From Polychytrium aggregatum (taxonomy: Eukaryota > Chytridiomycota > Chytridiomycetes > Polychytriales): 64,000 nt of DNA. Location of the stretch: NCBI RefSeq assembly GCF_025602895.1, contig NW_026516205.1, forward strand, positions 620,001 through 684,000, given 5' to 3'. Both the position numbers and the translations under genes were made by a program. Shown in pieces: positions 1 to 64,000 of this stretch. Positions within the stretch are counted from its first letter, which is position 1, and each line of letters starts with the position of its first letter. The notes below the pieces were generated by a model that was given only the letters and a program-made list of their open reading frames with translations, made no database searches and was not told the DNA's origin.

Positions 1-3000
1 AGGCCGAGTCCTCTCTGCCATTCGCAAGGCCCGAGGACTCGTGATCCGCAACGACTCGCCCATCACAGCGGTGCTGTATCTCGAAGGCGGGTATTTCCTC
101 GCCGCCGTGATCAACAAAGACGGCGAGACCGAGGTGCGGGCCCTCAAGTTCGAGGAGCCTGACAAAAGCCGGTAAGAAAATGGAGGAAGTCCACCGACAC
201 CCGATATGACAGTACCACAAACACACTTGGTCTTGGTGACATTTGGTGCCCTTGCGGACAAGCAGTACAAGTCTGCCACCCGCTTCGACAACCGAATCAA
301 CGGAATTACCGCCATTGACAATGGTGTGGACGTGACTCGGCAGCGAGACACATACGCCGGACTGACAGACTTCTCCACTGCGACGGTGGTTTGTAGGCTC
401 TTGATGATCTACAAATGCAAGATTGTCTTCATGCGGCTGAGCGCATCGAGAAAATACCTCCTGCTCGGTGCTGAAGATGGAATGACTGCCATCCGCAAGT
501 TCTCCATCAAAGACGTCACCCTGCATAAATGGATAGCGGGCCACGAGACCTACGAGCACTACTCGGACGAGTACGCCATCTACCTCGAATCCGATGAAGG
601 CCAGCTCGAAAACTTTCCCGGACAGGCCTGGATCGGACATGCCCACGACTGCGACCGCGGCAAGATCGCCTCGATTTCGTTGAGCTTTGACGATTCGTTC
701 ATGTGTAGCAGCGGGCATGACGGTGGCTTGCTCGTGTGGAACATTGCGATGGAGATCAACCACCAGCCGCCAGGTAGGACGAGCGGAGGCTCCGAGGGGC
801 ACGGCAACTCAAATCTGTTTAGACTGGCCGGTCGCTGTATAGCCCACTCAGCTCTCTACCAATGATGCACGCATCTCCGAGACACCTGATTCGCTACATT
901 CCAGATGCCGACGCACGACTGACTGGCATGCCGGGTGTCTTACTGGAGTAGAGATTCCTCAGAATCTGCTTGAAAAAGAAGATATGGAGCCAGTAGCGGA
1001 CATCACCGACATTCACAAGTACAGCATCCAAGAAGCAAAGATCAAATCCGAGCACGATCGTGAGCGAGAGGAGGCCGAGATCAAGAAGCAGGTCTGTGCT
1101 GAGCGCAGTATTGCTCGTCGATGCCCAGCCGACGAGCGAGAATGGTGTGGCGCCGAACATACATGAGTGGCTGATGGCCTTCGATGCTCCGTGCAGATTA
1201 CCCGTAACTTGATCCATGAACTGCGACTGGAGTTTCTGCGGCTGCTCGCCGAGAACGACAAATCGCCCAGCAAAATACCCCACGATCATATCATAGTCGA
1301 TCCCAATCTGAGGACCGCAATCGGTACGTGCCTTGACGTATTTGTACTGTCGGAGTGCGATTCCGAGGACTGCCATCCTCGCTCACGACCGATATTCGCT
1401 CTACGAACGAACAGAGAAGCGAACCGAGGAGAGAATCGAGATGTGTAAGAAGGAGCTTGCGTGGACCTCTGAGCGAGAGCAAATCCGGCTGGACAAGCTG
1501 AAGAAAAAGTTCCTTGACGATCTCCAAACCGAGAGGATCGTCATCAAGGCTTTCAAGGTGCGCAGGGTCAGCGATACTGTCACGGAGTTCACTTCCGCGG
1601 TCGTCGCCCCGGCTCAAGACTAACATGAACCACATGTCTCCGCCCAGCTCAACACGTCTGTGTCAACATTTAGAACCAACAGGGCTGATAATCTGATGGA
1701 TCTGAAGCTGGACACAGCCACAAACAACGAAAAGCTTGGAGGTGTCCAAAGCACGACAGCACAGGTTTGTTTGTTAGACCTTACCATTTCTCTCGGGGGA
1801 GGTGTGTGCTTGGAGCGCATCGGGGGGGGGCTTGTATGTCTGCATCTTGCTTGTTGAAGCACGGCATTGTCCCACGCTGCCGAGCGACGGTGAAGCAGAG
1901 GACTGAGTTGAGCGACAAAGACGCATACACTCATTGCCCAGATGCTGATTCGATCGCGTCCATGGGTGATTGTATTTGTCCTATGGCTTACAGACTAAGG
2001 CATCGACCCAAGCCCAAGACAAAGGAAATGTTGTCCAAGGAGAGAAGAAGGGTGCCACAAAGAGCCAACGTGGACCAAAGGTGGGTCGGATCACTGGGAT
2101 TTTCCAGGCTGGTTATGTCGGTACGATACACTCTCGGGTTGTCATCGGCCACCTGACTCGCTGTGGTCACAGGATATGGACTCCAAGAGCAAGCTGGAGG
2201 CTCGGAAACAACTTCGTGCACAACGCCTGGAGCTTTGGAAGGAGTTGATGGAGTCCAAGCCTGACGACAAATACGAAGATCCACGCGATGTCGCAGCCAT
2301 CCGGTATGCAGAAACACACATGGGCGACTACAAGCTCAAGACGGGCGAAAAGTACATTGTGCCCGAAAGCGAGCGAGTTGATGCAGACAAGAAGAAGCGA
2401 CAGGCATTGCTGTTGAGACAGAGCATCTATTCGCTGAAAGAGGTATCCAAACAGCAATCTTGCGAGCTGAACGAGACCAAGGGATCGTCGTGCATGGCTA
2501 CTGGCGCTTGTCCGGCGCTAGGTGGACACTGTTCGCGTGCGTAGTGATGCGACTAACCCAGTCTCTTGACGGCGAATCTCATTATTTCACGACTCTCTAT
2601 ACCACAACAAGCAATTCAACAAACATGTGCTGAGACTACGGGACAGGAAAAGCCATCTCGTAAAGCTCTTCAACCGATACAACAGCTCAATCACGCAAAT
2701 TAACGGAGAGCTGCGTAACCTCGGAGAAACCCCGAACGACAAGTTGTGGACCCCGAATATGGAGGTATGGTCACCCAACATGAGGCCGTGGGCACATGTA
2801 GAGTCAATAGCATACAAAGGGCGTTGCGATCGTTGTTACACGCCTCGCTACAGGGGCTGCACGATCGCTCAAGCTGCCCTCTTGAAGCACGATCGGATCT
2901 GACAGCCCCGGCTTCTAATCCTCAGTCATCGGCATATCCCGAGAATCGCTACACCGTTACCTCCGAGGACATTGTCCAGTTCGAGCAGGATGAGCAAGAG

Positions 3001-6000
3001 GCAGCCAAGCGAAAGGCTGGCGAGTCCAAAGGTGGCGGTGAAGAGAACATCTTCGGAACTGGCACTGCCGCACCGGCCAAAGATCCCACGCCGGTTCCCC
3101 CTGCCACGGACCCACCCACGACCTCGCAGTCAAGTCGTCCAACGAGCTCCAGTCGCTCTCAGCAGCGATCTGCAGAATCGCAGAACACGTCCGGCCTCAA
3201 AACCTCGCGCCCCAATACTGCCGGAAGTCAGAAAACCACAAGCAGTGGCCGATCTGGCAGCGCCAAGAGCAATGCGGGCCGGTCCAACTTGGAGATCCTG
3301 CAGCGAGACGTCCGACGAAGGATCCTAAAGTATAAGAAAGAGCGAATCAAGAAGGTACGCCAGATCGATTGGCTGGACTGCAGTGCTATGCATAGCCACC
3401 CTCTGGTCCGGTCTGGCGGGTTGAACACTCCTGCTCCTGCAAGGATGGTATTGATAGCGTGTGTCTTGTCGGTACTGATCTGGGCGTGCGTAATTAGGCA
3501 ATGGAGTTGTACATCAAAGAATTCGACCTGACAGTGGATGCTCTCGCCAAAGAGCGCATCATCCTGGAAGGAGGTAAGACTGTTCCCCCGAAACCGTCCG
3601 GAGTGGCTCGCTGCCGCGAGTGACACTGTGCACTGACCGATCGCTGTCTCTCTGAATAGATGTCAAATCGGCCGATATTCGGCTTTTGCTGCTGTACAAG
3701 GAGTGGGCGCTGCTGAAGGAATTCGAGAAGCATGACAATTTTCTGGCGGACAAGCGGGCCACCAAGCGACTGGAGAAGGGTGAGATTGATAGCAAGGTAG
3801 GGCGGCAAAGTCATCACCCCGTACAATTGGCGGCCAATGCATCGTAAAAGGCAATATGCTCACGAGGTGATTCGCCCCGCTGCCAAACCCAAATAGATCA
3901 GCGAGTGCCAAGAAAAACTGAACAGCAAGAAGACCGAAATCGAGCAAGCCATCAAGCGGGAGAAGGAGATCCATGAAGAGTTTGTCAAGCTGATTGGTGA
4001 GAACAACAAGCACGAGGAATTTCTCACCAAAATCTTCAAGAAGAAAATCAAACGATCCAAGGCAAGTAAAAAGATGGAGCCTGCGGTGTGCTGCCAACCG
4101 CTTTGCCACGCCATGAGTGCTGAACGCGGATCCTGTCAATCCAGAAAAAGATCAAGACCGACGGCGAAGACGGCGAAAACAACGAGGAGAATGAAAGCGA
4201 GGAGGACGAGGAGGATGACGACGACATGGACTCGTATGACAGTGCCGACGACGACAGCGACAGCGAGGGCGAGGGTGCAGAGGAATGTCCGCCTGACTAT
4301 GATCAGGGCCATTTCAACAAGATCCTGACGCTGCGCGAGCGGCGCCTCGACCAAGAAGATGCCCTAGCTGAGATACAGAAGGCAATTGAGGTAAGGCAGC
4401 AGGCAGTGGCAACAGCAAACGACAGCAGGCAGCAGTAAGCGACAGCAGCCAGCAGCGACAGCTTCCGCCGGTTCTTCTAGTTCTTCTGGCTTCTTTGATC
4501 CATGTGGTGATTTCCAAGGCACATGGCCGCACGATTGGGCCACAGACACTTGTCATGAGTGCGCTGTTCTGACAACACAACGCGACGGATCGTAGGCAAT
4601 CAAAAAAGAGAACGACTCGCTGCTGAAGAAAGAAAAGACCATCGATGCCGCACTCAAGAGCACCGAGAACGAGATCCAGGAGTTTCAGACACAGAAACAG
4701 CAGAAACTCAACGAACTTGATGTCGTGGTATGTCCAATCAGTCGGGCTGAACACAGGTTGGCCCGTCGAACCTGAAACACCCCCACACTCCATACTCCAG
4801 TGCTAGTGCTAGTGCTAGTGCTAGTGCTAGTGCTAGTGCTAGTGCTAGTGCTAGTGCAGCGATGTGGTCGGTGTCGTGCTGGTCCGGCCGCCTCACTCTT
4901 CTCTCCACAAATGCACCCGCAGATACCGCTGCGACTGCATCAGATCCAGATGCTGGAACAGAACGCCATTCCCACCGATTTCTCGCCGGCCTTGGTGTTT
5001 CTGGGAGAGGGGCTGGTCAAACTCAAGAATCGCATTCGCGAGCTGCAACAGGTACGGGCGAGCACTGCCGAAAACATCCCACCAGCCGAGTACAGAGTAC
5101 CGAGTTGCTCAGGATGGAGCCCGCAGTTTTGAGCACAGCTAGGCGCTGCCTTCGTGAAAGTGACACGTTTTCGGACAATCCAGGAAAAGAATGACATCAA
5201 GAAGAGCCACAAAGAGCTCAAGAAGATGCACGTCAGTCTCCACAAGAGCCGAAAGGAGAAGCTGTTCAAGGTGAGTCGGTCGATTGGTTCGTTGGCTGTG
5301 TTCGACTGGAGGGGTTGCAAACGCTTAGGCGGCACGGCGACGGACACTGATAGCGAATGCGCCCATCCTTCGTGTATGCAGCTGCAAGAGCTCGAGGCCC
5401 GAGCACATGATGTGCAGATGCTCAAGTTTGGACAGACGATCGATCTCGAGAAGCTTGAGCGAATGGGTGTGAATCGCAGCGCAGACGAACTCCGGGAAAA
5501 GCTGCAGAAGGAGGACAACATACGCTCCAAGGAGCTTGGCGACTGGGATGTATGTTTTGCTCGATGCTGGGGGGGGGGCGGGATCGCGGACGATGGACAC
5601 ATGATGGCTCTCATCGGGGGCCAGTACTTTGGCTGCTCCAGAACCGCGAGGACGCTTGGAGATATACACTCACTTCTTTGTCAATTAGCTCCGGATCGGT
5701 CACCTGAAGGAGACACTTACCGATGTGACCAAGGATAACACCACACGGCTGGAGCATCTGGTCGGACTCTCCGAGTCCCGGCAGCAGCTCGAAGATGCGC
5801 TCAACACCAGCCAGTCGTCCGTGGTATGTGTCGATCGTATGGCTGCAGCGCCTGAGGCGATTCGTCCATCTGCTAACCCGCAGGCTTGGCTCCACCACCA
5901 GACGGCCGAGTACTCTGGGCCCCTCCAGAAGGATGTCATCGAGCGACGCAAGCTGATCAAGTTGGTGCAGGCGCAGGAGCAGGAGATTGGGCGCTTGAAG

Positions 6001-6093
6001 CAGGAGATCGAGGTGCTGATCCGCAAGCCGCTGAGGCAATTGCCGCCTGTGCGCTATCCCGTCGAGCAGCACGGTGCCGCCCAAGACGAGTAG
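1..6093 (+). CDS. CFAP44: CFAP44 (FAP44), axonemal tether protein, 5' partial
   Basis: Cilia- and flagella-associated protein 44, which in other flagellates tethers the inner dynein arm f motor head to the axoneme. The start lies outside the window. Exons read by eye: 1-171 and 397-773 hold WD-repeat sequence (for example a GHDGGLLVWN blade); 949-1091 holds DITDIHKYSIQEAK; from 2170 the family signature DPRDVAAI...MGDYKLK; near 4150-4390 an acidic linker followed by the hallmark CPPDYDQGHFNKILTLRERR; the rest, to LRQLPPVRYP and the stop at 6091-6093, is coiled coil. At least 15 introns are needed; one near 4062 appears to use a GC donor (GCAAGT), and one has a hexamer repeat before its acceptor. 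The conserved order WD domain, KxEARK helix, acidic CPP motif and coiled coil makes the family call firm over FAP43. The gene implies a motile zoospore. Exact limits of several middle exons (1300-2170, 4750-5150) are uncertain. Confidence 0.9.
4801..4854 (+). repeat. (TGCTAG)9 hexamer microsatellite in a CFAP44 intron
   Basis: Nine perfect copies of TGCTAG run up to a final TGCAG, immediately inside the 3' part of a CFAP44 intron. Every unit ends in TAG, so each is a possible acceptor-like trinucleotide. Confidence 0.95.
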
Positions 6094-6899
6094 CGGGATG
6101 GGCTGGGAAGGGCAGGCGCTCCGGCCATGTTGCCTTGGTCTTCTGGGATGTGGGCCTCTGTGTGCCAATGGCTTGAATGACTGAGGGTGTTTGCAGATGG
6201 GCATAGATTCGGGCTGGGCAAACGAACACTGTTCATGAAGCACAACACATTTCATCGACTCGCATCGCGAGCGCCACAGAGCATCAGCCCCCATCAGGGG
6301 TTCTCGCCGTGCCAATATGCAATCTCGCTGCGTCCCGCTGCTTTCTGCCATGCACTTCCTCCCAGTGCCCGTCTGCTGCTCTGTTTCGCAGAAGCAAACC
6401 TCGCTGGTGGGAAAGCAACCTGTGGCTGAGCACGTTCCACCCGCTATTGGCTGCGGCAGCTCCCCCTCGCAATTCAAAAGCCGCCGCCATTTGTCGCCAG
6501 CGCGACCCTATCAGCCCCCCCCCCGCAACCCAGTCGATCCGTGCACACCCGCACGTCCAGCAGCACGACGACGACAACTCCAGCCTCGACCAGCCATTGG
6601 ACCCGGCAACTCTGACCTCCGCTGCCTCCCAGCCCAGGTAGGTCATTCTCGAACGAAGCTTCTGCCCAGCGTGCGTCGCCTGCAGTCGCTGTTTGGCCTC
6701 GACGCTGGCGACCCTGGGCACCGCTGAATGGCCAAGCAGCAAGGCCAGGATGGGGGAATTCCAGGGTGCCATTCGGCCTGATGCGGCTCGGAGGATATAT
6801 TGACGCCCGGTGGATGTCGATTGCGAGCTCCGGGCTAACAACGGCGGGTTCCCTCCTCCGGCCATCATCCAGCACACATCCCAAGCCCCAACCCCGAGC
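6094..6899. other. intergenic gap, CFAP44 3' flank and promoter of the F-box gene
   Basis: About 800 bp between two genes in the same direction. It holds the CFAP44 3' UTR and the promoter of the downstream F-box gene. A run of ten C lies near 6514-6523 and the stretch is C-rich up to the ATG. An in-frame upstream ATG at 6810 would extend the F-box protein by 30 residues. No separate gene is seen. Confidence 0.6.
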
Positions 6900-9800
6900 A
6901 TGAGCTCGCTCTCCTCACCCCGGATGGATGACGGCCTGCCGCCTCTCCCGCCAGATACCCTATCTCAGATGCAGGTTGGCCGCCCCGGCTCCGGCAATCG
7001 CAAGCTACGCTACAAGCTGCTCGATCCTTCCGCATGCTATATCAAGCTGCTTCCGGAGGAGCTTCTGATCGTAGTCTTTGCCCTCCTCGGACCCGAGTCG
7101 CTGGTATGGATTCTTGGATACTTGGCAACGGACTCTCGATGGCTCTTGTTGGGGCAGTGCGCCCTGTCGGTCTCCTCCGCCTTCCTGCAGGCGGCACCCA
7201 CTTGCTGGGGGGGGGGAGGGTTAATGGTTGGCTGGCTCGCTGGCAGGATGGCTTGGTGTGGATTGCTTTCGCTGACGGACGGATCGGCTCCATCCAATCC
7301 CGCGGTCGGCTGGTCGGATTGGCAACCAACCACCCAGCCCATCCTCGAACGGGTCTGCAAGCTGTGGTATCATGTTCTCAAGGACGACAGTCTGTGGCGC
7401 TCAGCGCTGCGGGTATACTTTGGATCCCTGCCATTGAGGTTTGTTTGGTCCACGCAAGCTTGCTCAGTCCGAGCATATGCGTATGCGTATGCGTATGCGT
7501 ACTGCGAGCATGCGGCTCATGGATGGAGGGGGGGGTCAACCCGCCAGCTCCGTCGAGTCTCGCCACCGTTCGAGACTGTGAGGCTGCGCTGTGGGCACCC
7601 ATGTAATCATGCACGTTTACGCCCACCAGACGACTGACCACCGAAAGCTGGAAGAAGGAGCTGATCCAGCGGCTATCTCTGATCCGGTTAGTGACCCACA
7701 ATGACCCTGTCTTGCGGAACTGGAGCGACTTGATTTCTAGCATCGGAGAACTGACGGCTTAGTGCCCATCTACCACACGCCCCATCTACCACACGCCACC
7801 ATCTACCACACACCCCCATCTACCACACGCCCCCATCCGGTCGCCGTGCTTCTTATATTTCCCGACGAACGACGACTCCGGCATCGCGCAATCGTCGACG
7901 ATATACCCAGTCTATGGAAGCGCGGTAAGGTCGGCGCCAATTTCTTTGGCGAGATCGGAACGATCGACTCGGCCTATATGGACTCGACATACTCCAAGAT
8001 CATCATCGGCTCGGCAGCAACCGGAATGGCATCGATTTTCGATCCAGTCACGGGCCAGATGGAGAAAGACATGATCAAAATCAACCCGGCTGACTTTTTC
8101 ACCCCGATCGGCGCCATGCACATCCAGAGGTGAGAAGATGCAGCCGCCTGATTTTAGCCCCGGACGAGTACATGCAGTGAAGCGGCGTGTGCGTGCGCAT
8201 GTGAGGGGGAAGCAAGTAACGTGGTTTTGAAGGCAATGTCCAACTCGTCGGATTTGGAATGTGCATCCGAATTCCGACCAGCTGTGGTTCGATGTCTGCG
8301 ACTCGATGCGCGCGATCGCGGCCGCCTAATGACTGTGTTGCTTGGTGGCTTTTCCAGGAAGCGCATCGTGTTCGGTACAGAAAGAGGCCGAATCGCTGTC
8401 AAAAGCCATCTCAGCGATCGAGGCGGGGCCGTATCAGACTGGTTCCGTGGCGTGCACAACGGCGCGGTGACCTTTGTTCGCTGCTTGGCCGGTTCGGACG
8501 ATGCCGTGGTCAGCGCCGGGGCCGACCAGACCGTGAAGCTGTGGAGCATCCGCCAGCGCCGCTGCATTCGGACACTTTTGGGTAAGAAATCCGTTTGTGC
8601 AGCAGCGCCAGCTACTCGTGCGGGGATCACCATGGATTGGGCAGGCCAGCGGACTATCCGTAAACCTACACTTGATCTTGCACCGCGATTGTCGACAATT
8701 GTCGTTGACTGAAACGCCCCGCCCGCTGTCTGTCTGTCTCTCTGTCTGTCTGTATCTACGTCGGTCACGTACATCAGCGGCCGAACCCATCGTTTCGGTC
8801 GAGTTTGACGACAACCTGCACATCCTGGTCGGGACTCAGCACGGCAAGCTCCACGTCTGGGATATCGACGCCGACGCCATAGTCAAGACCGAGTCAGGTC
8901 CGCACATCCCGCCAAGTCGCACGTTCGACCTGCTGCAGCTCGGAACCATCGGCCCCACGCGAGATGTCCCGGTCGAGAGGATTCTGTACGATCCGACTCT
9001 GCCGATTGCAATCGTGTTCACCAACCAGCGCGGCCCCGAGAGCATCTACGCCATCAACATTCAAACGGGGGAGCGCCGGTTCACCTTCAGCACCGAATCG
9101 TCCGAATATGGGCTCACGACCGCCGTCGCCTGGGACCGCCAGAGCTGTCGGCGTGCCGACAACCAGAAGGAAACCTCGCTCCTCGTCGTCGGGGATGAGA
9201 ACGGGTGGGTGCGCATGTGGGAGCTGCCCGACCCCTCTGCCGAAGACAGTCCAGGGGTCCTCCAGCCCATTCGGTCCAAGTGGTGCTACCGCAAACCGGT
9301 TGTCCAGGTGTATCTGGACAACCTGAAGCTCGTCGTGGCCTCGGCCGAAGGCAGCATCGAAATCATGGACGCGGTCTCCTGGAGCAGCATCCAGATGCTC
9401 AACTTCCGGCCGCGGCCCAGTCGCCGCTTTGCGACCGACAGCATCAGCCGACTGTGGGTCACGTCGTCGCGCCTGGTCTTTGCCCGCAGCGGACAGGTCC
9501 GGGTATTTAACGTCGATCCGGCTGCAATTGCCGCGGCTAAGGGCAAGCAAAAATCCCGGACAAAGCAGCTGCCGATCACGGACGGGAGTGTCTCCAAGAA
9601 GAGCCTCCAGCGCGGTGGCCGCAGCGTGACACACTCCGAGATCCGCGATGAGATCGAAGAGGCCCACATCGAGCGCGAGCACCAGCGACGAGCTGTCGAC
9701 CAGCGCCTCCGGATGGAGCAGCGCTTCAACGGCACGCTTGCCCAGGGAACCGATCTGACAGAAGATGAGCTGCTGCGCCTCACCTTGTTGATGTCCATGG

Positions 9801-10474
9801 ACGAGCGACAGACGCACGAGCACCACGATGGCGATCTCACGTCGGCCCTGGAGATGTCGCTCGCCGAGTACCAGGGTCTGCGGGAGCAAGAATCGAGCTC
9901 GATGGACGGCTCGCAGCCCCTCCAGTCTCCTCGACTATCGCCTCTGCACATCCCAGAGGGTCTCGATCTGGGGCAGCCTGTGATCTCGGACAGTGCATCA
10001 AGTAGTTCGTCGCAGCGCGGCCCAAGTAGCAGCCGACGCCGGCACCGCGACAGCTTTGACGACGATGACGACGACGACGACGACGATGAATATGAGAACC
10101 ACGGCCGGGGCATAAACGTCTCACGACAGGAGCGACTCGAGTACAGCCCACGAACAGACTCGTATGACTACCGGTACTGGGACAACCAGCACATTGACGA
10201 TGGCCTCGAGAACCGCGGTCGCACCACAATACGCATGTCGGGTGCACGCAGCAGCAGCAGCAAGGGAGGCAGCAGCGCGGCCAGCTCGAGTCCTCGTCTG
10301 GAACCTCCTGCAGGCAGCGCCGCTGCCGATTGGTTCCGACTGAGCCCCAACCTGGTTCCGAGCTCGCCACGATCCGCGTCGCACATCCAGGTGGTCTCGC
10401 CAAGACAGCAGCAGCAGCAGACCGAGGACGAGGAGCTGCGGTACGTGCTGGAGCTCAGCATGCGAGAGTACTAG
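6900..10474 (+). CDS. F-box/WD40 protein with three C-terminal UIMs (Ufo1-like)
   Basis: Likely substrate receptor of an SCF ubiquitin ligase. After splicing, an F-box reads LPEELLIVVFALLGPESL then ILERVCKLWYHVLKDDSLW (exons about 6900-7101 and 7339-7438). WD40-like blades follow (exon ending 8131; 8358-8581 with SAGADQTVKLWSI; 8776 onward with GTQHGKLHVWDID and later ENGWVRMWELP). The long last exon ends with an acidic/Ser-rich tail and three UIM-like helices: EDELLRLTLLMSMDE, DLTSALEMSLAEY and, at the very end, EDEELRYVLELSMREY. F-box, WD40 and repeated UIMs together occur in Saccharomyces Ufo1, whose UIMs promote its own turnover; the same role here is inference. Introns contain tandem repeats (TGCGTA near 7478, a 15-17-bp CATCTACCACACGCC unit at 7765-7840, TCTG near 8735). 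The start could be 6810 in frame; 6900 is chosen because the F-box lies soon after it. Confidence 0.8.
7765..7840 (+). repeat. tandem ~16-bp repeat (CATCTACCACACGCC) in intron
   Basis: About five imperfect copies of CCATCTACCACACGCC lie in an intron of the F-box gene just upstream of the exon that begins near 7860. Confidence 0.85.
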
Positions 10475-11442
10475 CGGAATATGGCCGAAGGCTCTACGCT
10501 CCCGTTGATGTCCCGATCGTCACTATGACCAAACCAAATGCCGGCCAGCAATCGCACGTGCGATGACTGATCATGTCGAGCCGAGTCTTGCTGAAAGAAG
10601 CCCCGAACACCGTAATAGAAGCAATCCAAAGTGTCACTTGTCAATGAGAGAAAGGGAGGGAGAGGGAGCAGGAACGATGGTGGTAACGAAGTGACGAAAG
10701 GGCAGATGGGCGCCAGTTGGTGGCTGTTGGCTTTGGCCTCGAAGCGGGCACACCGAGAGCCCGTGTGTTCTGGATGCAAGTGTCTGTATTGGACTATGTA
10801 CAATCAGCCAAGCAGAAGATGCGCACAATGGACCTTACAGTGTCCATGGAGAGGGGGTGTGGGAAGAGGGTTCATGAGGAGAATGCCAAACACAACAGCG
10901 CGAAAGCAGATTTGGTCGATAGCAAAGCCAGACAGCGAAGCCAGACAACGAAGCCAGATATTCGCTGACAACAGCAACAGCAACGGCAACAGCAACGGCA
11001 ACATTGGCAGCGAGAGATCGATAAAGCTGCTCCCTTCTGTGCAGTAGCTGTTGGCTCGCACTGAGCCCGCCGTGTTGCTACAAGACATCACGCCGACGCT
11101 GGCTGAGTCCGACGATTGATTCGCTGGTGTCGATTACGAATGCAGGTACGGAGCATCATAATATCAGCGCGTGTCCTTGCCGATCATAGAATGGGTTCGA
11201 TAATTATCCAGTGTCTGGGCGCTGAGCCCCAGAGGCGACAGGAATTCGATTGCCCGGCGAGATTCTTTGGGAGGTTCCATGAGGCCGCGCGTTTGCAGAC
11301 TCGAATGCGACTTGCCGCACCCAAACGGATGCGATGCAGATCGAGGGGCCGGGTTGTAAGACAAAGTGGTATGCCAAGTGGTGTGCCAAGTGGTTTGCCA
11401 AGTGATGTGCCTTGTGGAGTGTCAAGCGATGCCAAAGGCTTA
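10475..11442. other. convergent 3' intergenic gap
   Basis: Lies between the 3' ends of the F-box gene (+) and the tubby-like gene (-). It has a CAACGG/CAACAG short repeat at 10973-11002 and four copies of an 11-bp unit like GTGCCAAGTGG at 11366-11412. No coding signal is convincing; probably the two 3' UTRs. Confidence 0.5.
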
Positions 11443-12521
11443 TCAAAACATCGACGATGAGGAGTGAGCGACGAGGATGCCTGTCGCTATCACGAGCTCG
11501 GCGATATGGTAGATCGAGGACGTCAGCTCGAACTGGCCCGAGCACCGGTCAAAGGTCGCCAAGGGCTGGTTGCCACACGACGCAGAGTACAGTCTGCAGA
11601 TGGCCCGGCTGCGAAGAGACTCGGTTCGCTTCCAGATATACTCGTCGTGGCCGGGGGCGACAAAGGAGAATGTGCTTGCGAACGAACTCTTTTTGATGAC
11701 TCGGACGGTCTCCTTGGTGGACGGATCGATGAGGAAGCCGCCGCTGTGGGAAAGTGTTGCGAGAGAGGAGAGAAAGGAGAGAGAGATTGAGTTCCAAATG
11801 TGCAGGGAAAGGGGCGTCAGCACAGGAAGATGCGGCGGCGATTGCGGGACAGACCTTTTGCCGAACGGCTGAGGGTCATTTTGGCCGGGGTGATACTCTT
11901 TGAATAGCACGGCGCCCTTTGGACTCGAGCGACGGAGGCGATATGTGATAGGCTTGGCCTGGAAGGTATCAAGCGGCGAGTGGGTAAGCAGGCGAGCGAA
12001 TGCCACGGGCAATGGTCCATGGGCAATGTGGAAGGTGAGGCACACAAGCCATGGAGTCAAAGTGCGAGACATGATCAGCTGCAGCAAGACACAACATGAA
12101 CGCCACATTCCCCGGACAGACATACCGGCGGATACAGCGACATGCTGTACAGTGTGTCGATGCCGTTCTCGCCGTATACGAGATGATGGCCCACAGACTC
12201 GGTTTGAACAGTCAGGACGACGGTGGCAACCAGCCCCTCCTCTTCGGAGGAGTTGGATGTGTTTGAGACAAGGGTCTGCCGCCGGTCATCGCCGGCCACC
12301 TGCTCCTCCTCGTCGTTGGGACTCAGGAAGGCGGTCTTTGGAGGGGTCAGCAGCACGGAGCATGGGCTGTGGGTGCCGGTCGAGGACGATGAGAACGGAG
12401 ACGAGGAGCGGGACCGGATGGGGCCACGGTGATGGTCGTGGTGGTGGTGGTGGTGGTGGCTCTGGGGCGGCGAGAGGGTCGATGGACGCAGGTCAAAGTG
12501 GACGACTCGGGCGGCGGACAT
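11443..12521 (-). CDS. tubby C-terminal-like domain protein, fungal unknown
   Basis: Three exons with matching phases: 12521-12126, 11958-11855 and 11743-11443, giving about 266 residues. The first exon is low-complexity with a seven-His run, then a beta-rich stretch (VATVVLTVQTESVGHHLVYG). Exons 2-3 give AKPITYRLRR...GAVLFKEYHP, then SGGFLIDPSTKETVRVIKKS, EYIWKRTES and a hydrophobic end HIAELVIATGILVAH. This order (strand pairs, Y-x-W-K-R, then a final hydrophobic helix near LVIATGLLV) resembles fungal proteins with a tubby C-terminal-like fold. Function is not known. The second donor is GTCTGT, non-consensus but also seen in a CFAP44 intron. The family call rests on pattern only. Confidence 0.55.
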
Positions 12522-14731
12522 GGTCGGGGCGGGGTTGGCAGGGGCTGCGGTGGCAGATGGGCGAACAAAGACAGGGGAGATTAACACAACGCTGGCGCCG
12601 CTATCCATGGCAGTGTCGCTATCCATGGCAATGCCGATGTTGATGTTGATGTTGATGTTGATGTTGATGGAGATGGAGATGGAGATGGAGATGGCGATGG
12701 AGACGGCGATGCCGATGCCGATGTCGACGGCGTGCGGCAGCGCCCACAGCGGACACGACGGAAGAAACGGCTGCTTGACCACACGACGACGCACCGGCGA
12801 TTTGCAATTCGTGGGTGGCGATACAGGACGATACGATACGGCGCAATGCGATGCGATACGACGCAATGCGATGCGATGCGATGCAATGCAGACGGAGAAA
12901 CCAAGCGCGGGCGGCTTGCGGGATGTGGGCCGCTGCCTCTGGGGGGGGGGTTTATCTGGCGATCGTCCGGCACGGCGCACCAGGACCGAGGCGTCGAACC
13001 GAAGCCGGCAGCGCGAGCGATATATCGCGCTTATGGGGACAAGGAGGTGCAACTGAGCGCGATTGGTGCTTGCTCGCTGCTGGGCACGTCCTTTGTTCAA
13101 GGCGCCGCCAAGGGCATGCTGCCGAGAGGCCCACGACCAAGTGGCTCCCTGCACGCGACCGCAGCCGCAAAACAAACCTGCACCAACGGGACGACAGGAA
13201 CGGATATGCGAATCGATAGGAATGCATGCGAGTCGATAGGAATGCATGCGAATGCATACGAGTCGACGCCGCTCGACAGCCGAATCAATGCGAATCAACA
13301 CCAGTCAATGTGGCCGATAGTCCGGCTGCTGGCGGCCCTTGTCTGCCCACATGCGGCCATTTGTTTCTTCCTTCGACGATCTCGCAGGACAATCCGCGCA
13401 CAACTCAACCCCACCCACCGGGGCGGTGCTTGCGACCGGCCCAGCGTGTCGGTGTGCGCACAGCCGGCCTTGGTCTGCCGGCTCGCAGGAATGTGGCCAT
13501 GCCGATTGCTGGCAGGAGGGGGTGGGTGCTTCTCCTTTCGGCTATCCCAGTCCCCGCCGATCTTCAAATCCCGTTTCGTCTTGGGAGGAAGGGCGGGTTG
13601 TGCTCGATTCCGCCTGCCTTGCCTGCCTGCTTGGCTGCTTGGCTGCCGATGGGGCGAGTTCCTCCGATTCAGCCGCGGCGTCCGTCCCGCTTTGGATCTC
13701 CCCGCGCGATCGCATTATCGCCGTTGGTCAGCCGTTGGTCAGGAGCCAGTCCCACTGCCCGCGATTTTCAGCGGCCGCCGATGGCACAGTATCCGACCGC
13801 AAAAAGGTTGGCGGGCGGCGCCGGCAATGCGTCGCATGGATCCGTCTGCGGGAGGTCACCAGGCCGCATGGGGGGGGGAAGAGGCATGTCCGCTCGGCAG
13901 CATTTGCCCGGTCGGCAATGAGCACGACCGAGATCATCTCCATGGCAAGGGGGAAAGAGTTTCGGGTAGTATGGAGGCCCACCACCATACATCCGGCGCT
14001 TGAAACCGACGCTGCCATTACCAGTCCGTTCGGCAATCGATCCAACCGGTTCGGGACCACGCTTGACGGCTCGACTCGGTGCTTCTCCTGCACTTGTCGC
14101 AGACAAAGGTGACGGAGATAAGGCTGAGATGGTTAGGTTGTATGGACGAGGGGGGGGGCTATGGTACAAAGGGTTCAACGGGGAGCAGCCAAAGGAAGCC
14201 CCGACAAGGAACCAGCGGTGTCGGTCGGCCAGGCGACGCATGTTGGGTTGCAAGGGTATCCAGCGCTGATATCCAGCACCGGCTCGGGTTCGGGTTGCTC
14301 CGAGGCGGAATGCAGGCGGTGCATTGCAGCGAGCGTCGTCGCAGCCACCCCACGACCATCGTATGAAATCCTCGCTGGCAAAATGAGTCCAGCAAGTCCT
14401 CGTCTCCTTGGCAGATAAGCGTCACTCAAATACGTGCAATGTATTCTTGAAGGAGGCTGTAGCGAGGCGGGACGTGCATCCCGTTTGTTTCAGAGAGCAC
14501 CAAGGGGAACGAGGAGGGGCATGGGTAGGAAAAACATGAGTTGGAGGAGCATGGACTGGAGGAGCGTGCGCTTTGCAGGCAGCAGCTACCGGCCAACCCG
14601 TAAAGAGGCTGCCGACAGACGAATCGACTTGAACATAATGCAGGAGATAGAGGCATGCGGAGAAGCACAAGCAAATAATCATAATAACCAAACGAGGGAG
14701 AATGCTGTTCTTGGCGAATACAGGCCCGCGA
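12522..14731. other. long intergenic gap with microsatellites
   Basis: Promoter side of the tubby-like gene and 3' side of the next minus-strand gene. It holds GATGTT/GATGGA repeats (about 12635-12722), a GATGCGAT-type repeat near 12845-12885, and G runs of 9-10 at 12941-12950, 13870-13878 and 14150-14158. Several long frames exist on both strands, but they overlap each other, have GC-driven composition and no recognisable domain, so no gene is called. Confidence 0.5.
12635..12722 (+). repeat. GATGTT/GATGGA microsatellite upstream of the tubby-like gene
   Basis: Runs of GATGTT, then GATGGA, then GATGGC/GATGCC, about 115-200 bp upstream of the start codon of the minus-strand gene that begins at 12521. 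Confidence 0.85.
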
Positions 14732-16108
14732 CTAGTACGTCAGCACAATCGCCCGTTTGCTCGGAGCAGCGAGCTGGCTCTCAAGGGAAAAGCTGGAGCG
14801 GCGGATGACGCCGGCCGGCGTGGACGAGTCGCTGGGACTAGAGAGCGGCCGACACTCCCAATACTCTTCGTTCAGGATCTCGCGCGGCCGATCCTTGAGC
14901 GGATGGAAGTGGGCCACACAAACGGTTGAGCCGAACGACACCCTTGGCGACCAAGGGTCCTCTGGAAGCTGCTGTGGGGCTGGGTCTGGAGCCTCGTCGA
15001 GGTACTCGGATGGGTCGATCAGTGTAAAATCGTGGTCGATGGGCATGGATGCGGGCGAACCCGACAGAAGCGTCCCCCAAGGAGTGGAGAGGACCGGACG
15101 GGAGGTTGAGCGCGGGACAGTTTTGAGACAGGACCGGAGCGGACGCAATGGCTCCGTTGACGGCGACCCGAAGGACGGCAACGGCGACACGGATCGCTCT
15201 CGCCCGGGCGACGGCGGCGACAGCGATGACGGTGGCTGGGGCCGGTGGTTCTCAGCCAAAGAATTGCAATGTAGGCTGCTGGGTAGTGTTGCAGCATCTG
15301 AAAAGTCGTGTGCTTCCGGCGCCAGCGACGGCGAGACGAGGTTGTGAGGAGGAGCCGAGAGGGGAACGAAAGGTGCGGTGACGGCCAAGGGCGGCAGTGA
15401 GGGTGTGGAAGAAAGACTTGACATTGGATACGGGAAGGCGCAAGCAGGAGTCGGCGACGGGGAGGTAGGGCTCGGTAACAGACAGCCGGCCGGACGGTGC
15501 GAGGGATCTGTGATATCAAAAGGATGCGACGAAGCGACGGTATCGCAACGGCGCTGCGGCGGTATCATCTGGGCTGCCGAGGAGGGCTGTGGCGAGACGA
15601 AGAAAAAGTCGTGGTCCGGACCGGCGCTGGCTTCGAAATGGTGTCTGGCATCGTGTTCGATATCCTGCTCGGCATCCAGCTCGGCATCCTGCTCGGCATC
15701 CGGCTCGATGTCCAGTTCGATGTCCAGTTCGATGTCCTGTTCGATGTCCTGTTCGAGGGTGTGCTGGACACAATGGTGTCCTACGCTTGCTCCAAAGGCA
15801 GCTCCAGCCTTTGGCTCGCCCTCATGCTCGGTATTCGGGACACTGCTTGCTCCAGCATTGGCTTCAACACTCGACGATGCGGCTGGCGACAGCTTCGGGA
15901 TGCCCCACGGCGAGGGCGGCGGGTGCATTGGATGTCCTTGATGGTGGACCGAGCAGGTTGGAGACGGCCCGTGGCGACAACGGGCGCTTTGGAACTTTGG
16001 CATGGTCGACGAGGAGGCAGGCAGGGGCGGGCGTTGGGCCAGGAAGGTGCAGAGAGGCGTGAGACGCTGGCGCAGACGATGCAGAGTAATGCTAAAGACG
16101 GCAAACAT
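14732..16108 (-). CDS. low-complexity protein with RVSF motif, function unknown
   Basis: A single open frame of 458 residues. It is Ser/Pro-rich with one acidic block of repeated E-Q-D-I-E/E-L-D-I-E units (about residues 118-150), encoded by imperfect repeats at 15670-15760. The only conserved-looking part is C-terminal: RSCLKTVPRS near residue 335, DFTLIDPSEYLDEAP, then SPRVSFGSTVCVAHFHPL near residue 400. RVSF fits the RVxF consensus used to dock protein phosphatase 1, so a PP1-regulatory or scaffold role is possible, but that motif is short and common. A second in-frame ATG (MPKFQSARC, residue 36) could be the real start. No enzymatic domain is seen. Confidence 0.5.
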   Translation of the reverse strand: MFAVFSITLHRLRQRLTPLCTFLAQRPPLPASSSTMPKFQSARCRHGPSPTCSVHHQGHPMHPPPSPWGIPKLSPAASSSVEANAGASSVPNTEHEGEPKAGAAFGASVGHHCVQHTLEQDIEQDIELDIELDIEPDAEQDAELDAEQDIEHDARHHFEASAGPDHDFFFVSPQPSSAAQMIPPQRRCDTVASSHPFDITDPSHRPAGCLLPSPTSPSPTPACAFPYPMSSLSSTPSLPPLAVTAPFVPLSAPPHNLVSPSLAPEAHDFSDAATLPSSLHCNSLAENHRPQPPSSLSPPSPGRERSVSPLPSFGSPSTEPLRPLRSCLKTVPRSTSRPVLSTPWGTLLSGSPASMPIDHDFTLIDPSEYLDEAPDPAPQQLPEDPWSPRVSFGSTVCVAHFHPLKDRPREILNEEYWECRPLSSPSDSSTPAGVIRRSSFSLESQLAAPSKRAIVLTY

Positions 16109-17019
16109 GGCCGCGGGCGGAAGAGCAGATGGGGAGAGGGAAGAGCGTTGTGGGCTTGTGGATCGGCACGGGCGAATCCCGCAGAAGACGCTGGAATCCC
16201 ACCGAAGCCCGGACGGGAAAGTTCACCCGGGCAGAAGCGACGGCGATGGGTCCTCGGGGAGAGTGCGATGCCGAAACGGCGGACGCAGGTCACAGCAAAT
16301 GCAGCGACGGCCGATGGACGGCCGATGGACAGCTGATGAAGCAAACGGCGAAATGGATGGTGAAGCAAACGAAGCGGATGGTGAAACGGATGATGAAACG
16401 GATGAGAATCGGCGATGGATCGACAAAGAATCGACCAGAGGGGATTGAAAATGGCCAATGAGATGCAGGCGCAGTAACTGTTTCTGGCGAGTCCATCCAC
16501 CAAGGCGGCCAGCCAGCGACCGCTCCCGAATGCGTGGTAATGCATGAGTGTATCGCAGTGGCATCGTATCGCAATAGTGTCATTTCGCAGTGGTATCGGC
16601 TGGGCCATCAAGACGCAAACCATCGCATTCGACCGACGCCGTATCGCTCGCTGAGACCGTTGGCACTGTTGTTTGCTGGTGGGCTGCAATCCGTGGCTGA
16701 GCTGTGTGCCGAACAAGTCACGTGCTGAGTAACGTGTGCTCACCGCGTCCTGGGCCTGGGTGAATGCGATGTCCCTTGCATCGCCTGCATCGCCTGCATT
16801 TGCCTGCATTTGCCGGCATTTGCCGGCATTTGCCTGTATCGTTGCCGTCACTGGCCGTCGTGGTGTCCGCAGAGATGGTTTGAAAGAGACAGCTATATTC
16901 GCATCGCGCCATTGTCCTCGCCGCGCTCATCACGGTCCACGCACCAGGAGGGCGACGGGGGCAAAACATGTACATGGGACATGGGACATCCGCGATTGCA
17001 TCCGTTCGTCGCTCGGCAT
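16109..17019. other. intergenic gap with 10-bp repeats
   Basis: Promoter region of the gene starting at 16108 (-) and 3' flank of the ING gene (-). Short repeats CATCGCCTGC / CATTTGCCGG run through about 16780-16838. No gene is seen. Confidence 0.5.
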
Positions 17020-19584
17020 TCACGCGGTGTTGTCCGTCGCTCCACACGTCGACGCCACAGTCTCACTGCCTTCCGTATGCATCGTGGAGGATTCAGTTTC
17101 GTGCGCTTCTTCGGTTTGGGGCCTGTCTGAGAGCGTCCGGCTGGACTCGGTCTCTGTCTCGTCAGCCGCGGCCGACGATGGCGCCTTTGGTGGCCGCCCC
17201 AACCGGACCGGCAGCTTGATCTGGAGCGCCTTCTTGGTGCTCGAGCCATCTTTGCCAACAGTGAGCGTGATGATCGGCCGCCTAGCGCTCTTGGTCTTTG
17301 GCGTGATCGGCATCGGTGGCTTCTCAGCCCCTGCGGATTCACCGTCGCCGGACGCAGGATCCAGTGACGCACTTGCAGAGCCGGTAGCCGCAGCGGCACC
17401 GTCCAGTGTCATGGCAACAGGCTGATCTATCGTTGTCCCTGCTGCTGCTGCTGCTGCCGCCGCCGCCGCCGCTGCTGCTGCCGCTGCTAGCTCGGCTTTG
17501 GATTTGCGACCGCGCTTCTTCTCGGGCTTCTTGATCGGCTGTGTTGCTGACTTGGCGGCATCGGGTTGGGCACTATCCGGAAGCTTGGTGCCACTGTCCA
17601 AGGATACTGTCTCCTCGGCCGCTTGCGCGATCGCATTCGCGCTTGCGTCTGCACGTACCGTCGAGTCCCTGCCACCGGCTGACCTGGGCTCGCTCTGCGA
17701 TTCCATGCGCTGGGGACGTCCATGCCCGGCCAGCAGACACGGCGTGCAGTACCACTTGCCCTCGGGAACGGCTGAAAGGCCAACGCAAAACAGATGGAAC
17801 CACTCGATGGGGCACTGGAGGTCGCACGCAAGTGGGAACGAGCAGCTCAGTTAGCAGCGAGGCATCGCCAATACGCAGAGCCTCTAGGTATCGTCGAGAC
17901 ACAAACCCCCGGGGCATCGCCGACACACGAGCTCCAGAGACAAGCCAAACTGCCACTTACATCCGGATTGTCACATCCGACCATATCGCCATAAGACTGG
18001 CCACGGCAGAGACAGTACGGCGCTTCGTCTTCTTGGATTTCATCGAAATGGTCGCCGGGTTGCGTTCTGAAACAAAGCCGAGGCGGCGACATTTCAGCGT
18101 CAGACGCAGAGAGTCGAGGGGAGACAATGGTCATGGGCGAGACACAGTGGAATCGCAGGAGGCCGTGGTGCATGTTCCGCCAGCCCTTGGACCGCTACAT
18201 ACGTTTTTCGGGGCGACAGAGTCTGTCGCAGGTGCTTGGGCAGGCCATCACCAGGGCTGTGAGACTTGCGAGAGCCAGAGTGAGAAGCAGAGTGCTTGCG
18301 TGGTGGCGTTAGCGAGTAAAGTTCGCCGTCGTCGTGGGTATGCTTGCGCTTCAACGGGGTTGTTCCTGTCGGCACGTCTGGTTCAGGGCCGAAGGTAGAG
18401 GCAGGCCACATTGTGGCATTTTTGCGAATCAACATGATGGCATACGCATTCGCACTGCCGGCGCAACGAAAATGTCACCGCCAAGGCCGCGAACGGCGCA
18501 AGTCATGGGCGACGACTCCAGGGCGAGCAAAAGCGCCAGAAGCGAGGCAGGGAAGGGGAGCAGAGAGCGGAGAGAAGAGAGCAGACCAAGCCACATGTCG
18601 AGCGAATGACGCCAGCGAGACTATGAATGGCTTTTTATCGTTGACGAGGGGAGTGGCGCCGCAATGAAAGCACAACATAAACAACATACCCATCCGCTTC
18701 TTGAACGGCGTCAGCGACCCGAGGTCGCCCCAGGACCCGCCATCGGCTTCGCCCGACTTTGTCATTGCAACCATGTACTGGCACGCCGCCTCGACTTGGA
18801 GAGTCTGCTTGTTGACCTGAGGACGCAAAGCCAAAGATTTGCGGGCAGAGGGGGCGGATCAGCACGGCAAGACTCGCCGAGCTGGTCTGTTGACCAACGG
18901 ATTCACCAGCACATCCACCAACAGACGGCCGATACCAACCAGGTCCAGCAGCTTCTGGCAGAGATCGATTTTCTCGGACGAGATGCGCTTGGCTTCCTCA
19001 AACTTTCTCAGATAATCCGACTCGATCGAGTCCAGGAGCTCCCTTTGCAGAGGCGACTTGTCGTCCGGGGCATCCGGGAACTCGACTTCGTACTGCAGCG
19101 TCGAGAGATACTGGTCCTTGAGTTTGCCCAGACGAGACTTGCATTTGGTATAGGACCGATTGAGGGTGGATATGGACGAGAACTGGTGCGTGACATCGGT
19201 CGAGAGGGGGCTCAGCGCTGGTGGGTTGGGGGGCGGACGGGCACGGAAAGGAGCGAGGGTGAGCAGACCGGTTTGTGCAGTGTCTTATCCACGACGGAGA
19301 AGGGGATGTAAGGGAAGGATGAAGCCGCTATACATTTACAGTGGATTTGAGGGCTGTCTCTGGGCGGTGGCTCTTTGCGTCGTCAGCCACTGCATCACGT
19401 ATAGGATGCCCCATCCATGCACGGTCCGTGCCCGAGCAGCGCTCCAGCGGGCTGCATGAACCAGGCGGTGGAGATTATGCGACGGTGGGTGAAGTTCGAG
19501 AGAGTATATGGGCCTACACTCGATAAAATCGTCGAAAAACAGGTCCGGCGAGCTCGAGTCGAACGTGTCAAAGAGGAGCGACAT
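17020..19584 (-). CDS. ING-family PHD-finger protein with AT-hook C-terminal tail
   Basis: Inhibitor-of-growth family histone reader (as in yeast Yng1/Yng2, Pho23; subunits of histone acetyltransferase or deacetylase complexes). Exons by eye on the minus strand: near 19584 MSLLFDTFDSSSPDLFFDDF; about 19177-18950 with SSISTLNRSYTKCKSRLGKL and LLDSIESDYLRKFEEAKR (ING N-terminal helices); about 18820-18695; about 18400-18205, basic linker; then the PHD finger split by an intron, YCLCRGQSYGDMVGCDNPD and CPIEWFHLFCVGL...GKWYCTPC, a complete Cys4-His-Cys3 set. In most ING proteins the PHD finger is nearly C-terminal; here about 230 residues follow, with a poly-Ala run and two AT-hook-like motifs, EKKRGRKSK and RLGRPPK. 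The helix pair normally joining the first exon to SSISTL is not seen, so a small exon may be missed. Confidence 0.82.
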
Positions 19585-20726
19585 CCAGAGGGTCGGAAGC
19601 AGGAGGTTGGGTCGACGGCGGGACGAATGAGAGGCTGCGAATGTGGCGAATGTGACGAACGAGGTGAGAAGAGAATTTGTGACGGACGGGTGGATATAGA
19701 TTGGATGCCGAAAGCGCCGGCTGTGGCCCGACATTGCGTCCTCTTTATCCCTCATTCATTCGCGGTGCAGTGCCGATGGCAAATGGCAAATGGCAAATGG
19801 AGACCGAGCCACCTAGTTCTCAGGCAACTGGGTGGCAGACACGAATGACATTACAGCGACGCAGGTCTGTGTGGCTGAAGAACGCCATCAAACGCCATGC
19901 ATGCACACCTACTGCACGCCCGTTGGTGGGGAGAATGGTCCGGGAGCAGGGCACTAAGGAGGGGGTGTCGTGGCGATGCTGGGTGGGCGTTGGCGGATGC
20001 CAGGGGGGAGATATCCGCAGACGCAGCGATGAAGAGAGGGAGCGGTAGAGGCCAATATGGCAACAGGAGAGGAATATGGAGATGGCCGGGTCGACAGCAC
20101 GGGCGGCGGGATGCAGCAGGATGCGGCGGCGGACGGAGGCGATCAGCGAGATGGAGGGAAGACGATGGGCCAGACAGGAGGGCGGGCTGGCCGGGAAGAA
20201 AAGCTGCGAATTCAAACTCAGCCGCTGGTTCGAATGGCAGCGAGAGCGAGAGTGGGCGAGAGTGGGCGAGAGTGGGCGAGAGAGATCATGCAGGATCATG
20301 CGCGGTCACGGGAGATGATCACACCCAGCGAGACGAAAGCACCGACATCCACAGCTATCATCCACCGCCACCAACGTACATCATCACATCCACAGCCACC
20401 ATCAACGTACATCATCGGCATCAACGCACATCATCACATCCGCATCTGCATCTGCATCCGCAGGGATAGGATCGACCCCCCCCCACCAACACTGTCCCAA
20501 TCGCAGCCCGCTCAGCCCCGCCCGGCCTGCTCCCGCCCTCGGTCGCCGCCGCAATTGCCCCCAGGGACCATCCAGGGCCCAGGGAACATCTGCCCGTCGT
20601 CGGCGCTCCTCTGCCCTTCCTTTCCTCCCCGCTTTCCACTCACCAAGATCCCTTAGGCACCCTCGGCTTGCCCGTCGCTCGTTCCCACAGTCCGTCCCCC
20701 ATTCCTGTGCACCCCCAGCAGCAGCC
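19585..20726. other. divergent promoter region, ING gene and secreted-protein gene
   Basis: Non-coding by eye. Contains a GCGAGAGTGGG repeat (three copies, 20247-20282), CATC-type repeats at 20345-20460 and a run of nine C at 20476-20484. The C-rich segment just before 20727 is typical of the 5' flank of the secreted-protein gene. Confidence 0.5.
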
Positions 20727-21116
20727 ATGAAGATTGCGCTCGTCTCCCTGCTCGTGGGCATCTCGCTCCTGGCCGTCCCGGCCCTGGCAAACAGCCCTTC
20801 GCCTCGTCCTCGCGACTACACCACCACTCCCATCCAGACGACTTCGTCGCCCAGCAAGGTACTTTCGCCACTTGCATTCGCCTGTACTCGCCTGCACTGC
20901 TCATCGCACCCTCGGGCTCACTCTGCTATGATTCCGCCACACGGCGACCAGCCCTCAGTCGCCCCAAAGATCGCCCACAGCCGCTCGTTCATGACCGCCA
21001 CGCCAACATCCGCAACACCCGGCGGCCATCCCGTCCCGCATCCATCGTCTCCGCGGTATTCCACCACAGCAACCAAGACGCGTATCTACCCGACCCCAGA
21101 GCCAAAGGACCTATAA
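20727..21116 (+). CDS. small secreted Ser/Thr/Pro-rich protein
   Basis: Begins with a clear signal peptide, MKIALVSLLVGISLLAVPALA, with likely cleavage after ALA (about residue 21). The mature part is short, rich in Ser, Thr and Pro and without Cys or a known domain. Two forms are possible: read straight through it is 129 residues; if the GT at 20859 and AG at 20951 define a 93-nt in-frame intron, it is 98 residues. Both keep the frame, so the sequence cannot decide. A cell-wall or secreted role is a guess based on composition. Confidence 0.6.
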   Translation: MKIALVSLLVGISLLAVPALANSPSPRPRDYTTTPIQTTSSPSKVLSPLAFACTRLHCSSHPRAHSAMIPPHGDQPSVAPKIAHSRSFMTATPTSATPGGHPVPHPSSPRYSTTATKTRIYPTPEPKDL

Positions 21117-21618
21117 TTGAGGAGACGAGCAGCCCATCCACCCACTTTATGCTCAGCATTGTTGTTGTAGGTGCGCTGTTGCGTCTGGAAGCGTGACAGT
21201 CTGAGAAAGTCGAATGACGTGCTCGGGATCCAGCAGAGCCCGTCGGCTGCGCTTGGCGAAAGAGGTTTTCTCTGACATCCGTCTCTCGGAGACAGTCAAT
21301 GTCTTGGCACAATATAGAATAATCGCTGGCCCCATCGACCGAGAATGGACGCGCATGGACAGAGCGAGGAAGGGACAGAGGAAGGTACACTTGACGTGTA
21401 ATGCCAGCTATATTGATAGATTGGTAGATGTGAGAGAGAGGAAGGGGGGAGGCGTTGCGAGCTTCGTCAAAGGAGGAGAGAGTGTCGGCCGGCCGGAGTC
21501 GCTCACCGCTCGCAGCCAGCGCGGTTGTCTCTCCGTCCAGATCCGAAGCCTGAAGCTGAACCGGAACATGACAAAAAAGATGGTGGAATGGGCGGCTGGG
21601 GCTCTGGTTGCGGCCCCT
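21117..21618. other. convergent 3' gap
   Basis: Between the stop of the secreted-protein gene (+) and the stop of the DnaJ gene (-). Only 3' UTR-like sequence is seen. Confidence 0.5.
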
Positions 21619-23823
21619 CTATTTGAAAAAGCTCCATTTGCCCTTCTTCTTCTCTGGCTCGGCCGACTGCTCCGACGAGTCCTCAGCCTCGCTAGACTCC
21701 TTGGCATCGGGTTCAGCCGCGGCGCCGGTGCTCGGGGTGCCAAAGGCATCCTCGATGGCCTTCTTCTGTGCCGGTGTGAGGTGCTTGGGGATCGTGATCT
21801 TGAAGGTCACCCACTGGTCACCCTTGTCGGAGGAGCGGCGGCTTTGCACACGGGCAACGCCCCGCTTTCGCAGCACCTTGCGTTCGTCGGGCTGGGTGCC
21901 GGCCGGGATCGTGAGATCGACGTCGCCATCGACCGTGGGAATGCGCACAGTCCCGCCCAACAGGGCTACCGACAACGGAATATCCACGTTGATGAGCACA
22001 TCGGCACCGTCCCGCCGGAACTGGGGATGGGGTCCGACCTAGATGGTGTGCGATGGAAGCAGGCGAGTGCATCATCAGCATGTCGTCGATGGTGAGATGC
22101 GAGGGCTCACGTCAGTCGTATGCTGAGCGCAGCCAAACAGGATCTAGCATGGATCAAGGCCGTGGATAGAAGGACATCCATGCTATGAGCACTGCTCATG
22201 CAGTCCGCACCTCCTTCCAGAGACAGCGACACCGCCAACCAGTCCGCCCCACCGTCGCCGCTCTCAGTCAGAGCTTGCTTTGCGCGACGATATCCATACC
22301 GTGATTTGCAGGTGGATGTCTCCAGCAGGGCCATCGCCCTCCATGGGCACGTCGCCCTGTCCAGCCAGTCGGATCCGCATGCCGTCCTCGACTCCGGCAG
22401 GAATGTTGACGTTCAGTGTCTGGGTCTCGGTCACACGCCCGGAGCCGCCGCAGGGAGAGCACTGGGCGCTCTTGGGCACAAACTTGCCGCTTCCGCCGCA
22501 GTTGTCGCAGGTGGTGGCCATGTGGAATCCGCCTCGAATAAAGACACGCTGAGGCAGATGGAAGGCATGTGGCAGCATCGGCAACGGCCATGGTACGTTG
22601 AGCCAGAATCCAGTAGATCGAGTCAGCATACGACCACTCCGCCAGGATAGTACGGCAAGATGTCACCTTGTGGGAACGACACAGACGCCCCCGATGACAC
22701 AATCGAGCAATTCAGCCAAACTTACCCGACCCGATCCGCCGCAGACAGTGCATGTCTTTGCACTCTCGCCCTTCTTCAGACCGCTGCCCGAGCAGGTGCC
22801 GCACTTGCGGAGTGCCCGAAAGGTGATGGGCTTTTGGACGCCGTGGGCCGCCTCCATGAACGTGATCCGGGTTGCAAGCACCGTATCCTGCGCGACCGAC
22901 TCGAATCCAGAACGGGCGCCGTTCATGCCCCCAAAGTTGCGGAAGAGCTGCTCGAATACGTCGGCGTGTCCGCCGGGGAAGCCGCCCTGGAATCCCTCGA
23001 AGCCTCCGGCACCGGCTCCCGGATATCCTCCGTCTATGGTGCCGCGAAAGTGTCGGCAAGACCAGTCGATCGAGTTGGTCAGCATCGATTCCGTGAGGGA
23101 TATGACGTCCAGAGGACGGCACGATCGCAACAGACACAGAGGGACTGCAAGGTGCAGATGCCATGATCCGCCGTGAAGATACCATGATCCACCGTGAAGA
23201 TGCCGGCCGTGCTGATGTCAAAGTCTTACCAAAGCCGCTTGGACCAAACTGATCGTACTGAGCCCGCTTTTTCTCGTCTGAGAGGATCTGGAGGTGCACA
23301 CGCAGTCAGAGAGCCATTCCGGCTCCTCATTCCCTCCGCAGGCAACTCCCGCAGGCTCGGAGCACCACTTTGTCCCGGCCACCATCTGCCGCCCTCGGGC
23401 AGCCCGCATCCGTGCCACCAAGATATGCCCTGTGCCGACAGGAAATGCCGACGGTGCCCTCGATCGTCACCTCGTAGGCCTCTTGGATCTCCATGAACTT
23501 TTCCTTGGCGTCGGATTCCTTGTTGGTGTCAGGATGGTACTTTTTGGCCAGCTGATAATACGCCTTTTTGATATCGCTGGCCGAGGCCGTCTTGGATGTT
23601 CCCAGGATCTCATAAGCGTCTCGTTTCAAGGAAAGGTTCGAGGCTGGGTCAGGTGGAGTGGGGAGAAGTGCGGGAACGAGGGAGGGTCAGAGCCGTCGGC
23701 AACGTCGAGCTGGATCGCGGGTATGCATCAGAGTAGATGGACGTGTGACTTACATGTGCTTCCAAAGCTCCGAGTGGCTGTGGGTTGTGAATCGCGGGGA
23801 TCGCAAGCCAGCAAATGCAGCAT
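21619..23823 (-). CDS. MDJ1: mitochondrial type I DnaJ/Hsp40 co-chaperone (Mdj1)
   Basis: Co-chaperone of mitochondrial Hsp70 in protein folding. Exon 1 (23823-23754) encodes a short presequence ending TATRSFGST; exon 2 starts at 23643 in matching phase to give [15 protein letters not shown]. Then come a J-domain with the KKYHPDTNK (HPD) loop, a Gly/Phe region ([14 protein letters not shown]) with [12 protein letters not shown], four zinc-binding repeats ([32 protein letters not shown]) and the substrate-binding C-terminal domain ([36 protein letters not shown]), ending in an acidic/basic tail [13 protein letters not shown]. About five introns. Four CxxCxGxG repeats make it type I, and the presequence plus domain order fit Mdj1/DNAJA3 rather than cytosolic Ydj1. 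The start is chosen for splice phase and presequence; a further upstream ATG is not excluded. Confidence 0.9.
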
Positions 23824-24787
23824 TGAGGGGAAGGGCGAGGTCAAGGGCGGTCGGGACAATGGTCAGCTCGGTTCAGGGTGCGGACTGTCGCTATCGATGC
23901 GTGCTTGAATCACGGCGATGTGCCTACAGTGTCATTGGATCTGGCGCCAAGTGCATGGCAAGTTTGACAGCATGGCCAGCCCGGATGGCATGGTGGGCCG
24001 AGGCAGATGGTCTGCGTCGGGATATCGGCGATGCCAGTGACTCAAGACGTACCTCTTGGAGCAGGACATGGCCGGAGGCTCGGCGAATGCCAGGGGCGAG
24101 CCGACCGTGCAATTGGCTGGGAGATGCAGCGACGGACCGAGAACAGCATCATGGTGCTTGTGGGAAGAGCCGCAGAGTTGGGTGCGGGTGTGTCGGAAAA
24201 GTCGGATGAGAGGGACACTCTTCAGGATCGGGATGCTGAGAGATCGGCAACAGAGACAGCCTCGGTTAGCGGTGATGGCTTGCTGGCTTGCCCACGCAAT
24301 CCCGGTACGCACATGTGCACTCTGTCGGGACGCTCTCGGCGATCGGAGGCGAGATGTCGCATTCGCAGAGGCGGGAGGGGAGGGCCATCGACAGGCTCGT
24401 GGCCGATGTTCCGGCATCCGCATGTGCAGCGACCCACCGCTTGTCTCAGCTGACTCGCTCGTCTGTGGATCGTCGCTGTCGTTGTCGCTGTCGTTGTCGC
24501 TGTCGTCGTCGATGGCGATGGCAGCGGCAGTGGCGATCGTGCCTTGCGGGATGCAGGTCGAACTTGCGTCGTCAGAAGCCGCGGATGGGTTGCTGGCTGG
24601 CCGGGCACCCAACGGAAACCACCAGAAAAAAACGGTCGCAGTCGCAATCACTCCACATTCGATCCGGGTGCGACTGCTGCGCACGGGTGCTGCGGACGGA
24701 TCGGGCCGGATCGAGCCGGATCGAGTTGTCGCGGCAGCCAGCCAAACCGTGGTCGGATGCGTTTGGCATGCCCCGATCTGCTCTGCC
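23824..24787. other. divergent promoter region between MDJ1-like and TRMU-like genes
   Basis: About 960 bp shared upstream region of two mitochondrial genes. Contains a GTCGCTGTCGTT-type repeat at 24470-24515. No separate gene is supported. Possible shared regulation is inference from the layout only. Confidence 0.5.
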
Positions 24788-27243
24788 ATGATCCGACAAC
24801 GACCTGCATGGATCGCACGGCACCGGCCATGGCGGACGCTCGACACGGCCCCTCGACCGTCCCCGGCGAGGCGGGGCATGCATACGGTGGCCCTGGGTAT
24901 GTCCGGCGGCGTCGACTCGAGTGTGTCAGCGTATCTGCTGCAGCAGCAGGTAAGGCTCCATGTCGGCCTCGACCTGGCCAGAGACATAACCAATGGATCA
25001 CTGGCAGCCCGGCCAACCGCCGAGAGGCAAGCACTCACGCTGCTCGTCGCCGATTCCACCAGGGCTACAGAGTCCACGGGTATTATATGCGGAACTGGGA
25101 CGAGCGAGAAGAAACCGGCCACTGTCCGTCGAGTCAAGACTGGGAAGACGTCCAGACTGTCTGCGATCGCCTCGGCATCGAATGCACCAGAGTACGATGC
25201 CATGCTGGAGCCAGCCATGCACCACCAGGATATTAAGAAGAGGCCATCACCGAGCATCGGTCCAACTATTAACGACTTGCCCATCCGTGCCAGGTCGATT
25301 TCACCAAGGAATACTGGAACTCGGTCTTCACGCCCTTTCTCGATCAGCTCGCCGTCGGCAACACACCCAACCCGGACATTCTCTGCAACGAGAAGATCAA
25401 ATTTGGGTCGTTTTTCGACCGCTACCTGCTGTCGTGCCAAGGCCAGCACAAAATTGCTGCTGACTATGTAGCCACAGGTGGGCAGTCGAGGCTGGAGGAC
25501 TTGGGATGGCAGCTATGGCGGTGACATATCTTGGGGGCGACGCATCTCAACCCAGTACAGCGTTGGATGGACTGCATTCCTTACCGGGCACCCTTTGACA
25601 TCCTGCTCAGGACACTATGCCCAGATGCGTCACGATCCCGATGGGTCGTCGCATCTGATTCGAGGTGAGCCGACCGCAATTGACGAGATCGATCATGATG
25701 ATGCTGCCGGGTGTATCCCGGCCACAGGATCCATCCGAATGCAACCCAACCCACTGCAGACAGTCTATTCATATGAGCCAACTGCTCGGGCTATCGGCAA
25801 TGATGTCAGTCGACCTGCCGCTGCCACATGATACTAACTGCAGCGGCATCCAAACACTTGCACTCATCACATGGATACCACCAGCCGCCGACCGAAACAA
25901 GGATCAAACGTATTTCCTATCGACAGTCTCGATCGCTCGGCTCAAGCGCACGCTCTTCCCGATCGGCCATTTGCTCAAGAGCGATGTCAAGAAGCTGGCT
26001 GCAGACCTTGGCCTCCCCGTCGCGCAAAAGAAGGAGAGCATGGGCATCTGTTTCATCGGAAAGCGCAAGTTCTTTGACTTTGTTGGTATGCTGGGCACCG
26101 GCTGGCACCGGCTGGTACCGCCGAGACGGGTGGAGAGACACTGCCCTGGCTCACATGGCTGCAGAGAGAATGACATCTACCTGCTTGGCTGAGGCGATGC
26201 TGGATGCACGAACGATCGCGTGGATCGATTTTGAGCCGGCTCTCCAACAGAGTGTCGCTGACGCAGCTCCCCCGGGCTTGTTTCGTTATCGTCCGCGACT
26301 GTACCTCAACCAGAGGAGTACATCGAGCAAACTCCGGGCGAGTTTGTCTCTGTCGATGGAGAGGTGCTCGGTAATGACTGGTCCAGGCAATTGCACACAT
26401 TTGCTGCTGCCTCGCCGCCTGTTCGTCTGCGCCCGACTGCATTGCGACGCAGAGCCAATCGCCTGCGCCACTCGGAATGAGCATGACCCACTTACTGCCC
26501 TTCGTATTTCACATATCGCTCGTGTCTCGGACAGGCACCCATCCTGGACTCTCATCACACACGATCGGACAGCGAGCGTCGCTGCCTTCGGCCACTGGCA
26601 CCAAGTTTTACGTCGCCGGCAAGAATTTTGCCAAGAATCAGCTCATCGTAGCGTCGAGCGTGTGAGTCCCCGTGCTCGGGTATTGGTCGCCACGACTGCG
26701 GTGACGGCTGCGGTGACAGCGTGCGCCATCCAATGTTGCTGAGCACCCCATCTCATCCAGCCATTCTCCTTGGAACTTTGCTGCAGATCACATCCAGCCA
26801 TGCTCAGGGACATTGTCAAGATCCGCACCAGCGATTTCACATGGATCCAGGGGCAGCCACCGCCGCCTGGACCCGAGTCAGGTATGGGAGGTCTTGAAGC
26901 CAGCGCACCCTCATAGAGTGCACACTAAGTGGACACTAGATGCACACCATCGATCAGCGGGCTCTCATCCTTGACTGGCCTCGCCCGGACATTGCTAACC
27001 CACCATCCCGCCGCATATTCTCCAGATGGTATCAAGACCATGGCCAAATATCGATATCGGTCCGATCCCGTGGCTTGCACCCTGAGCCTGGACGGAGGCC
27101 ATGTCGTGTTCAAGTTTGATTTCCCACAGGTCGGGCTGGCGGCTGGACAGCATGTCGCCGTTTACGACTCGGAAGGCGAGGAGTGTCTTGGTGGCGGCAG
27201 CATCACCGAGACTGGCCCGTGGCTGTACTCGAGGGAGCTGTGA
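24788..27243 (+). CDS. SLM3: mitochondrial tRNA-specific 2-thiouridylase (MnmA/TRMU/Slm3)
   Basis: Makes 2-thiouridine at the wobble base of mitochondrial tRNAs for Lys, Glu and Gln. Exon 1 (24788-24949) encodes a basic mitochondrial presequence ([16 protein letters not shown]...) then the PP-loop [20 protein letters not shown]. Next exons give [14 protein letters not shown] (from 25063), [12 protein letters not shown]...[15 protein letters not shown] (25293-25479; catalytic Cys in NPDxxCN), [29 protein letters not shown] and [17 protein letters not shown] (second catalytic Cys in GICFIG), [24 protein letters not shown], and a final beta-barrel region [21 protein letters not shown] to the stop at 27241-27243. 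Both cysteines and the PP-loop are present, so it looks functional. About ten introns; limits of the exons at 26300-26900 are uncertain. Confidence 0.9.
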
Positions 27244-28374
27244 AATGCAGCTCCCTCAAGATGATTCAACCTTCTGTCTTGATGGGCAAAGAGACTGGCG
27301 ATGGGCGTATCGCAGCCTCGAAGGAGAGCGATATGAGAGTCGAGGGCGATGCAGACTCCTGCTTCGCATGACAGCACACCATCGTTCACCACCTTCCAGG
27401 ATTGAGCGCAATCTTTGCTCTTCACGTTCCTCCTCTCCTCCTCTCCTCCTCTCGCAGCCCCCATGTAAACCGGCACAGATTCCCTATAATAGCACCAAGA
27501 TCGGCAATACTCTCGCGAATTGGGCTGCACGGCTCGTCGGTCAGCGACCTTGCTTCACCCATGATACGCCTGCACATGTGCCAGAGGTGTGCTGCAGTCA
27601 AAGTATTCAATTAGTTGGGTTCAGTTGTCCTCCGTTTCCGGCGTCTCCTTTGATATCTCTCCGCAACTTCACCTCTCCTGTTTGCCCTTCTGATAGGCCT
27701 CCCGCTCTGTCTGGTCAAGTGCCATTACCACTCCATGAAATGAAATGAAATAAAATAAAAACCAAATGAGGAAGAATAAATAGTGTGATAGAATCATGGT
27801 CATGAACAGCCGAGGTGGAAGCTCGAAACAGAATTAAACTGCTCTGGCAAGAAGTCATAAATGCGAGCAGACTATACTGGTGGGCGAGAAACACCAGCCA
27901 GGCTAAGGCGGCGTCTTTGTCATCGAATATGTACACAAGTATGGGTCGAGGGAAGCTCTCAAGACCAAGGACCGTGCCAAGGGCAGGTTGAATACAAAAG
28001 ACATGTACAGTCAAAATAGAGCAGGAACAGCAGGGAGAAAGGGAGAAAGAAGAAACAAATGAAAGCCAAAGGGGGCAACTCGATCAGAAATCAGCCAAGA
28101 ATTGAGCGGGGAGGGGAGAAGGGTGTGATCTCGGCTGTTGACTCACACAGCTTTGCGGGGCAGTGGTCTTGTTGTTGCTCGTTGCTCGTTGCTCGTTGCT
28201 CGTTGCTCGTTGCTCGTTGCTCGTTGCTCGTTGCTCGTTGCTCGTTGCTCGTTGCTCGTTGCTCGTTGCTCGTTGCTCGTTGCTCGTTGCTCGTTGCTCG
28301 TTGCTCGTTGCTCGTTGCTCGTTGCTCCTCATTGGAGCAATTGATTGTCCCAGAGCTACTGCGGATGCGGCTCG
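27244..28374. other. convergent 3' gap, AT-richer, with heptamer satellite
   Basis: Between the TRMU-like gene (+) and a minus-strand gene ending at 28375. Notably AT-richer than the rest of the window around 27740-28090. Ends in the 22-copy GTTGCTC array. No gene is seen. Confidence 0.55.
28174..28327 (-). repeat. (GTTGCTC)22 perfect heptanucleotide array
   Basis: Exactly 22 uninterrupted copies (154 bp) of GTTGCTC; the minus strand reads GAGCAAC. It begins 48 bp past the stop of the minus-strand gene, so it is probably in that gene's 3' UTR. Seven is not a multiple of three and no unit makes a stop, so every frame is open through it; the resulting ORFs are artefacts. Confidence 0.97.
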
Positions 28375-31079
28375 CTAGTGGTGGAAGGCGAGGCTGCCCT
28401 CCATGTGAGACATCTCGGCGTCCATCGACATTGAAAAGCCAGAGTGGTCCGGCAAAGTCGTGGCGGCCATCGCATCGTTGCCGCCTCCAGCATATGCAGT
28501 TGCAGCGAGCCCAGCCGAAGCGGATTTGATGCCTGCGGCCCGCGGCATAGGTTGGTTTGATGCGACCGAGCCTCCGCCGCCGAAATCGAGCTGCATAGTC
28601 GCAAACGGATGCGACTGCGGAGACATTGCCGCGGGCGATGGGGAGCGACCCAGCGACAGTTGTTTCTTTTGCTTGAACATGGGCAGCGTCCCCGACTGCA
28701 CCTCGGCGTCGCCGTGGCCAAATTGCGAATGCGGCTGTGGCTGCATGGCCGGTGCATTCGAGGCCGAGAGGGCAGATGTCGACGTCGACGACGACGATGA
28801 CGACGAGGCTGACGCCGATGCTGATGCCGATGCCAACGTTGGCGTCTGGGTCGAGAGGGCCGTTGGGGTGGGCGAAGGCGTTGGCGGATGGGCATACGAA
28901 TGGGGATGGAGGGGATACGGGTGCTGCGTGTGAACATGGCGATGGTAGTGGTAAGAGTGGCGGGGAGCCGCATGCCCGGCGACATATGGATACGGCTGAG
29001 GGCCTGGGCGATAGCTCGGGTGCTGTGGAGGCGGCACCGCAAACGAGTACGGGTTGCCGAACCGTGAGAGCGGGTCGCCTCGGTTCTTGTCGCCGGTTAC
29101 GGCACGATTCGATCCGGCCTGAGGCCCCGAAGACGGCTGGGACCCAAAGCCCTGGAAGTCGGGCTGGCCCGGCATGCAGGCCAGAGTGTCTGCGTCCGAG
29201 GCACCCTCGTTCTTGATGTCGGAGAGCGACTTGGAATCCTTGAGGGCACCGGCAATGCCGACCACCGAGTCTGGAGCACCTGCAGCTGCCTCCAGACGGC
29301 CCTCGAGGGTCTCTACTTCTGCGGCCTCCATGTTCTCGGCCAGCAACGGTGTAAAGAAGCACAGGGACCCGGTAGGATTGGGCGGCTGCGATGGATTGGA
29401 CACTGACGGCCCGCTCGGCGTGGTGGCTGTGTCGAGCATGTAGATCGATCCCGGCGATCGTGGTGGAAGTGGATACGGGTGCGAGTACGGATGCGGAGCC
29501 CCTGGCAAAGACATCCGTTCTGGCTCAGTGACGGGGCGCTTGGGCTGACGAGCAGGGGCCGAGTTTGGGAGGATTCCATCGATCCGAGGAGCAGGATCGG
29601 TGGAGTACCACCCCATGGGCGCCGGCGGAGACGAGGAGATCATGGCCAAGTCGAAGGGCTCGTGCGGGTGATGCAGGTGAGCGGGATGAGGTGCGGGATA
29701 GAGAACCGAATCCATGGCCGGGTGGCCTGGGAGTGCGCCGCCGATGTGCGGGGCTGCGATCAGGTTGGCGGGCGGCAGGTTCGGAAACGAATCCAGCGAC
29801 TCCATTTCGCCATGGTGCGAGTACGGTGCTCCTGGAGGGACCTGAGAATACGGCATCTTGGGGATGGCCATGGGCGGACAGGCGGGTGTGGACGATATGA
29901 GCACCGATGCTCGCTTGGGAGACTCTCCGTCGAGAGGAGTCAGGCGCCAGTGGTAAACTGGGCCCTCATACCATTGCAGATGGGGGCCCAGCGACGGCTG
30001 CAGGACATAGCCCTTGGAATGGAACATTTCCAAGAGTGCGACGCACCGCTCGATATCTGAGGCGTTGATGGGTTGGTCGATCTGGTCCGATTCGGAGCAC
30101 CCGTAGCTCCAGCTCCAGCTCGGGCCGGCATCCTCCTTCATGGGCTGATAGATAAACTGCCCAGCGCCAGGACCAAGACCGACACCGCCCGGCATCTGGA
30201 CATCGGCCTCCATGTCGTGAAAGCGGCGCTCGGCAGCGACCGCAACCTCGGACTCGGGAGGCAGGATCGACGTTGCAACAGCAGCGGCGGCCTGCGAGCG
30301 GGCAAGGGCCCTGTCGAGCGGGCTCTGGATGTCGTCGTCGTCGTCGTCGTTGTCTCGGTCTGGATCGTTGCCGTCTCCATCGTCATCACGCTCGCCCGCC
30401 AGAGGGAGGACTTTGTCGATGATAATGGGATCGTTCGAGCTGGCGGAGGCTAGCACATCGTCAGGAGCATCGTTGATGGCGGAGCCGGTTACCTCGCCGC
30501 TGGCCAGCAGCTCTTGCCAGACAGAGTTGATGACGGTGCTGGTGACGGCCTCATGGTCGTTGTTGACGCTGGCCAGGACAGCCTCCCAGAGACGGCGAAT
30601 ATCATGGCGGTTCTTGGCGACTCGCTTGAGAGAACGACACAGCCGCTCGCGGCAAGGTTGATCGGGGAACCCCTCGAGTTGCTGGATGGCGGCAATGGCG
30701 GAGGGCAGTAGCCGGACCAGAGCGAGTTTGAGGCAGGATGAGGGTCATTGGGAGGACGGCGCGATGGATGGATGAAAGTGTGGATGGGTGAATAAATGAA
30801 TGGGTTGGAGAGAACGGGAAGGGCAGCAACGGGGCCCACCTTCAGGACAACGGCACAGTCCAGGAATCGGTAGACCTGGGCACGCGATATGCTCCAGACG
30901 TCCTTGAAGTATGTCTCCAGGCTGGAGGCCTTCTTCTTGTAGATCTTTTGGTGGACGATTGCGTGCACGGCCATGACGGTGCGACGGAATCGCTTCATGC
31001 GGCGTTTTGCATCGTCGCGGGTGACATGGTGCAGGACCTTGAGATCGATCCGTTGCTCTTCCTTTTCGAGCGGGTCCAT
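28375..31079 (-). CDS. conserved fungal protein of unknown function, disordered tail
   Basis: Two exons in matching phase: 31079-30840 and 30681-28375, about 848 residues. The N-terminus is a helical domain: MDPLEKEEQRIDLKVLHHVT, then ISRAQVYRFLDCAVVLK joined to QLEGFPDQPCRERLCRSLKR and RRLWEAVLASV. A second ordered segment reads RCVALLEMFHSKGYVLQPSL then GPHLQWYEGPVYHWRLTPLD. The rest is low complexity: Asp runs, His/Pro/Tyr-rich stretches and short homopolymers near the C-terminus, the composition of many nuclear regulators. I do not recognise the family. The DNA near the C-terminus is full of trinucleotide repeats (GAC/GTC, GCC). The ATG at 31079 is the first in frame before the helical domain. 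Confidence 0.7.
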
Positions 31080-33716
31080 GAGCAGAGGCGTCTTTGCTGC
31101 CAAAGGCGAGACGGATACGGGAGTCGCATGGGGCAGATACAGAGGAATGAGCAAAGCGGAGCGGTTAGACTGGAGAAAATGGCGGCAGATCCCGCGCCCA
31201 TCGCAGCGACCGGATCGAGGACGGCATATGGAATGTACACGGCGTGACGATCCAGCATAGCGCGGTGATCAAGCACGGCAGAAGGATCAAGCATCGCAGA
31301 ATGATCAAGCACGAGGCGAGAAAGGGCAGCGAGCCGATCGGGGATCGTGTGCCATCCGTCCCGCGATCCAAGTGAAGCCCCATCACCGCCAGGACGACCA
31401 GCATCGACGGCTGAATAGAGAGGGGAAGCAAGGGACGAAATGGCAAAAGACATCCAAGAAGTCCAAGGCCCCACGGCATCGGTGCTTGCGATCATCGCGA
31501 CAGAAGCAACCCGATCGCCGAAATCGCATCCCCGGCTGCTTGCCGAAGCCTTCACAATGGGAAATCGCGCGTGTCCGGTCTGGGAGCAGGGATTGTCCAG
31601 GGTGGGAGAAACGGTGGCCAGGATACTTACTATCCGGGAGAGGCAAGGTGCTTTTGGTGATTCAGTGATGGGCGACGACGGCAAGTCAGAGGCAGCGAAG
31701 CAAAAGTCCCCCTTTGAGATGATGGGTGTGGGTGTGAGTGCGGCAGTTGCTGTATGCTACTGGGCAGCCGGAGGCGACTTTCGGAGGAGAGAAGCGACAG
31801 CGAGCAAGCAGCGAGCAAGATGCGAGCAGCGATCCAGAGGCCCGGGCTTTAACGGGAGACAGTCCGAGCCAGGGCAGATCGGCAGCAGCCAAAGCCAGGC
31901 GAGGGGACGAGGAGAAGCGAAGGCGGGGGAAGGGGGGTCAGGGTCGGCAGGTGTTGGAGGTGCCAGCAAACAGCAACAGCGGCGAGAGGAGACCGATCGG
32001 CGGGTCGGGGGGGGGAAGCTGCAGTAGATGGAGAAGATGAGAAGCGAGGCGGGAAAGGGTTGAGAGAAGCGTGAGAAGGGTGTTTGATGGATGTGCGAAG
32101 ACTAGTGAAGGGTAGGTGTGGGAAGCAAGTGAGGGACGGGTGTGGGAAGGAGGACCCAGACGCAGACAATGTACGAATACGGAGCGAGATATCCGAGTGG
32201 CAATGGATGATGCGGGGAAGATGGAGCAGGGATGAGAGGAATGGATAGCCCGGGACGGCAGCAGAGCGAATGATTGTGAGACGATGTGCCGACAGGATCG
32301 AGTATGAGAGTGGGAGATACCTGCGATGGAGCGAGTGAGACAGGCGGGCAAGTCCAAGACCAAACAACAGGCCGACAGGCAGAGGACGAGCGGATGGCAC
32401 AAACGACGGAGCGCCGGCGGGGGACGGCCTGGATAAGAATGCATTGGCGACTCTCTGCATCGGCGACGTCCAAGAGCGGCCCTCGCCCCCCCCCGGCGAC
32501 GATGGCCCGGCTGGCATCCGCCAAAAGGGCGGGCAAAAGCATCCTGCGGCCACGGATTGGCTCGAGCGACCACTCCGATCGGCAGCCGACCTTGCGAGGC
32601 GGGCTGCTGACCCCACAGGCAAGCGCCGGGGGGTGGCTCCGCAAGCAACAGCGTCGGCGGCATGGTGTACAAACTAAGCAGAGCGTCGACATGCGGTGCA
32701 GAGGAATAGCAACGCATTGGGGAGTGGTGCGGAGGGGGTAGCAATACAACGCAGGCGGGTCTCTGGGCTGCGAACAACCTGGGATGCATCGCAGTGGCAT
32801 TGCAATGGCGAAGGTGGTGTCGGCCGTGTATGCGCACTCTGATTGCAGTGCATATGCGAATGCAGTGCCTATGCGAGGGGCGATATCGATCCCACAACAC
32901 TCGGCGCCCACTCAACGCTCGCACCTCTGCCCTCGTGGCCAGCTTCTCCGGGGAAGGGAGGGCAGGTGTCGCCGAGGGTCCTCCGAAGGTCCATCGGAGG
33001 CCAATGCTCTTGCGGGCGGAACCAGACGGGGGTGGGCCAGCAGCGGCCAAGAGCACTTGCCTCCGACAGCAGACAACATCCGTCGGCTGCATGACAACGG
33101 CGTGCGGATCCTCTGCGATCCTCCGCTGTGTGCAAGACGCAAGGGCCGCAGGGAGGTGTGTCGTGGGCGGCGAGCTGCCTGGGACCAGGACGGCTGCACA
33201 TCGCACGAACGACCGCTGATGATGCGGCATGATCATGGTGCATCCGCGTGATGAACATGGCGGTTGGGACGAGCCTGGATTTGCAGGACCGAGGGGACGG
33301 AAACTCCAGCCCCGGACATCGACAGCCGACATGCATCCCAGGAGACCCATGCGCCTTTCTCCAAGTCCCGGCAGTCCCTCTCCACCTGAGCGAGGCTGCC
33401 TTCTGAAGAAAAGCTCGGCACAGGTATTGCAAAGCAAATGATTGTATATTTACAGCCAAACAAGAGGAGACACAATCGACAGGCAGGATGGGCTCTGTGG
33501 AAACAGGGCGGGAGGCAAGAGCAAACGCAGGCACAAATGCAATGGCAAAGGGAAAGGAGCGAGAGCGACAGCGAAAAGGGCAGGTCCAGACGCAGATACA
33601 GACGTGGATGTTGGTGCGAACAACGGTCGGCTTGCAGGCCCGAGACACGGAGGGTGAATTATACCACCGCCAACCCAGGCTCTGTAGCGGCTGGCCTTCT
33701 CCCAGCGTCGACACAG
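31080..33716. other. long promoter/intergenic region, no gene supported
   Basis: About 2.6 kb upstream of the minus-strand gene starting at 31079 and downstream of the gene ending at 33717. Purine-rich on the plus strand at 31700-32150. Runs of nine G/C near 32007-32015 and 32486-32494. Several frames of 250-500 codons cover 31938-33437 on the minus strand, but they are rich in Arg, His, Cys and Ser, overlap each other and show no domain. Confidence 0.5.
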
Positions 33717-34328
33717 CTAAAAGTTGGTCTTGGGAACGGAAACAAGGCGGTTGCCCTGGGCCACTGGCGCATACTCTTGGTTGGCGGGGCGACTGTTCTT
33801 GAGGCGGGTCTCACCCATCGTAAAGCCCTCATCTTCGGGCTCAGGCGCCTTGATGCCGATGAGACCGCCAGCAGCACGCGCCTGGGATCGAGAAAGCAAG
33901 AGCAAGAGATAGTGATGAATACGCGGCGACTTGTATTCGTCGTCGAGGGGCCAGGGCTCTCCTCTGCTCCATCTCCAGCCACTAAACTCCACATGTCCAC
34001 CCCCGTCGGCACTCGCATGGGTGCGTCCGTTCCCACAGCAATGCCACCAGCATCGCACTCCTCGCAACACCATCAGGACGGGCAAGCTCACCGTGATCGA
34101 GGCAAAGTTCACGAAGCCCCGCTTCAGACCGGACCCAACCATGTGCATGTAGTTTTGCGGCTCGGCCGGCCTGGGCTCCTCGTGGTAGTGGCCGGCCTCC
34201 AGACAGTCGAGGTAGTCAAAGCCATTGGCGCAGGTGGCACTTATGCTGGATCCGGTGCTCTGGTTTGATAAAAGAGAGGAGCCGGAGGACTGCTTGCCAG
34301 TCGACTGAAGAAAGGGTGCGCGGGGCAT
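33717..34328 (-). CDS. small protein of unknown function
   Basis: Open over 203 codons, but an internal GT-AG intron (GTGAGC donor near 34092, acceptor ATCCCAG near 33880, same phase) likely removes the odd middle part, leaving about 133 residues. The spliced protein reads FDYLDCLEAGHYHEEPRP, NYMHMVGSGLKRGFVNFASI joined to ARAAGGLIGIKAPEPEDEGF, and ends QEYAPVAQGNRLVSVPKTNF. It has a Ser/Gln-rich N-terminus and no signal peptide or clear membrane span. No family is recognised. The clean splice and well-formed C-terminus support a real gene. Confidence 0.55.
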   Translation of the reverse strand: MPRAPFLQSTGKQSSGSSLLSNQSTGSSISATCANGFDYLDCLEAGHYHEEPRPAEPQNYMHMVGSGLKRGFVNFASITVSLPVLMVLRGVRCWWHCCGNGRTHASADGGGHVEFSGWRWSRGEPWPLDDEYKSPRIHHYLLLLLSRSQARAAGGLIGIKAPEPEDEGFTMGETRLKNSRPANQEYAPVAQGNRLVSVPKTNF

Positions 34329-35478
34329 GGCTGTGCGGTGGTGTGGTGTGGTGTGCTATTGCGACGGGATGAAGTGGAATGCGACGGGATGAAGTGGAAT
34401 GCGATGGGATGAAGTGGAATGCGATGGAGTGGTGTAGGTTGTGGTTTGGCGTGGGAGGGAGCGGCCGGTTACGAGAATAGAGCCGATAAAAGAGTCGAGA
34501 GCAACCAATTAGCTACGATGTACGAGGACGAATAGAAGCAAGCTCGAGCAAGTCTCTCACGCACTGCTTTCCCGAAAGGCATGGTCGTATCGAACTCGAC
34601 TCGGCCAGGAACCGCACGGGCAGCAACGCGAGCGTCGATGAGCGACAATGGTTGATGCAGCACGACCGGCACGGCGACTTGCGACCAACGAACCTGGGGA
34701 GTTGAGTCGTCAGAGAGCAGAAAGAAGCGGAGCTGCGATGCGCGAGAAACTCAGCGGCGGCTACCTGTGCCCGTCTTTTAGCGCTGAGAAAGTCTCGGCG
34801 TCGGGGAATAAAGGCTTGCGAGTTGGGGAGCGGGGATGTGACTGGCAGACGAGATTACGCCCTGGGGGTGTTTGCGAAATTGCTCGGGAATCAGGGCTGC
34901 TCATGTTCAACGGAGGCATGCAGTTTGTCCTCGTCCTCCGTGGATCCATCGCCCCCAATCACCTCTGATCGTCCCGGCCAGGGCTCAGCCTGCCTGACAA
35001 GTACCAATCTTGTTCCCGCTGCGTCCCCTTGACTCGCACCTATTCCGCCGTCAAAGCGATCGAGGCAGGCTCAAGCTCCGGACACACTCACTCGATGTGT
35101 CTGTGCGCTTGCACCCAGCGGGCGTGGTCTTGGTCTCTTTCTGGACAAAAAAAGGAGGCCCCGGCGAGGTGCGGGTTGGCTGTATTCGATGCATATCCGG
35201 TTCGAGAGAAAGGGGGCGGATGGCGGCTCGCTGTGTCGATCCGACAGTCAAAAAAATGGAGGGCCCATGTCTTGCTCCTCATCGCGTCTGGCTTCTCGTC
35301 ATCTCCATCGGTCGCGAAGGTCGTCAGGGGCAGGGAGAGGCAGAGGCAGAGGGAGAAAGGAGGCCCAGCGCATCCAGTGCCACAGCTGCCCATGGGCTCG
35401 GATCGCTCCTGTAAGCTCCTGTATGCTCCTGTATGCTCCTCTCCCCGACTTGGCACGCCCCCTCCCCCACCACCATCA
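34329..35478. other. intergenic promoter region with 20-bp tandem repeat
   Basis: Upstream of the small unknown gene (starts 34328, -) and downstream of the PZP gene (ends 35479, -). Contains the 20-bp tandem array at 34361-34430 and no supported gene. Confidence 0.5.
34361..34430 (+). repeat. 20-bp tandem repeat, 3.5 copies
   Basis: Unit GCGACGGGATGAAGTGGAAT at 34361-34380 and 34381-34400, one-base variant at 34401-34420, and a half unit after it. It lies 33-100 bp upstream of the ATG of the minus-strand gene at 34328, so in its promoter or 5' UTR. Confidence 0.9.
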
Positions 35479-38400
35479 TCATCGCCATCCGTTCTTGTCA
35501 ACGTCGAGGATCCTGTCCGTTATTGACTTGAATCCCGTCGGATCGAGCGCCACCAACTGCCCGCAAATGTCGGCCATCTCCGCGACGTATCTGTCAACCT
35601 TGGTTTCATCGCGGGGCGGCCCGTTGGGTAGGTCCAGGGACGAGAGCAGCCGCACCAGATTGGTCCGCAGCGAGCTCAGGGCCACGGACTGCGACGTGAA
35701 TGCTGCTGTTTGTGATTTCAGTGTCGACTCGAGCTGGAGAACTCGCTGCTGGAGCGACTTGAGCTCGTTCTCCTTCTTCTGGTTGTCCATCTGGTCAAAG
35801 CCAGAATCCAGAAGCGAGAGCAGCTCAGCATCTCGTCCCTGTGACGGACGCTGCGAGACGGAGCTTCCTCCCTTGGCAAGCTCTGACATTCACGAATGGA
35901 AAGGCAAAGTTAGTGACTGTCGAGAGCGGCTTGGCACATGAGGCCCACAACGCAAAGGCCTCGTAAATCCAGAGACGCCCAATAGAAACACAGCATAGTA
36001 GCACTGCGCCAAACAGGCGGGTGAGGAAGTCATGTGTCCATGACACCCAGCGTCACAAGTGGCCCTGCAACCGGACACGTACTTTGATTGTACTGAGAGA
36101 TCGCCAGTCGGATCTCGCCGCAGATTTCGTCCGCTTTGGACTGGTAGTCAGCCGCCAGTTTGGCGAGGTATTCAAGCGGGGTGTCGGGCAGGGCCGGGGA
36201 ACTGCTGCGGTTCGAGTTGGTGGTCAGGGACGAGCCCGGTGCGCGCCGTGGAACTGGGTCTCCGGTTTTCTGCAAGATGTGATGTGCAGATGGTTGCATG
36301 CATGAGTAACGCGTGCCTTGATGCAATGCAGCCGCGGGGCTCGATTGCCACAGGGCGGATTCTAGCCGTCGATGCGGGATGGAGACCGGTGCGGATGCGC
36401 AACAAGCGACCAAGCCGTGTCAAGCGTGCACTCACAATCGCAGGAAATTCGCGCTTGATTGACGGCGAGGTCACCATGGACGGGCCAGAGGGGTTGGGCT
36501 TGAGCTTCTTGCTCGGTGTGCCATCAGCACGATCGTCTTTTGGAGAATACGATCTTGACGCGACGTAGAGATCGCCTGGATTCGGCGGGCCATTCTTCTT
36601 GGGTGCGACAGGCGCGTCTCTGTGCTTTTCGCTTATCGGGAATGTTGGCTTGACGATACCGCTGCTGCTGCTGCTGTTGTTGTTGTTGCTGCTGCTGGGA
36701 TTCCTGCTGCCTCCGTTGCCGCCATTTCCGTTTCCGTTGTTTCCGCTGTTTCCGTTGTTTCCATTGCTTCCGTTGACTCCGGCGCCGCCGCCGGTACCAT
36801 TCGGAAGATTTGACGAGCCTGGCCTCATGGATTCACCAGGGACTGGACGCGGCTTTGCACCCGCATCTCCTGCAACAGATCGTTCGTCATTCGACTTTGG
36901 TGTTACAACAATGCCGCTTTCTTCCTCAACCTCGACATAGTCGCTGGTTGGTTTTGCCTTGGCATCGGCCGAGGCGGACGAGCCAGGCTGAACGGACTCG
37001 GTCTCGTCCTCATCTTCGTCGGACGAGAGTGCGATGCTCTGGGGCGGGCGCTTTCGCTTGATGGATGGCATGGGATTGGGTGGCGAGGTCGACCGCGACG
37101 ACACCTTGCCTCGGTGGACCTCGCAGGCGAGCTTGAGCCTATTTTTGATGGCGATCTTGGGTGGCGCCGCATCGATGACACTGCGGTCGATCGCGCAGGT
37201 CGCGTGGAAATACCTGCCGTGGCAAAGCACAGCTTTGTCAATGAAAGCAAAAGGAGCGAGCTATTGCCGACGAACTGCGGCCCGAGGTGCGGTGGCGCTG
37301 AAGTAGCGAACTGTCCCGAACACAACAATTCCAACGGCTCAGACAAGAACCACGGTGGACTCACCTTGGACAATCTTGGTAGTTGCAGTGCAGTGTCAAG
37401 CCCACTTTCTTCCCGCAAATGTAGCATTCCTGCGGCAAAGGCACAGCAAAGGCACGGTATGGCATGGCATGGCATATATGCGATCAGAGTGGGTACCACA
37501 CCAGTCGGTTCCGGACGTCAACACACTGTGAGTGAGGCAACGGAGGGATGCACCTTGCTGCAGACGCTTACCTTGGCATCCAGGGCTGACGTTGGTACCG
37601 ATATGGGTCCAGAGTCCTCCTTGTAATCAATCTCTGGATTCCATATCGTGCAGATAACATGGATATATTCATTGGGGGTGGTGGTTTTGTAGAAGGCGCC
37701 TTCCTTGGATGAGCAGCATATCGCTTTCTGCAGGATAAACGGCACCGCCCGCCCGAGTCAGACCAGCTGCAGATGGACACGAAGCTTGTTTGTGGCCAGG
37801 ACGGTTCTCTCATCAATACCGGATTTGAGCAACACACGCAAGCGCATACCGTTGACTCCACAGGGGTCTTGCTTTTGCATCTGCGAGGAGAGGTTGAAGG
37901 CCACGAGCACAAGTCAGCACACAATGCTCTGGGCCACAAAGTCCTTGCCAAGACGGCCCTCCTATCTATGCCTGGCTTATTCTGTAAGCAGTCGCACAGC
38001 CAATGTCATGCCTACCGTTGGCAGAACCAGTCGCCCGATGGAACCACTGAGATACCGTAGCATTCTGAAAATCGGTTGAGGCGGCGTTGGGGTTAGAGTT
38101 GCGCTGGCGAAACACATTCTCGGAGATTGGGTGAGTCAAGTTCACTATTGCCATCCGGGTTGCGCAACGATTTGAGCATGCGCTACTGACTCTGGTGAAC
38201 TGGGATATCGCATCCTGGAGCGATTTGGTTGATTCATGGGAAGAATAGGATTGGCGTGCAGAGGGCCGTGGAAGATCGAGAGCGATAAACGGAATACTCG
38301 TTAAAACTCGAGATCGATAAAAGCGCACATGCACTGAGGGAGAGGTAAGGCCATGTTTCCAAACTTGGCCACACGCCCAGCACGACCAGTTCCATGATAC

Positions 38401-38626
38401 TGGCTGCTAGTGGCATGACCAAGCGGCCAGTGCGATCCTGCAACACCATGATTCCGAGGCATAGAGAGAAGGCGGCGGTAGGCACAAGCTGAATGAATTT
38501 CCAACCTTCGCCGTCGCAGAGGACTATCAGGTTGGGCTTGCCGCTCTTGGGCTCCTGGCAGATACAACAGGGCTCCTCGTTTTCATCTTCGGAATCCTCG
38601 CTTTCCGAGTCTGATTCCTCCTGCAT
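35479..38626 (-). CDS. PHD/zinc-knuckle/extended-PHD (PZP) chromatin protein with leucine zipper
   Basis: Chromatin reader with a PHD-knuckle-ePHD module. Exons by eye: about 38626-38500 with an acidic stretch and EPCCICQEPKSGKPNLIVLCDG (first half of PHD 1); about 38065 with CYGISVVPSGDWFCQR (second half); about 37745-37572 with EGAFYKTTTPNEYIHVICTI then NPEIDYKEDSGPI; 37430-37365 with ECYICGKKVGLTLHCNYQDC; then from about 37205 PRYFHATCAIDRS and ACEVHRG (ePHD end). A disordered Asn/Gly/Ser-rich region and basic patches follow. The C-terminus has two coiled coils, PLEYLAKLAADYQSKADEI and ELLSLLDSGFDQMDN... LKSLQQRVLQLESTLKSQ. The order PZP, long linker, C-terminal zipper matches AF10/AF17, whose zipper recruits the H3K79 methylase DOT1L; no EPC-type domain of Nto1/BRPF is seen. 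The short exon closing PHD 1 between the two Cys pairs was not found. The true start may be upstream, as the frame continues open before 38626 and a TATA-like box lies at 39362-39369. Confidence 0.78.
36660..36770 (+). repeat. trinucleotide/hexamer repeats coding for Asn/Gly/Ser tract
   Basis: CTG/TTG and TTTCCG/TTTCCA repeats that encode the Ser-, Asn- and Gly-rich linker of the PZP protein on the minus strand. Confidence 0.8.
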
Positions 38627-39612
38627 GGCGGCGGCAGCAACCGTGGGGGGACCGAAGTCCGCCCAATAGAGATCGGCAGGATCGTTAGCGACTAGCGAAG
38701 TTGTGAGACAATCTGGCTGCGCTGGATGCGGGGTCGATCGGCTGTCCAGAGAGGCTCTCAGCGACCATCTTGACAACGGGCATGCCGAGCCTGTTGCCGG
38801 CGAGCAGGGTGTGTGGGAACAAGAGAGACGGCTGGTTCCGGACAGAGAGTGGGAGACGGATACCTTCATGGTTTTCTGCGTTCGTGTGTTTCTCACCGAG
38901 GAGGAGCTTGCTCGTCGCGAACTACCCATGGCTCGCGGATGGAACTGCGGCCACGGTGAAAGACAGGACCCACAGTAAGCCGCGAGACGGGCCAACGAGA
39001 GATAATAACTTGTCAGATCTGGTGGCGACGACATAGCGAGGCATGCACGAACAATCGGGCTCGGACCGAGGCGGCGGCGGCGGGGAGTACCTGACCCTGG
39101 TTGGGGGAGACGGGGGCGCCGAGGACAGAATGATGTGGGTATTTGGTTCTGCTTGGGCCGCCGGAGACAAGATCGGGCCGGGAGCGGATTCGGGCGAGCG
39201 GACGGGGCACAGCAGGAGAGACGGGCCGGGCAGATGGCGGCACGCAGAGATGACGATGGCCGGCACGGGAGCAGCCGAGACGGAGCCTGGGTCGAGCGCG
39301 GCAGGACAGCAGACGGGAACAGGGAGGTCGGTGATGCTGGCAAAGGACGGCGGCGAGGGGCTTTTTATAGGCGGGACCCGGCGGGTCGAACCGGTCGCGC
39401 AGGCGGTTCGAGCGGGCGGCTCGATCCAGCAGCCGCTGCGCACGGTGTGTGTGTGGCGTCATGTGCCGGGCACGGCCGAAAAAAAGCAGAATCGGCTGTG
39501 GGGCAAGCGCGAGAGGATCGACCTGCGCTGAGAGCATCCAGCCTCGCTTGGCCGCCATCGGATCTCGCCACAGCTCCACCCCCCGGATCGACACCGCCTG
39601 ACGCTCGCTGCA
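38627..39612. other. divergent region between PZP gene and uS13m gene
   Basis: Contains the 5' part of the PZP gene (5' UTR and possibly a first coding exon in the frame ending at TTSLVANDPADLYWADF just before 38626) and the promoter of the uS13m gene. A minus-strand TATA-like box (TATAAAAA) is at 39362-39369. Confidence 0.5.
39362..39369 (-). promoter_or_regulatory. TATA-like box, minus strand
   Basis: TATAAAAA on the minus strand, about 740 bp upstream of the ATG at 38626. It would place a transcription start near 39335 and suggests a long leader or an upstream first exon for the PZP gene. Confidence 0.35.
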
Positions 39613-39981
39613 ATGTATCTGCTCGGTGTGAATCTGCCCGACGAAAAGCACGTCTGGTTTGCCCTCACAAGGATCTACGGTATCGGCCAGGCCACCGGCC
39701 AGTCCATCTGCGACCGCCTGAGTATCCACAGCCAGTGCAAGCTGAAGGACCTGCCCGAGTCCAAGATCACGGAGCTCTCGCAGCTGCTCAACTCGATGAA
39801 GATCGAGGCCGAGTTGCGCAGGGATGTCCGGAACCGCATCACGCATCTCTCCCAGATCGAGTGCTATCGAGGACGCCGGCACAAGGCTTCGCTGCCCGTC
39901 CACGGCCAGCGCACCCGCACCAACGGCAAGACTGCCAAGCGGCTGAACGGCCGATGGCTCAAGGACCGTGCCTTCTCAACG
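39613..39981 (+). CDS. SWS2: mitochondrial small-subunit ribosomal protein uS13m (Sws2-like)
   Basis: Mitochondrial ribosomal protein of the 30S head. The sequence from MYLLGVNLPDEKHVWFALTR through IYGIGQATG, SMKIEAELRRDVRNRI and YRGRRHKASLPVHGQRTRTN is the bacterial-type S13 pattern; the cytosolic form (uS18/RPS18-type S13e) differs, so the mitochondrial assignment is firm. The core is 123 residues to KDRAFST, the usual length. The frame then runs on without a stop to 40506, but that part (Cys/His/Arg-rich) does not look like a ribosomal protein; a GTGGGT donor at 39982 suggests a small C-terminal exon that I could not place. No presequence precedes the start, as is common for this protein. 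Confidence 0.85.
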
Positions 39982-40647
39982 TGGGTATCTCGACCGCGGC
40001 CCGACGTTAGCGTGGCGCACGGAATCGGCCTCCAGTGCAGCACGGGCGAAGCCGCTGCAGACGATCCTGTGTCGATATGCGATCCACCGTGTAGATCGTA
40101 CACTCAACGCTTGGCGGTGCATGGGATGTGCTGCCAACTGCATCGGATGTGCTGCCGACTTCATCGTCTAACTCTGGTCCCCGTTTCCTGCCAGATCGTC
40201 TGCTGTCGCCGTCTCCAACATTCCGCCCACGAGCTTCAGCTTCAGCTTTCCCAAGCCCCCACTTGCCCCGGTACCGTCGATCTGGAGCACGGTCCGAAGG
40301 TTCATTCGATTCATTTGAAAGAGCGACTACCGCACCAGCCACCAATAAACGCATGTATTCTCCGACAAACTAGCCCCGGTACATCTGCTCGACGACAGAA
40401 TCGAGGCACCATGGATCAGGCAAACGGGCACGACACAGTCCATCACCGACGGTCCCGGGATGCCATAAGGCGGCTGGAGCATCGAGTGCGTATTCAATGT
40501 GTATAGGGAGGGGCACTCGTCGCGGCATCCTGCTGTGGCATCGCCGCGCTTTGGATCAAATGACGAGGCCATCCCCGCACCAGCGGCTGAACCAGCGACT
40601 GCGGTCGTGGGAAAGGCTTCGAGCAATTCGGCTATCCCGGTCCTGCT
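39982..40647. other. convergent 3' gap downstream of uS13m
   Basis: Holds the 3' end of the uS13m gene (a final exon may lie here) and the 3' flank of BUD23 (-). Repeats of GGATGTGCTGCCAACTGCAT type near 40125-40165. No other gene is seen. Confidence 0.45.
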
Positions 40648-42045
40648 CTAGAACTTGGGCCCACGCTTGCGACCCGTGTATTTGGAATCGTTGGCGACCT
40701 TCTTGCCGCGGATCCGGCCCAGCTCCTTCTTGCGCTGGATCCAGTTTTTGTCCTTGATATTGGCCTTTTTGCCCTTTCGGCGGTCATGCATTCTGCTCGG
40801 CCAGCGAGTTGCGATATGTTAGCGCCTGAAAACGAGGCTGTCTCTGCGACAAGTCGGTGCAACACCAACCTACCTCTTGCTTGTGTACAGAACATTGGCA
40901 GGATCCTCCTCTTCTGCAAGCCCCTCGGGCAGCTTGGGGGCGTTTGCAGGGTCGTTCTGGAAGCCAGCAAACAGACACAAAAAGTACTTTTTGGCCTTGG
41001 TACTGTTGGGGAAGTCGACAACAATGCCTCCCGTGAAGCCGGCCTTCATCGCCTGGGTGACGATCATCTCGACCTGGTCTGAGTTCTCGGGGTAGAACTG
41101 GAAGACGCACCGGGCACCGCGTGCCATGGCTGTGTACAGTGTCTGGAAAAACCGCAGCAGTCGCTTCTTGGGCACATGCGAGGACCGGTCGGCGTTACAG
41201 AGCCATTGGATCACCGAGATGCTGGAAAGCGTCGGCAACAGCGATAGGCGTCAGTTCCAACGACATGGGGGTGGGGGTCACGGAGATGTGCCCATGTTAG
41301 CAAAGCGGCGAAAAGAACACCAAGGTGCTATCCTGGCGTACCTGATGCATCCGTCGAAAGTGCCTGGACGGAAAAAGACACCCTGGCCAATGTCGCTCCA
41401 ATAAAGGTCTCCTTCGGACTCGCGCTCTCGGGCGACACCTGGCAGCCAACACAGGACGGGTATTGGACATGGGTCAGCCACAGATGATGGAGAGGCGAAG
41501 GCCTGCTGTGATGCTGATCTTACCCAGCATGGCATCGCTGATATCCAGACCAACCCAGATGTGCCCGTCTTCCGACAGACAGTCGCCCGACAGGCCCGAG
41601 CCACATCCAATGTCGAGCAGGTATTTCGGGACGTCGTTCTCGAGGTTGAGCAGCTCCATGGCGCGGTACGTCAGCTCGGCCTGAATGGTCTGGATTCGGG
41701 TGCTGTCCGACAGCCGAGCGCAGGGTATTTCATCGGCATGGTTAGCTTTGGACGGACGGCATGATGTTGCCTTTGCTTGGGATAGATCGCCGGACCAATG
41801 CCGCTCGCAAGTTTGAGGTGGAGCCGTTCGACATAAATACAATCTGGGCGACGGAGGCACTCACTTGACAGTGTACTTCTTGGCTTCGTCGTCATTGTAG
41901 AACTGCAGATGGAGCCGGACATGTCAGAGCCGTATCATTGGCCGAGGGAGAGTGTTCTCGATGCAGGACGAATGCACAAGGATGCATCCAAAGCGACAGC
42001 GATATTTACGATCTCCGGAGGGGCGGTGTGCTCGGGTCGAGACAT
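40648..42045 (-). CDS. BUD23: 18S rRNA (guanine-N7)-methyltransferase Bud23
   Basis: Methylates a guanine in 18S rRNA (G1575 in yeast), working with Trm112, and is needed for small-subunit biogenesis. Exon 1 starts at 42045 with MSRPEHTAPPEI, exon 2 (about 41902-41866) gives FYNDDEAKKYTVK. The methyltransferase core follows: IQAELTYRAMELLNLENDVP, the SAM motif LLDIGCGSGLSGD and GHIWVGLDISDAMLGK, then FRPGTFDG, IQWLCNADRSSH, FQFYPENSDQVEMIVTQAM and GGIVVDFPNSTKAKKYFLCL. The last exon gives the basic tail WIQRKKELGRIRGKK...KYTGRKRGPKF, the family's C-terminal signature, stopping at 40648-40650. About five introns. The match runs through the whole family length. Confidence 0.95.
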
Positions 42046-42694
42046 GATTGCAAGGCTTGTGCAGAGAGCGTGCGCAAGGGGCTTGTATGTGCCGGCGAAT
42101 ATGCACGGGCTGATGGCTGCCGGATGGATGGCGAGATCGTTGTCGCAGCTGGTTGTTTTGCGGGCGATCCGGCAGGAAGAAAAAAATGTGTGAACAATGA
42201 AGCACTGCCACAGCGACACACACCGGCTCGAGTGCGGCTGCAGCCAGCGACACCACCATCGCCACAGCCGGCCACACTCTGGCGTGGTCACGGGACGGCA
42301 GCGCCAGCCAATGGGACACGTCCCAATGCCTTGGTGCGAGGATCTGCCACAGCAAGGCTCGCCCGAGCATGCGCCTCGCATCAGCACCAGCAGCACCAGC
42401 AACAGCAACATCAGCACAGCCCGGCTGCGTGCATCGCTGTCGCCGCGGGTGGTCCATCTGGTTGCTGGATTTCCCAGAAGCCACAGTCGCAGCGGCCGCC
42501 GCTCGCCCGATGCCAGATCCAGGAGCAGCCAGGCGCCGGTCTTGTGGCCGCAAACACTTGCCCATGGCAGGACGAGCCGAAGTGAAGCCTTGGGTGGTGG
42601 GACACAGGCTCACACGGGTGCGTGGTGGCTCAAGTACAAAGCTCGTCCCTCGCCGTCCCGTCTCGCTCCCGGCCTCTCCTCGATCATCTCCACG
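42046..42694. other. divergent promoter region, BUD23 and A-T-R reductase gene
   Basis: About 650 bp between two divergent start codons. Contains a CAGCA-type repeat near 42378-42415. No other gene is seen. Confidence 0.5.
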
Positions 42695-45600
42695 ATGGTG
42701 CTCAGGACGCTTGCGTGCTGCTTCGGGTCGCCCGATGCCCCTCCCAGCGACAGGGGCATCTCCGAGTCTGGCGCCTCGGGAGCCCCCTCCTCCGTGCAGC
42801 CCCAGTCTGCGCCAGCGATGACGACCTTTGACCCTTGGATGCATCCCGTTGAAGCCATCGTCAAGTTGGCGCAGAACGAGCCGGACGCCCTCGCCATCTT
42901 CACCCTCGAAAACGACGAGATCGAGCGCTACAGCTACCTCCAGCTCTGGGAGAAGGCTTACTCGATTGCCCAGGGGCTCAAGGCCCTTCCTGGCTGGAAC
43001 GACGAGGGCCACGACATAATTGCCCTCTTCTGCGAGCCCGAGGCGCACTGGATGTTCTATTCGGTTGCCCTGTGGATCCTCGGCAAGTGAGTGGCCGCGG
43101 CAATCGCTCGCCTCATGCTGCTGCCATGCTGCTGCCATGCCGGAGAACACTCACCCTGGCCCACTCCGACTTGCTGCTCCAGGAAAGTCATCAACTTTGC
43201 CCTCAACTGGCCCTCGTCCGTCCGCAAGGCCCTCTGCGACAGGTTTGTTCCTTCACAGCATGGCTCGTCCGTTGGCAACTCAGCGATGTCCATGGCATGA
43301 GCAATGCCAGCGATACCAGCGATACCAGCGATACCAGCAACATCAGGGACGCCCACACATCTGACAACCCACACATCTGACAACCCACCCTCGACAGGCT
43401 CAAGATCCGATATGTGCTCTACCACCACACCAAGCCCGGACGAGTCGAAGGACTCGAGCCTGTCGATGCTGGCACCTTCCCTCTCCTGGACAGCGTCCCG
43501 GCTCCCTCGCTCGAAGCCTGCGAGCCCCTGAACGACTACGTCGCCTATCTCAGCACATCCGGCACAACTGGTCAGTATGCCCATGGTCTGCGCCATGGGA
43601 TACACCAATATGGCTTCTTGGGTTCCAACACGAGTGTCTGCTGCCATAGGACCAGCATGTCGCTTTGGCGAGCTTTGACTGACCACCAGCCTCTCGCTTC
43701 ACAGGAATCCCCAAGACGTGAGTTGTGTGGTCTCCTGTTGCTGCCACCAGCAGGCCTGCCCTAACACACATCCATTTTGCCCACTAGGTTCCAAGTCACC
43801 CATAGATTTGTCGAGTCGAGCCGCACCTCGGACAGATTCAAGTACGCCGGTATCGGTGTGTCCCAGGTGAATTCTTCGAGATCAACTCGCTTCGGAGCAC
43901 GGAACGAGTGCATTGGCGACATGCGGAGTGCTTGCTATGACAGCCGGCGTTTCGGCAAGCCAGACCCACACTAGGAGGCATGGAGCATCTATCGGATGTG
44001 TTGCCGCAATCGCTCATCAGCCGACCGACCCTTTTGACGGCAGGCGCCCTCGTTCACCGCCTCCATGGGCTCAGTCATTGGCGTCCCCAACACCAAAGGC
44101 TCACTCTGGTTTCCCAAGCCGACCCCAAACCCTCAGGAAAAGGCGACCAGTGTCATCAGACTGTTGGATGAGGGCTTGAACATCATCAGCTCGGTGAGTG
44201 CATACGGTTGAACCTCGACATTTGTGGTCCAAGCGCACGGTAACTCACATGGCCGATTGCCTCGCAGACCCCATCCTTTATGAAGCTCGTCTTCAAGCTT
44301 GCTCTTTCAAATAAGAAAACTGTCACATGGGACAAAGTCACGCTTGTCGGTCTCGGCTCGGAGCTTGTGACCGTGCCGCTCGTCAACCAGGCCAAGACAC
44401 TGTGTCCAAACGCCCTCATCCAATGCTTTTACGGATCGAGCGAGGTAACGACAGCGTCCTGCCTCCCCCCGGCAAGGTGCACATCTATTCCAGCAGCAGG
44501 AGCAAGCCGGCGGCTAACACTGTGCGACTCTCCCCTGCTCCTCAGACTGGCGTCCTCAGTGCCATGTCAGCCTGCATCATTCCTCCGTCCATGCCCTGCC
44601 CTGCCCAGCTTGTCTACAAGCAGCCAAAGCCTCATATCAGATGCCTCATCTTTGACGAGGAGGGCAACGTGGTCGACCAGAGCGTGTCCCAGAGCGGCAT
44701 CTTGGTCATGGCTGTCGACAAGGATGACCCTGTCAAGAACCACCCCAACTTTACCACCGCCGATCCCAACGACAAGCTGGCTTCGTTCGGTTTCCTCGAG
44801 GACGGCTCTCCCCGTGTCTGCACCATGGACTGGGTTGAAATGAAGGGCGAGAGAGAGTTTACTATCGTCGGAAGGTGAGGTCGATGACTGGGTGCGGTGT
44901 CTCTCATTGATGGCGTGCATATCCGGCATCCTGAGGACACATCCCACTCCTGCATCTCGAGTACTCACGCCATCCATTCCCTCACTCCATACCATCGTTC
45001 CAGATTCGGCCAGAAGATCAAGGTCAACGGCGTCTATGTCGACCTCAACGCCCTCGAGGAGCTGGCCAACGAAAACATGGCTCGTGTCATCTCGGACTGC
45101 GCCTTCATCCAGACCTCCGAGAAGAAGATCGTGATGCTCTTTGTTCGCAGAAAGGGCTCTGACATCCATGCAAACCCAGCCGAGGTCCTCCAGATGGCCC
45201 AGGATCTGTTCGCCCTCAAGAACGTCTCCAAGGTGCCGATCCACAACTGCTTCGAGCTCGAGGCGTTCCCCTTCAACGACTCGGGCAAGCGTGACCTCAA
45301 GAAGCTCAAGCGCATCGCCGAAAACACGAACCAGTACAGCCTGGCTGCCTCTTTCCCAGCCCTTCATGCTGCAAACACGATGGCGTCTCGCGCGGCCCTC
45401 AAGATCTCGGCGCTCGGCAGCCAGATCCTCGACAACCCCGCCCTCGACGGCCGCAACTACTACATCGGCGGTGTCGGCTTTGATTCGCTGAGTGTCAGCC
45501 GTCTCGCCCTCGCCATCAAGGACGAACTCAATGTCGAGATCTCGCCGATGATCCTGCTGTCAAACGGAATGACGCCGCTTGATGTCGCCCAGCTGGTGGT

Positions 45601-47175
45601 CGATCTTCGAAACAATCGCCCTATGATCCCCGCGACGGGCGATCTGGCTGGCGAGGCCGCCAGGCTCGACGATGCGAGTGTGACGGCCCAAGGTCTCCCT
45701 CCGTTTGTCTATCCCAAGGACCCTCGCGGCATCGTCCTGACCGGCGCCACTGGCTTCCTCGGTGCCTTCCTGATCTTTGAGCTGGCCAACAAGTTCCCTC
45801 GGGCCAAGATCTACTGCCTCGTGCGAGCCCATAGCGAAGAATACGCATTGGATCGTATCTTTTCCAACGCCTCCAAGTTGGTGATAGCATCGAGAAAGGC
45901 TGGTGATCCGCGGTACGATGTGCGCAATCGATTCATCGGTCTGTGCGGTAACTTGTCGAAGGACAACTGGGGACTCTCGGACGAGCGATGGAAGGAGCTT
46001 TGCCGAGAAACCGACATGATTGTCCACAACGGCGCCGAGGTCCACTGGCTGTATGATTATGACAGACTCAAGGGGCCCAACGTCCTCGGCACGGCGACGG
46101 CCCTGAGACTGGCCACAACCCACCACCTGAAGCCGCTGCACTACATCTCGACCATCGGCACGATTCCAGCTTCCAAGAATACTAATGAGCCGCTTAAGGA
46201 GAAAATCAACTCGGCCTGGAACATCTCTGGCGGGTATGGCCAGACCAAGTGGGTCTCTGAGCAGCTGGTCAACAAGGCACGATCCAGGGGAGTGCCGGTG
46301 ACGATCATTCGCCCAGCACTGATCGCCGGCGACAGCAAATACGGAGGTGAGTCGAGTGTGATATGATGTGATGCGATGTGATGGAGATGTCTCAATCGCT
46401 CCATGGACTGGCCATGAATCGATGGTCTCGATTGTCAAGTGCTACTCATCCACCAACTGACACCAACTGACACCAACTGACACCTTCACACCCTCCATCG
46501 CTCCAGTGTCCAACACGGACGACTACATCTGGCGATATGTCAAGGGATGCATCCAGCTCGGCATTGCTCCCTCGCACGCCACTCCCGTCACGATGACCAT
46601 GGATCCCGTCGACCATGTCGCCAAGGTGGTCGCCGAGATTGCCGGCTCGGAGGAGTCCCTGTCCAAGTTTGTGTTCCACATCAGCGACTCGGAGCACAGG
46701 TGAGGAGTGTGTGATGTGCTGTGTTGTGGTGTGCGATATGGTGCGATATGGTGTGGATGGTGGATCCTGACTCACTCACTATCACTCATTCACTCACTCA
46801 CTCACTCACTCACGTTCTCCGCGTAGTACCATCACCGAGACCAAGCTGTTCGAGATTGTCAATGCCCATGGCTGGCCCGTCTTGTTCGAGTCCCGCGAGC
46901 AATTCAGAACGCTGCTGACCGAGAACCCGACGGTTGAGGGCAACTCACTGTTCCCGCTCATGTACGTGATGATGGACATGTCTGTCCAGGTCGACAACGC
47001 CAACACCCGCTCGATCTACCCAGCACCCTGTCCCTCGACAACGTCGATCGTCAAAAAATGTCTCAACTACCTCTACATCGTGCGCTTCCTGTACGAGCCC
47101 AAGTATGCCTCGAGCGAGCTCAAGGACGAGGAGTATCCCGAAGTCAGCATCTTCACCCGCACCGGCCGCAACTGA
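42695..47175 (+). CDS. NRPS-like adenylation-thiolation-reductase (A-T-R) enzyme
   Basis: Predicted carboxylic-acid reductase: activates an acid with ATP, loads it on a phosphopantetheine arm and releases it with NAD(P)H as an aldehyde or alcohol. Exon 1 is 42695-43086, joined in phase to KVINFALNWPSSVRKALCDR. A-domain motifs: VAYLSTSGTTG then IPK (A3), IQCFYGSSE/TG (A5), FGQKIKVNGVYVD (A8), FNDSGKRDLKKL (A10 Lys). T-domain: VGFDSLSVSRLALAI with the carrier Ser in FDSLS. R-domain: VLTGATGFLGAFLI (dinucleotide loop), MIVHNGAEVHWLYDY and GYGQTKWVSEQLV (YxxxK catalytic pair), VPVTIIRPALIAGD. It ends at 47173-47175. Domain order is that of the fungal NRPS-like reductases; no condensation domain precedes it and the substrate cannot be told. 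About ten introns, mostly 5' of 45000, several with tandem repeats. The exon limits at 43560-44200 are uncertain. Confidence 0.87.
46452..46488 (+). repeat. short tandem repeats in introns of the A-T-R gene
   Basis: ACCAACTGAC-type units here; similar blocks occur in other introns of the same gene, GATACCAGC at 43309-43337, ACACATCTGACAACCC at 43353-43387 and CACT at 46786-46813, the last just before an acceptor. Confidence 0.85.
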
Positions 47176-48007
47176 TTGCTCGACACGCTACCATAGTGCG
47201 TGCCTCTCCCTCGTTCCAATTGTTTCTTTCCTTTTCCTTCCGGCTCGCCCCTTTCTATTCCTTCCCTTTCCTTCGATGATAGAATCTTCTTTACTTCTCC
47301 AGCCACCAGCTCTTCTGTTTTGATGGCCTCCAAATCCCTCTATGTTGTCGCTATATGTCTGATCTTGCCAATTCAATTCGAGCGAATCTGTGTTCGACAG
47401 GGTTGCTGCCTTCCTCTTCCAGAAAATGTCTGTATTACCGTGTACCCATAACGAAATGGGATATCCTGCTTTGAGCCAGAGTTGTCCGTTCTTTCTAGGT
47501 CCTGAATACACCACGTCATGACCAAACAGCATGTCCAAAGAGGTGGAGAGACTCGAGATGGTCGAGTATCTTGATATCGAGAAACCACAGAGCTATCCGA
47601 AGGGTCGAATGCATGCACCACATTCGTGCTCACAGCATCATCAATATCAGTCGATCGTCGCTGCAAGAGATCGATCAGATGTTCGATTGAGTGCGCTTGA
47701 GATGGGTCGCACTCCTTCATCAGTCATCCACTTCATTCTGCAGCAACAGTAGGCGGAGCAGAAGACGCAGACTTTCTACATAACAGATATATTGGGATCA
47801 TCATAGAAGATTTGCTTTGTTACTCGTGGCACCCAATATCGATCGACACATTAGATTTGACAAAGTAGGAAGGAGCTTGGAGGTGGGGGGAAAGAGAGAA
47901 CGGCCTTGGTTGCTTGAGGACGACGCAACATGACAAGACCGATGAGAATTGCTTTTTATGGGGCTTGATGGCAGCTGCGTGGAACAGGACATTCAGCCAA
48001 ATTCATT
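47176..48007. other. convergent 3' gap
   Basis: 3' flanks of the A-T-R reductase (+) and the transporter (-). Pyrimidine-rich after 47200, AT-richer at 47750-48000. No gene is seen. Confidence 0.5.
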
Positions 48008-49372
48008 TTAAGCCTTGGCGGCAGCCTTGGAAGCCTCGTCATCAGCCTTGGAGGTGTCCTTGACGGAGTTGACGGTGGCATAGGCAATGGGGAGAGAGCC
48101 AATGACGAGGACGACGGTGATGATAAGCTGGGTCCAGGCAGAGGCACCAACAACACCGCCAACGATCCAGGAAACGGCAGCACCGAGAGACTGGAGACCC
48201 TTGTAGAAACCACCGTAGCGGGACAGGGTGGCGTAGTCGTTGGTGAGGGCACCCATGATCCAGTAGGCATAGGACTGGAACATGGCGTCGAGGGCAGCCA
48301 TCAGAATGTACATGATGGTGATGCCCCACATGGCGGGGTGGGTCTGGCCGGGGGTACCGAACAGATCAACACGGGTCTTGCCGAGGGGAGTGCCGGGAGC
48401 AACATCGTTGAAGGCGGTCTGCTGGTAGACGATGGCACCGATCCAGAGCGCAGCGTTGCCAATGAAGACGATAGCGAGGCCGACACGGGAGCGAGTGTGG
48501 CGAGACCACTTCTCGTTGTCAAGGAACTTGGAGATGACATAGGATCCAAGAGCCTGGAAAGCCCAGTAGAAGATGGCGTTGAACGAACCAGAGCGGACGT
48601 TGTAGAAGTGGCCGTTGATCATGCCATATTGGTAGGGATAAAAGTAGTTCGAGGCGATGAAACAGGGAGCCATGAGGAGCAGGCGCCAGTTGCCAAAGAG
48701 CTTGAGCACCTCGATGGCCTCGGCGAGAATGTTGCCCTGGGTGATGACCTCGACGGGGGTGCCATCAGCACGGACGACGGTCTTGGGGTCAGCAAGGAGG
48801 AGAGCGCAAGAGGCACCAAGGACGGTAATGCCAATGAAGGCGCCGAAAGTGCCGTTGGAGATGGCAACATCGGGGTTGTTGAAGTTGAGGATCAGACCGA
48901 CAGTGTTGCCAAAGACGGAGCCAAGGTTGAAGATGATCCAGAAGACGGCAAAGTAGGTGGCCTTCTTCTCCTCAGTGGGGTAGGCCATGATGAGAGCACC
49001 CTGGGAAGACCACAGGAGACCAGCACCAACACCGAGAATGGCACCAGCAATGATGAAGAAAGCCTTGGCACCAGCGGGTCCAGCGGCACCACCAGAGACA
49101 TCGTTGTTGAGGGAAGCACCAATGTAGAGAGAGTAGGTCAGGCCACCAACGAACATCTGGATGCGGGGACCGAGGATGTTGTTGATGGCACCACCAAAGA
49201 GACCAAAGAGGGCAAAGGTGGTGTAGAGGGCGGCGTTGGCGTTACTGCCAGTGGTGGGGTCAGTACCACCACCAGCACCGAGGGAGTTGACGGCATTGAA
49301 CATGCCGGGGCAACCGAAGCAGATGAATCCAAGAAGGACGACTTGGGCGATGGGAGCCTTCGAGATGGCCAT
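48008..49372 (-). CDS. UNC-93-like major facilitator transporter
   Basis: Single uninterrupted frame of 454 residues. It has about eleven to twelve hydrophobic segments in the arrangement of the UNC-93/fungal DUF895-type MFS family: IAQVVLLGFICFGCPGMFNA at the N-terminus, TTFALFGLFGGAINNILGPR, FIIAGAILGVGAGLLWSSQG, a conserved YPTEEKKATYFAVFWIIFNL, and later NYFYPYQYGMINGHFYN and IMYILMAALDAMFQSYAYWI. The GxGAGLLWxxQG and NExK/EEKKATYF motifs are typical of the family. Substrate unknown. It is the only large intronless host gene here apart from the low-complexity one, and its codons are strongly C/T-biased with few rare codons, suggesting high expression. A TATA box lies about 110 bp upstream. 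Confidence 0.88.
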   Translation of the reverse strand: MAISKAPIAQVVLLGFICFGCPGMFNAVNSLGAGGGTDPTTGSNANAALYTTFALFGLFGGAINNILGPRIQMFVGGLTYSLYIGASLNNDVSGGAAGPAGAKAFFIIAGAILGVGAGLLWSSQGALIMAYPTEEKKATYFAVFWIIFNLGSVFGNTVGLILNFNNPDVAISNGTFGAFIGITVLGASCALLLADPKTVVRADGTPVEVITQGNILAEAIEVLKLFGNWRLLLMAPCFIASNYFYPYQYGMINGHFYNVRSGSFNAIFYWAFQALGSYVISKFLDNEKWSRHTRSRVGLAIVFIGNAALWIGAIVYQQTAFNDVAPGTPLGKTRVDLFGTPGQTHPAMWGITIMYILMAALDAMFQSYAYWIMGALTNDYATLSRYGGFYKGLQSLGAAVSWIVGGVVGASAWTQLIITVVLVIGSLPIAYATVNSVKDTSKADDEASKAAAKA

Positions 49373-49479
49373 GGCGACTGATCAGGGAGGCGGAAGGGAT
49401 GAGAGACGAGGAGGCGGGTTGGGTGGGAAGAGGTGTGGTTGGCGCTGATGTGGATGTTGGAACGGGTGCAGTCAAGCCC

Positions 49480-49487
49480 TATTTATA
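49480..49487 (-). promoter_or_regulatory. TATA box of the UNC-93-like transporter gene
   Basis: TATAAATA on the minus strand, 108 bp upstream of the ATG at 49372, a normal fungal distance allowing a 70-80-nt leader. The strong consensus fits the gene's biased codon use. Confidence 0.6.
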
Positions 49488-51563
49488 TGCCGACCGGGCC
49501 CTGTCCGAGGTTGGCAGGATGCAAATGGCCAAACCAGAGATCGAGCAGCCGACATCAGCGGCAAGCATGTTGTGGGTGGGTCGCGGGCATGTGGCCGCTT
49601 CTGCGCTGCCAGGGGAGTGGACCATGGCGGACAGTTTGGAAGGTATCAAACAGCATAGGCGACATGGATATGTATGGCGGCAATGCTGCCGCGAGGCAGT
49701 CTTGCAAATGCAGACACGTTTGCAAGGGTGCTGGACCGTGGGAACGGGACAAAGGCAAGGGGGGGTGGGCGGGCTGGACGGGCTCGTGTGCCGGGCTGGA
49801 GGGGATCACCTGGCCTCGAAGCAGCGCCTGCGAGTCAGCCGGACAAGCCCAAGGCCACGGAGCATACAGCTCCAGGAATGCACCTCCAAGTGCACATGGA
49901 TCCGCCGAGTATCGCGATCGGTCGCTGGCGTGACGAGCTGAGCCAAGCCACCAAGGGGCCACGCGGGCAGCGCAGCAAGCGCGCCCGCGGCACAGCCGGT
50001 CTGCTGAGGAGCACAGGCCGATGCAGGGGCGCAAGCATGCGGGAAGGTCGCTTTCCTGGTTGCTGGCCATCGCCCGGCCCATGTGTCCGGCTCCATGGGC
50101 GCTATACAAGGGGGTGGCGGATGGCCGTGCGAGCGCATGTGACCTTGAGCGCGTCTTGCCCGGCCAAATGAATTCCACAGGTCGGTCCCATTCCGTCCCG
50201 GCCGGTGGGCGCAGACCCGCCGGGGCTGGCAACAAGCGCCTCCGCCCGATTCCCACGACTGCCCGACCCACGTCTCGGCGAGGCGCTGCCGCCGGCTGAC
50301 TGGGTGACCGGTGGCTTGAGTCTTGGCGTCTGCCAGGGAGGAGCTGGGACCGGGGGAGAAGCTGGGGCCGTGCCGGACAGCGTTCCCGCAGCCAGCCCGA
50401 AGCCAAGCACAGTGCCTGTCATGGGTCAAGCCCCCTTGTCAGCCCGGCTTGCCATTTCGTCCGTTTGGATCAGATGCAGTGGGCGACCGAACGTGCCTGG
50501 TTGTCGCAGTGGCGCCGGTGGAGGGGGACTTGGTTCGCGTGCTTCCCCAATACCTGACATTGACCTTGCCGCGGATGTGCGCTCGGCGGGGAACTCAGCT
50601 GCCCGGGGCCGCTGTCCGAGCCATGCGCAAAGTTGTTTCTCCAGCACCGCCCCCATCACCCCCATCACCCCCATCACCCCCAACGTGGCCTTCAGACGCC
50701 CAATAGCTTCCGTTGCGTGTCAAGCAGTGACGGAGTTACTGTCGTGGGATCATGGCTGCGATTCTCCATTTCACCGGTTTACCGTTGGCTCCGTTTGTCA
50801 GCGGCCGCCCCTCTGCCGACCCGACGAGAGTCTGTTGTCCCTCCCCCTGTTTCGGCCGGGACCATTTCTCATTTTTTTTTCGACGTGCGACCTCAGTCAC
50901 CCAAGCAGAGCCAGGAGAGCAGCTCGCGCGCAGGAGATTGCTGCGCCACAACGAACAACTGGTCCCGGCCAGGCAGGTTGATACCCTGAGAAAGCTGCCG
51001 TCTGTTGGGCACGCAGGGGAGTTCCCACCGGCCACTTGCTCCTTGAGGAAAGCTAGAAATCGGTTCCGGGCGACGATCGAGGACCAATCTCATCCACCAC
51101 CGACTCCATTGCGGCGGCTCCTGGTAGCTCGGGGAGTCTGGGATCAGCAAGTGAAACGTGTGCAAACACTGCCAGTCTCGTAGCTGGCAGTACCTTGGCC
51201 ACCCCATCAAAACGATGGTTGCATTTGTCTTCCTGTCCAGATGCCACTTCCTTTCCAACTGTCTGGCCGACAATGTAGACTCTCCATCACCAAACCGCGT
51301 CTGTCCAAAACTGACCACCCAATCGCCGAGGCAGCGCTCAATCCTCGTTTGAAATGACAACGCATCCCCAACCTCTCGTCGTGTGAGCGGGATGATCTAT
51401 TGGAACGTGCGTGCTGTAGAAGCGAAGAATCGATCCAGAGACAGAGTGGTCACACACATCAATGCCGATAGACGCTCAACCGTAACCCATCGGGCAACAC
51501 TGCGTGTTTGATTGCCTGATGATCCAGAGAGCTGATCAAGGATGTAGAAAGGCGAATCAAACA
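49488..51563. other. long intergenic region, no gene supported
   Basis: Upstream of the transporter gene. Overlapping frames of up to 280 codons exist, but they are Arg/Ser/Pro/Cys-rich and have no domain. A short CCCCCATCA repeat is at 50650-50680 and a T run at 50872-50880. Confidence 0.45.
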
Positions 51564-51920
51564 TCATATCGACGATCGTCTGGTGGACAGCTGTCGCCCC
51601 AGAGTCAGCTTGGCTCTCCAAACGCCAAAGCGATCGATTTTCTTGAGCTTCTCCGCAGCTTCACCATGGTTCTGGTCAGACGCCTTCTTGTACCAAAACA
51701 CAGCTTGCTCGATCGATGGCTCCACCCCGGTCCCCTTCTCGTAGCACTCTGCAGTTTGATGTTGGGCACTTGCGGTGCCTTGTCCTGCCTCTTGCAGCGA
51801 GCATTCAAACAGCGACCGTTTGGCATTCTCGTCGCCGACGACTGCAGTAGACTCGAAGCATTCGATAGCTTGAGCAAGGTCAACATTGGTTCCCACTCCC
51901 TTTGTGAAATATTGTCATGA
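51564..51920 (-). pseudogene. Sel1-repeat protein remnant
   Basis: The minus strand reads YFTKGVGTNVDLAQAIECFE, then SAQHQTAECYEKGTGVEPSI and EQAVFWYKKASDQNHGEAAE, which are two to three degenerate Sel1 (TPR-like) repeats of A-x-x-Y-x-x-G-x-G-V type. A stop codon lies just before YFTKG, no ATG precedes it, and the frame ends soon after IDRFG. It sits 174 bp downstream of the RNB exonuclease gene on the same strand. It may be a decayed copy or an exon of a gene whose other exons I cannot see. Confidence 0.5.
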
Positions 51921-52094
51921 CAGGGCGTCGACCAAAACATGAGCAGGTCGTCTGATGGCCTGCTTCGACAGCCGCTCCAGCCACTGGTGCACGGTTCATT
52001 CTATCGCAGAAGCTATATTGGTTCGCTTGCTCTGCGGCAAGCCGGCCATGGCGCAGGACCATCGTCGCATCTACTCGCACTTGCCCGAGCGCAC

Positions 52095-55000
52095 TCACAA
52101 CACAGCCGCCTTGGGGATCACCTCGATGTAGCTGCCCGAAAAGTCAAGCTTGCTCACAACCACGTCGATGTAGGAGCCTGGAGCGGCGTCGACCGGTACA
52201 CCGAGGCGGGCTTCCTCACCGCCAAGGTCTGCCAAGAGCACGCGCGGCCGCTTTTGACCGCCGGAGGGAAGAACCAGGGCCTGGTAGACGGGTTCGAGGC
52301 CCGCGGCGGCAGGCAGGAGTGCTGATTCTTGAGGCCGCTCGTAGTGCCCAAGGCGGTCATGGAAGCTTGTCGGCGGAACATAGGGCATGGTCGCCGAGTT
52401 GACCGTGTCGCCTGGGGATCCACTGAGCCACAGCTTTTGTCGGCGTCGCATCCACTCCATCAGCCAGTACCGCTCGCTCTTGGAAGAGACGTAGTCGGTG
52501 CGCTTCTGGGCATGGTGCAGCCGGCCCAGCAGCTCGGTCATAGCCTCGACCGTGAAGGGATAGGGCAAAGTGCCGGTGGGATCGGCCACGGCGACGCCCG
52601 AGCCCACACTGGAGATGCCGGCGGGGCGGTCGCGCAGGAGCCAGGCCTTCATTTGCCAATGGGCAATCATGTCCTTGTAGCGACGCAGGGGTGACGTGAC
52701 CTTGACGTAGCCGACAAAGCCATCCTTTTCATATCCGTTCAGGGCGCCGGGCCCAGGTATACCCATGGTAAAGTGCCCGAGAGGCTCCAGGCTCGCCTGG
52801 GCCGCCGGCATGAAGGCCAGCAGCTCGAAAAAGGTGATGAACGGAGCGATGCCGCTGCGGTCGCAAGTCTGGCTGCGAACACGGTCCAGCAGAGAAACCA
52901 AGACCGAGTCTGGCGGATACTGGTCGGCAGCCCGCCAGCCCTTACGGTCGCGCGCATCTTGGGCTTGAGCCAGCATCGACCGCTGGCCGCGATAGATCAC
53001 GGGGATGTGTCGGTCGGCGCAGAACTTTGCAGCGATGCGGCCAGCAACGACCATGCTCTCGGAGACCATGACGTGGGCCGGCGAGATGTGCGCGGCCTTG
53101 TTGGCGTTGACCACAATCTCGGGCTGGACATCGGGCCAGAATGGCGTCGGTGAGTTCAACGGCGCCTTGGGCAGCGGATACTCCTCGACGCGCACCGAGA
53201 TGTCGGGTTGATCGGCAGCCAGCTTGCCCATCTTGATGCGGTGCTTGAGATGCGCCCCCGCAAGCCGCTGGATGGCCTGCAGATCCTTGACGGCCTGGCT
53301 GTCAAAGCGGGGATCGCGCGGCAGATCCCTGCGCTTCAGGGCCAAGCGCGCCCATGGCGACAGCGTCGAGGGGTTGCGGTCGGTGGCATAGATCTGGTCC
53401 CAGTTGAGTACAGTGTCGACGTCATCGTAGTGGACAATCTTGGGGTTGCGAATGATGCTCGGCTGCACCTTGTAGTCGCGGATCTGGCCGTCCTCTCCGA
53501 TGAGAGCACTAAAGGTCATGGCGCACTGTGACTTGCCGAGGTTGAAGCGCTCCTCGCTGAGGATATCGGGCATCATGGGGTAGTGGCGCTCAGGCAAGTA
53601 AACCGAGTTGGCGCGGAGCTGCGCAATCAGCGAGATTGGATGTGAGACCGGGATGTAGGCCGTTGGATCGGCAATGTGAACGTGCAGCCAGGTTCCCTGT
53701 GGAGTCTCCTCGACCGACATGCCGTCGTCCAGCTCGTGGGCAGTGGGATCATCAATCACGTAGACAGGAGTGCTGCCAAAGTCCCGGCGGAGGTGTGCGC
53801 ACGGCTCGACATCAAAGAAGCGGTCGGTTTCATCGACCTTGGGGGAAACGGTGAGGTTTCGAATCGTGTTCAGGATGTGCTGCCGATCCGACGCCGGCTC
53901 GTTCTCGGACGGAGATTTGTCTGTCTTCTTGGCGAGCTGGCTGGCGCTGTCGGTGGGGACAATTTGCTTGCCGGCTGCATCAAACTCGACGTGGGGTTGA
54001 GTCAGCAAGAGATCGCCATATCGCTCGCCCTCCCGGGCAACATCATCGGCCCACGAGGCCAGGCCGTGTCCCTCCAAGGTCTCGACGACGCCTCGCTTGC
54101 CGCCGATGTAGATCCGAGTGTTTTCCCAGGGTGTCCAGACGCCGATTTCTTTGAGCAGCAAGATGGCGTCCTGCTTGTTACTGCGGTACCGATAGAGAGG
54201 CTGCAGCTCCTTGATGATGCCCGAGAGCACGATCGTCTCGTAGACGCTTGGCAAGTGCGCCGACAGCGAAATATACGTCTTGACAGCGTCAATGAAGACT
54301 TGGTCATCCGATGAGAAGGTCACCTTGGGAGGCGTCTCGGGTGGAGCGTTGCTGCCGCCGTCGCGGCTACGACTCCAGTCAATCAGAGTCCGGGCCTTTG
54401 CGATGAAGCTCTCAAAGGCACTGCCTTGGCGCTGGCTCGAGATTTGCTTTCGCAGCCAGTCAATCTTCTGGACCTCCTCGGGGTCGCGGACACGGAACTC
54501 GGGCGTGAGTCCAATCGCCCATGGATCGACAGGCGAGAACTGGACGCTGTTCTTGAGCAGATACAGAAAGGTGGCATACAGTTCGGCGCTGGTGGGGCTG
54601 GTGCCGTCCTCTCCGTTGTAGTAGATCCACTGTGCGGCCTCGACGAGGGTGATTGTGGTGCGCTTCTTGACGATGGCGCTGTAGAGTTGGTTCATCCTGT
54701 ACGAACCGAGATGAAGAGTCGGAGGATCAGATGCAGTCACCTCCAGTCGCACAACGACGATCCAGCATGCACTGGAGATCATTCCATGTATCCCGCCTCC
54801 TACCTCTGGACCTTCGAGAACCGGTACGACTCGGCTGCTTCCTTGAATCTGTCGAGGTGCTGGACGGCGATGGGGGGCACACCTGTCAAGTCAAACAGAT
54901 TGCCGCTCCGACTGAGGCTCGACTGGTATTGCGGAAGCACGCTCTCGCCCTTCTCAGTAGCCCTCTGAACGATCTTGGAGAATGCCCAGCCGGGGATGCG

Positions 55001-55545
55001 GAAGCTGATCTGGGCTTCGGAGTGACTGATCCAGTGAAAGTGTTCGACCACTGTCTGGTAGTCGTTCTCGCCAGAGCCACGGGCACCAGGCAGCTTCATG
55101 ATGATGCCGAGGAAAGACTTGCCGCCCCTGTTGTTTCAGCGATGCATTAGGGCAGTTGGGTAAGCCATGCGATCGCCATGCGACAGCATCGATGGGCCAG
55201 GTGAAGAGCGATTTCTGGCATCAGTGCAGAGAACGTCGGCGAAAGCCGCACTACTGGATGGCGTTACCTTCGAACCTCCACAAGATCACCAATGTTGATG
55301 CCGGCCTCGAGAGAGTCCGTATCGACACCGTCTGAGTCGGCGCTCTGTCGAAGGCATCTGGGAGTGATGTGGAGAAGCCGCAACTGGCAGGGCTGGATTG
55401 ACAAGCGAGGGGCTCGAAGCGACGATTCGGGTTTGGGCTGAGCCAGGGCAGGACGCACGGCCAGCGGGAGCGGGGTGGCAGCACAGCCGACATGGGCTCT
55501 GAGAGCCACGGGCCTCAGCAGACTCGATCGTTTGGGCACCAGCAT
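52095..55545 (-). CDS. DSS1: mitochondrial 3'-5' exoribonuclease, RNB family (Dss1-like)
   Basis: Catalytic nuclease of the mitochondrial RNA degradosome, partner of the Suv3 helicase in other fungi. Three exons with matching phase: 55545-55268 (a basic mitochondrial presequence, MLVPKRSSLLRPVALRAHVG, ending INIGDLVEVRR), 55127-54804 (GGKSFLGIIMKLPGARGSG...), 54696-52095. Total about 1067 residues, close to the family length. The RNB domain begins near VYVIDDPTAHELDDGMSVE, which keeps the cluster of metal-binding Asp residues, and continues through HVHIADPTAYIPV, HYPMMPDILSEERFNLGKSQ, VSESMVVAGRIAAKFC and VGYVKVTSPLRRYKDMIAHW (the PLRRY motif). A short S1-like region closes it (GSYIDVVVSKLDFSGSYIEV). 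Presequence and N-terminal region separate it from cytosolic Dis3/Ssd1. Confidence 0.9.
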
Positions 55546-55901
55546 GCTGGGGACGGTGAATGCGCTGCGATCTGCGACGGGATCTGGCGACAGAGCAGAG
55601 ACAGGCCCGAGACGAGGCGTTTTCTTTTTGATGCAATGACTGCGCGCGCTGGCACAACACAGCGCGGGTCAAAGGGACAGGAAGCACATCAAAGTGCGTG
55701 GGATCAGCCAGCAACGGCCAGAGATATATATGTGGTGGCAGAGTCGCTGCGGGGATGTCGGCGACATATGGGTGGTCCAGATCAGCGACCACGGAGCCGT
55801 GTGGGTCGGTCATGATGGCTCGAATGGGTGGCGGTGGCGGTCGTCCGAGGGATGGTTGGGTTGGTTGAAAGCGCAACATCGTCCTTCTCGTCCTACTTGT
55901 C
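55546..55901. other. short intergenic gap
   Basis: Between the start of the RNB nuclease gene and the stop of YJU2, both minus strand. It must hold the nuclease gene's promoter; a TATATATG motif is near 55725. Confidence 0.5.
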
Positions 55902-57089
55902 CTACTCATCTTCAGAATCGGAGGCATAGGCGCCGAGCAGGCTGATGCCGCTCGGAACAGCAGCCGGAGTAGTGCTGCTTGGGGTGGCCTTCTTTGCAGC
56001 GACATCCTGCGCGGCTCCTGGCGCTTTTCGCTTGAGCGATATCCCCAGATCAAGTCCTGCTGCCTTCTTGACGAACGGGGTCGGTTTTGAGCCGGAGCCA
56101 GAGCCGGAGCCAGAGCCGGAGCCAGAGCCGGAGCCAGAGCCAGAGCCAGAGTTGGCCTGTTGATGATTAGAGTCCAAGGGCGCGGCCAGCCCTCCATCAT
56201 ACAGCTCCGAGGCAGCTGCCTTCTTCTCCCTCAGGGCAGCATCGTCGTCCAGGATGCGCCGCACCATGTTGCCGTCGTTGCTCTGGAACAGCGAGCGGAT
56301 CATGGCCTCTTCTTCAGGATCAAACTCATCGTCGTGATTGTCGTCCGCGCCGTTGACCAGCAGCCGGTCGAGCAGGTCGTCGGTGTCGATGCGCTCGTTC
56401 CGCGAGTTCCTCGTCCGGATCTCATCCAGGGCATCGAGGATCTCCATCTCTTTCTTGGAGGCAAGGGTGCGGTTCTCGAGGGCCTTCATGGGGTTGTTCT
56501 CCTCCTCCTGCTCGCGCTCGCGGTTGAGCTCCTCGTTGATGATTCTTTCCTCTCTCCAAGGCTCAAAGTTCCGCGCCGCACCGTGCTCGGCGAGGTAGTC
56601 TCCGTTCTTGGGGTCGGTCTTGAAGGTGATTTCGGCAGCACATTTTGGGCAGCGGATGTAGAAGCGAAAGATCTGTTGCCAGATTGTGGATTGAGAGTGT
56701 TTGAGGGAAGAAACGTGTGAGTTGATACTGTGAACCCAGGGGCAGCATCAAAGATCTAGATGCAAAGCGATGCCACAGACCAAAGCGACGGCATGGTCGA
56801 TGGAGAATGCAATGCTGGAGCCAATGCAAGGCTGCCGAAGAGATCGCCAGTGGGAGACGAGCGGAGAGCACACCTGTATGCCAAGGTACGTCTCGCCCTC
56901 GACCTGCTCCTTGCGTGCATTGAACTTTTTGCCCTTGTAGACGTATTCGCCGCACGTCTCGCATCGCATCGAGAAGGGTGTCATGAGCCGGACTTTTTGC
57001 TGCACATCCTTGGGCATGCGCCGCCTGGGAATCTTGGCGGGATCAAAGTCGGGAGGGAAGTACTTGTTGAGGACTTTTCTTTCGGACAT
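55902..57089 (-). CDS. YJU2: pre-mRNA splicing factor Yju2/CCDC94
   Basis: Spliceosome factor that acts with Prp2/Cwc25 in the first catalytic step. Two exons in phase: 57089-56874 and 56672-55902, 328 residues. It begins [20 protein letters not shown], the invariant family start, followed by a zinc site formed by [11 protein letters not shown] and, after the intron, [20 protein letters not shown], then [10 protein letters not shown]. The middle is acidic and helical ([25 protein letters not shown]). A Gly-Ser run of about 20 residues encoded by GAGCCG repeats precedes the basic C-terminal end, [12 protein letters not shown] and [13 protein letters not shown], again typical of the family. Confidence 0.95.
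56091..56154 (+). repeat. GAGCCG/GAGCCA repeat coding for a Gly-Ser run in Yju2
   Basis: Ten or so hexamer units GAGCCG/GAGCCA; on the minus strand they encode alternating Gly and Ser. Confidence 0.9.
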
Positions 57090-57511
57090 GGCGGGCTATG
57101 CGGCTGCAGTTGTGTGCGGTCGTGTGCGGTCGTGTGCGATCGTATGCGATGGTGTAGAGGATGGGGAGAGAGCAGATCGGCTGGGAACGACCTCGGCGAT
57201 GTGTGGCGAGGCGATACCCGTCACGTGGATCTGGATCACGTGTGGCACATCGGAGTTGGTGCGGATTTCGCGGTCAGCTCGGCCGTGGCGATCAGAGACA
57301 CCGCTCTGGTCATGAAGATCGCTCGGGCCATGGCTTCATACGGGCGTGCTGAGCCAGTGCCTCGGGAGAGTGCTCGACAAGTGGCATCCGTTATTTTGGC
57401 GGCTGCTCCAGGATCGAGGCGCATTCACTTGCCGTCCGCTCACCCCACCCGGACGGGCCGCATCGAGTCCAGCCGCCCAAACGCGCCGTCGAGGGCCTAC
57501 ACTTTATTCAG
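57090..57511. other. YJU2 promoter and left flank of the Fanzor element
   Basis: About 420 bp. Contains GTGTGCGGTC repeats at 57112-57148 just upstream of YJU2. Its last bases next to 57512 would be the guide-encoding flank if the Fanzor guide RNA reads out of the element. Confidence 0.5.
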
Positions 57512-57525
57512 AAAAAAACGGGACA
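57512..57525 (+). repeat. left terminal inverted repeat
   Basis: AAAAAAACGGGACA. Thirteen of its bases (57513-57525) match the reverse complement of 61104-61116 exactly. Confidence 0.7.
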
Positions 57526-57597
57526 ATATAGCCGTTTCCATGAACATGTAGTATGTGCTGTGCTTGCGTCAAGCAAAGCCACAAGAAATAAAACAGA
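57512..57597 (-). ncRNA. predicted Fanzor guide RNA (omega/fRNA) scaffold region
   Basis: Prediction by position only. For Fanzor and TnpB the guide RNA comes from the end of the gene and the transposon end next to it, with the guide read from the DNA just outside. Here only 86 bp separate the Fanzor stop from the element end, so the scaffold would lie in this stretch and perhaps overlap the end of the coding region. It contains an A-rich segment and an inverted-repeat end. No structure was computed. The guide would start at 57511 and run towards lower positions. Confidence 0.3.
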
Positions 57598-59970
57598 TCA
57601 CTTTGGCAGCCTCCGAGTGAAGACCGCCGGTCGCTCTCCGATCTCCACAATCGACTTGCACACTGTGATCATGTTGCGCGCCGCATTGACGTCGCGATTC
57701 CACACTGTCCGGCAGCTGGGATTCTTGCAGCTCCTGACAAAGTGGGAATTCGCAACACTGGGCGCATCGAGTCCTTCCAACCGAACTGGCTCCAGGCACT
57801 TGGAGCACACCTGCGAGGTGTTGAACTCGTTCGTCGAGACTACCTTGACGCTTCCATGATGGTGATTGGGACGGCGTCGGTGGTGCTCGAATTGCTCAAA
57901 GTACCGAGCAAATCGCTGCCTCCGAGGGCTGGATGCATAGCCCTTGCCCTGCCGCCATGATGCATTGCCAAAGGCGATCACCACATCGGTCCGTATCGGG
58001 GCGTGCTTCAGGACGGCCTTGCACATCCTGTCGACGGCCACTTGGCGCCTCTTGTGGCCCGTGAAGCGATGGTGACGGGCCTTCTTGCCAAGGTGGAAGT
58101 CGAGCTGCACTCGCAGCTCCGGTCGCAGGACATGGGTGAGATGGACCTTGAAAGCCTCCGAGGACGACACCTTGGGTGAAGGAGTGGTCGACATCCAGGT
58201 CTCGATGCTGAGTCGATACTTCATGGTGTTGTGCCACTTGGTGTTGGACGTATGGCCACACATGTGCTGGTAGTGACCATTGGAGAATGAGACCACCTCG
58301 TCTTGGTGGCCCGGTGCTTGGATGACCGCCGTGAAGATGGAGCCGACTCCAGGATCGATGCCAATCCAAGTGGTGCCACCGGGGTCTGGGTCGCCGATGT
58401 GGGCCTGGATGCGTTGCTCGGCAGTCGGAGGAGGCTCGGAAGTCTCGGTGTGATCGGTTCGAGGCAGAAACTTGACGAGACCGATGGTGCATCCAATGCC
58501 ATCGGTGCTGATCTCGTAGTTGAACAGCTTCTTGTTCACGTCCCGCTCTTGGAAGAGGGAACTACGCAGCTTGAAGCAACTGCGCCAGAGACGATCCTGG
58601 TTGTTGATGCCGTCCTCACCTTCATCCTTGAGCTTGTCCCTGGTGAGTCCAAGACGATGTTCGGTGTCAAGGAGTTGCCAGAGAGTGACCGTGTCAATCT
58701 TGACATACTTGGCCCTTGCAGTGCATAGAGGAACCATCGTGCACACAGCCGGAGGAGTGTCGACGGCGAGCTGCTTGAGTGCCCAGTTGATCCTGGCGGC
58801 CAGCTTGTTGATCTTGGACTTGGTGGTGCCGAGCTCAGACTTGGCCGTGGTGAACCTCTTGTCGTCGGAGGGAATGCCTTGGGTAGTGAGCTTGTCCAGC
58901 TTGGCCTGGCACTGCAGCTCGGTGACTCGGAGGGCGGGCATGTCACAGTCGATCCACTTGTGGACATTGTCGACCATCTTGTCTCGGGCGAGGATTCCCA
59001 CATGGTGTGAGAGGCGATGGAGGGCCCGGAAGCGGTCCTGGTCGTTGCTGTACCGAAACTCGTCCAGGATGTGGCCAAAGTCGGGATAGAGGAACTCGAG
59101 ATCGGCCTTGGGTGGAGTCTGCCCTGGTTTCTCGAAGAGCTCGAGACAGGCCTCGATGGCTTCGTGCTTATGCTTGTTGGCTGGGAAGACGGCAGCGCAG
59201 AAGCGGCGAAGGAGTCGCCAGTAGGCCAGGTTGAGGTGGGTGGTGCAGTTGGTGGCATAGGCATTGACAGCGAGAGTGAGAAGCTGACTGCGGGCACCAT
59301 CAGGTAGACGAGGGGCCGGAGGCAGGTCTGCATGTCGAGTGGTCTGGTAGTCGCGAAAGGAAGCGACCAGATGCTCGTTGTATTTCTTGGTGTCCCTGGC
59401 CGTCGAGAGGGCACCGTCCTGGACGATCTTGAAGCATTGGCGGATGAATGCAGGGGTGGCCTTGGAGATGACGGGGACGGGAATATCCTGCTCGATGCAC
59501 CGGAGGATATGTAGGTTGAGCAGCCTGGATGCCTCGAACTGGATCTGGGTCATGGCTGCGACGGTGGCCTGGATCTTGTCGCGGAGAGCGGGATTGAGAC
59601 AACAGCCATCCATCGTCTGCTTGAAGCAGCTGAACTGAGGGGCGGATGACCTTCCATCCACGAGAGGGACGACAGAGCTCTTGAGGGGCCGGTATTTGGG
59701 ACATTTGCTGGTGTTGCAACGTTCGTGATCGGTGCCATCGCACTGGCGACATCGCTTGCCGGTACTCGAGGAAGTAGATGGACCAGGCTCGGTGGGATCG
59801 ACATCCATTGGATCTGCAGAAGCAGTGGTGGTGAGCAACGGAGCAACAGACGACCAAGTATGCGTGGGGTCAGAATACGAACCAGAGACAGGCTCCGACT
59901 GTGACTTGGCTTTCTTGGGCCTGGGTGGCCGAGGCTGGCCATCACCGGTACCCTTGCGCTTCGGAGGCAT
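57598..59970 (-). CDS. Fanzor, TnpB-like RNA-guided endonuclease, intact
   Basis: Eukaryotic OMEGA nuclease: uses a guide RNA to cut DNA next to a short target-adjacent motif. One uninterrupted frame of 790 residues, no introns. N-terminus is basic with NLS-like patches (PPKRKG, PRPPRPKKAK), then a zinc-knuckle CRQCDGTDHERCNTSKC at residues 74-90 typical of Fanzor proteins. A long helical region (130-480) should be the REC/wedge part. RuvC: WIGIDPGVGSIFTAV with catalytic D539; the usual RuvC-II Glu position is VVIAFGNASW (664-673), without Glu, while E715 in STNEFNTSQVCSKC sits about 49 residues later, the displaced-Glu arrangement reported for Fanzors; the last Asp is D760 in VWNRDVNAARN. 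Zinc ribbon: C722/C725 and C748/C753. All key residues are present, so it is probably active. Codon use is like host genes. Own TATA-like box at 60099-60105. Confidence 0.93.
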   Translation of the reverse strand: MPPKRKGTGDGQPRPPRPKKAKSQSEPVSGSYSDPTHTWSSVAPLLTTTASADPMDVDPTEPGPSTSSSTGKRCRQCDGTDHERCNTSKCPKYRPLKSSVVPLVDGRSSAPQFSCFKQTMDGCCLNPALRDKIQATVAAMTQIQFEASRLLNLHILRCIEQDIPVPVISKATPAFIRQCFKIVQDGALSTARDTKKYNEHLVASFRDYQTTRHADLPPAPRLPDGARSQLLTLAVNAYATNCTTHLNLAYWRLLRRFCAAVFPANKHKHEAIEACLELFEKPGQTPPKADLEFLYPDFGHILDEFRYSNDQDRFRALHRLSHHVGILARDKMVDNVHKWIDCDMPALRVTELQCQAKLDKLTTQGIPSDDKRFTTAKSELGTTKSKINKLAARINWALKQLAVDTPPAVCTMVPLCTARAKYVKIDTVTLWQLLDTEHRLGLTRDKLKDEGEDGINNQDRLWRSCFKLRSSLFQERDVNKKLFNYEISTDGIGCTIGLVKFLPRTDHTETSEPPPTAEQRIQAHIGDPDPGGTTWIGIDPGVGSIFTAVIQAPGHQDEVVSFSNGHYQHMCGHTSNTKWHNTMKYRLSIETWMSTTPSPKVSSSEAFKVHLTHVLRPELRVQLDFHLGKKARHHRFTGHKRRQVAVDRMCKAVLKHAPIRTDVVIAFGNASWRQGKGYASSPRRQRFARYFEQFEHHRRRPNHHHGSVKVVSTNEFNTSQVCSKCLEPVRLEGLDAPSVANSHFVRSCKNPSCRTVWNRDVNAARNMITVCKSIVEIGERPAVFTRRLPK

Positions 59971-60098
59971 GGGGACAGAGGATGCTGGATGCCTGCCAGT
60001 GGTACTGGTCAGAACAGAGACTTTTTTTTATCGTACAATAGCGCGATGATCAGATCAAGGCGAGATGAGGGAAGAAAGCAGCAGGACGAAGGTGTGGC

Positions 60099-60105
60099 AT
60101 TTATA
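60099..60105 (-). promoter_or_regulatory. TATA-like box upstream of Fanzor
   Basis: TATAAAT on the minus strand, 129 bp upstream of the Fanzor ATG at 59970 and inside the element, so the nuclease can be transcribed apart from the transposase. Confidence 0.5.
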
Positions 60106-60210
60106 CCCGAGAGCAGGAACCCGTCTGTGCGGGCTGGTTGGGGAAGCGACCCTGTTCAAAAATCGCCGAGAGGTTGAAGCCAGGGATGTGAACGCGAAAA
60201 TGGCGGCGTG

Positions 60211-60273
60211 ATTGGAGGGACAACCCCAAATTGGAGGAACTCAACCCCAAATCGGTGGGGACTCAACCCCAAA
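60211..60273 (+). repeat. three tandem ~21-bp repeats at the transposase 3' end
   Basis: Units at 60211-60230, 60231-60251 and 60252-60273, each ending in CAACCCCAAA (20, 21 and 22 bp). They replace the expected transposase C-terminus: after PIENFFG the frame reads through one unit and stops at 60241. Confidence 0.9.
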
Positions 60274-61045
60274 GAAGTTCTCGATGGGATTGAAGTCGGG
60301 TGAAGCAGGTGGGGTGAAGATCACTGACCATCCTCGGCGATCGATGCAGTCCAGGACAGCCATTGTCTTGTGCATGCTGACATTGTCCATCACAATCACA
60401 GAGTCATCTGGGAAGGTCGCTCGCTCAAAGAACTCGACCATCGAGTGTGTCTTGAATGATGTGGGGATGTACATGCGATGCAGCACACCAGAGTGGTTGA
60501 TGGCAAATGCAGCCGAGACAGACTTGTGTTTCATGTTGTGGTGCTGACGGAGTGGGACACCCTTCGGTGTATCCGTAAAGAGGGAAAATGGATCTCCTGA
60601 TCCCCGTCTCATCGACAAAAACGAATCGCCGCGGGTCGATGGAGCGGACCTGGTCCCTGAACTGTGCCACTCGCTCATCCAGTCGCTTGGACTTGTAGAG
60701 GTGTGTTGCCCTCTTGTGTGAGAGACCTGCTCGGTGGATGGCAGTGTGGCAGAGTGTGAGTGATACTTTCCTCTGGAGGATGGACTCGAGCTTGCATCGC
60801 AACACAGGACCAGTCTGGAACGGGTCCTGTTCAATCAGGGTGCGAATGACTGGACATGCCTGCTCGAAGAAAGTGGATCTGCGAGCTGGGACCCGGGATG
60901 GGTCATCCAGCTTGCATCCTCGGTGCCATCGATGGATGGTGCTCTTGGATACACTGAATATGGAGGCGACCTTACGCAGGCTATGGATGAGGGCGTAGCA
61001 TCGCAATGCGGCGGTGCGAAAGTCGGATGTGTGGCGAATGGTCAT
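60241..61045 (-). pseudogene. Tc1-type DD34E transposase, frameshifted and C-terminally altered
   Basis: N-terminal frame from ATG at 61045 has helix-turn-helix motifs (SLRKVASIFSVSKSTIHRWH), AGLSHKRATHLYKSKR and the first catalytic block FVFVDETGIRRS. Near 60565-60576 the frame shifts by one base: the first frame goes on to a stop at 60425, while the neighbouring frame carries TPKGVPLRQHHNMKHKSVSA, the second Asp in VIVMDNVSMH and the final Glu in SPDFNPIENFFG. There are 34 residues between this Asp and Glu, the DD34E spacing of Tc1. The usual residues after PIENFFG are replaced by a short tail from tandem repeats. So the enzyme looks inactive unless the shift is a sequencing error. Confidence 0.88.
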
Positions 61046-61103
61046 GGCCAGCGCGCGATAACATTGGGTAACAAAATATTCGATGAATGGTCAAAAACCC
61101 GGG

Positions 61104-61116
61104 TGTCCCGTTTTTT
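61104..61116 (-). repeat. right terminal inverted repeat
   Basis: TGTCCCGTTTTTT on the plus strand; its reverse complement equals 57513-57525. Confidence 0.7.
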
Positions 61117-62498
61117 ATTGGATTGCCTGTAATTGGTCCTGCCTGCTCTCACTGGATGCCGACGGTGTGGTCGCTTGATGTCTCGGCTGACCCTGGCAAT
61201 TTGACCTCCCCGTCGCGTGGCTGGCGGCAGGCGCGAGGGGCAGCCAGAGGGGTCCGTGCGGGGCACGAGAAGGGCGCGGAGCGGTGCAGACGATGCAGAC
61301 GATGCAGACGACGCCGATGAAGCCGTGGGTGCAGGTGATGCTGGTCCTTGGGGGATGTCGGCAACATCGGCAACACCAGCAGCCTCGGCGGACAGCGCAG
61401 GACTGTGTGGGTGTGGGTGGCTCCTGTCCTGGGTGTCGTCTGGCAGCAAAGCGACAGCCGCAACGGACGCACACAGACACACACGGCTCAGTCTCCAGCA
61501 CTTGCACAGCGACGGCAGTGTGTCCTGGTCACCTGTTGGAGGGGGGGAGCCACAGATGCGCCTCTGCCCCCGCAATGCCGAGCAACGCCGAGCAATATCG
61601 GAGGCCGAAGCAGACCGTCGCCCCGACGAATTTCATGAAGATCTGCATGGCGATCGCCATGGTGGTTGCCATGGTGGTTGCCCTGGTGATTGCCCTGGTC
61701 AGGGCGGCGGCGACCAAGGCTCCCGTGTCGCACCGGCTGTGCGCCGTTGCGCTATCCCTCGCACGTGAGCAGCATTGTATGGACGCGGTCGCACATGGCC
61801 GCTGCGCACACTGTCGGTGTGGCACGGGCTTGTGCGCGCGCAGCCACCGGCACAGCCACCGGCGAAGCGAATCAAAGGGCGATGATCAAATCCTGGTCGG
61901 CCCGACGCAGTTCCCATTCAACATGGCCACCTGTTTAACACCACCACCATTCACCACCACCACCACCACCACCACCACCACCACCACCACTACCACCACC
62001 ACTACCACCACCACTACCACCACCACTACCACCACCACCATCGACCAAGCCGTGTGTCCGCCCCGTCGCCGCACCATCGCCCACGTTGCCCGTGGCGACA
62101 CCCGGTCCTCACGTTCCGGTCTTCTCGGCGTCCTTGTCAAAAGTGGTCCCTCTGTCCCACCATCCCCACATTGCAAACTTTTGTCCTGGCGCCGTCCGCT
62201 CCTCTGGCCTGCGCCTTCGATAAATACCCCCCCCCAAGCGTTCCGCCGTCTCTGCCCAGGATCGCCTCTGGGACTTTGATACATCTATCCGCCGTCCCAT
62301 CCTCCCGGTCGGCATCAGCTCCCATCTCTGGTCGCCGCCAATTCCCATCCACCCTATCTTCGCCTCCGCCTTCGCCATCACCTTCGCAGTCGCCTTGGCA
62401 TTCGCCTTCTCGCATTCCGTCGCATCGCATCCGTCCCTTGGATCCCACACCTCTCATTTCCTCTCATCCCAACCTGACGCCCGACAACCCAGCCCGCC
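61117..62498. other. right flank of the element and 5' region of the last gene
   Basis: Holds an imperfect CAC/ACC trinucleotide array (about 61939-62041), GCAGACGAT repeats near 61282-61312, short GGTTGCC repeats near 61661-61695 and a run of nine C near 62227-62235. The segment 62240-62498 is pyrimidine-rich, like a promoter and 5' UTR. No gene is supported. Confidence 0.5.
61939..62041 (+). repeat. imperfect (CAC)n trinucleotide array
   Basis: About 100 bp of CAC/ACC units with occasional TAC, open in all plus-strand frames. Confidence 0.92.
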
Positions 62499-64000
62499 AT
62501 GGACTCCATGCTGCCGCAACACTCGCATCGTTTGCGAAAGCCCTCCGTTGCCCGAGATAGCGCTACATACCCATCCCATCCCAGCACCTTTGTGCCGCTC
62601 CCGCCGCCTCCCATCTCGCCCGTCGGGCAGAGCCGAACGTCGCCCGGGTTCCATCCCTCCGTCCCCAGCTCTGTGATGTCTCGGCCGCCGGCCCTTCAAT
62701 TCTCGCAGACCCAGCTCTTTTCGCCCGTCAGCCCCACAAGCCCTGCCAGTCCCGCCAGCCCCGCCAGCCTCGACATGTCTACGATAACCCGGTCGCCTCC
62801 CAACGAGCCGCTTCCGCCCACCCCGGCCAGCTGGCAACCCACCGCCCCTGTCAAGTCCAAGCGACCCACCCGCTCCTCCAGCATCATCTTTGGCAACCCA
62901 GATCCCTCGTCTGGACCAGGTCCGCGTCCAAACACCCGGTCCAGATCACCCCGCAGGCTCTCGAGCCATGCTGCCTCGGATCCCCGTCTGTCGCCAGTCG
63001 CGCCGGCGATTTCCCTGACGACAGCGCTGCCTCCTGGTCTGCGCGATGATGCCACCGCTCCTGTCTCGATTCCAGGGCCCACTCGCCGGTCCAAGAGCCC
63101 GTCCAAAAGTCCGTCCAAGAGTCCGTCCAAGAGCCCCTTGCGTGGTTTCCTCACCGACCAGTACTTCAGCACAACCGACAAGGAAGCCTATCTCAACTAT
63201 CCCCTGCAGCCCGTCTCCATCACCCCAAGACTCTCGTCGCGCTGGCTCGGCATCGATGAGCAAATCTCAACCCACCCGCCCCGTTGCTCGAGCCTCTTGG
63301 ACGATGCGGCCTTGGACTCGCCCACCACACCCCGCTTCGGCCTGCCCTCTCCGCCAACGCCGCCCAACGTCTCGCACTCCATCCATTCCTCTCCATCGAC
63401 CCACTCGCTCTCGTCAGCTAGTCTGCTCCAGCCGGTCAGCACTTTGCGCTCGGCCGTGGCCTCACAGACTCCTGCCGGCCTGCCCATGACCCCCTCGCAC
63501 TCTGCCAGCCACCACCGAGCCGCCAGCCCAATGCACTCCCCGAGCTCCACCCCAACAATTGCCGTTCTGCAGCCCACCCAGACTACTTGGGGCACTGGGC
63601 TTCCCCAGCCTGTCAATGCCGTTCAGGCCACGCTCAGTTTGATGCAGCCCGTCATCGCCTCCTCGCCAACTCACGCTTCTCGCTGGGGTGGTATTTCGCC
63701 CAGTGCCCAGCATCCCTCGAGCACCATCTCGCCGACTACGACCCCGCGTCCGTCGACACTGGATCCGCCGTCGCTCTCTGTGATTTTGGCGCCGTCTCCA
63801 ACATCCGCTCTCGTCCCGGCTCTGGTCCCCGCTCCCGTTCCCTCGAGAGTACCAACACCTCCCAGTCTCCTGTATGCGACGCTGTCGCATACCAACCTTG
63901 TCCCCGCTTCTCAAACCAAGACCCCGTCCAACCGCCACCGCTCGTACTCAGCCCATGCCCGCTCGGTAGACTTGTCGCTCCTCATAACCCCGCGAGACGA
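62499..64000 (+). CDS. Ser/Pro-rich protein of unknown function, 3' partial
   Basis: A frame opens at ATG 62499 in good context (CCCGCCATGG) and stays open for 500 codons to the window edge. It is very rich in Ser, Pro and Thr, with tandem SPTSPASPASPASL and KSPSKSPSKSPSKSP units around residues 85 and 210, many S/T-P sites and stretches such as FLTDQYFSTTDKEAYLNYPL and SRWLGIDEQ that look more ordered. The composition is that of a disordered, multiply phosphorylated cytoskeletal or signalling protein. No domain is recognised; one may lie beyond the edge. Whether introns interrupt it cannot be told. Confidence 0.6.
   Translation, partial: MDSMLPQHSHRLRKPSVARDSATYPSHPSTFVPLPPPPISPVGQSRTSPGFHPSVPSSVMSRPPALQFSQTQLFSPVSPTSPASPASPASLDMSTITRSPPNEPLPPTPASWQPTAPVKSKRPTRSSSIIFGNPDPSSGPGPRPNTRSRSPRRLSSHAASDPRLSPVAPAISLTTALPPGLRDDATAPVSIPGPTRRSKSPSKSPSKSPSKSPLRGFLTDQYFSTTDKEAYLNYPLQPVSITPRLSSRWLGIDEQISTHPPRCSSLLDDAALDSPTTPRFGLPSPPTPPNVSHSIHSSPSTHSLSSASLLQPVSTLRSAVASQTPAGLPMTPSHSASHHRAASPMHSPSSTPTIAVLQPTQTTWGTGLPQPVNAVQATLSLMQPVIASSPTHASRWGGISPSAQHPSSTISPTTTPRPSTLDPPSLSVILAPSPTSALVPALVPAPVPSRVPTPPSLLYATLSHTNLVPASQTKTPSNRHRSYSAHARSVDLSLLITPRD

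Follow-up and report, generated by a model that had tools for sequence, protein, structure and literature searches.

INTRODUCTION

Several described systems come close to the locus analyzed here. (i) Spu-1 of Spizellomyces punctatus carries the gene of SpuFz1, a Fanzor1 protein, within a terminal inverted repeat (TIR) element with a putative TA target-site duplication (TSD) (PMC10432273, PMC3627910), and these articles also describe several intact copies, short "ghost" elements in which the RNA end is retained, and base conservation ahead of the left repeat. (ii) PGv-1 and PUl-1, according to PMC3627910, are TA-flanked elements that each encode Fanzor1 together with a Mariner transposase. (iii) The TnpB proteins of IS607 and IS200-605 carry a C-terminal TNB/zinc ribbon. 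These features recur at a locus that we studied in a window of 64,000 nucleotides, the whole stretch of DNA analyzed, and the C terminus of SpuFz1 aligns weakly with that of the Fanzor found there. PMC10711439 also mentions Fanzor elements whose copies number up to hundreds. The element described here, with a transposase, many copies, and a one-sided insertion motif, may bear on the question of why eukaryotic transposons carry Fanzors.

RESULTS

A Fanzor1 frame on the minus strand

The Fanzor coding frame (790 amino acids plus stop) occupies positions 57598 to 59970 and is delimited by an ATG-to-stop frame that matches Pfam PF07282 (TNB; E 1.7e-9). The original prediction had claimed an uninterrupted 790-codon frame, which is present at exactly these positions, and had omitted its strand: it is the minus strand, the plus strand being full of stops across this interval. 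The TNB match and copies in the same genome that span residues 1 to 790 place the frame beyond chance.

The motifs that had been claimed are all present, and all lie on the minus strand. (i) Residues 1 to 22 form a basic, NLS-like stretch (MPPKRK...RPPRPKKAK; 59905 to 59970), 21 of whose 22 residues are invariant in 25 copies and which may act as an NLS. (ii) A CX2CX4HX7C zinc knuckle follows (59701 to 59751); its ligands are best read as C74, C77, H82, and C90, and its spacing is the same in the diverged N-terminal module of one copy (L039). (iii) The RuvC-I residue D539 stands in a DPG motif (codon at 58354 to 58356; sequence and copy alignment). (iv) The rearranged RuvC-II residue E715 (E-x6-CxxC; codon at 57826 to 57828), six residues ahead of the first zinc-ribbon Cys, is also kept in a sister-family fragment of 65% identity. 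(v) C722, C725, C748, and C753 make up the zinc ribbon (57712 to 57807), as seen in the sequence, the copies, and the sister fragment. (vi) D760 belongs to an RD pair (codon at 57691 to 57693).

A PDB profile search with 25 copies gave a sole match up to an E value of 10, namely, a weak one to SpuFz1 (8gkh; E 0.089, residues 739 to 789), in which D760 aligns with the Asp of WNRD; this Asp is likely D606, named as an active-site residue of SpuFz1 in PMC10432273. In a single-sequence search, LaTranC proteins were the sole matches and scored weakly (E 0.39 and 0.44), and the NCBIfam TnpB models matched only the C-terminal part, at 27.3 of 100 bits, far under their cut-offs. Protein searches with one sequence or with 25 copies (8,000 candidates scored each) returned no Fanzor relatives outside the genome, and none were found in viral contigs or prokaryote genomes; both results say little, as the collections covered were not eukaryotic.

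The motif evidence supports well the classification of the 790-amino-acid protein as a Fanzor1 member. The pattern D-X(125,275)-[TS][TS]XX-C4 zinc finger-X(5,50)-RD, given for Fanzor1 in PMC3627910, is matched by D539, T718 S719, C722/725/748/753, and R759 D760. The RuvC-I Asp in DPG and a Glu six residues before the first CxxC are Fanzor1 signatures according to PMC10711439. In addition, the carrier is a eukaryotic DNA transposon other than IS607, since it is a TIR/TA element with a DDE_3 transposase. Fanzor2 was rejected because the context is of the mariner type and not IS607 and the NCBIfam model IS607_TnpB reached 17.2 of 350 bits. The Fanzor identity originally proposed is thus borne out by motif (DPG in RuvC-I, rearranged Glu, C4 ribbon, and RD) and by the TNB domain.

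The enclosing Tc1/mariner element and its surroundings

The original prediction had missed the mariner element that encloses the frame, its broken transposase, and the multicopy family to which it belongs. The whole element measures 3,630 bp (57500 to 61129, minus strand) and reads left end, transposase, Fanzor, right end; its limits were set by aligning copies and by the TIR pair. The left TIR, CAGGCAATCCAATAAAAAACGGGACA (61104 to 61129), and the right TIR, TGTCCCGTTTTTTTCTGAATAAAGTG (57500 to 57525), both on the minus strand, were identified in the same way and differ from each other at several positions; the TIR core occurs in the window at two places only, the two element ends. In the aligned copies, the left end reads TTA followed by CAGGCAATCC, and the right end reads TCTGAATAAAGTG followed by TA. 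The TA dinucleotides at 57498 to 57499 (right) and 61130 to 61131 (left) are a presumed TSD, present at both ends of 42/42 non-redundant sites and read from the flanks alone, as there was no empty site among the 11 loci with joined flanks that were searched (40 were prepared). A possible empty site at the junction of L003 was discarded, being a single weak repeat match too diverged to read.

The transposase gene (60241 to 61045, minus strand; Tc1/mariner, DDE_3) was recognized from 310-amino-acid open frames at other loci, found in 12 of the copies examined. Relative to copy L013, the window copy has a 2-bp gap near 60569 and lacks 105+3 bp near 60220 to 60261, and its transposase is therefore broken; fuller copies of the element are about 3,738 bp long. 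One open-frame transposase copy was tested and contained the DDE_3 domain (E 2.1e-20), and the spacing, counted by eye, is DD34E, with 34 residues between D and E. By its sequence features, the element is of the Tc1/mariner type with a DD34E transposase. No transposase relatives were found in viral contigs. The transposase remnant has a 22-bp tandem repeat (2.5 copies, 60221 to 60273) at its 3' end, ahead of the Fanzor gene. Low-complexity repeats near the element were uninformative, as was the search for tRNAs, which found none.

Neighboring genes include a Saf4/Yju2-like splicing factor in at least two pieces (55902 to 57089; PF04502) and an RNB ribonuclease frame (52095 to 54782). Fungal chitin-synthase N-terminal domains (13 genome matches) and a radial-spoke protein (8 matches) indicate that the host is probably a zoosporic (swimming-spore) fungus, and at that level the earlier description of the genome as chytrid-like fits these chitin-synthase and ciliary domains. 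The genome also holds a reverse-transcriptase family, many of whose scored matches lie in 1,284-amino-acid frames clustered on contigs; it is possibly a young retrotransposon and perhaps centromeric.

Copy number, intactness, and selection

The assembly that holds the window comprises 64.68 Mb in 418 contigs. It contains 276 matches to the right-end 28-mer (at most 3 mismatches) and 484 to the left-end 20-mer core (at most 2 mismatches), counts that include both contigs of duplicated regions. All 57 Fanzor matches scored (from 1,260 first-look candidates) span residues 1 to 790 at 94 to 100% identity, and 50 of these 57 places, some of which are one site on two contigs, have no internal stop. 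Loci L001 to L030 are the best protein matches and are thus biased to intact frames. Loci L031 to L050 were picked by an exact right end in contig order (L038, L047, and L050 repeat L019, L024, and L028); in this set, Fanzor is intact at 9/20 loci and a transposase frame of at least 300 amino acids is present at 6/20.

The ratio of mean pN to mean pS was 0.29 for Fanzor (28 intact 790-amino-acid copies, including three that repeat a site on a second contig) and 0.23 for the transposase (10 copies). By this measure, Fanzor is under purifying selection. A different account is that the family is a decaying relic, in which the youth of the copies alone explains the open Fanzor frame and the gene has no present function. 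The broken transposase of the window copy and the absence of an intact Fanzor frame at the other 11/20 loci chosen by right end would fit it; we nevertheless regard it as very unlikely, since copies that differ by 4.1% on average still show the open frames and the pN/pS ratio given above and since both genes are open at some loci (3/20).

Conservation of the predicted catalytic and zinc-binding residues is nearly complete in the 28 intact copies: D539 and each of the knuckle residues C74, C77, H82, and C90 are kept in 28/28, and E715, D760, and C722 are each kept in 27/28, the exceptions being K (in L024), E, and R, respectively. Since each of these three replacements occurs in one of 28 open frames, not every open frame need be active. 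The nearby C85 is S in 6/28.

Variants of the family were seen at several loci. In L039, the N-terminal ~90 residues (L039:1788-2060) are replaced by a diverged module that shares the CX2CX4HX7C knuckle, as though it had been exchanged whole. A sister Fanzor fragment adjoins one copy (L021:4055-4441); it is 65% identical over residues 661 to 790, keeps E715, the ribbon Cys residues, and D760, and has a right end of its own, CTGTCCCGTTTCTTTCTGGATAGACTG followed by TA. At another locus (L008:3930-4190), a related short element of ~200 bp with TATTCTTCGCA on both its sides abuts the right end and is possibly a repair product. The PF07282 matches scored across the genome (150 of 663 candidates) fall into classes of about 70, 61, 52, 46, and 43.5 bits, and several families of the Fanzor/TnpB type seem to be present; on contigs C124 and C379, members of the 70-bit class form inverted pairs about 4.9 kb apart.

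A predicted guide RNA at the right end

Elsewhere, Fanzor1 guide RNAs (reRNAs) have the TIR and the TSD within a three-stem scaffold (PMC10711439), and the guide of SpuFz1 comprises 14 to 15 nucleotides (nt) beyond the scaffold (PMC10432273). For the window copy, we predict an omega-RNA scaffold at 57498 to 57629 (minus strand) that would consist of the last ~10 codons, the 3' untranslated region, the right TIR, and TA. Three observations point to it. (i) The last 130 nt plus TA (132 nt) fold with -41.9 kcal/mol and a z score of -3.78, with 1 of 200 shuffles as good; results were less striking for 197 nt that stop slightly before the end of the element (z -2.05) and for 102 nt (z -2.15). In the minimum-energy fold, but not in the centroid, the terminal helix takes in the TA. 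(ii) Synonymous diversity in codons 721 to 790 is 0.028 (25 copies), compared with 0.083 in the whole gene (28 copies); it is low in codons 1 to 79 too (0.043). (iii) The right end is kept over 166 to 447 bp in 13/13 short derivatives examined, which were chosen for having both ends and of which L058 and L059 are one site on two contigs; the left end is kept over about 97 to 663 bp. The RNA showed no covariation, with 0 base pairs changed on both sides, and Rfam gave nothing at gathering score and one chance-level match (E 0.077).

By analogy with SpuFz1, the guide of the window copy would be the ~15 nt of host flank at 57483 to 57497 (minus strand). An AATAAA lies within the right TIR (57503 to 57508, minus strand), 3 nt from its end, and is missing from the right end of the sister fragment in L021. 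Should it serve as a polyadenylation signal, transcripts would stop in the host flank, close to the length expected for the guide.

A one-sided insertion motif

Insertion sites were compiled from 50 loci, of which 48 yielded both ends at the thresholds applied (L011 and L020 were dropped); removal of six site repeats left 42 sites, including three short derivatives and one (L007) whose left end was shifted one base by the script. The left flank has A at -1, T at -2, and T at -3 in 42/42 and A or T at -4 in 38/42, and the base after TA in the right flank is G at 15 sites, A at 10, T at 9, and C at 8. T precedes 11.5% of the 2,310 TAs in the window, and the binomial P value for 42/42 is 4e-40. 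Among exact left ends genome-wide, T is at -3 in 172/178, with six exceptions; this count includes both contigs of duplicated sites, so that its P value overstates independence. The proportion is 10/11 for a variant left end and 12/13 for the short derivatives, the exception being a C in L057; in these derivatives, A or T at -4 is weaker than in the full set (9/13 only). One same-site partner copy (L056) has TTG instead of TTA.

The left repeat in S. punctatus has a conserved CA upstream of it, and TAM measurements for SpuFz1 gave CATA (PMC10432273, PMC3627910); in our reading, CATA is the conserved CA plus the TSD TA. The T at -3 on the left side only, with this parallel, leads us to predict TTA as the TAM of the element, perhaps in the longer form (A/T)TTA. 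The candidate TAM of the window copy at the donor site is ATTA (61130 to 61133, minus strand). The right end supplies GTG before TA, so that a filled site would read GTA and might escape cutting.

The mariner transposase could instead prefer its targets asymmetrically, in which case the T before the left TA would be uninformative on the Fanzor TAM. The differences between the TIRs would make an oriented transpososome possible, and the T also stands in those 12/13 short derivatives, which lack a full Fanzor gene, although the RNA end is retained in them and Fanzor could act on them in trans. We consider this explanation unlikely: a symmetric TA target would favor T-TA-A on both sides, when A follows the right TA at only 10/42 sites, and in S. 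punctatus the bases conserved beside the left repeat match the measured TAM.

Mosaic copies and same-site pairs

Linkage was measured in 25 non-redundant intact genes at 122 biallelic sites (minor count of at least 4). Mean r2 was 0.44 within 10 bp, 0.08 at 10 to 30 bp, and 0.04 at 30 to 60 bp, the last matching the shuffled data. When each block contributed a single site, r2 at distances under 100 bp was 0.057, compared with a null of 0.042 (95%, 0.033 to 0.052), so that a little linkage is left. Short multi-state blocks reassort. Similar values were obtained in the 5' part of the element (0.07 to 0.08 at 10 to 150 bp and then 0.03 to 0.04), and longer shared tracts occur, L003 and L004 being identical over 1,620 bp.

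The search with joined flanks at the 11 loci found a second place for 8, with an element-sized gap at 7 and one of about 0.3 kb at 1. Such same-site contig pairs would be haplotypes. The flanks of eight full-length pairs are nearly identical, with 0 to 3 substitutions per pair over 156 to 1,632 bp in seven; in the pair L007/L014, a tandem repeat in the right flank differs as well. The elements themselves differ at 75 to 157 sites (2.0 to 4.3%), compared with 4.1% for random pairs (n = 1,073). Differences are scarce in the first 150 bp (2, with 31.8 expected) and the last 28 bp (1, with 9.5 expected); no clear protection is seen over the last 150 bp (22, with 34.6 expected; P = 0.06), and the middle has 655 with 793 expected (about 0.8 times the random value), so that partners are somewhat closer than random. 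For 818 of 922 same-site differences, both states occur at other loci; for 104, one does, and for 0, neither does. At the site of L009 (3,601 bp), the other contig holds a 307-bp derivative with the same unusual left end. No donor copy was found for the tracts compared in three pairs, the nearest other copies differing by at least 64 sites.

Gene conversion between transposons as such is known. The mosaic and the same-site pattern are what gene conversion between elements would leave, and they suggest that the copies keep exchanging sequence; none of the titles listed in our literature search concerned Fanzor together with gene conversion. The main competing explanation is that mosaicism and same-site divergence are assembly artifacts, such as mixed consensus or wrong repeat interiors. 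Same-site pairs agree only in about the first 100 to 150 bp on the left and the last ~30 bp on the right, as if only flank-anchored stretches had been assembled correctly, and the stretch that is protected is about as long as a short read. These points make the artifact possible, but several others argue against it: (i) the contigs are gapless, with 0 N in 345 kb (window plus loci); (ii) linkage is nearly lost within 30 to 60 bp, below the usual k-mer size and finer than chimeras in a k-mer graph should give; (iii) the states that distinguish partners recur at other loci, as counted above; (iv) the Fanzor frames stay open, with pN/pS at 0.29; (v) structural variants differ between partners, as in the 3,601- and 307-bp case; and (vi) the middles of same-site pairs are still somewhat closer than those of random pairs. 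Reverse-transcriptase copies were rejected as a control, as ~130 of 150 scored matches had 148.3 to 148.4 bits and showed no visible variation.

DISCUSSION

The frame, motifs, ends, TA flanks, left-only T, RNA-like 3' end, purifying selection, and copy number described above are read from sequence; with high probability, their best explanation is a Fanzor1-type nuclease on a Tc1/mariner element, guided by RNA from the right end, that cuts empty donor sites so that the element is retained by repair. RNA guidance, cleavage, TAM use, and retention by repair are what we infer. The DD34E transposase, in trans for the window copy, would cut and paste the element at TA. Fanzor would bind an RNA from the right end, with a scaffold made of the 3' end of its own mRNA, the TIR, and TA and with ~15 nt of adjoining host DNA as the guide. 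Upon excision, the empty donor site would read TTA plus guide and would be cut, and repair from the homologue or another copy would restore the element; the filled site, reading GTA plus guide, would be spared.

We propose, tentatively, a further consequence of Fanzor cutting and repair. It would keep all copies in one gene pool, with interiors being overwritten and flanks and terminal repeats kept, and only insertions adjacent to TTA would persist through rescue. The few hundred copies would then evolve like one freely recombining population and, if this is true, would provide natural-genome evidence for a role of Fanzor in transposon retention and homogenization. Many copies and a one-sided insertion motif mean that the TAM can be predicted and tested, and the copies can be compared, as in a population study, to test whether repair between elements is driven by Fanzor cutting. 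A transposase, a nuclease, and short RNA-bearing derivatives in one fungus would make a good system for such a test.

A one-sided motif over 178 ends and mosaic copies were not found described in the literature searched, as far as its available text goes. The protein and the element are of a kind already known, namely, Fanzor1 with a Mariner transposase and high-copy Fanzor elements, and they differ from the individual systems as follows. (i) In contrast to the TnpB proteins of IS607 and IS200-605, the Fanzor here has a rearranged Glu and a long N terminus, and its element has a DDE transposase instead of TnpA. (ii) Spu-1 is about 2.1 kb long, and Saito et al. (PMC10432273) report no transposase between its repeats, whereas here a DD34E transposase lies inside the TIRs. 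The window Fanzor has 790 amino acids and a predicted TTA motif, compared with 633 amino acids in SPu-1-1p and with CATA, and no similarity between SpuFz1 and the window Fanzor was detected outside the C terminus. (iii) PGv-1, according to PMC3627910, occurs as a single copy and has a third gene, whose product contains a GIY-YIG domain, whereas the element described here has two genes and hundreds of end matches in its genome.
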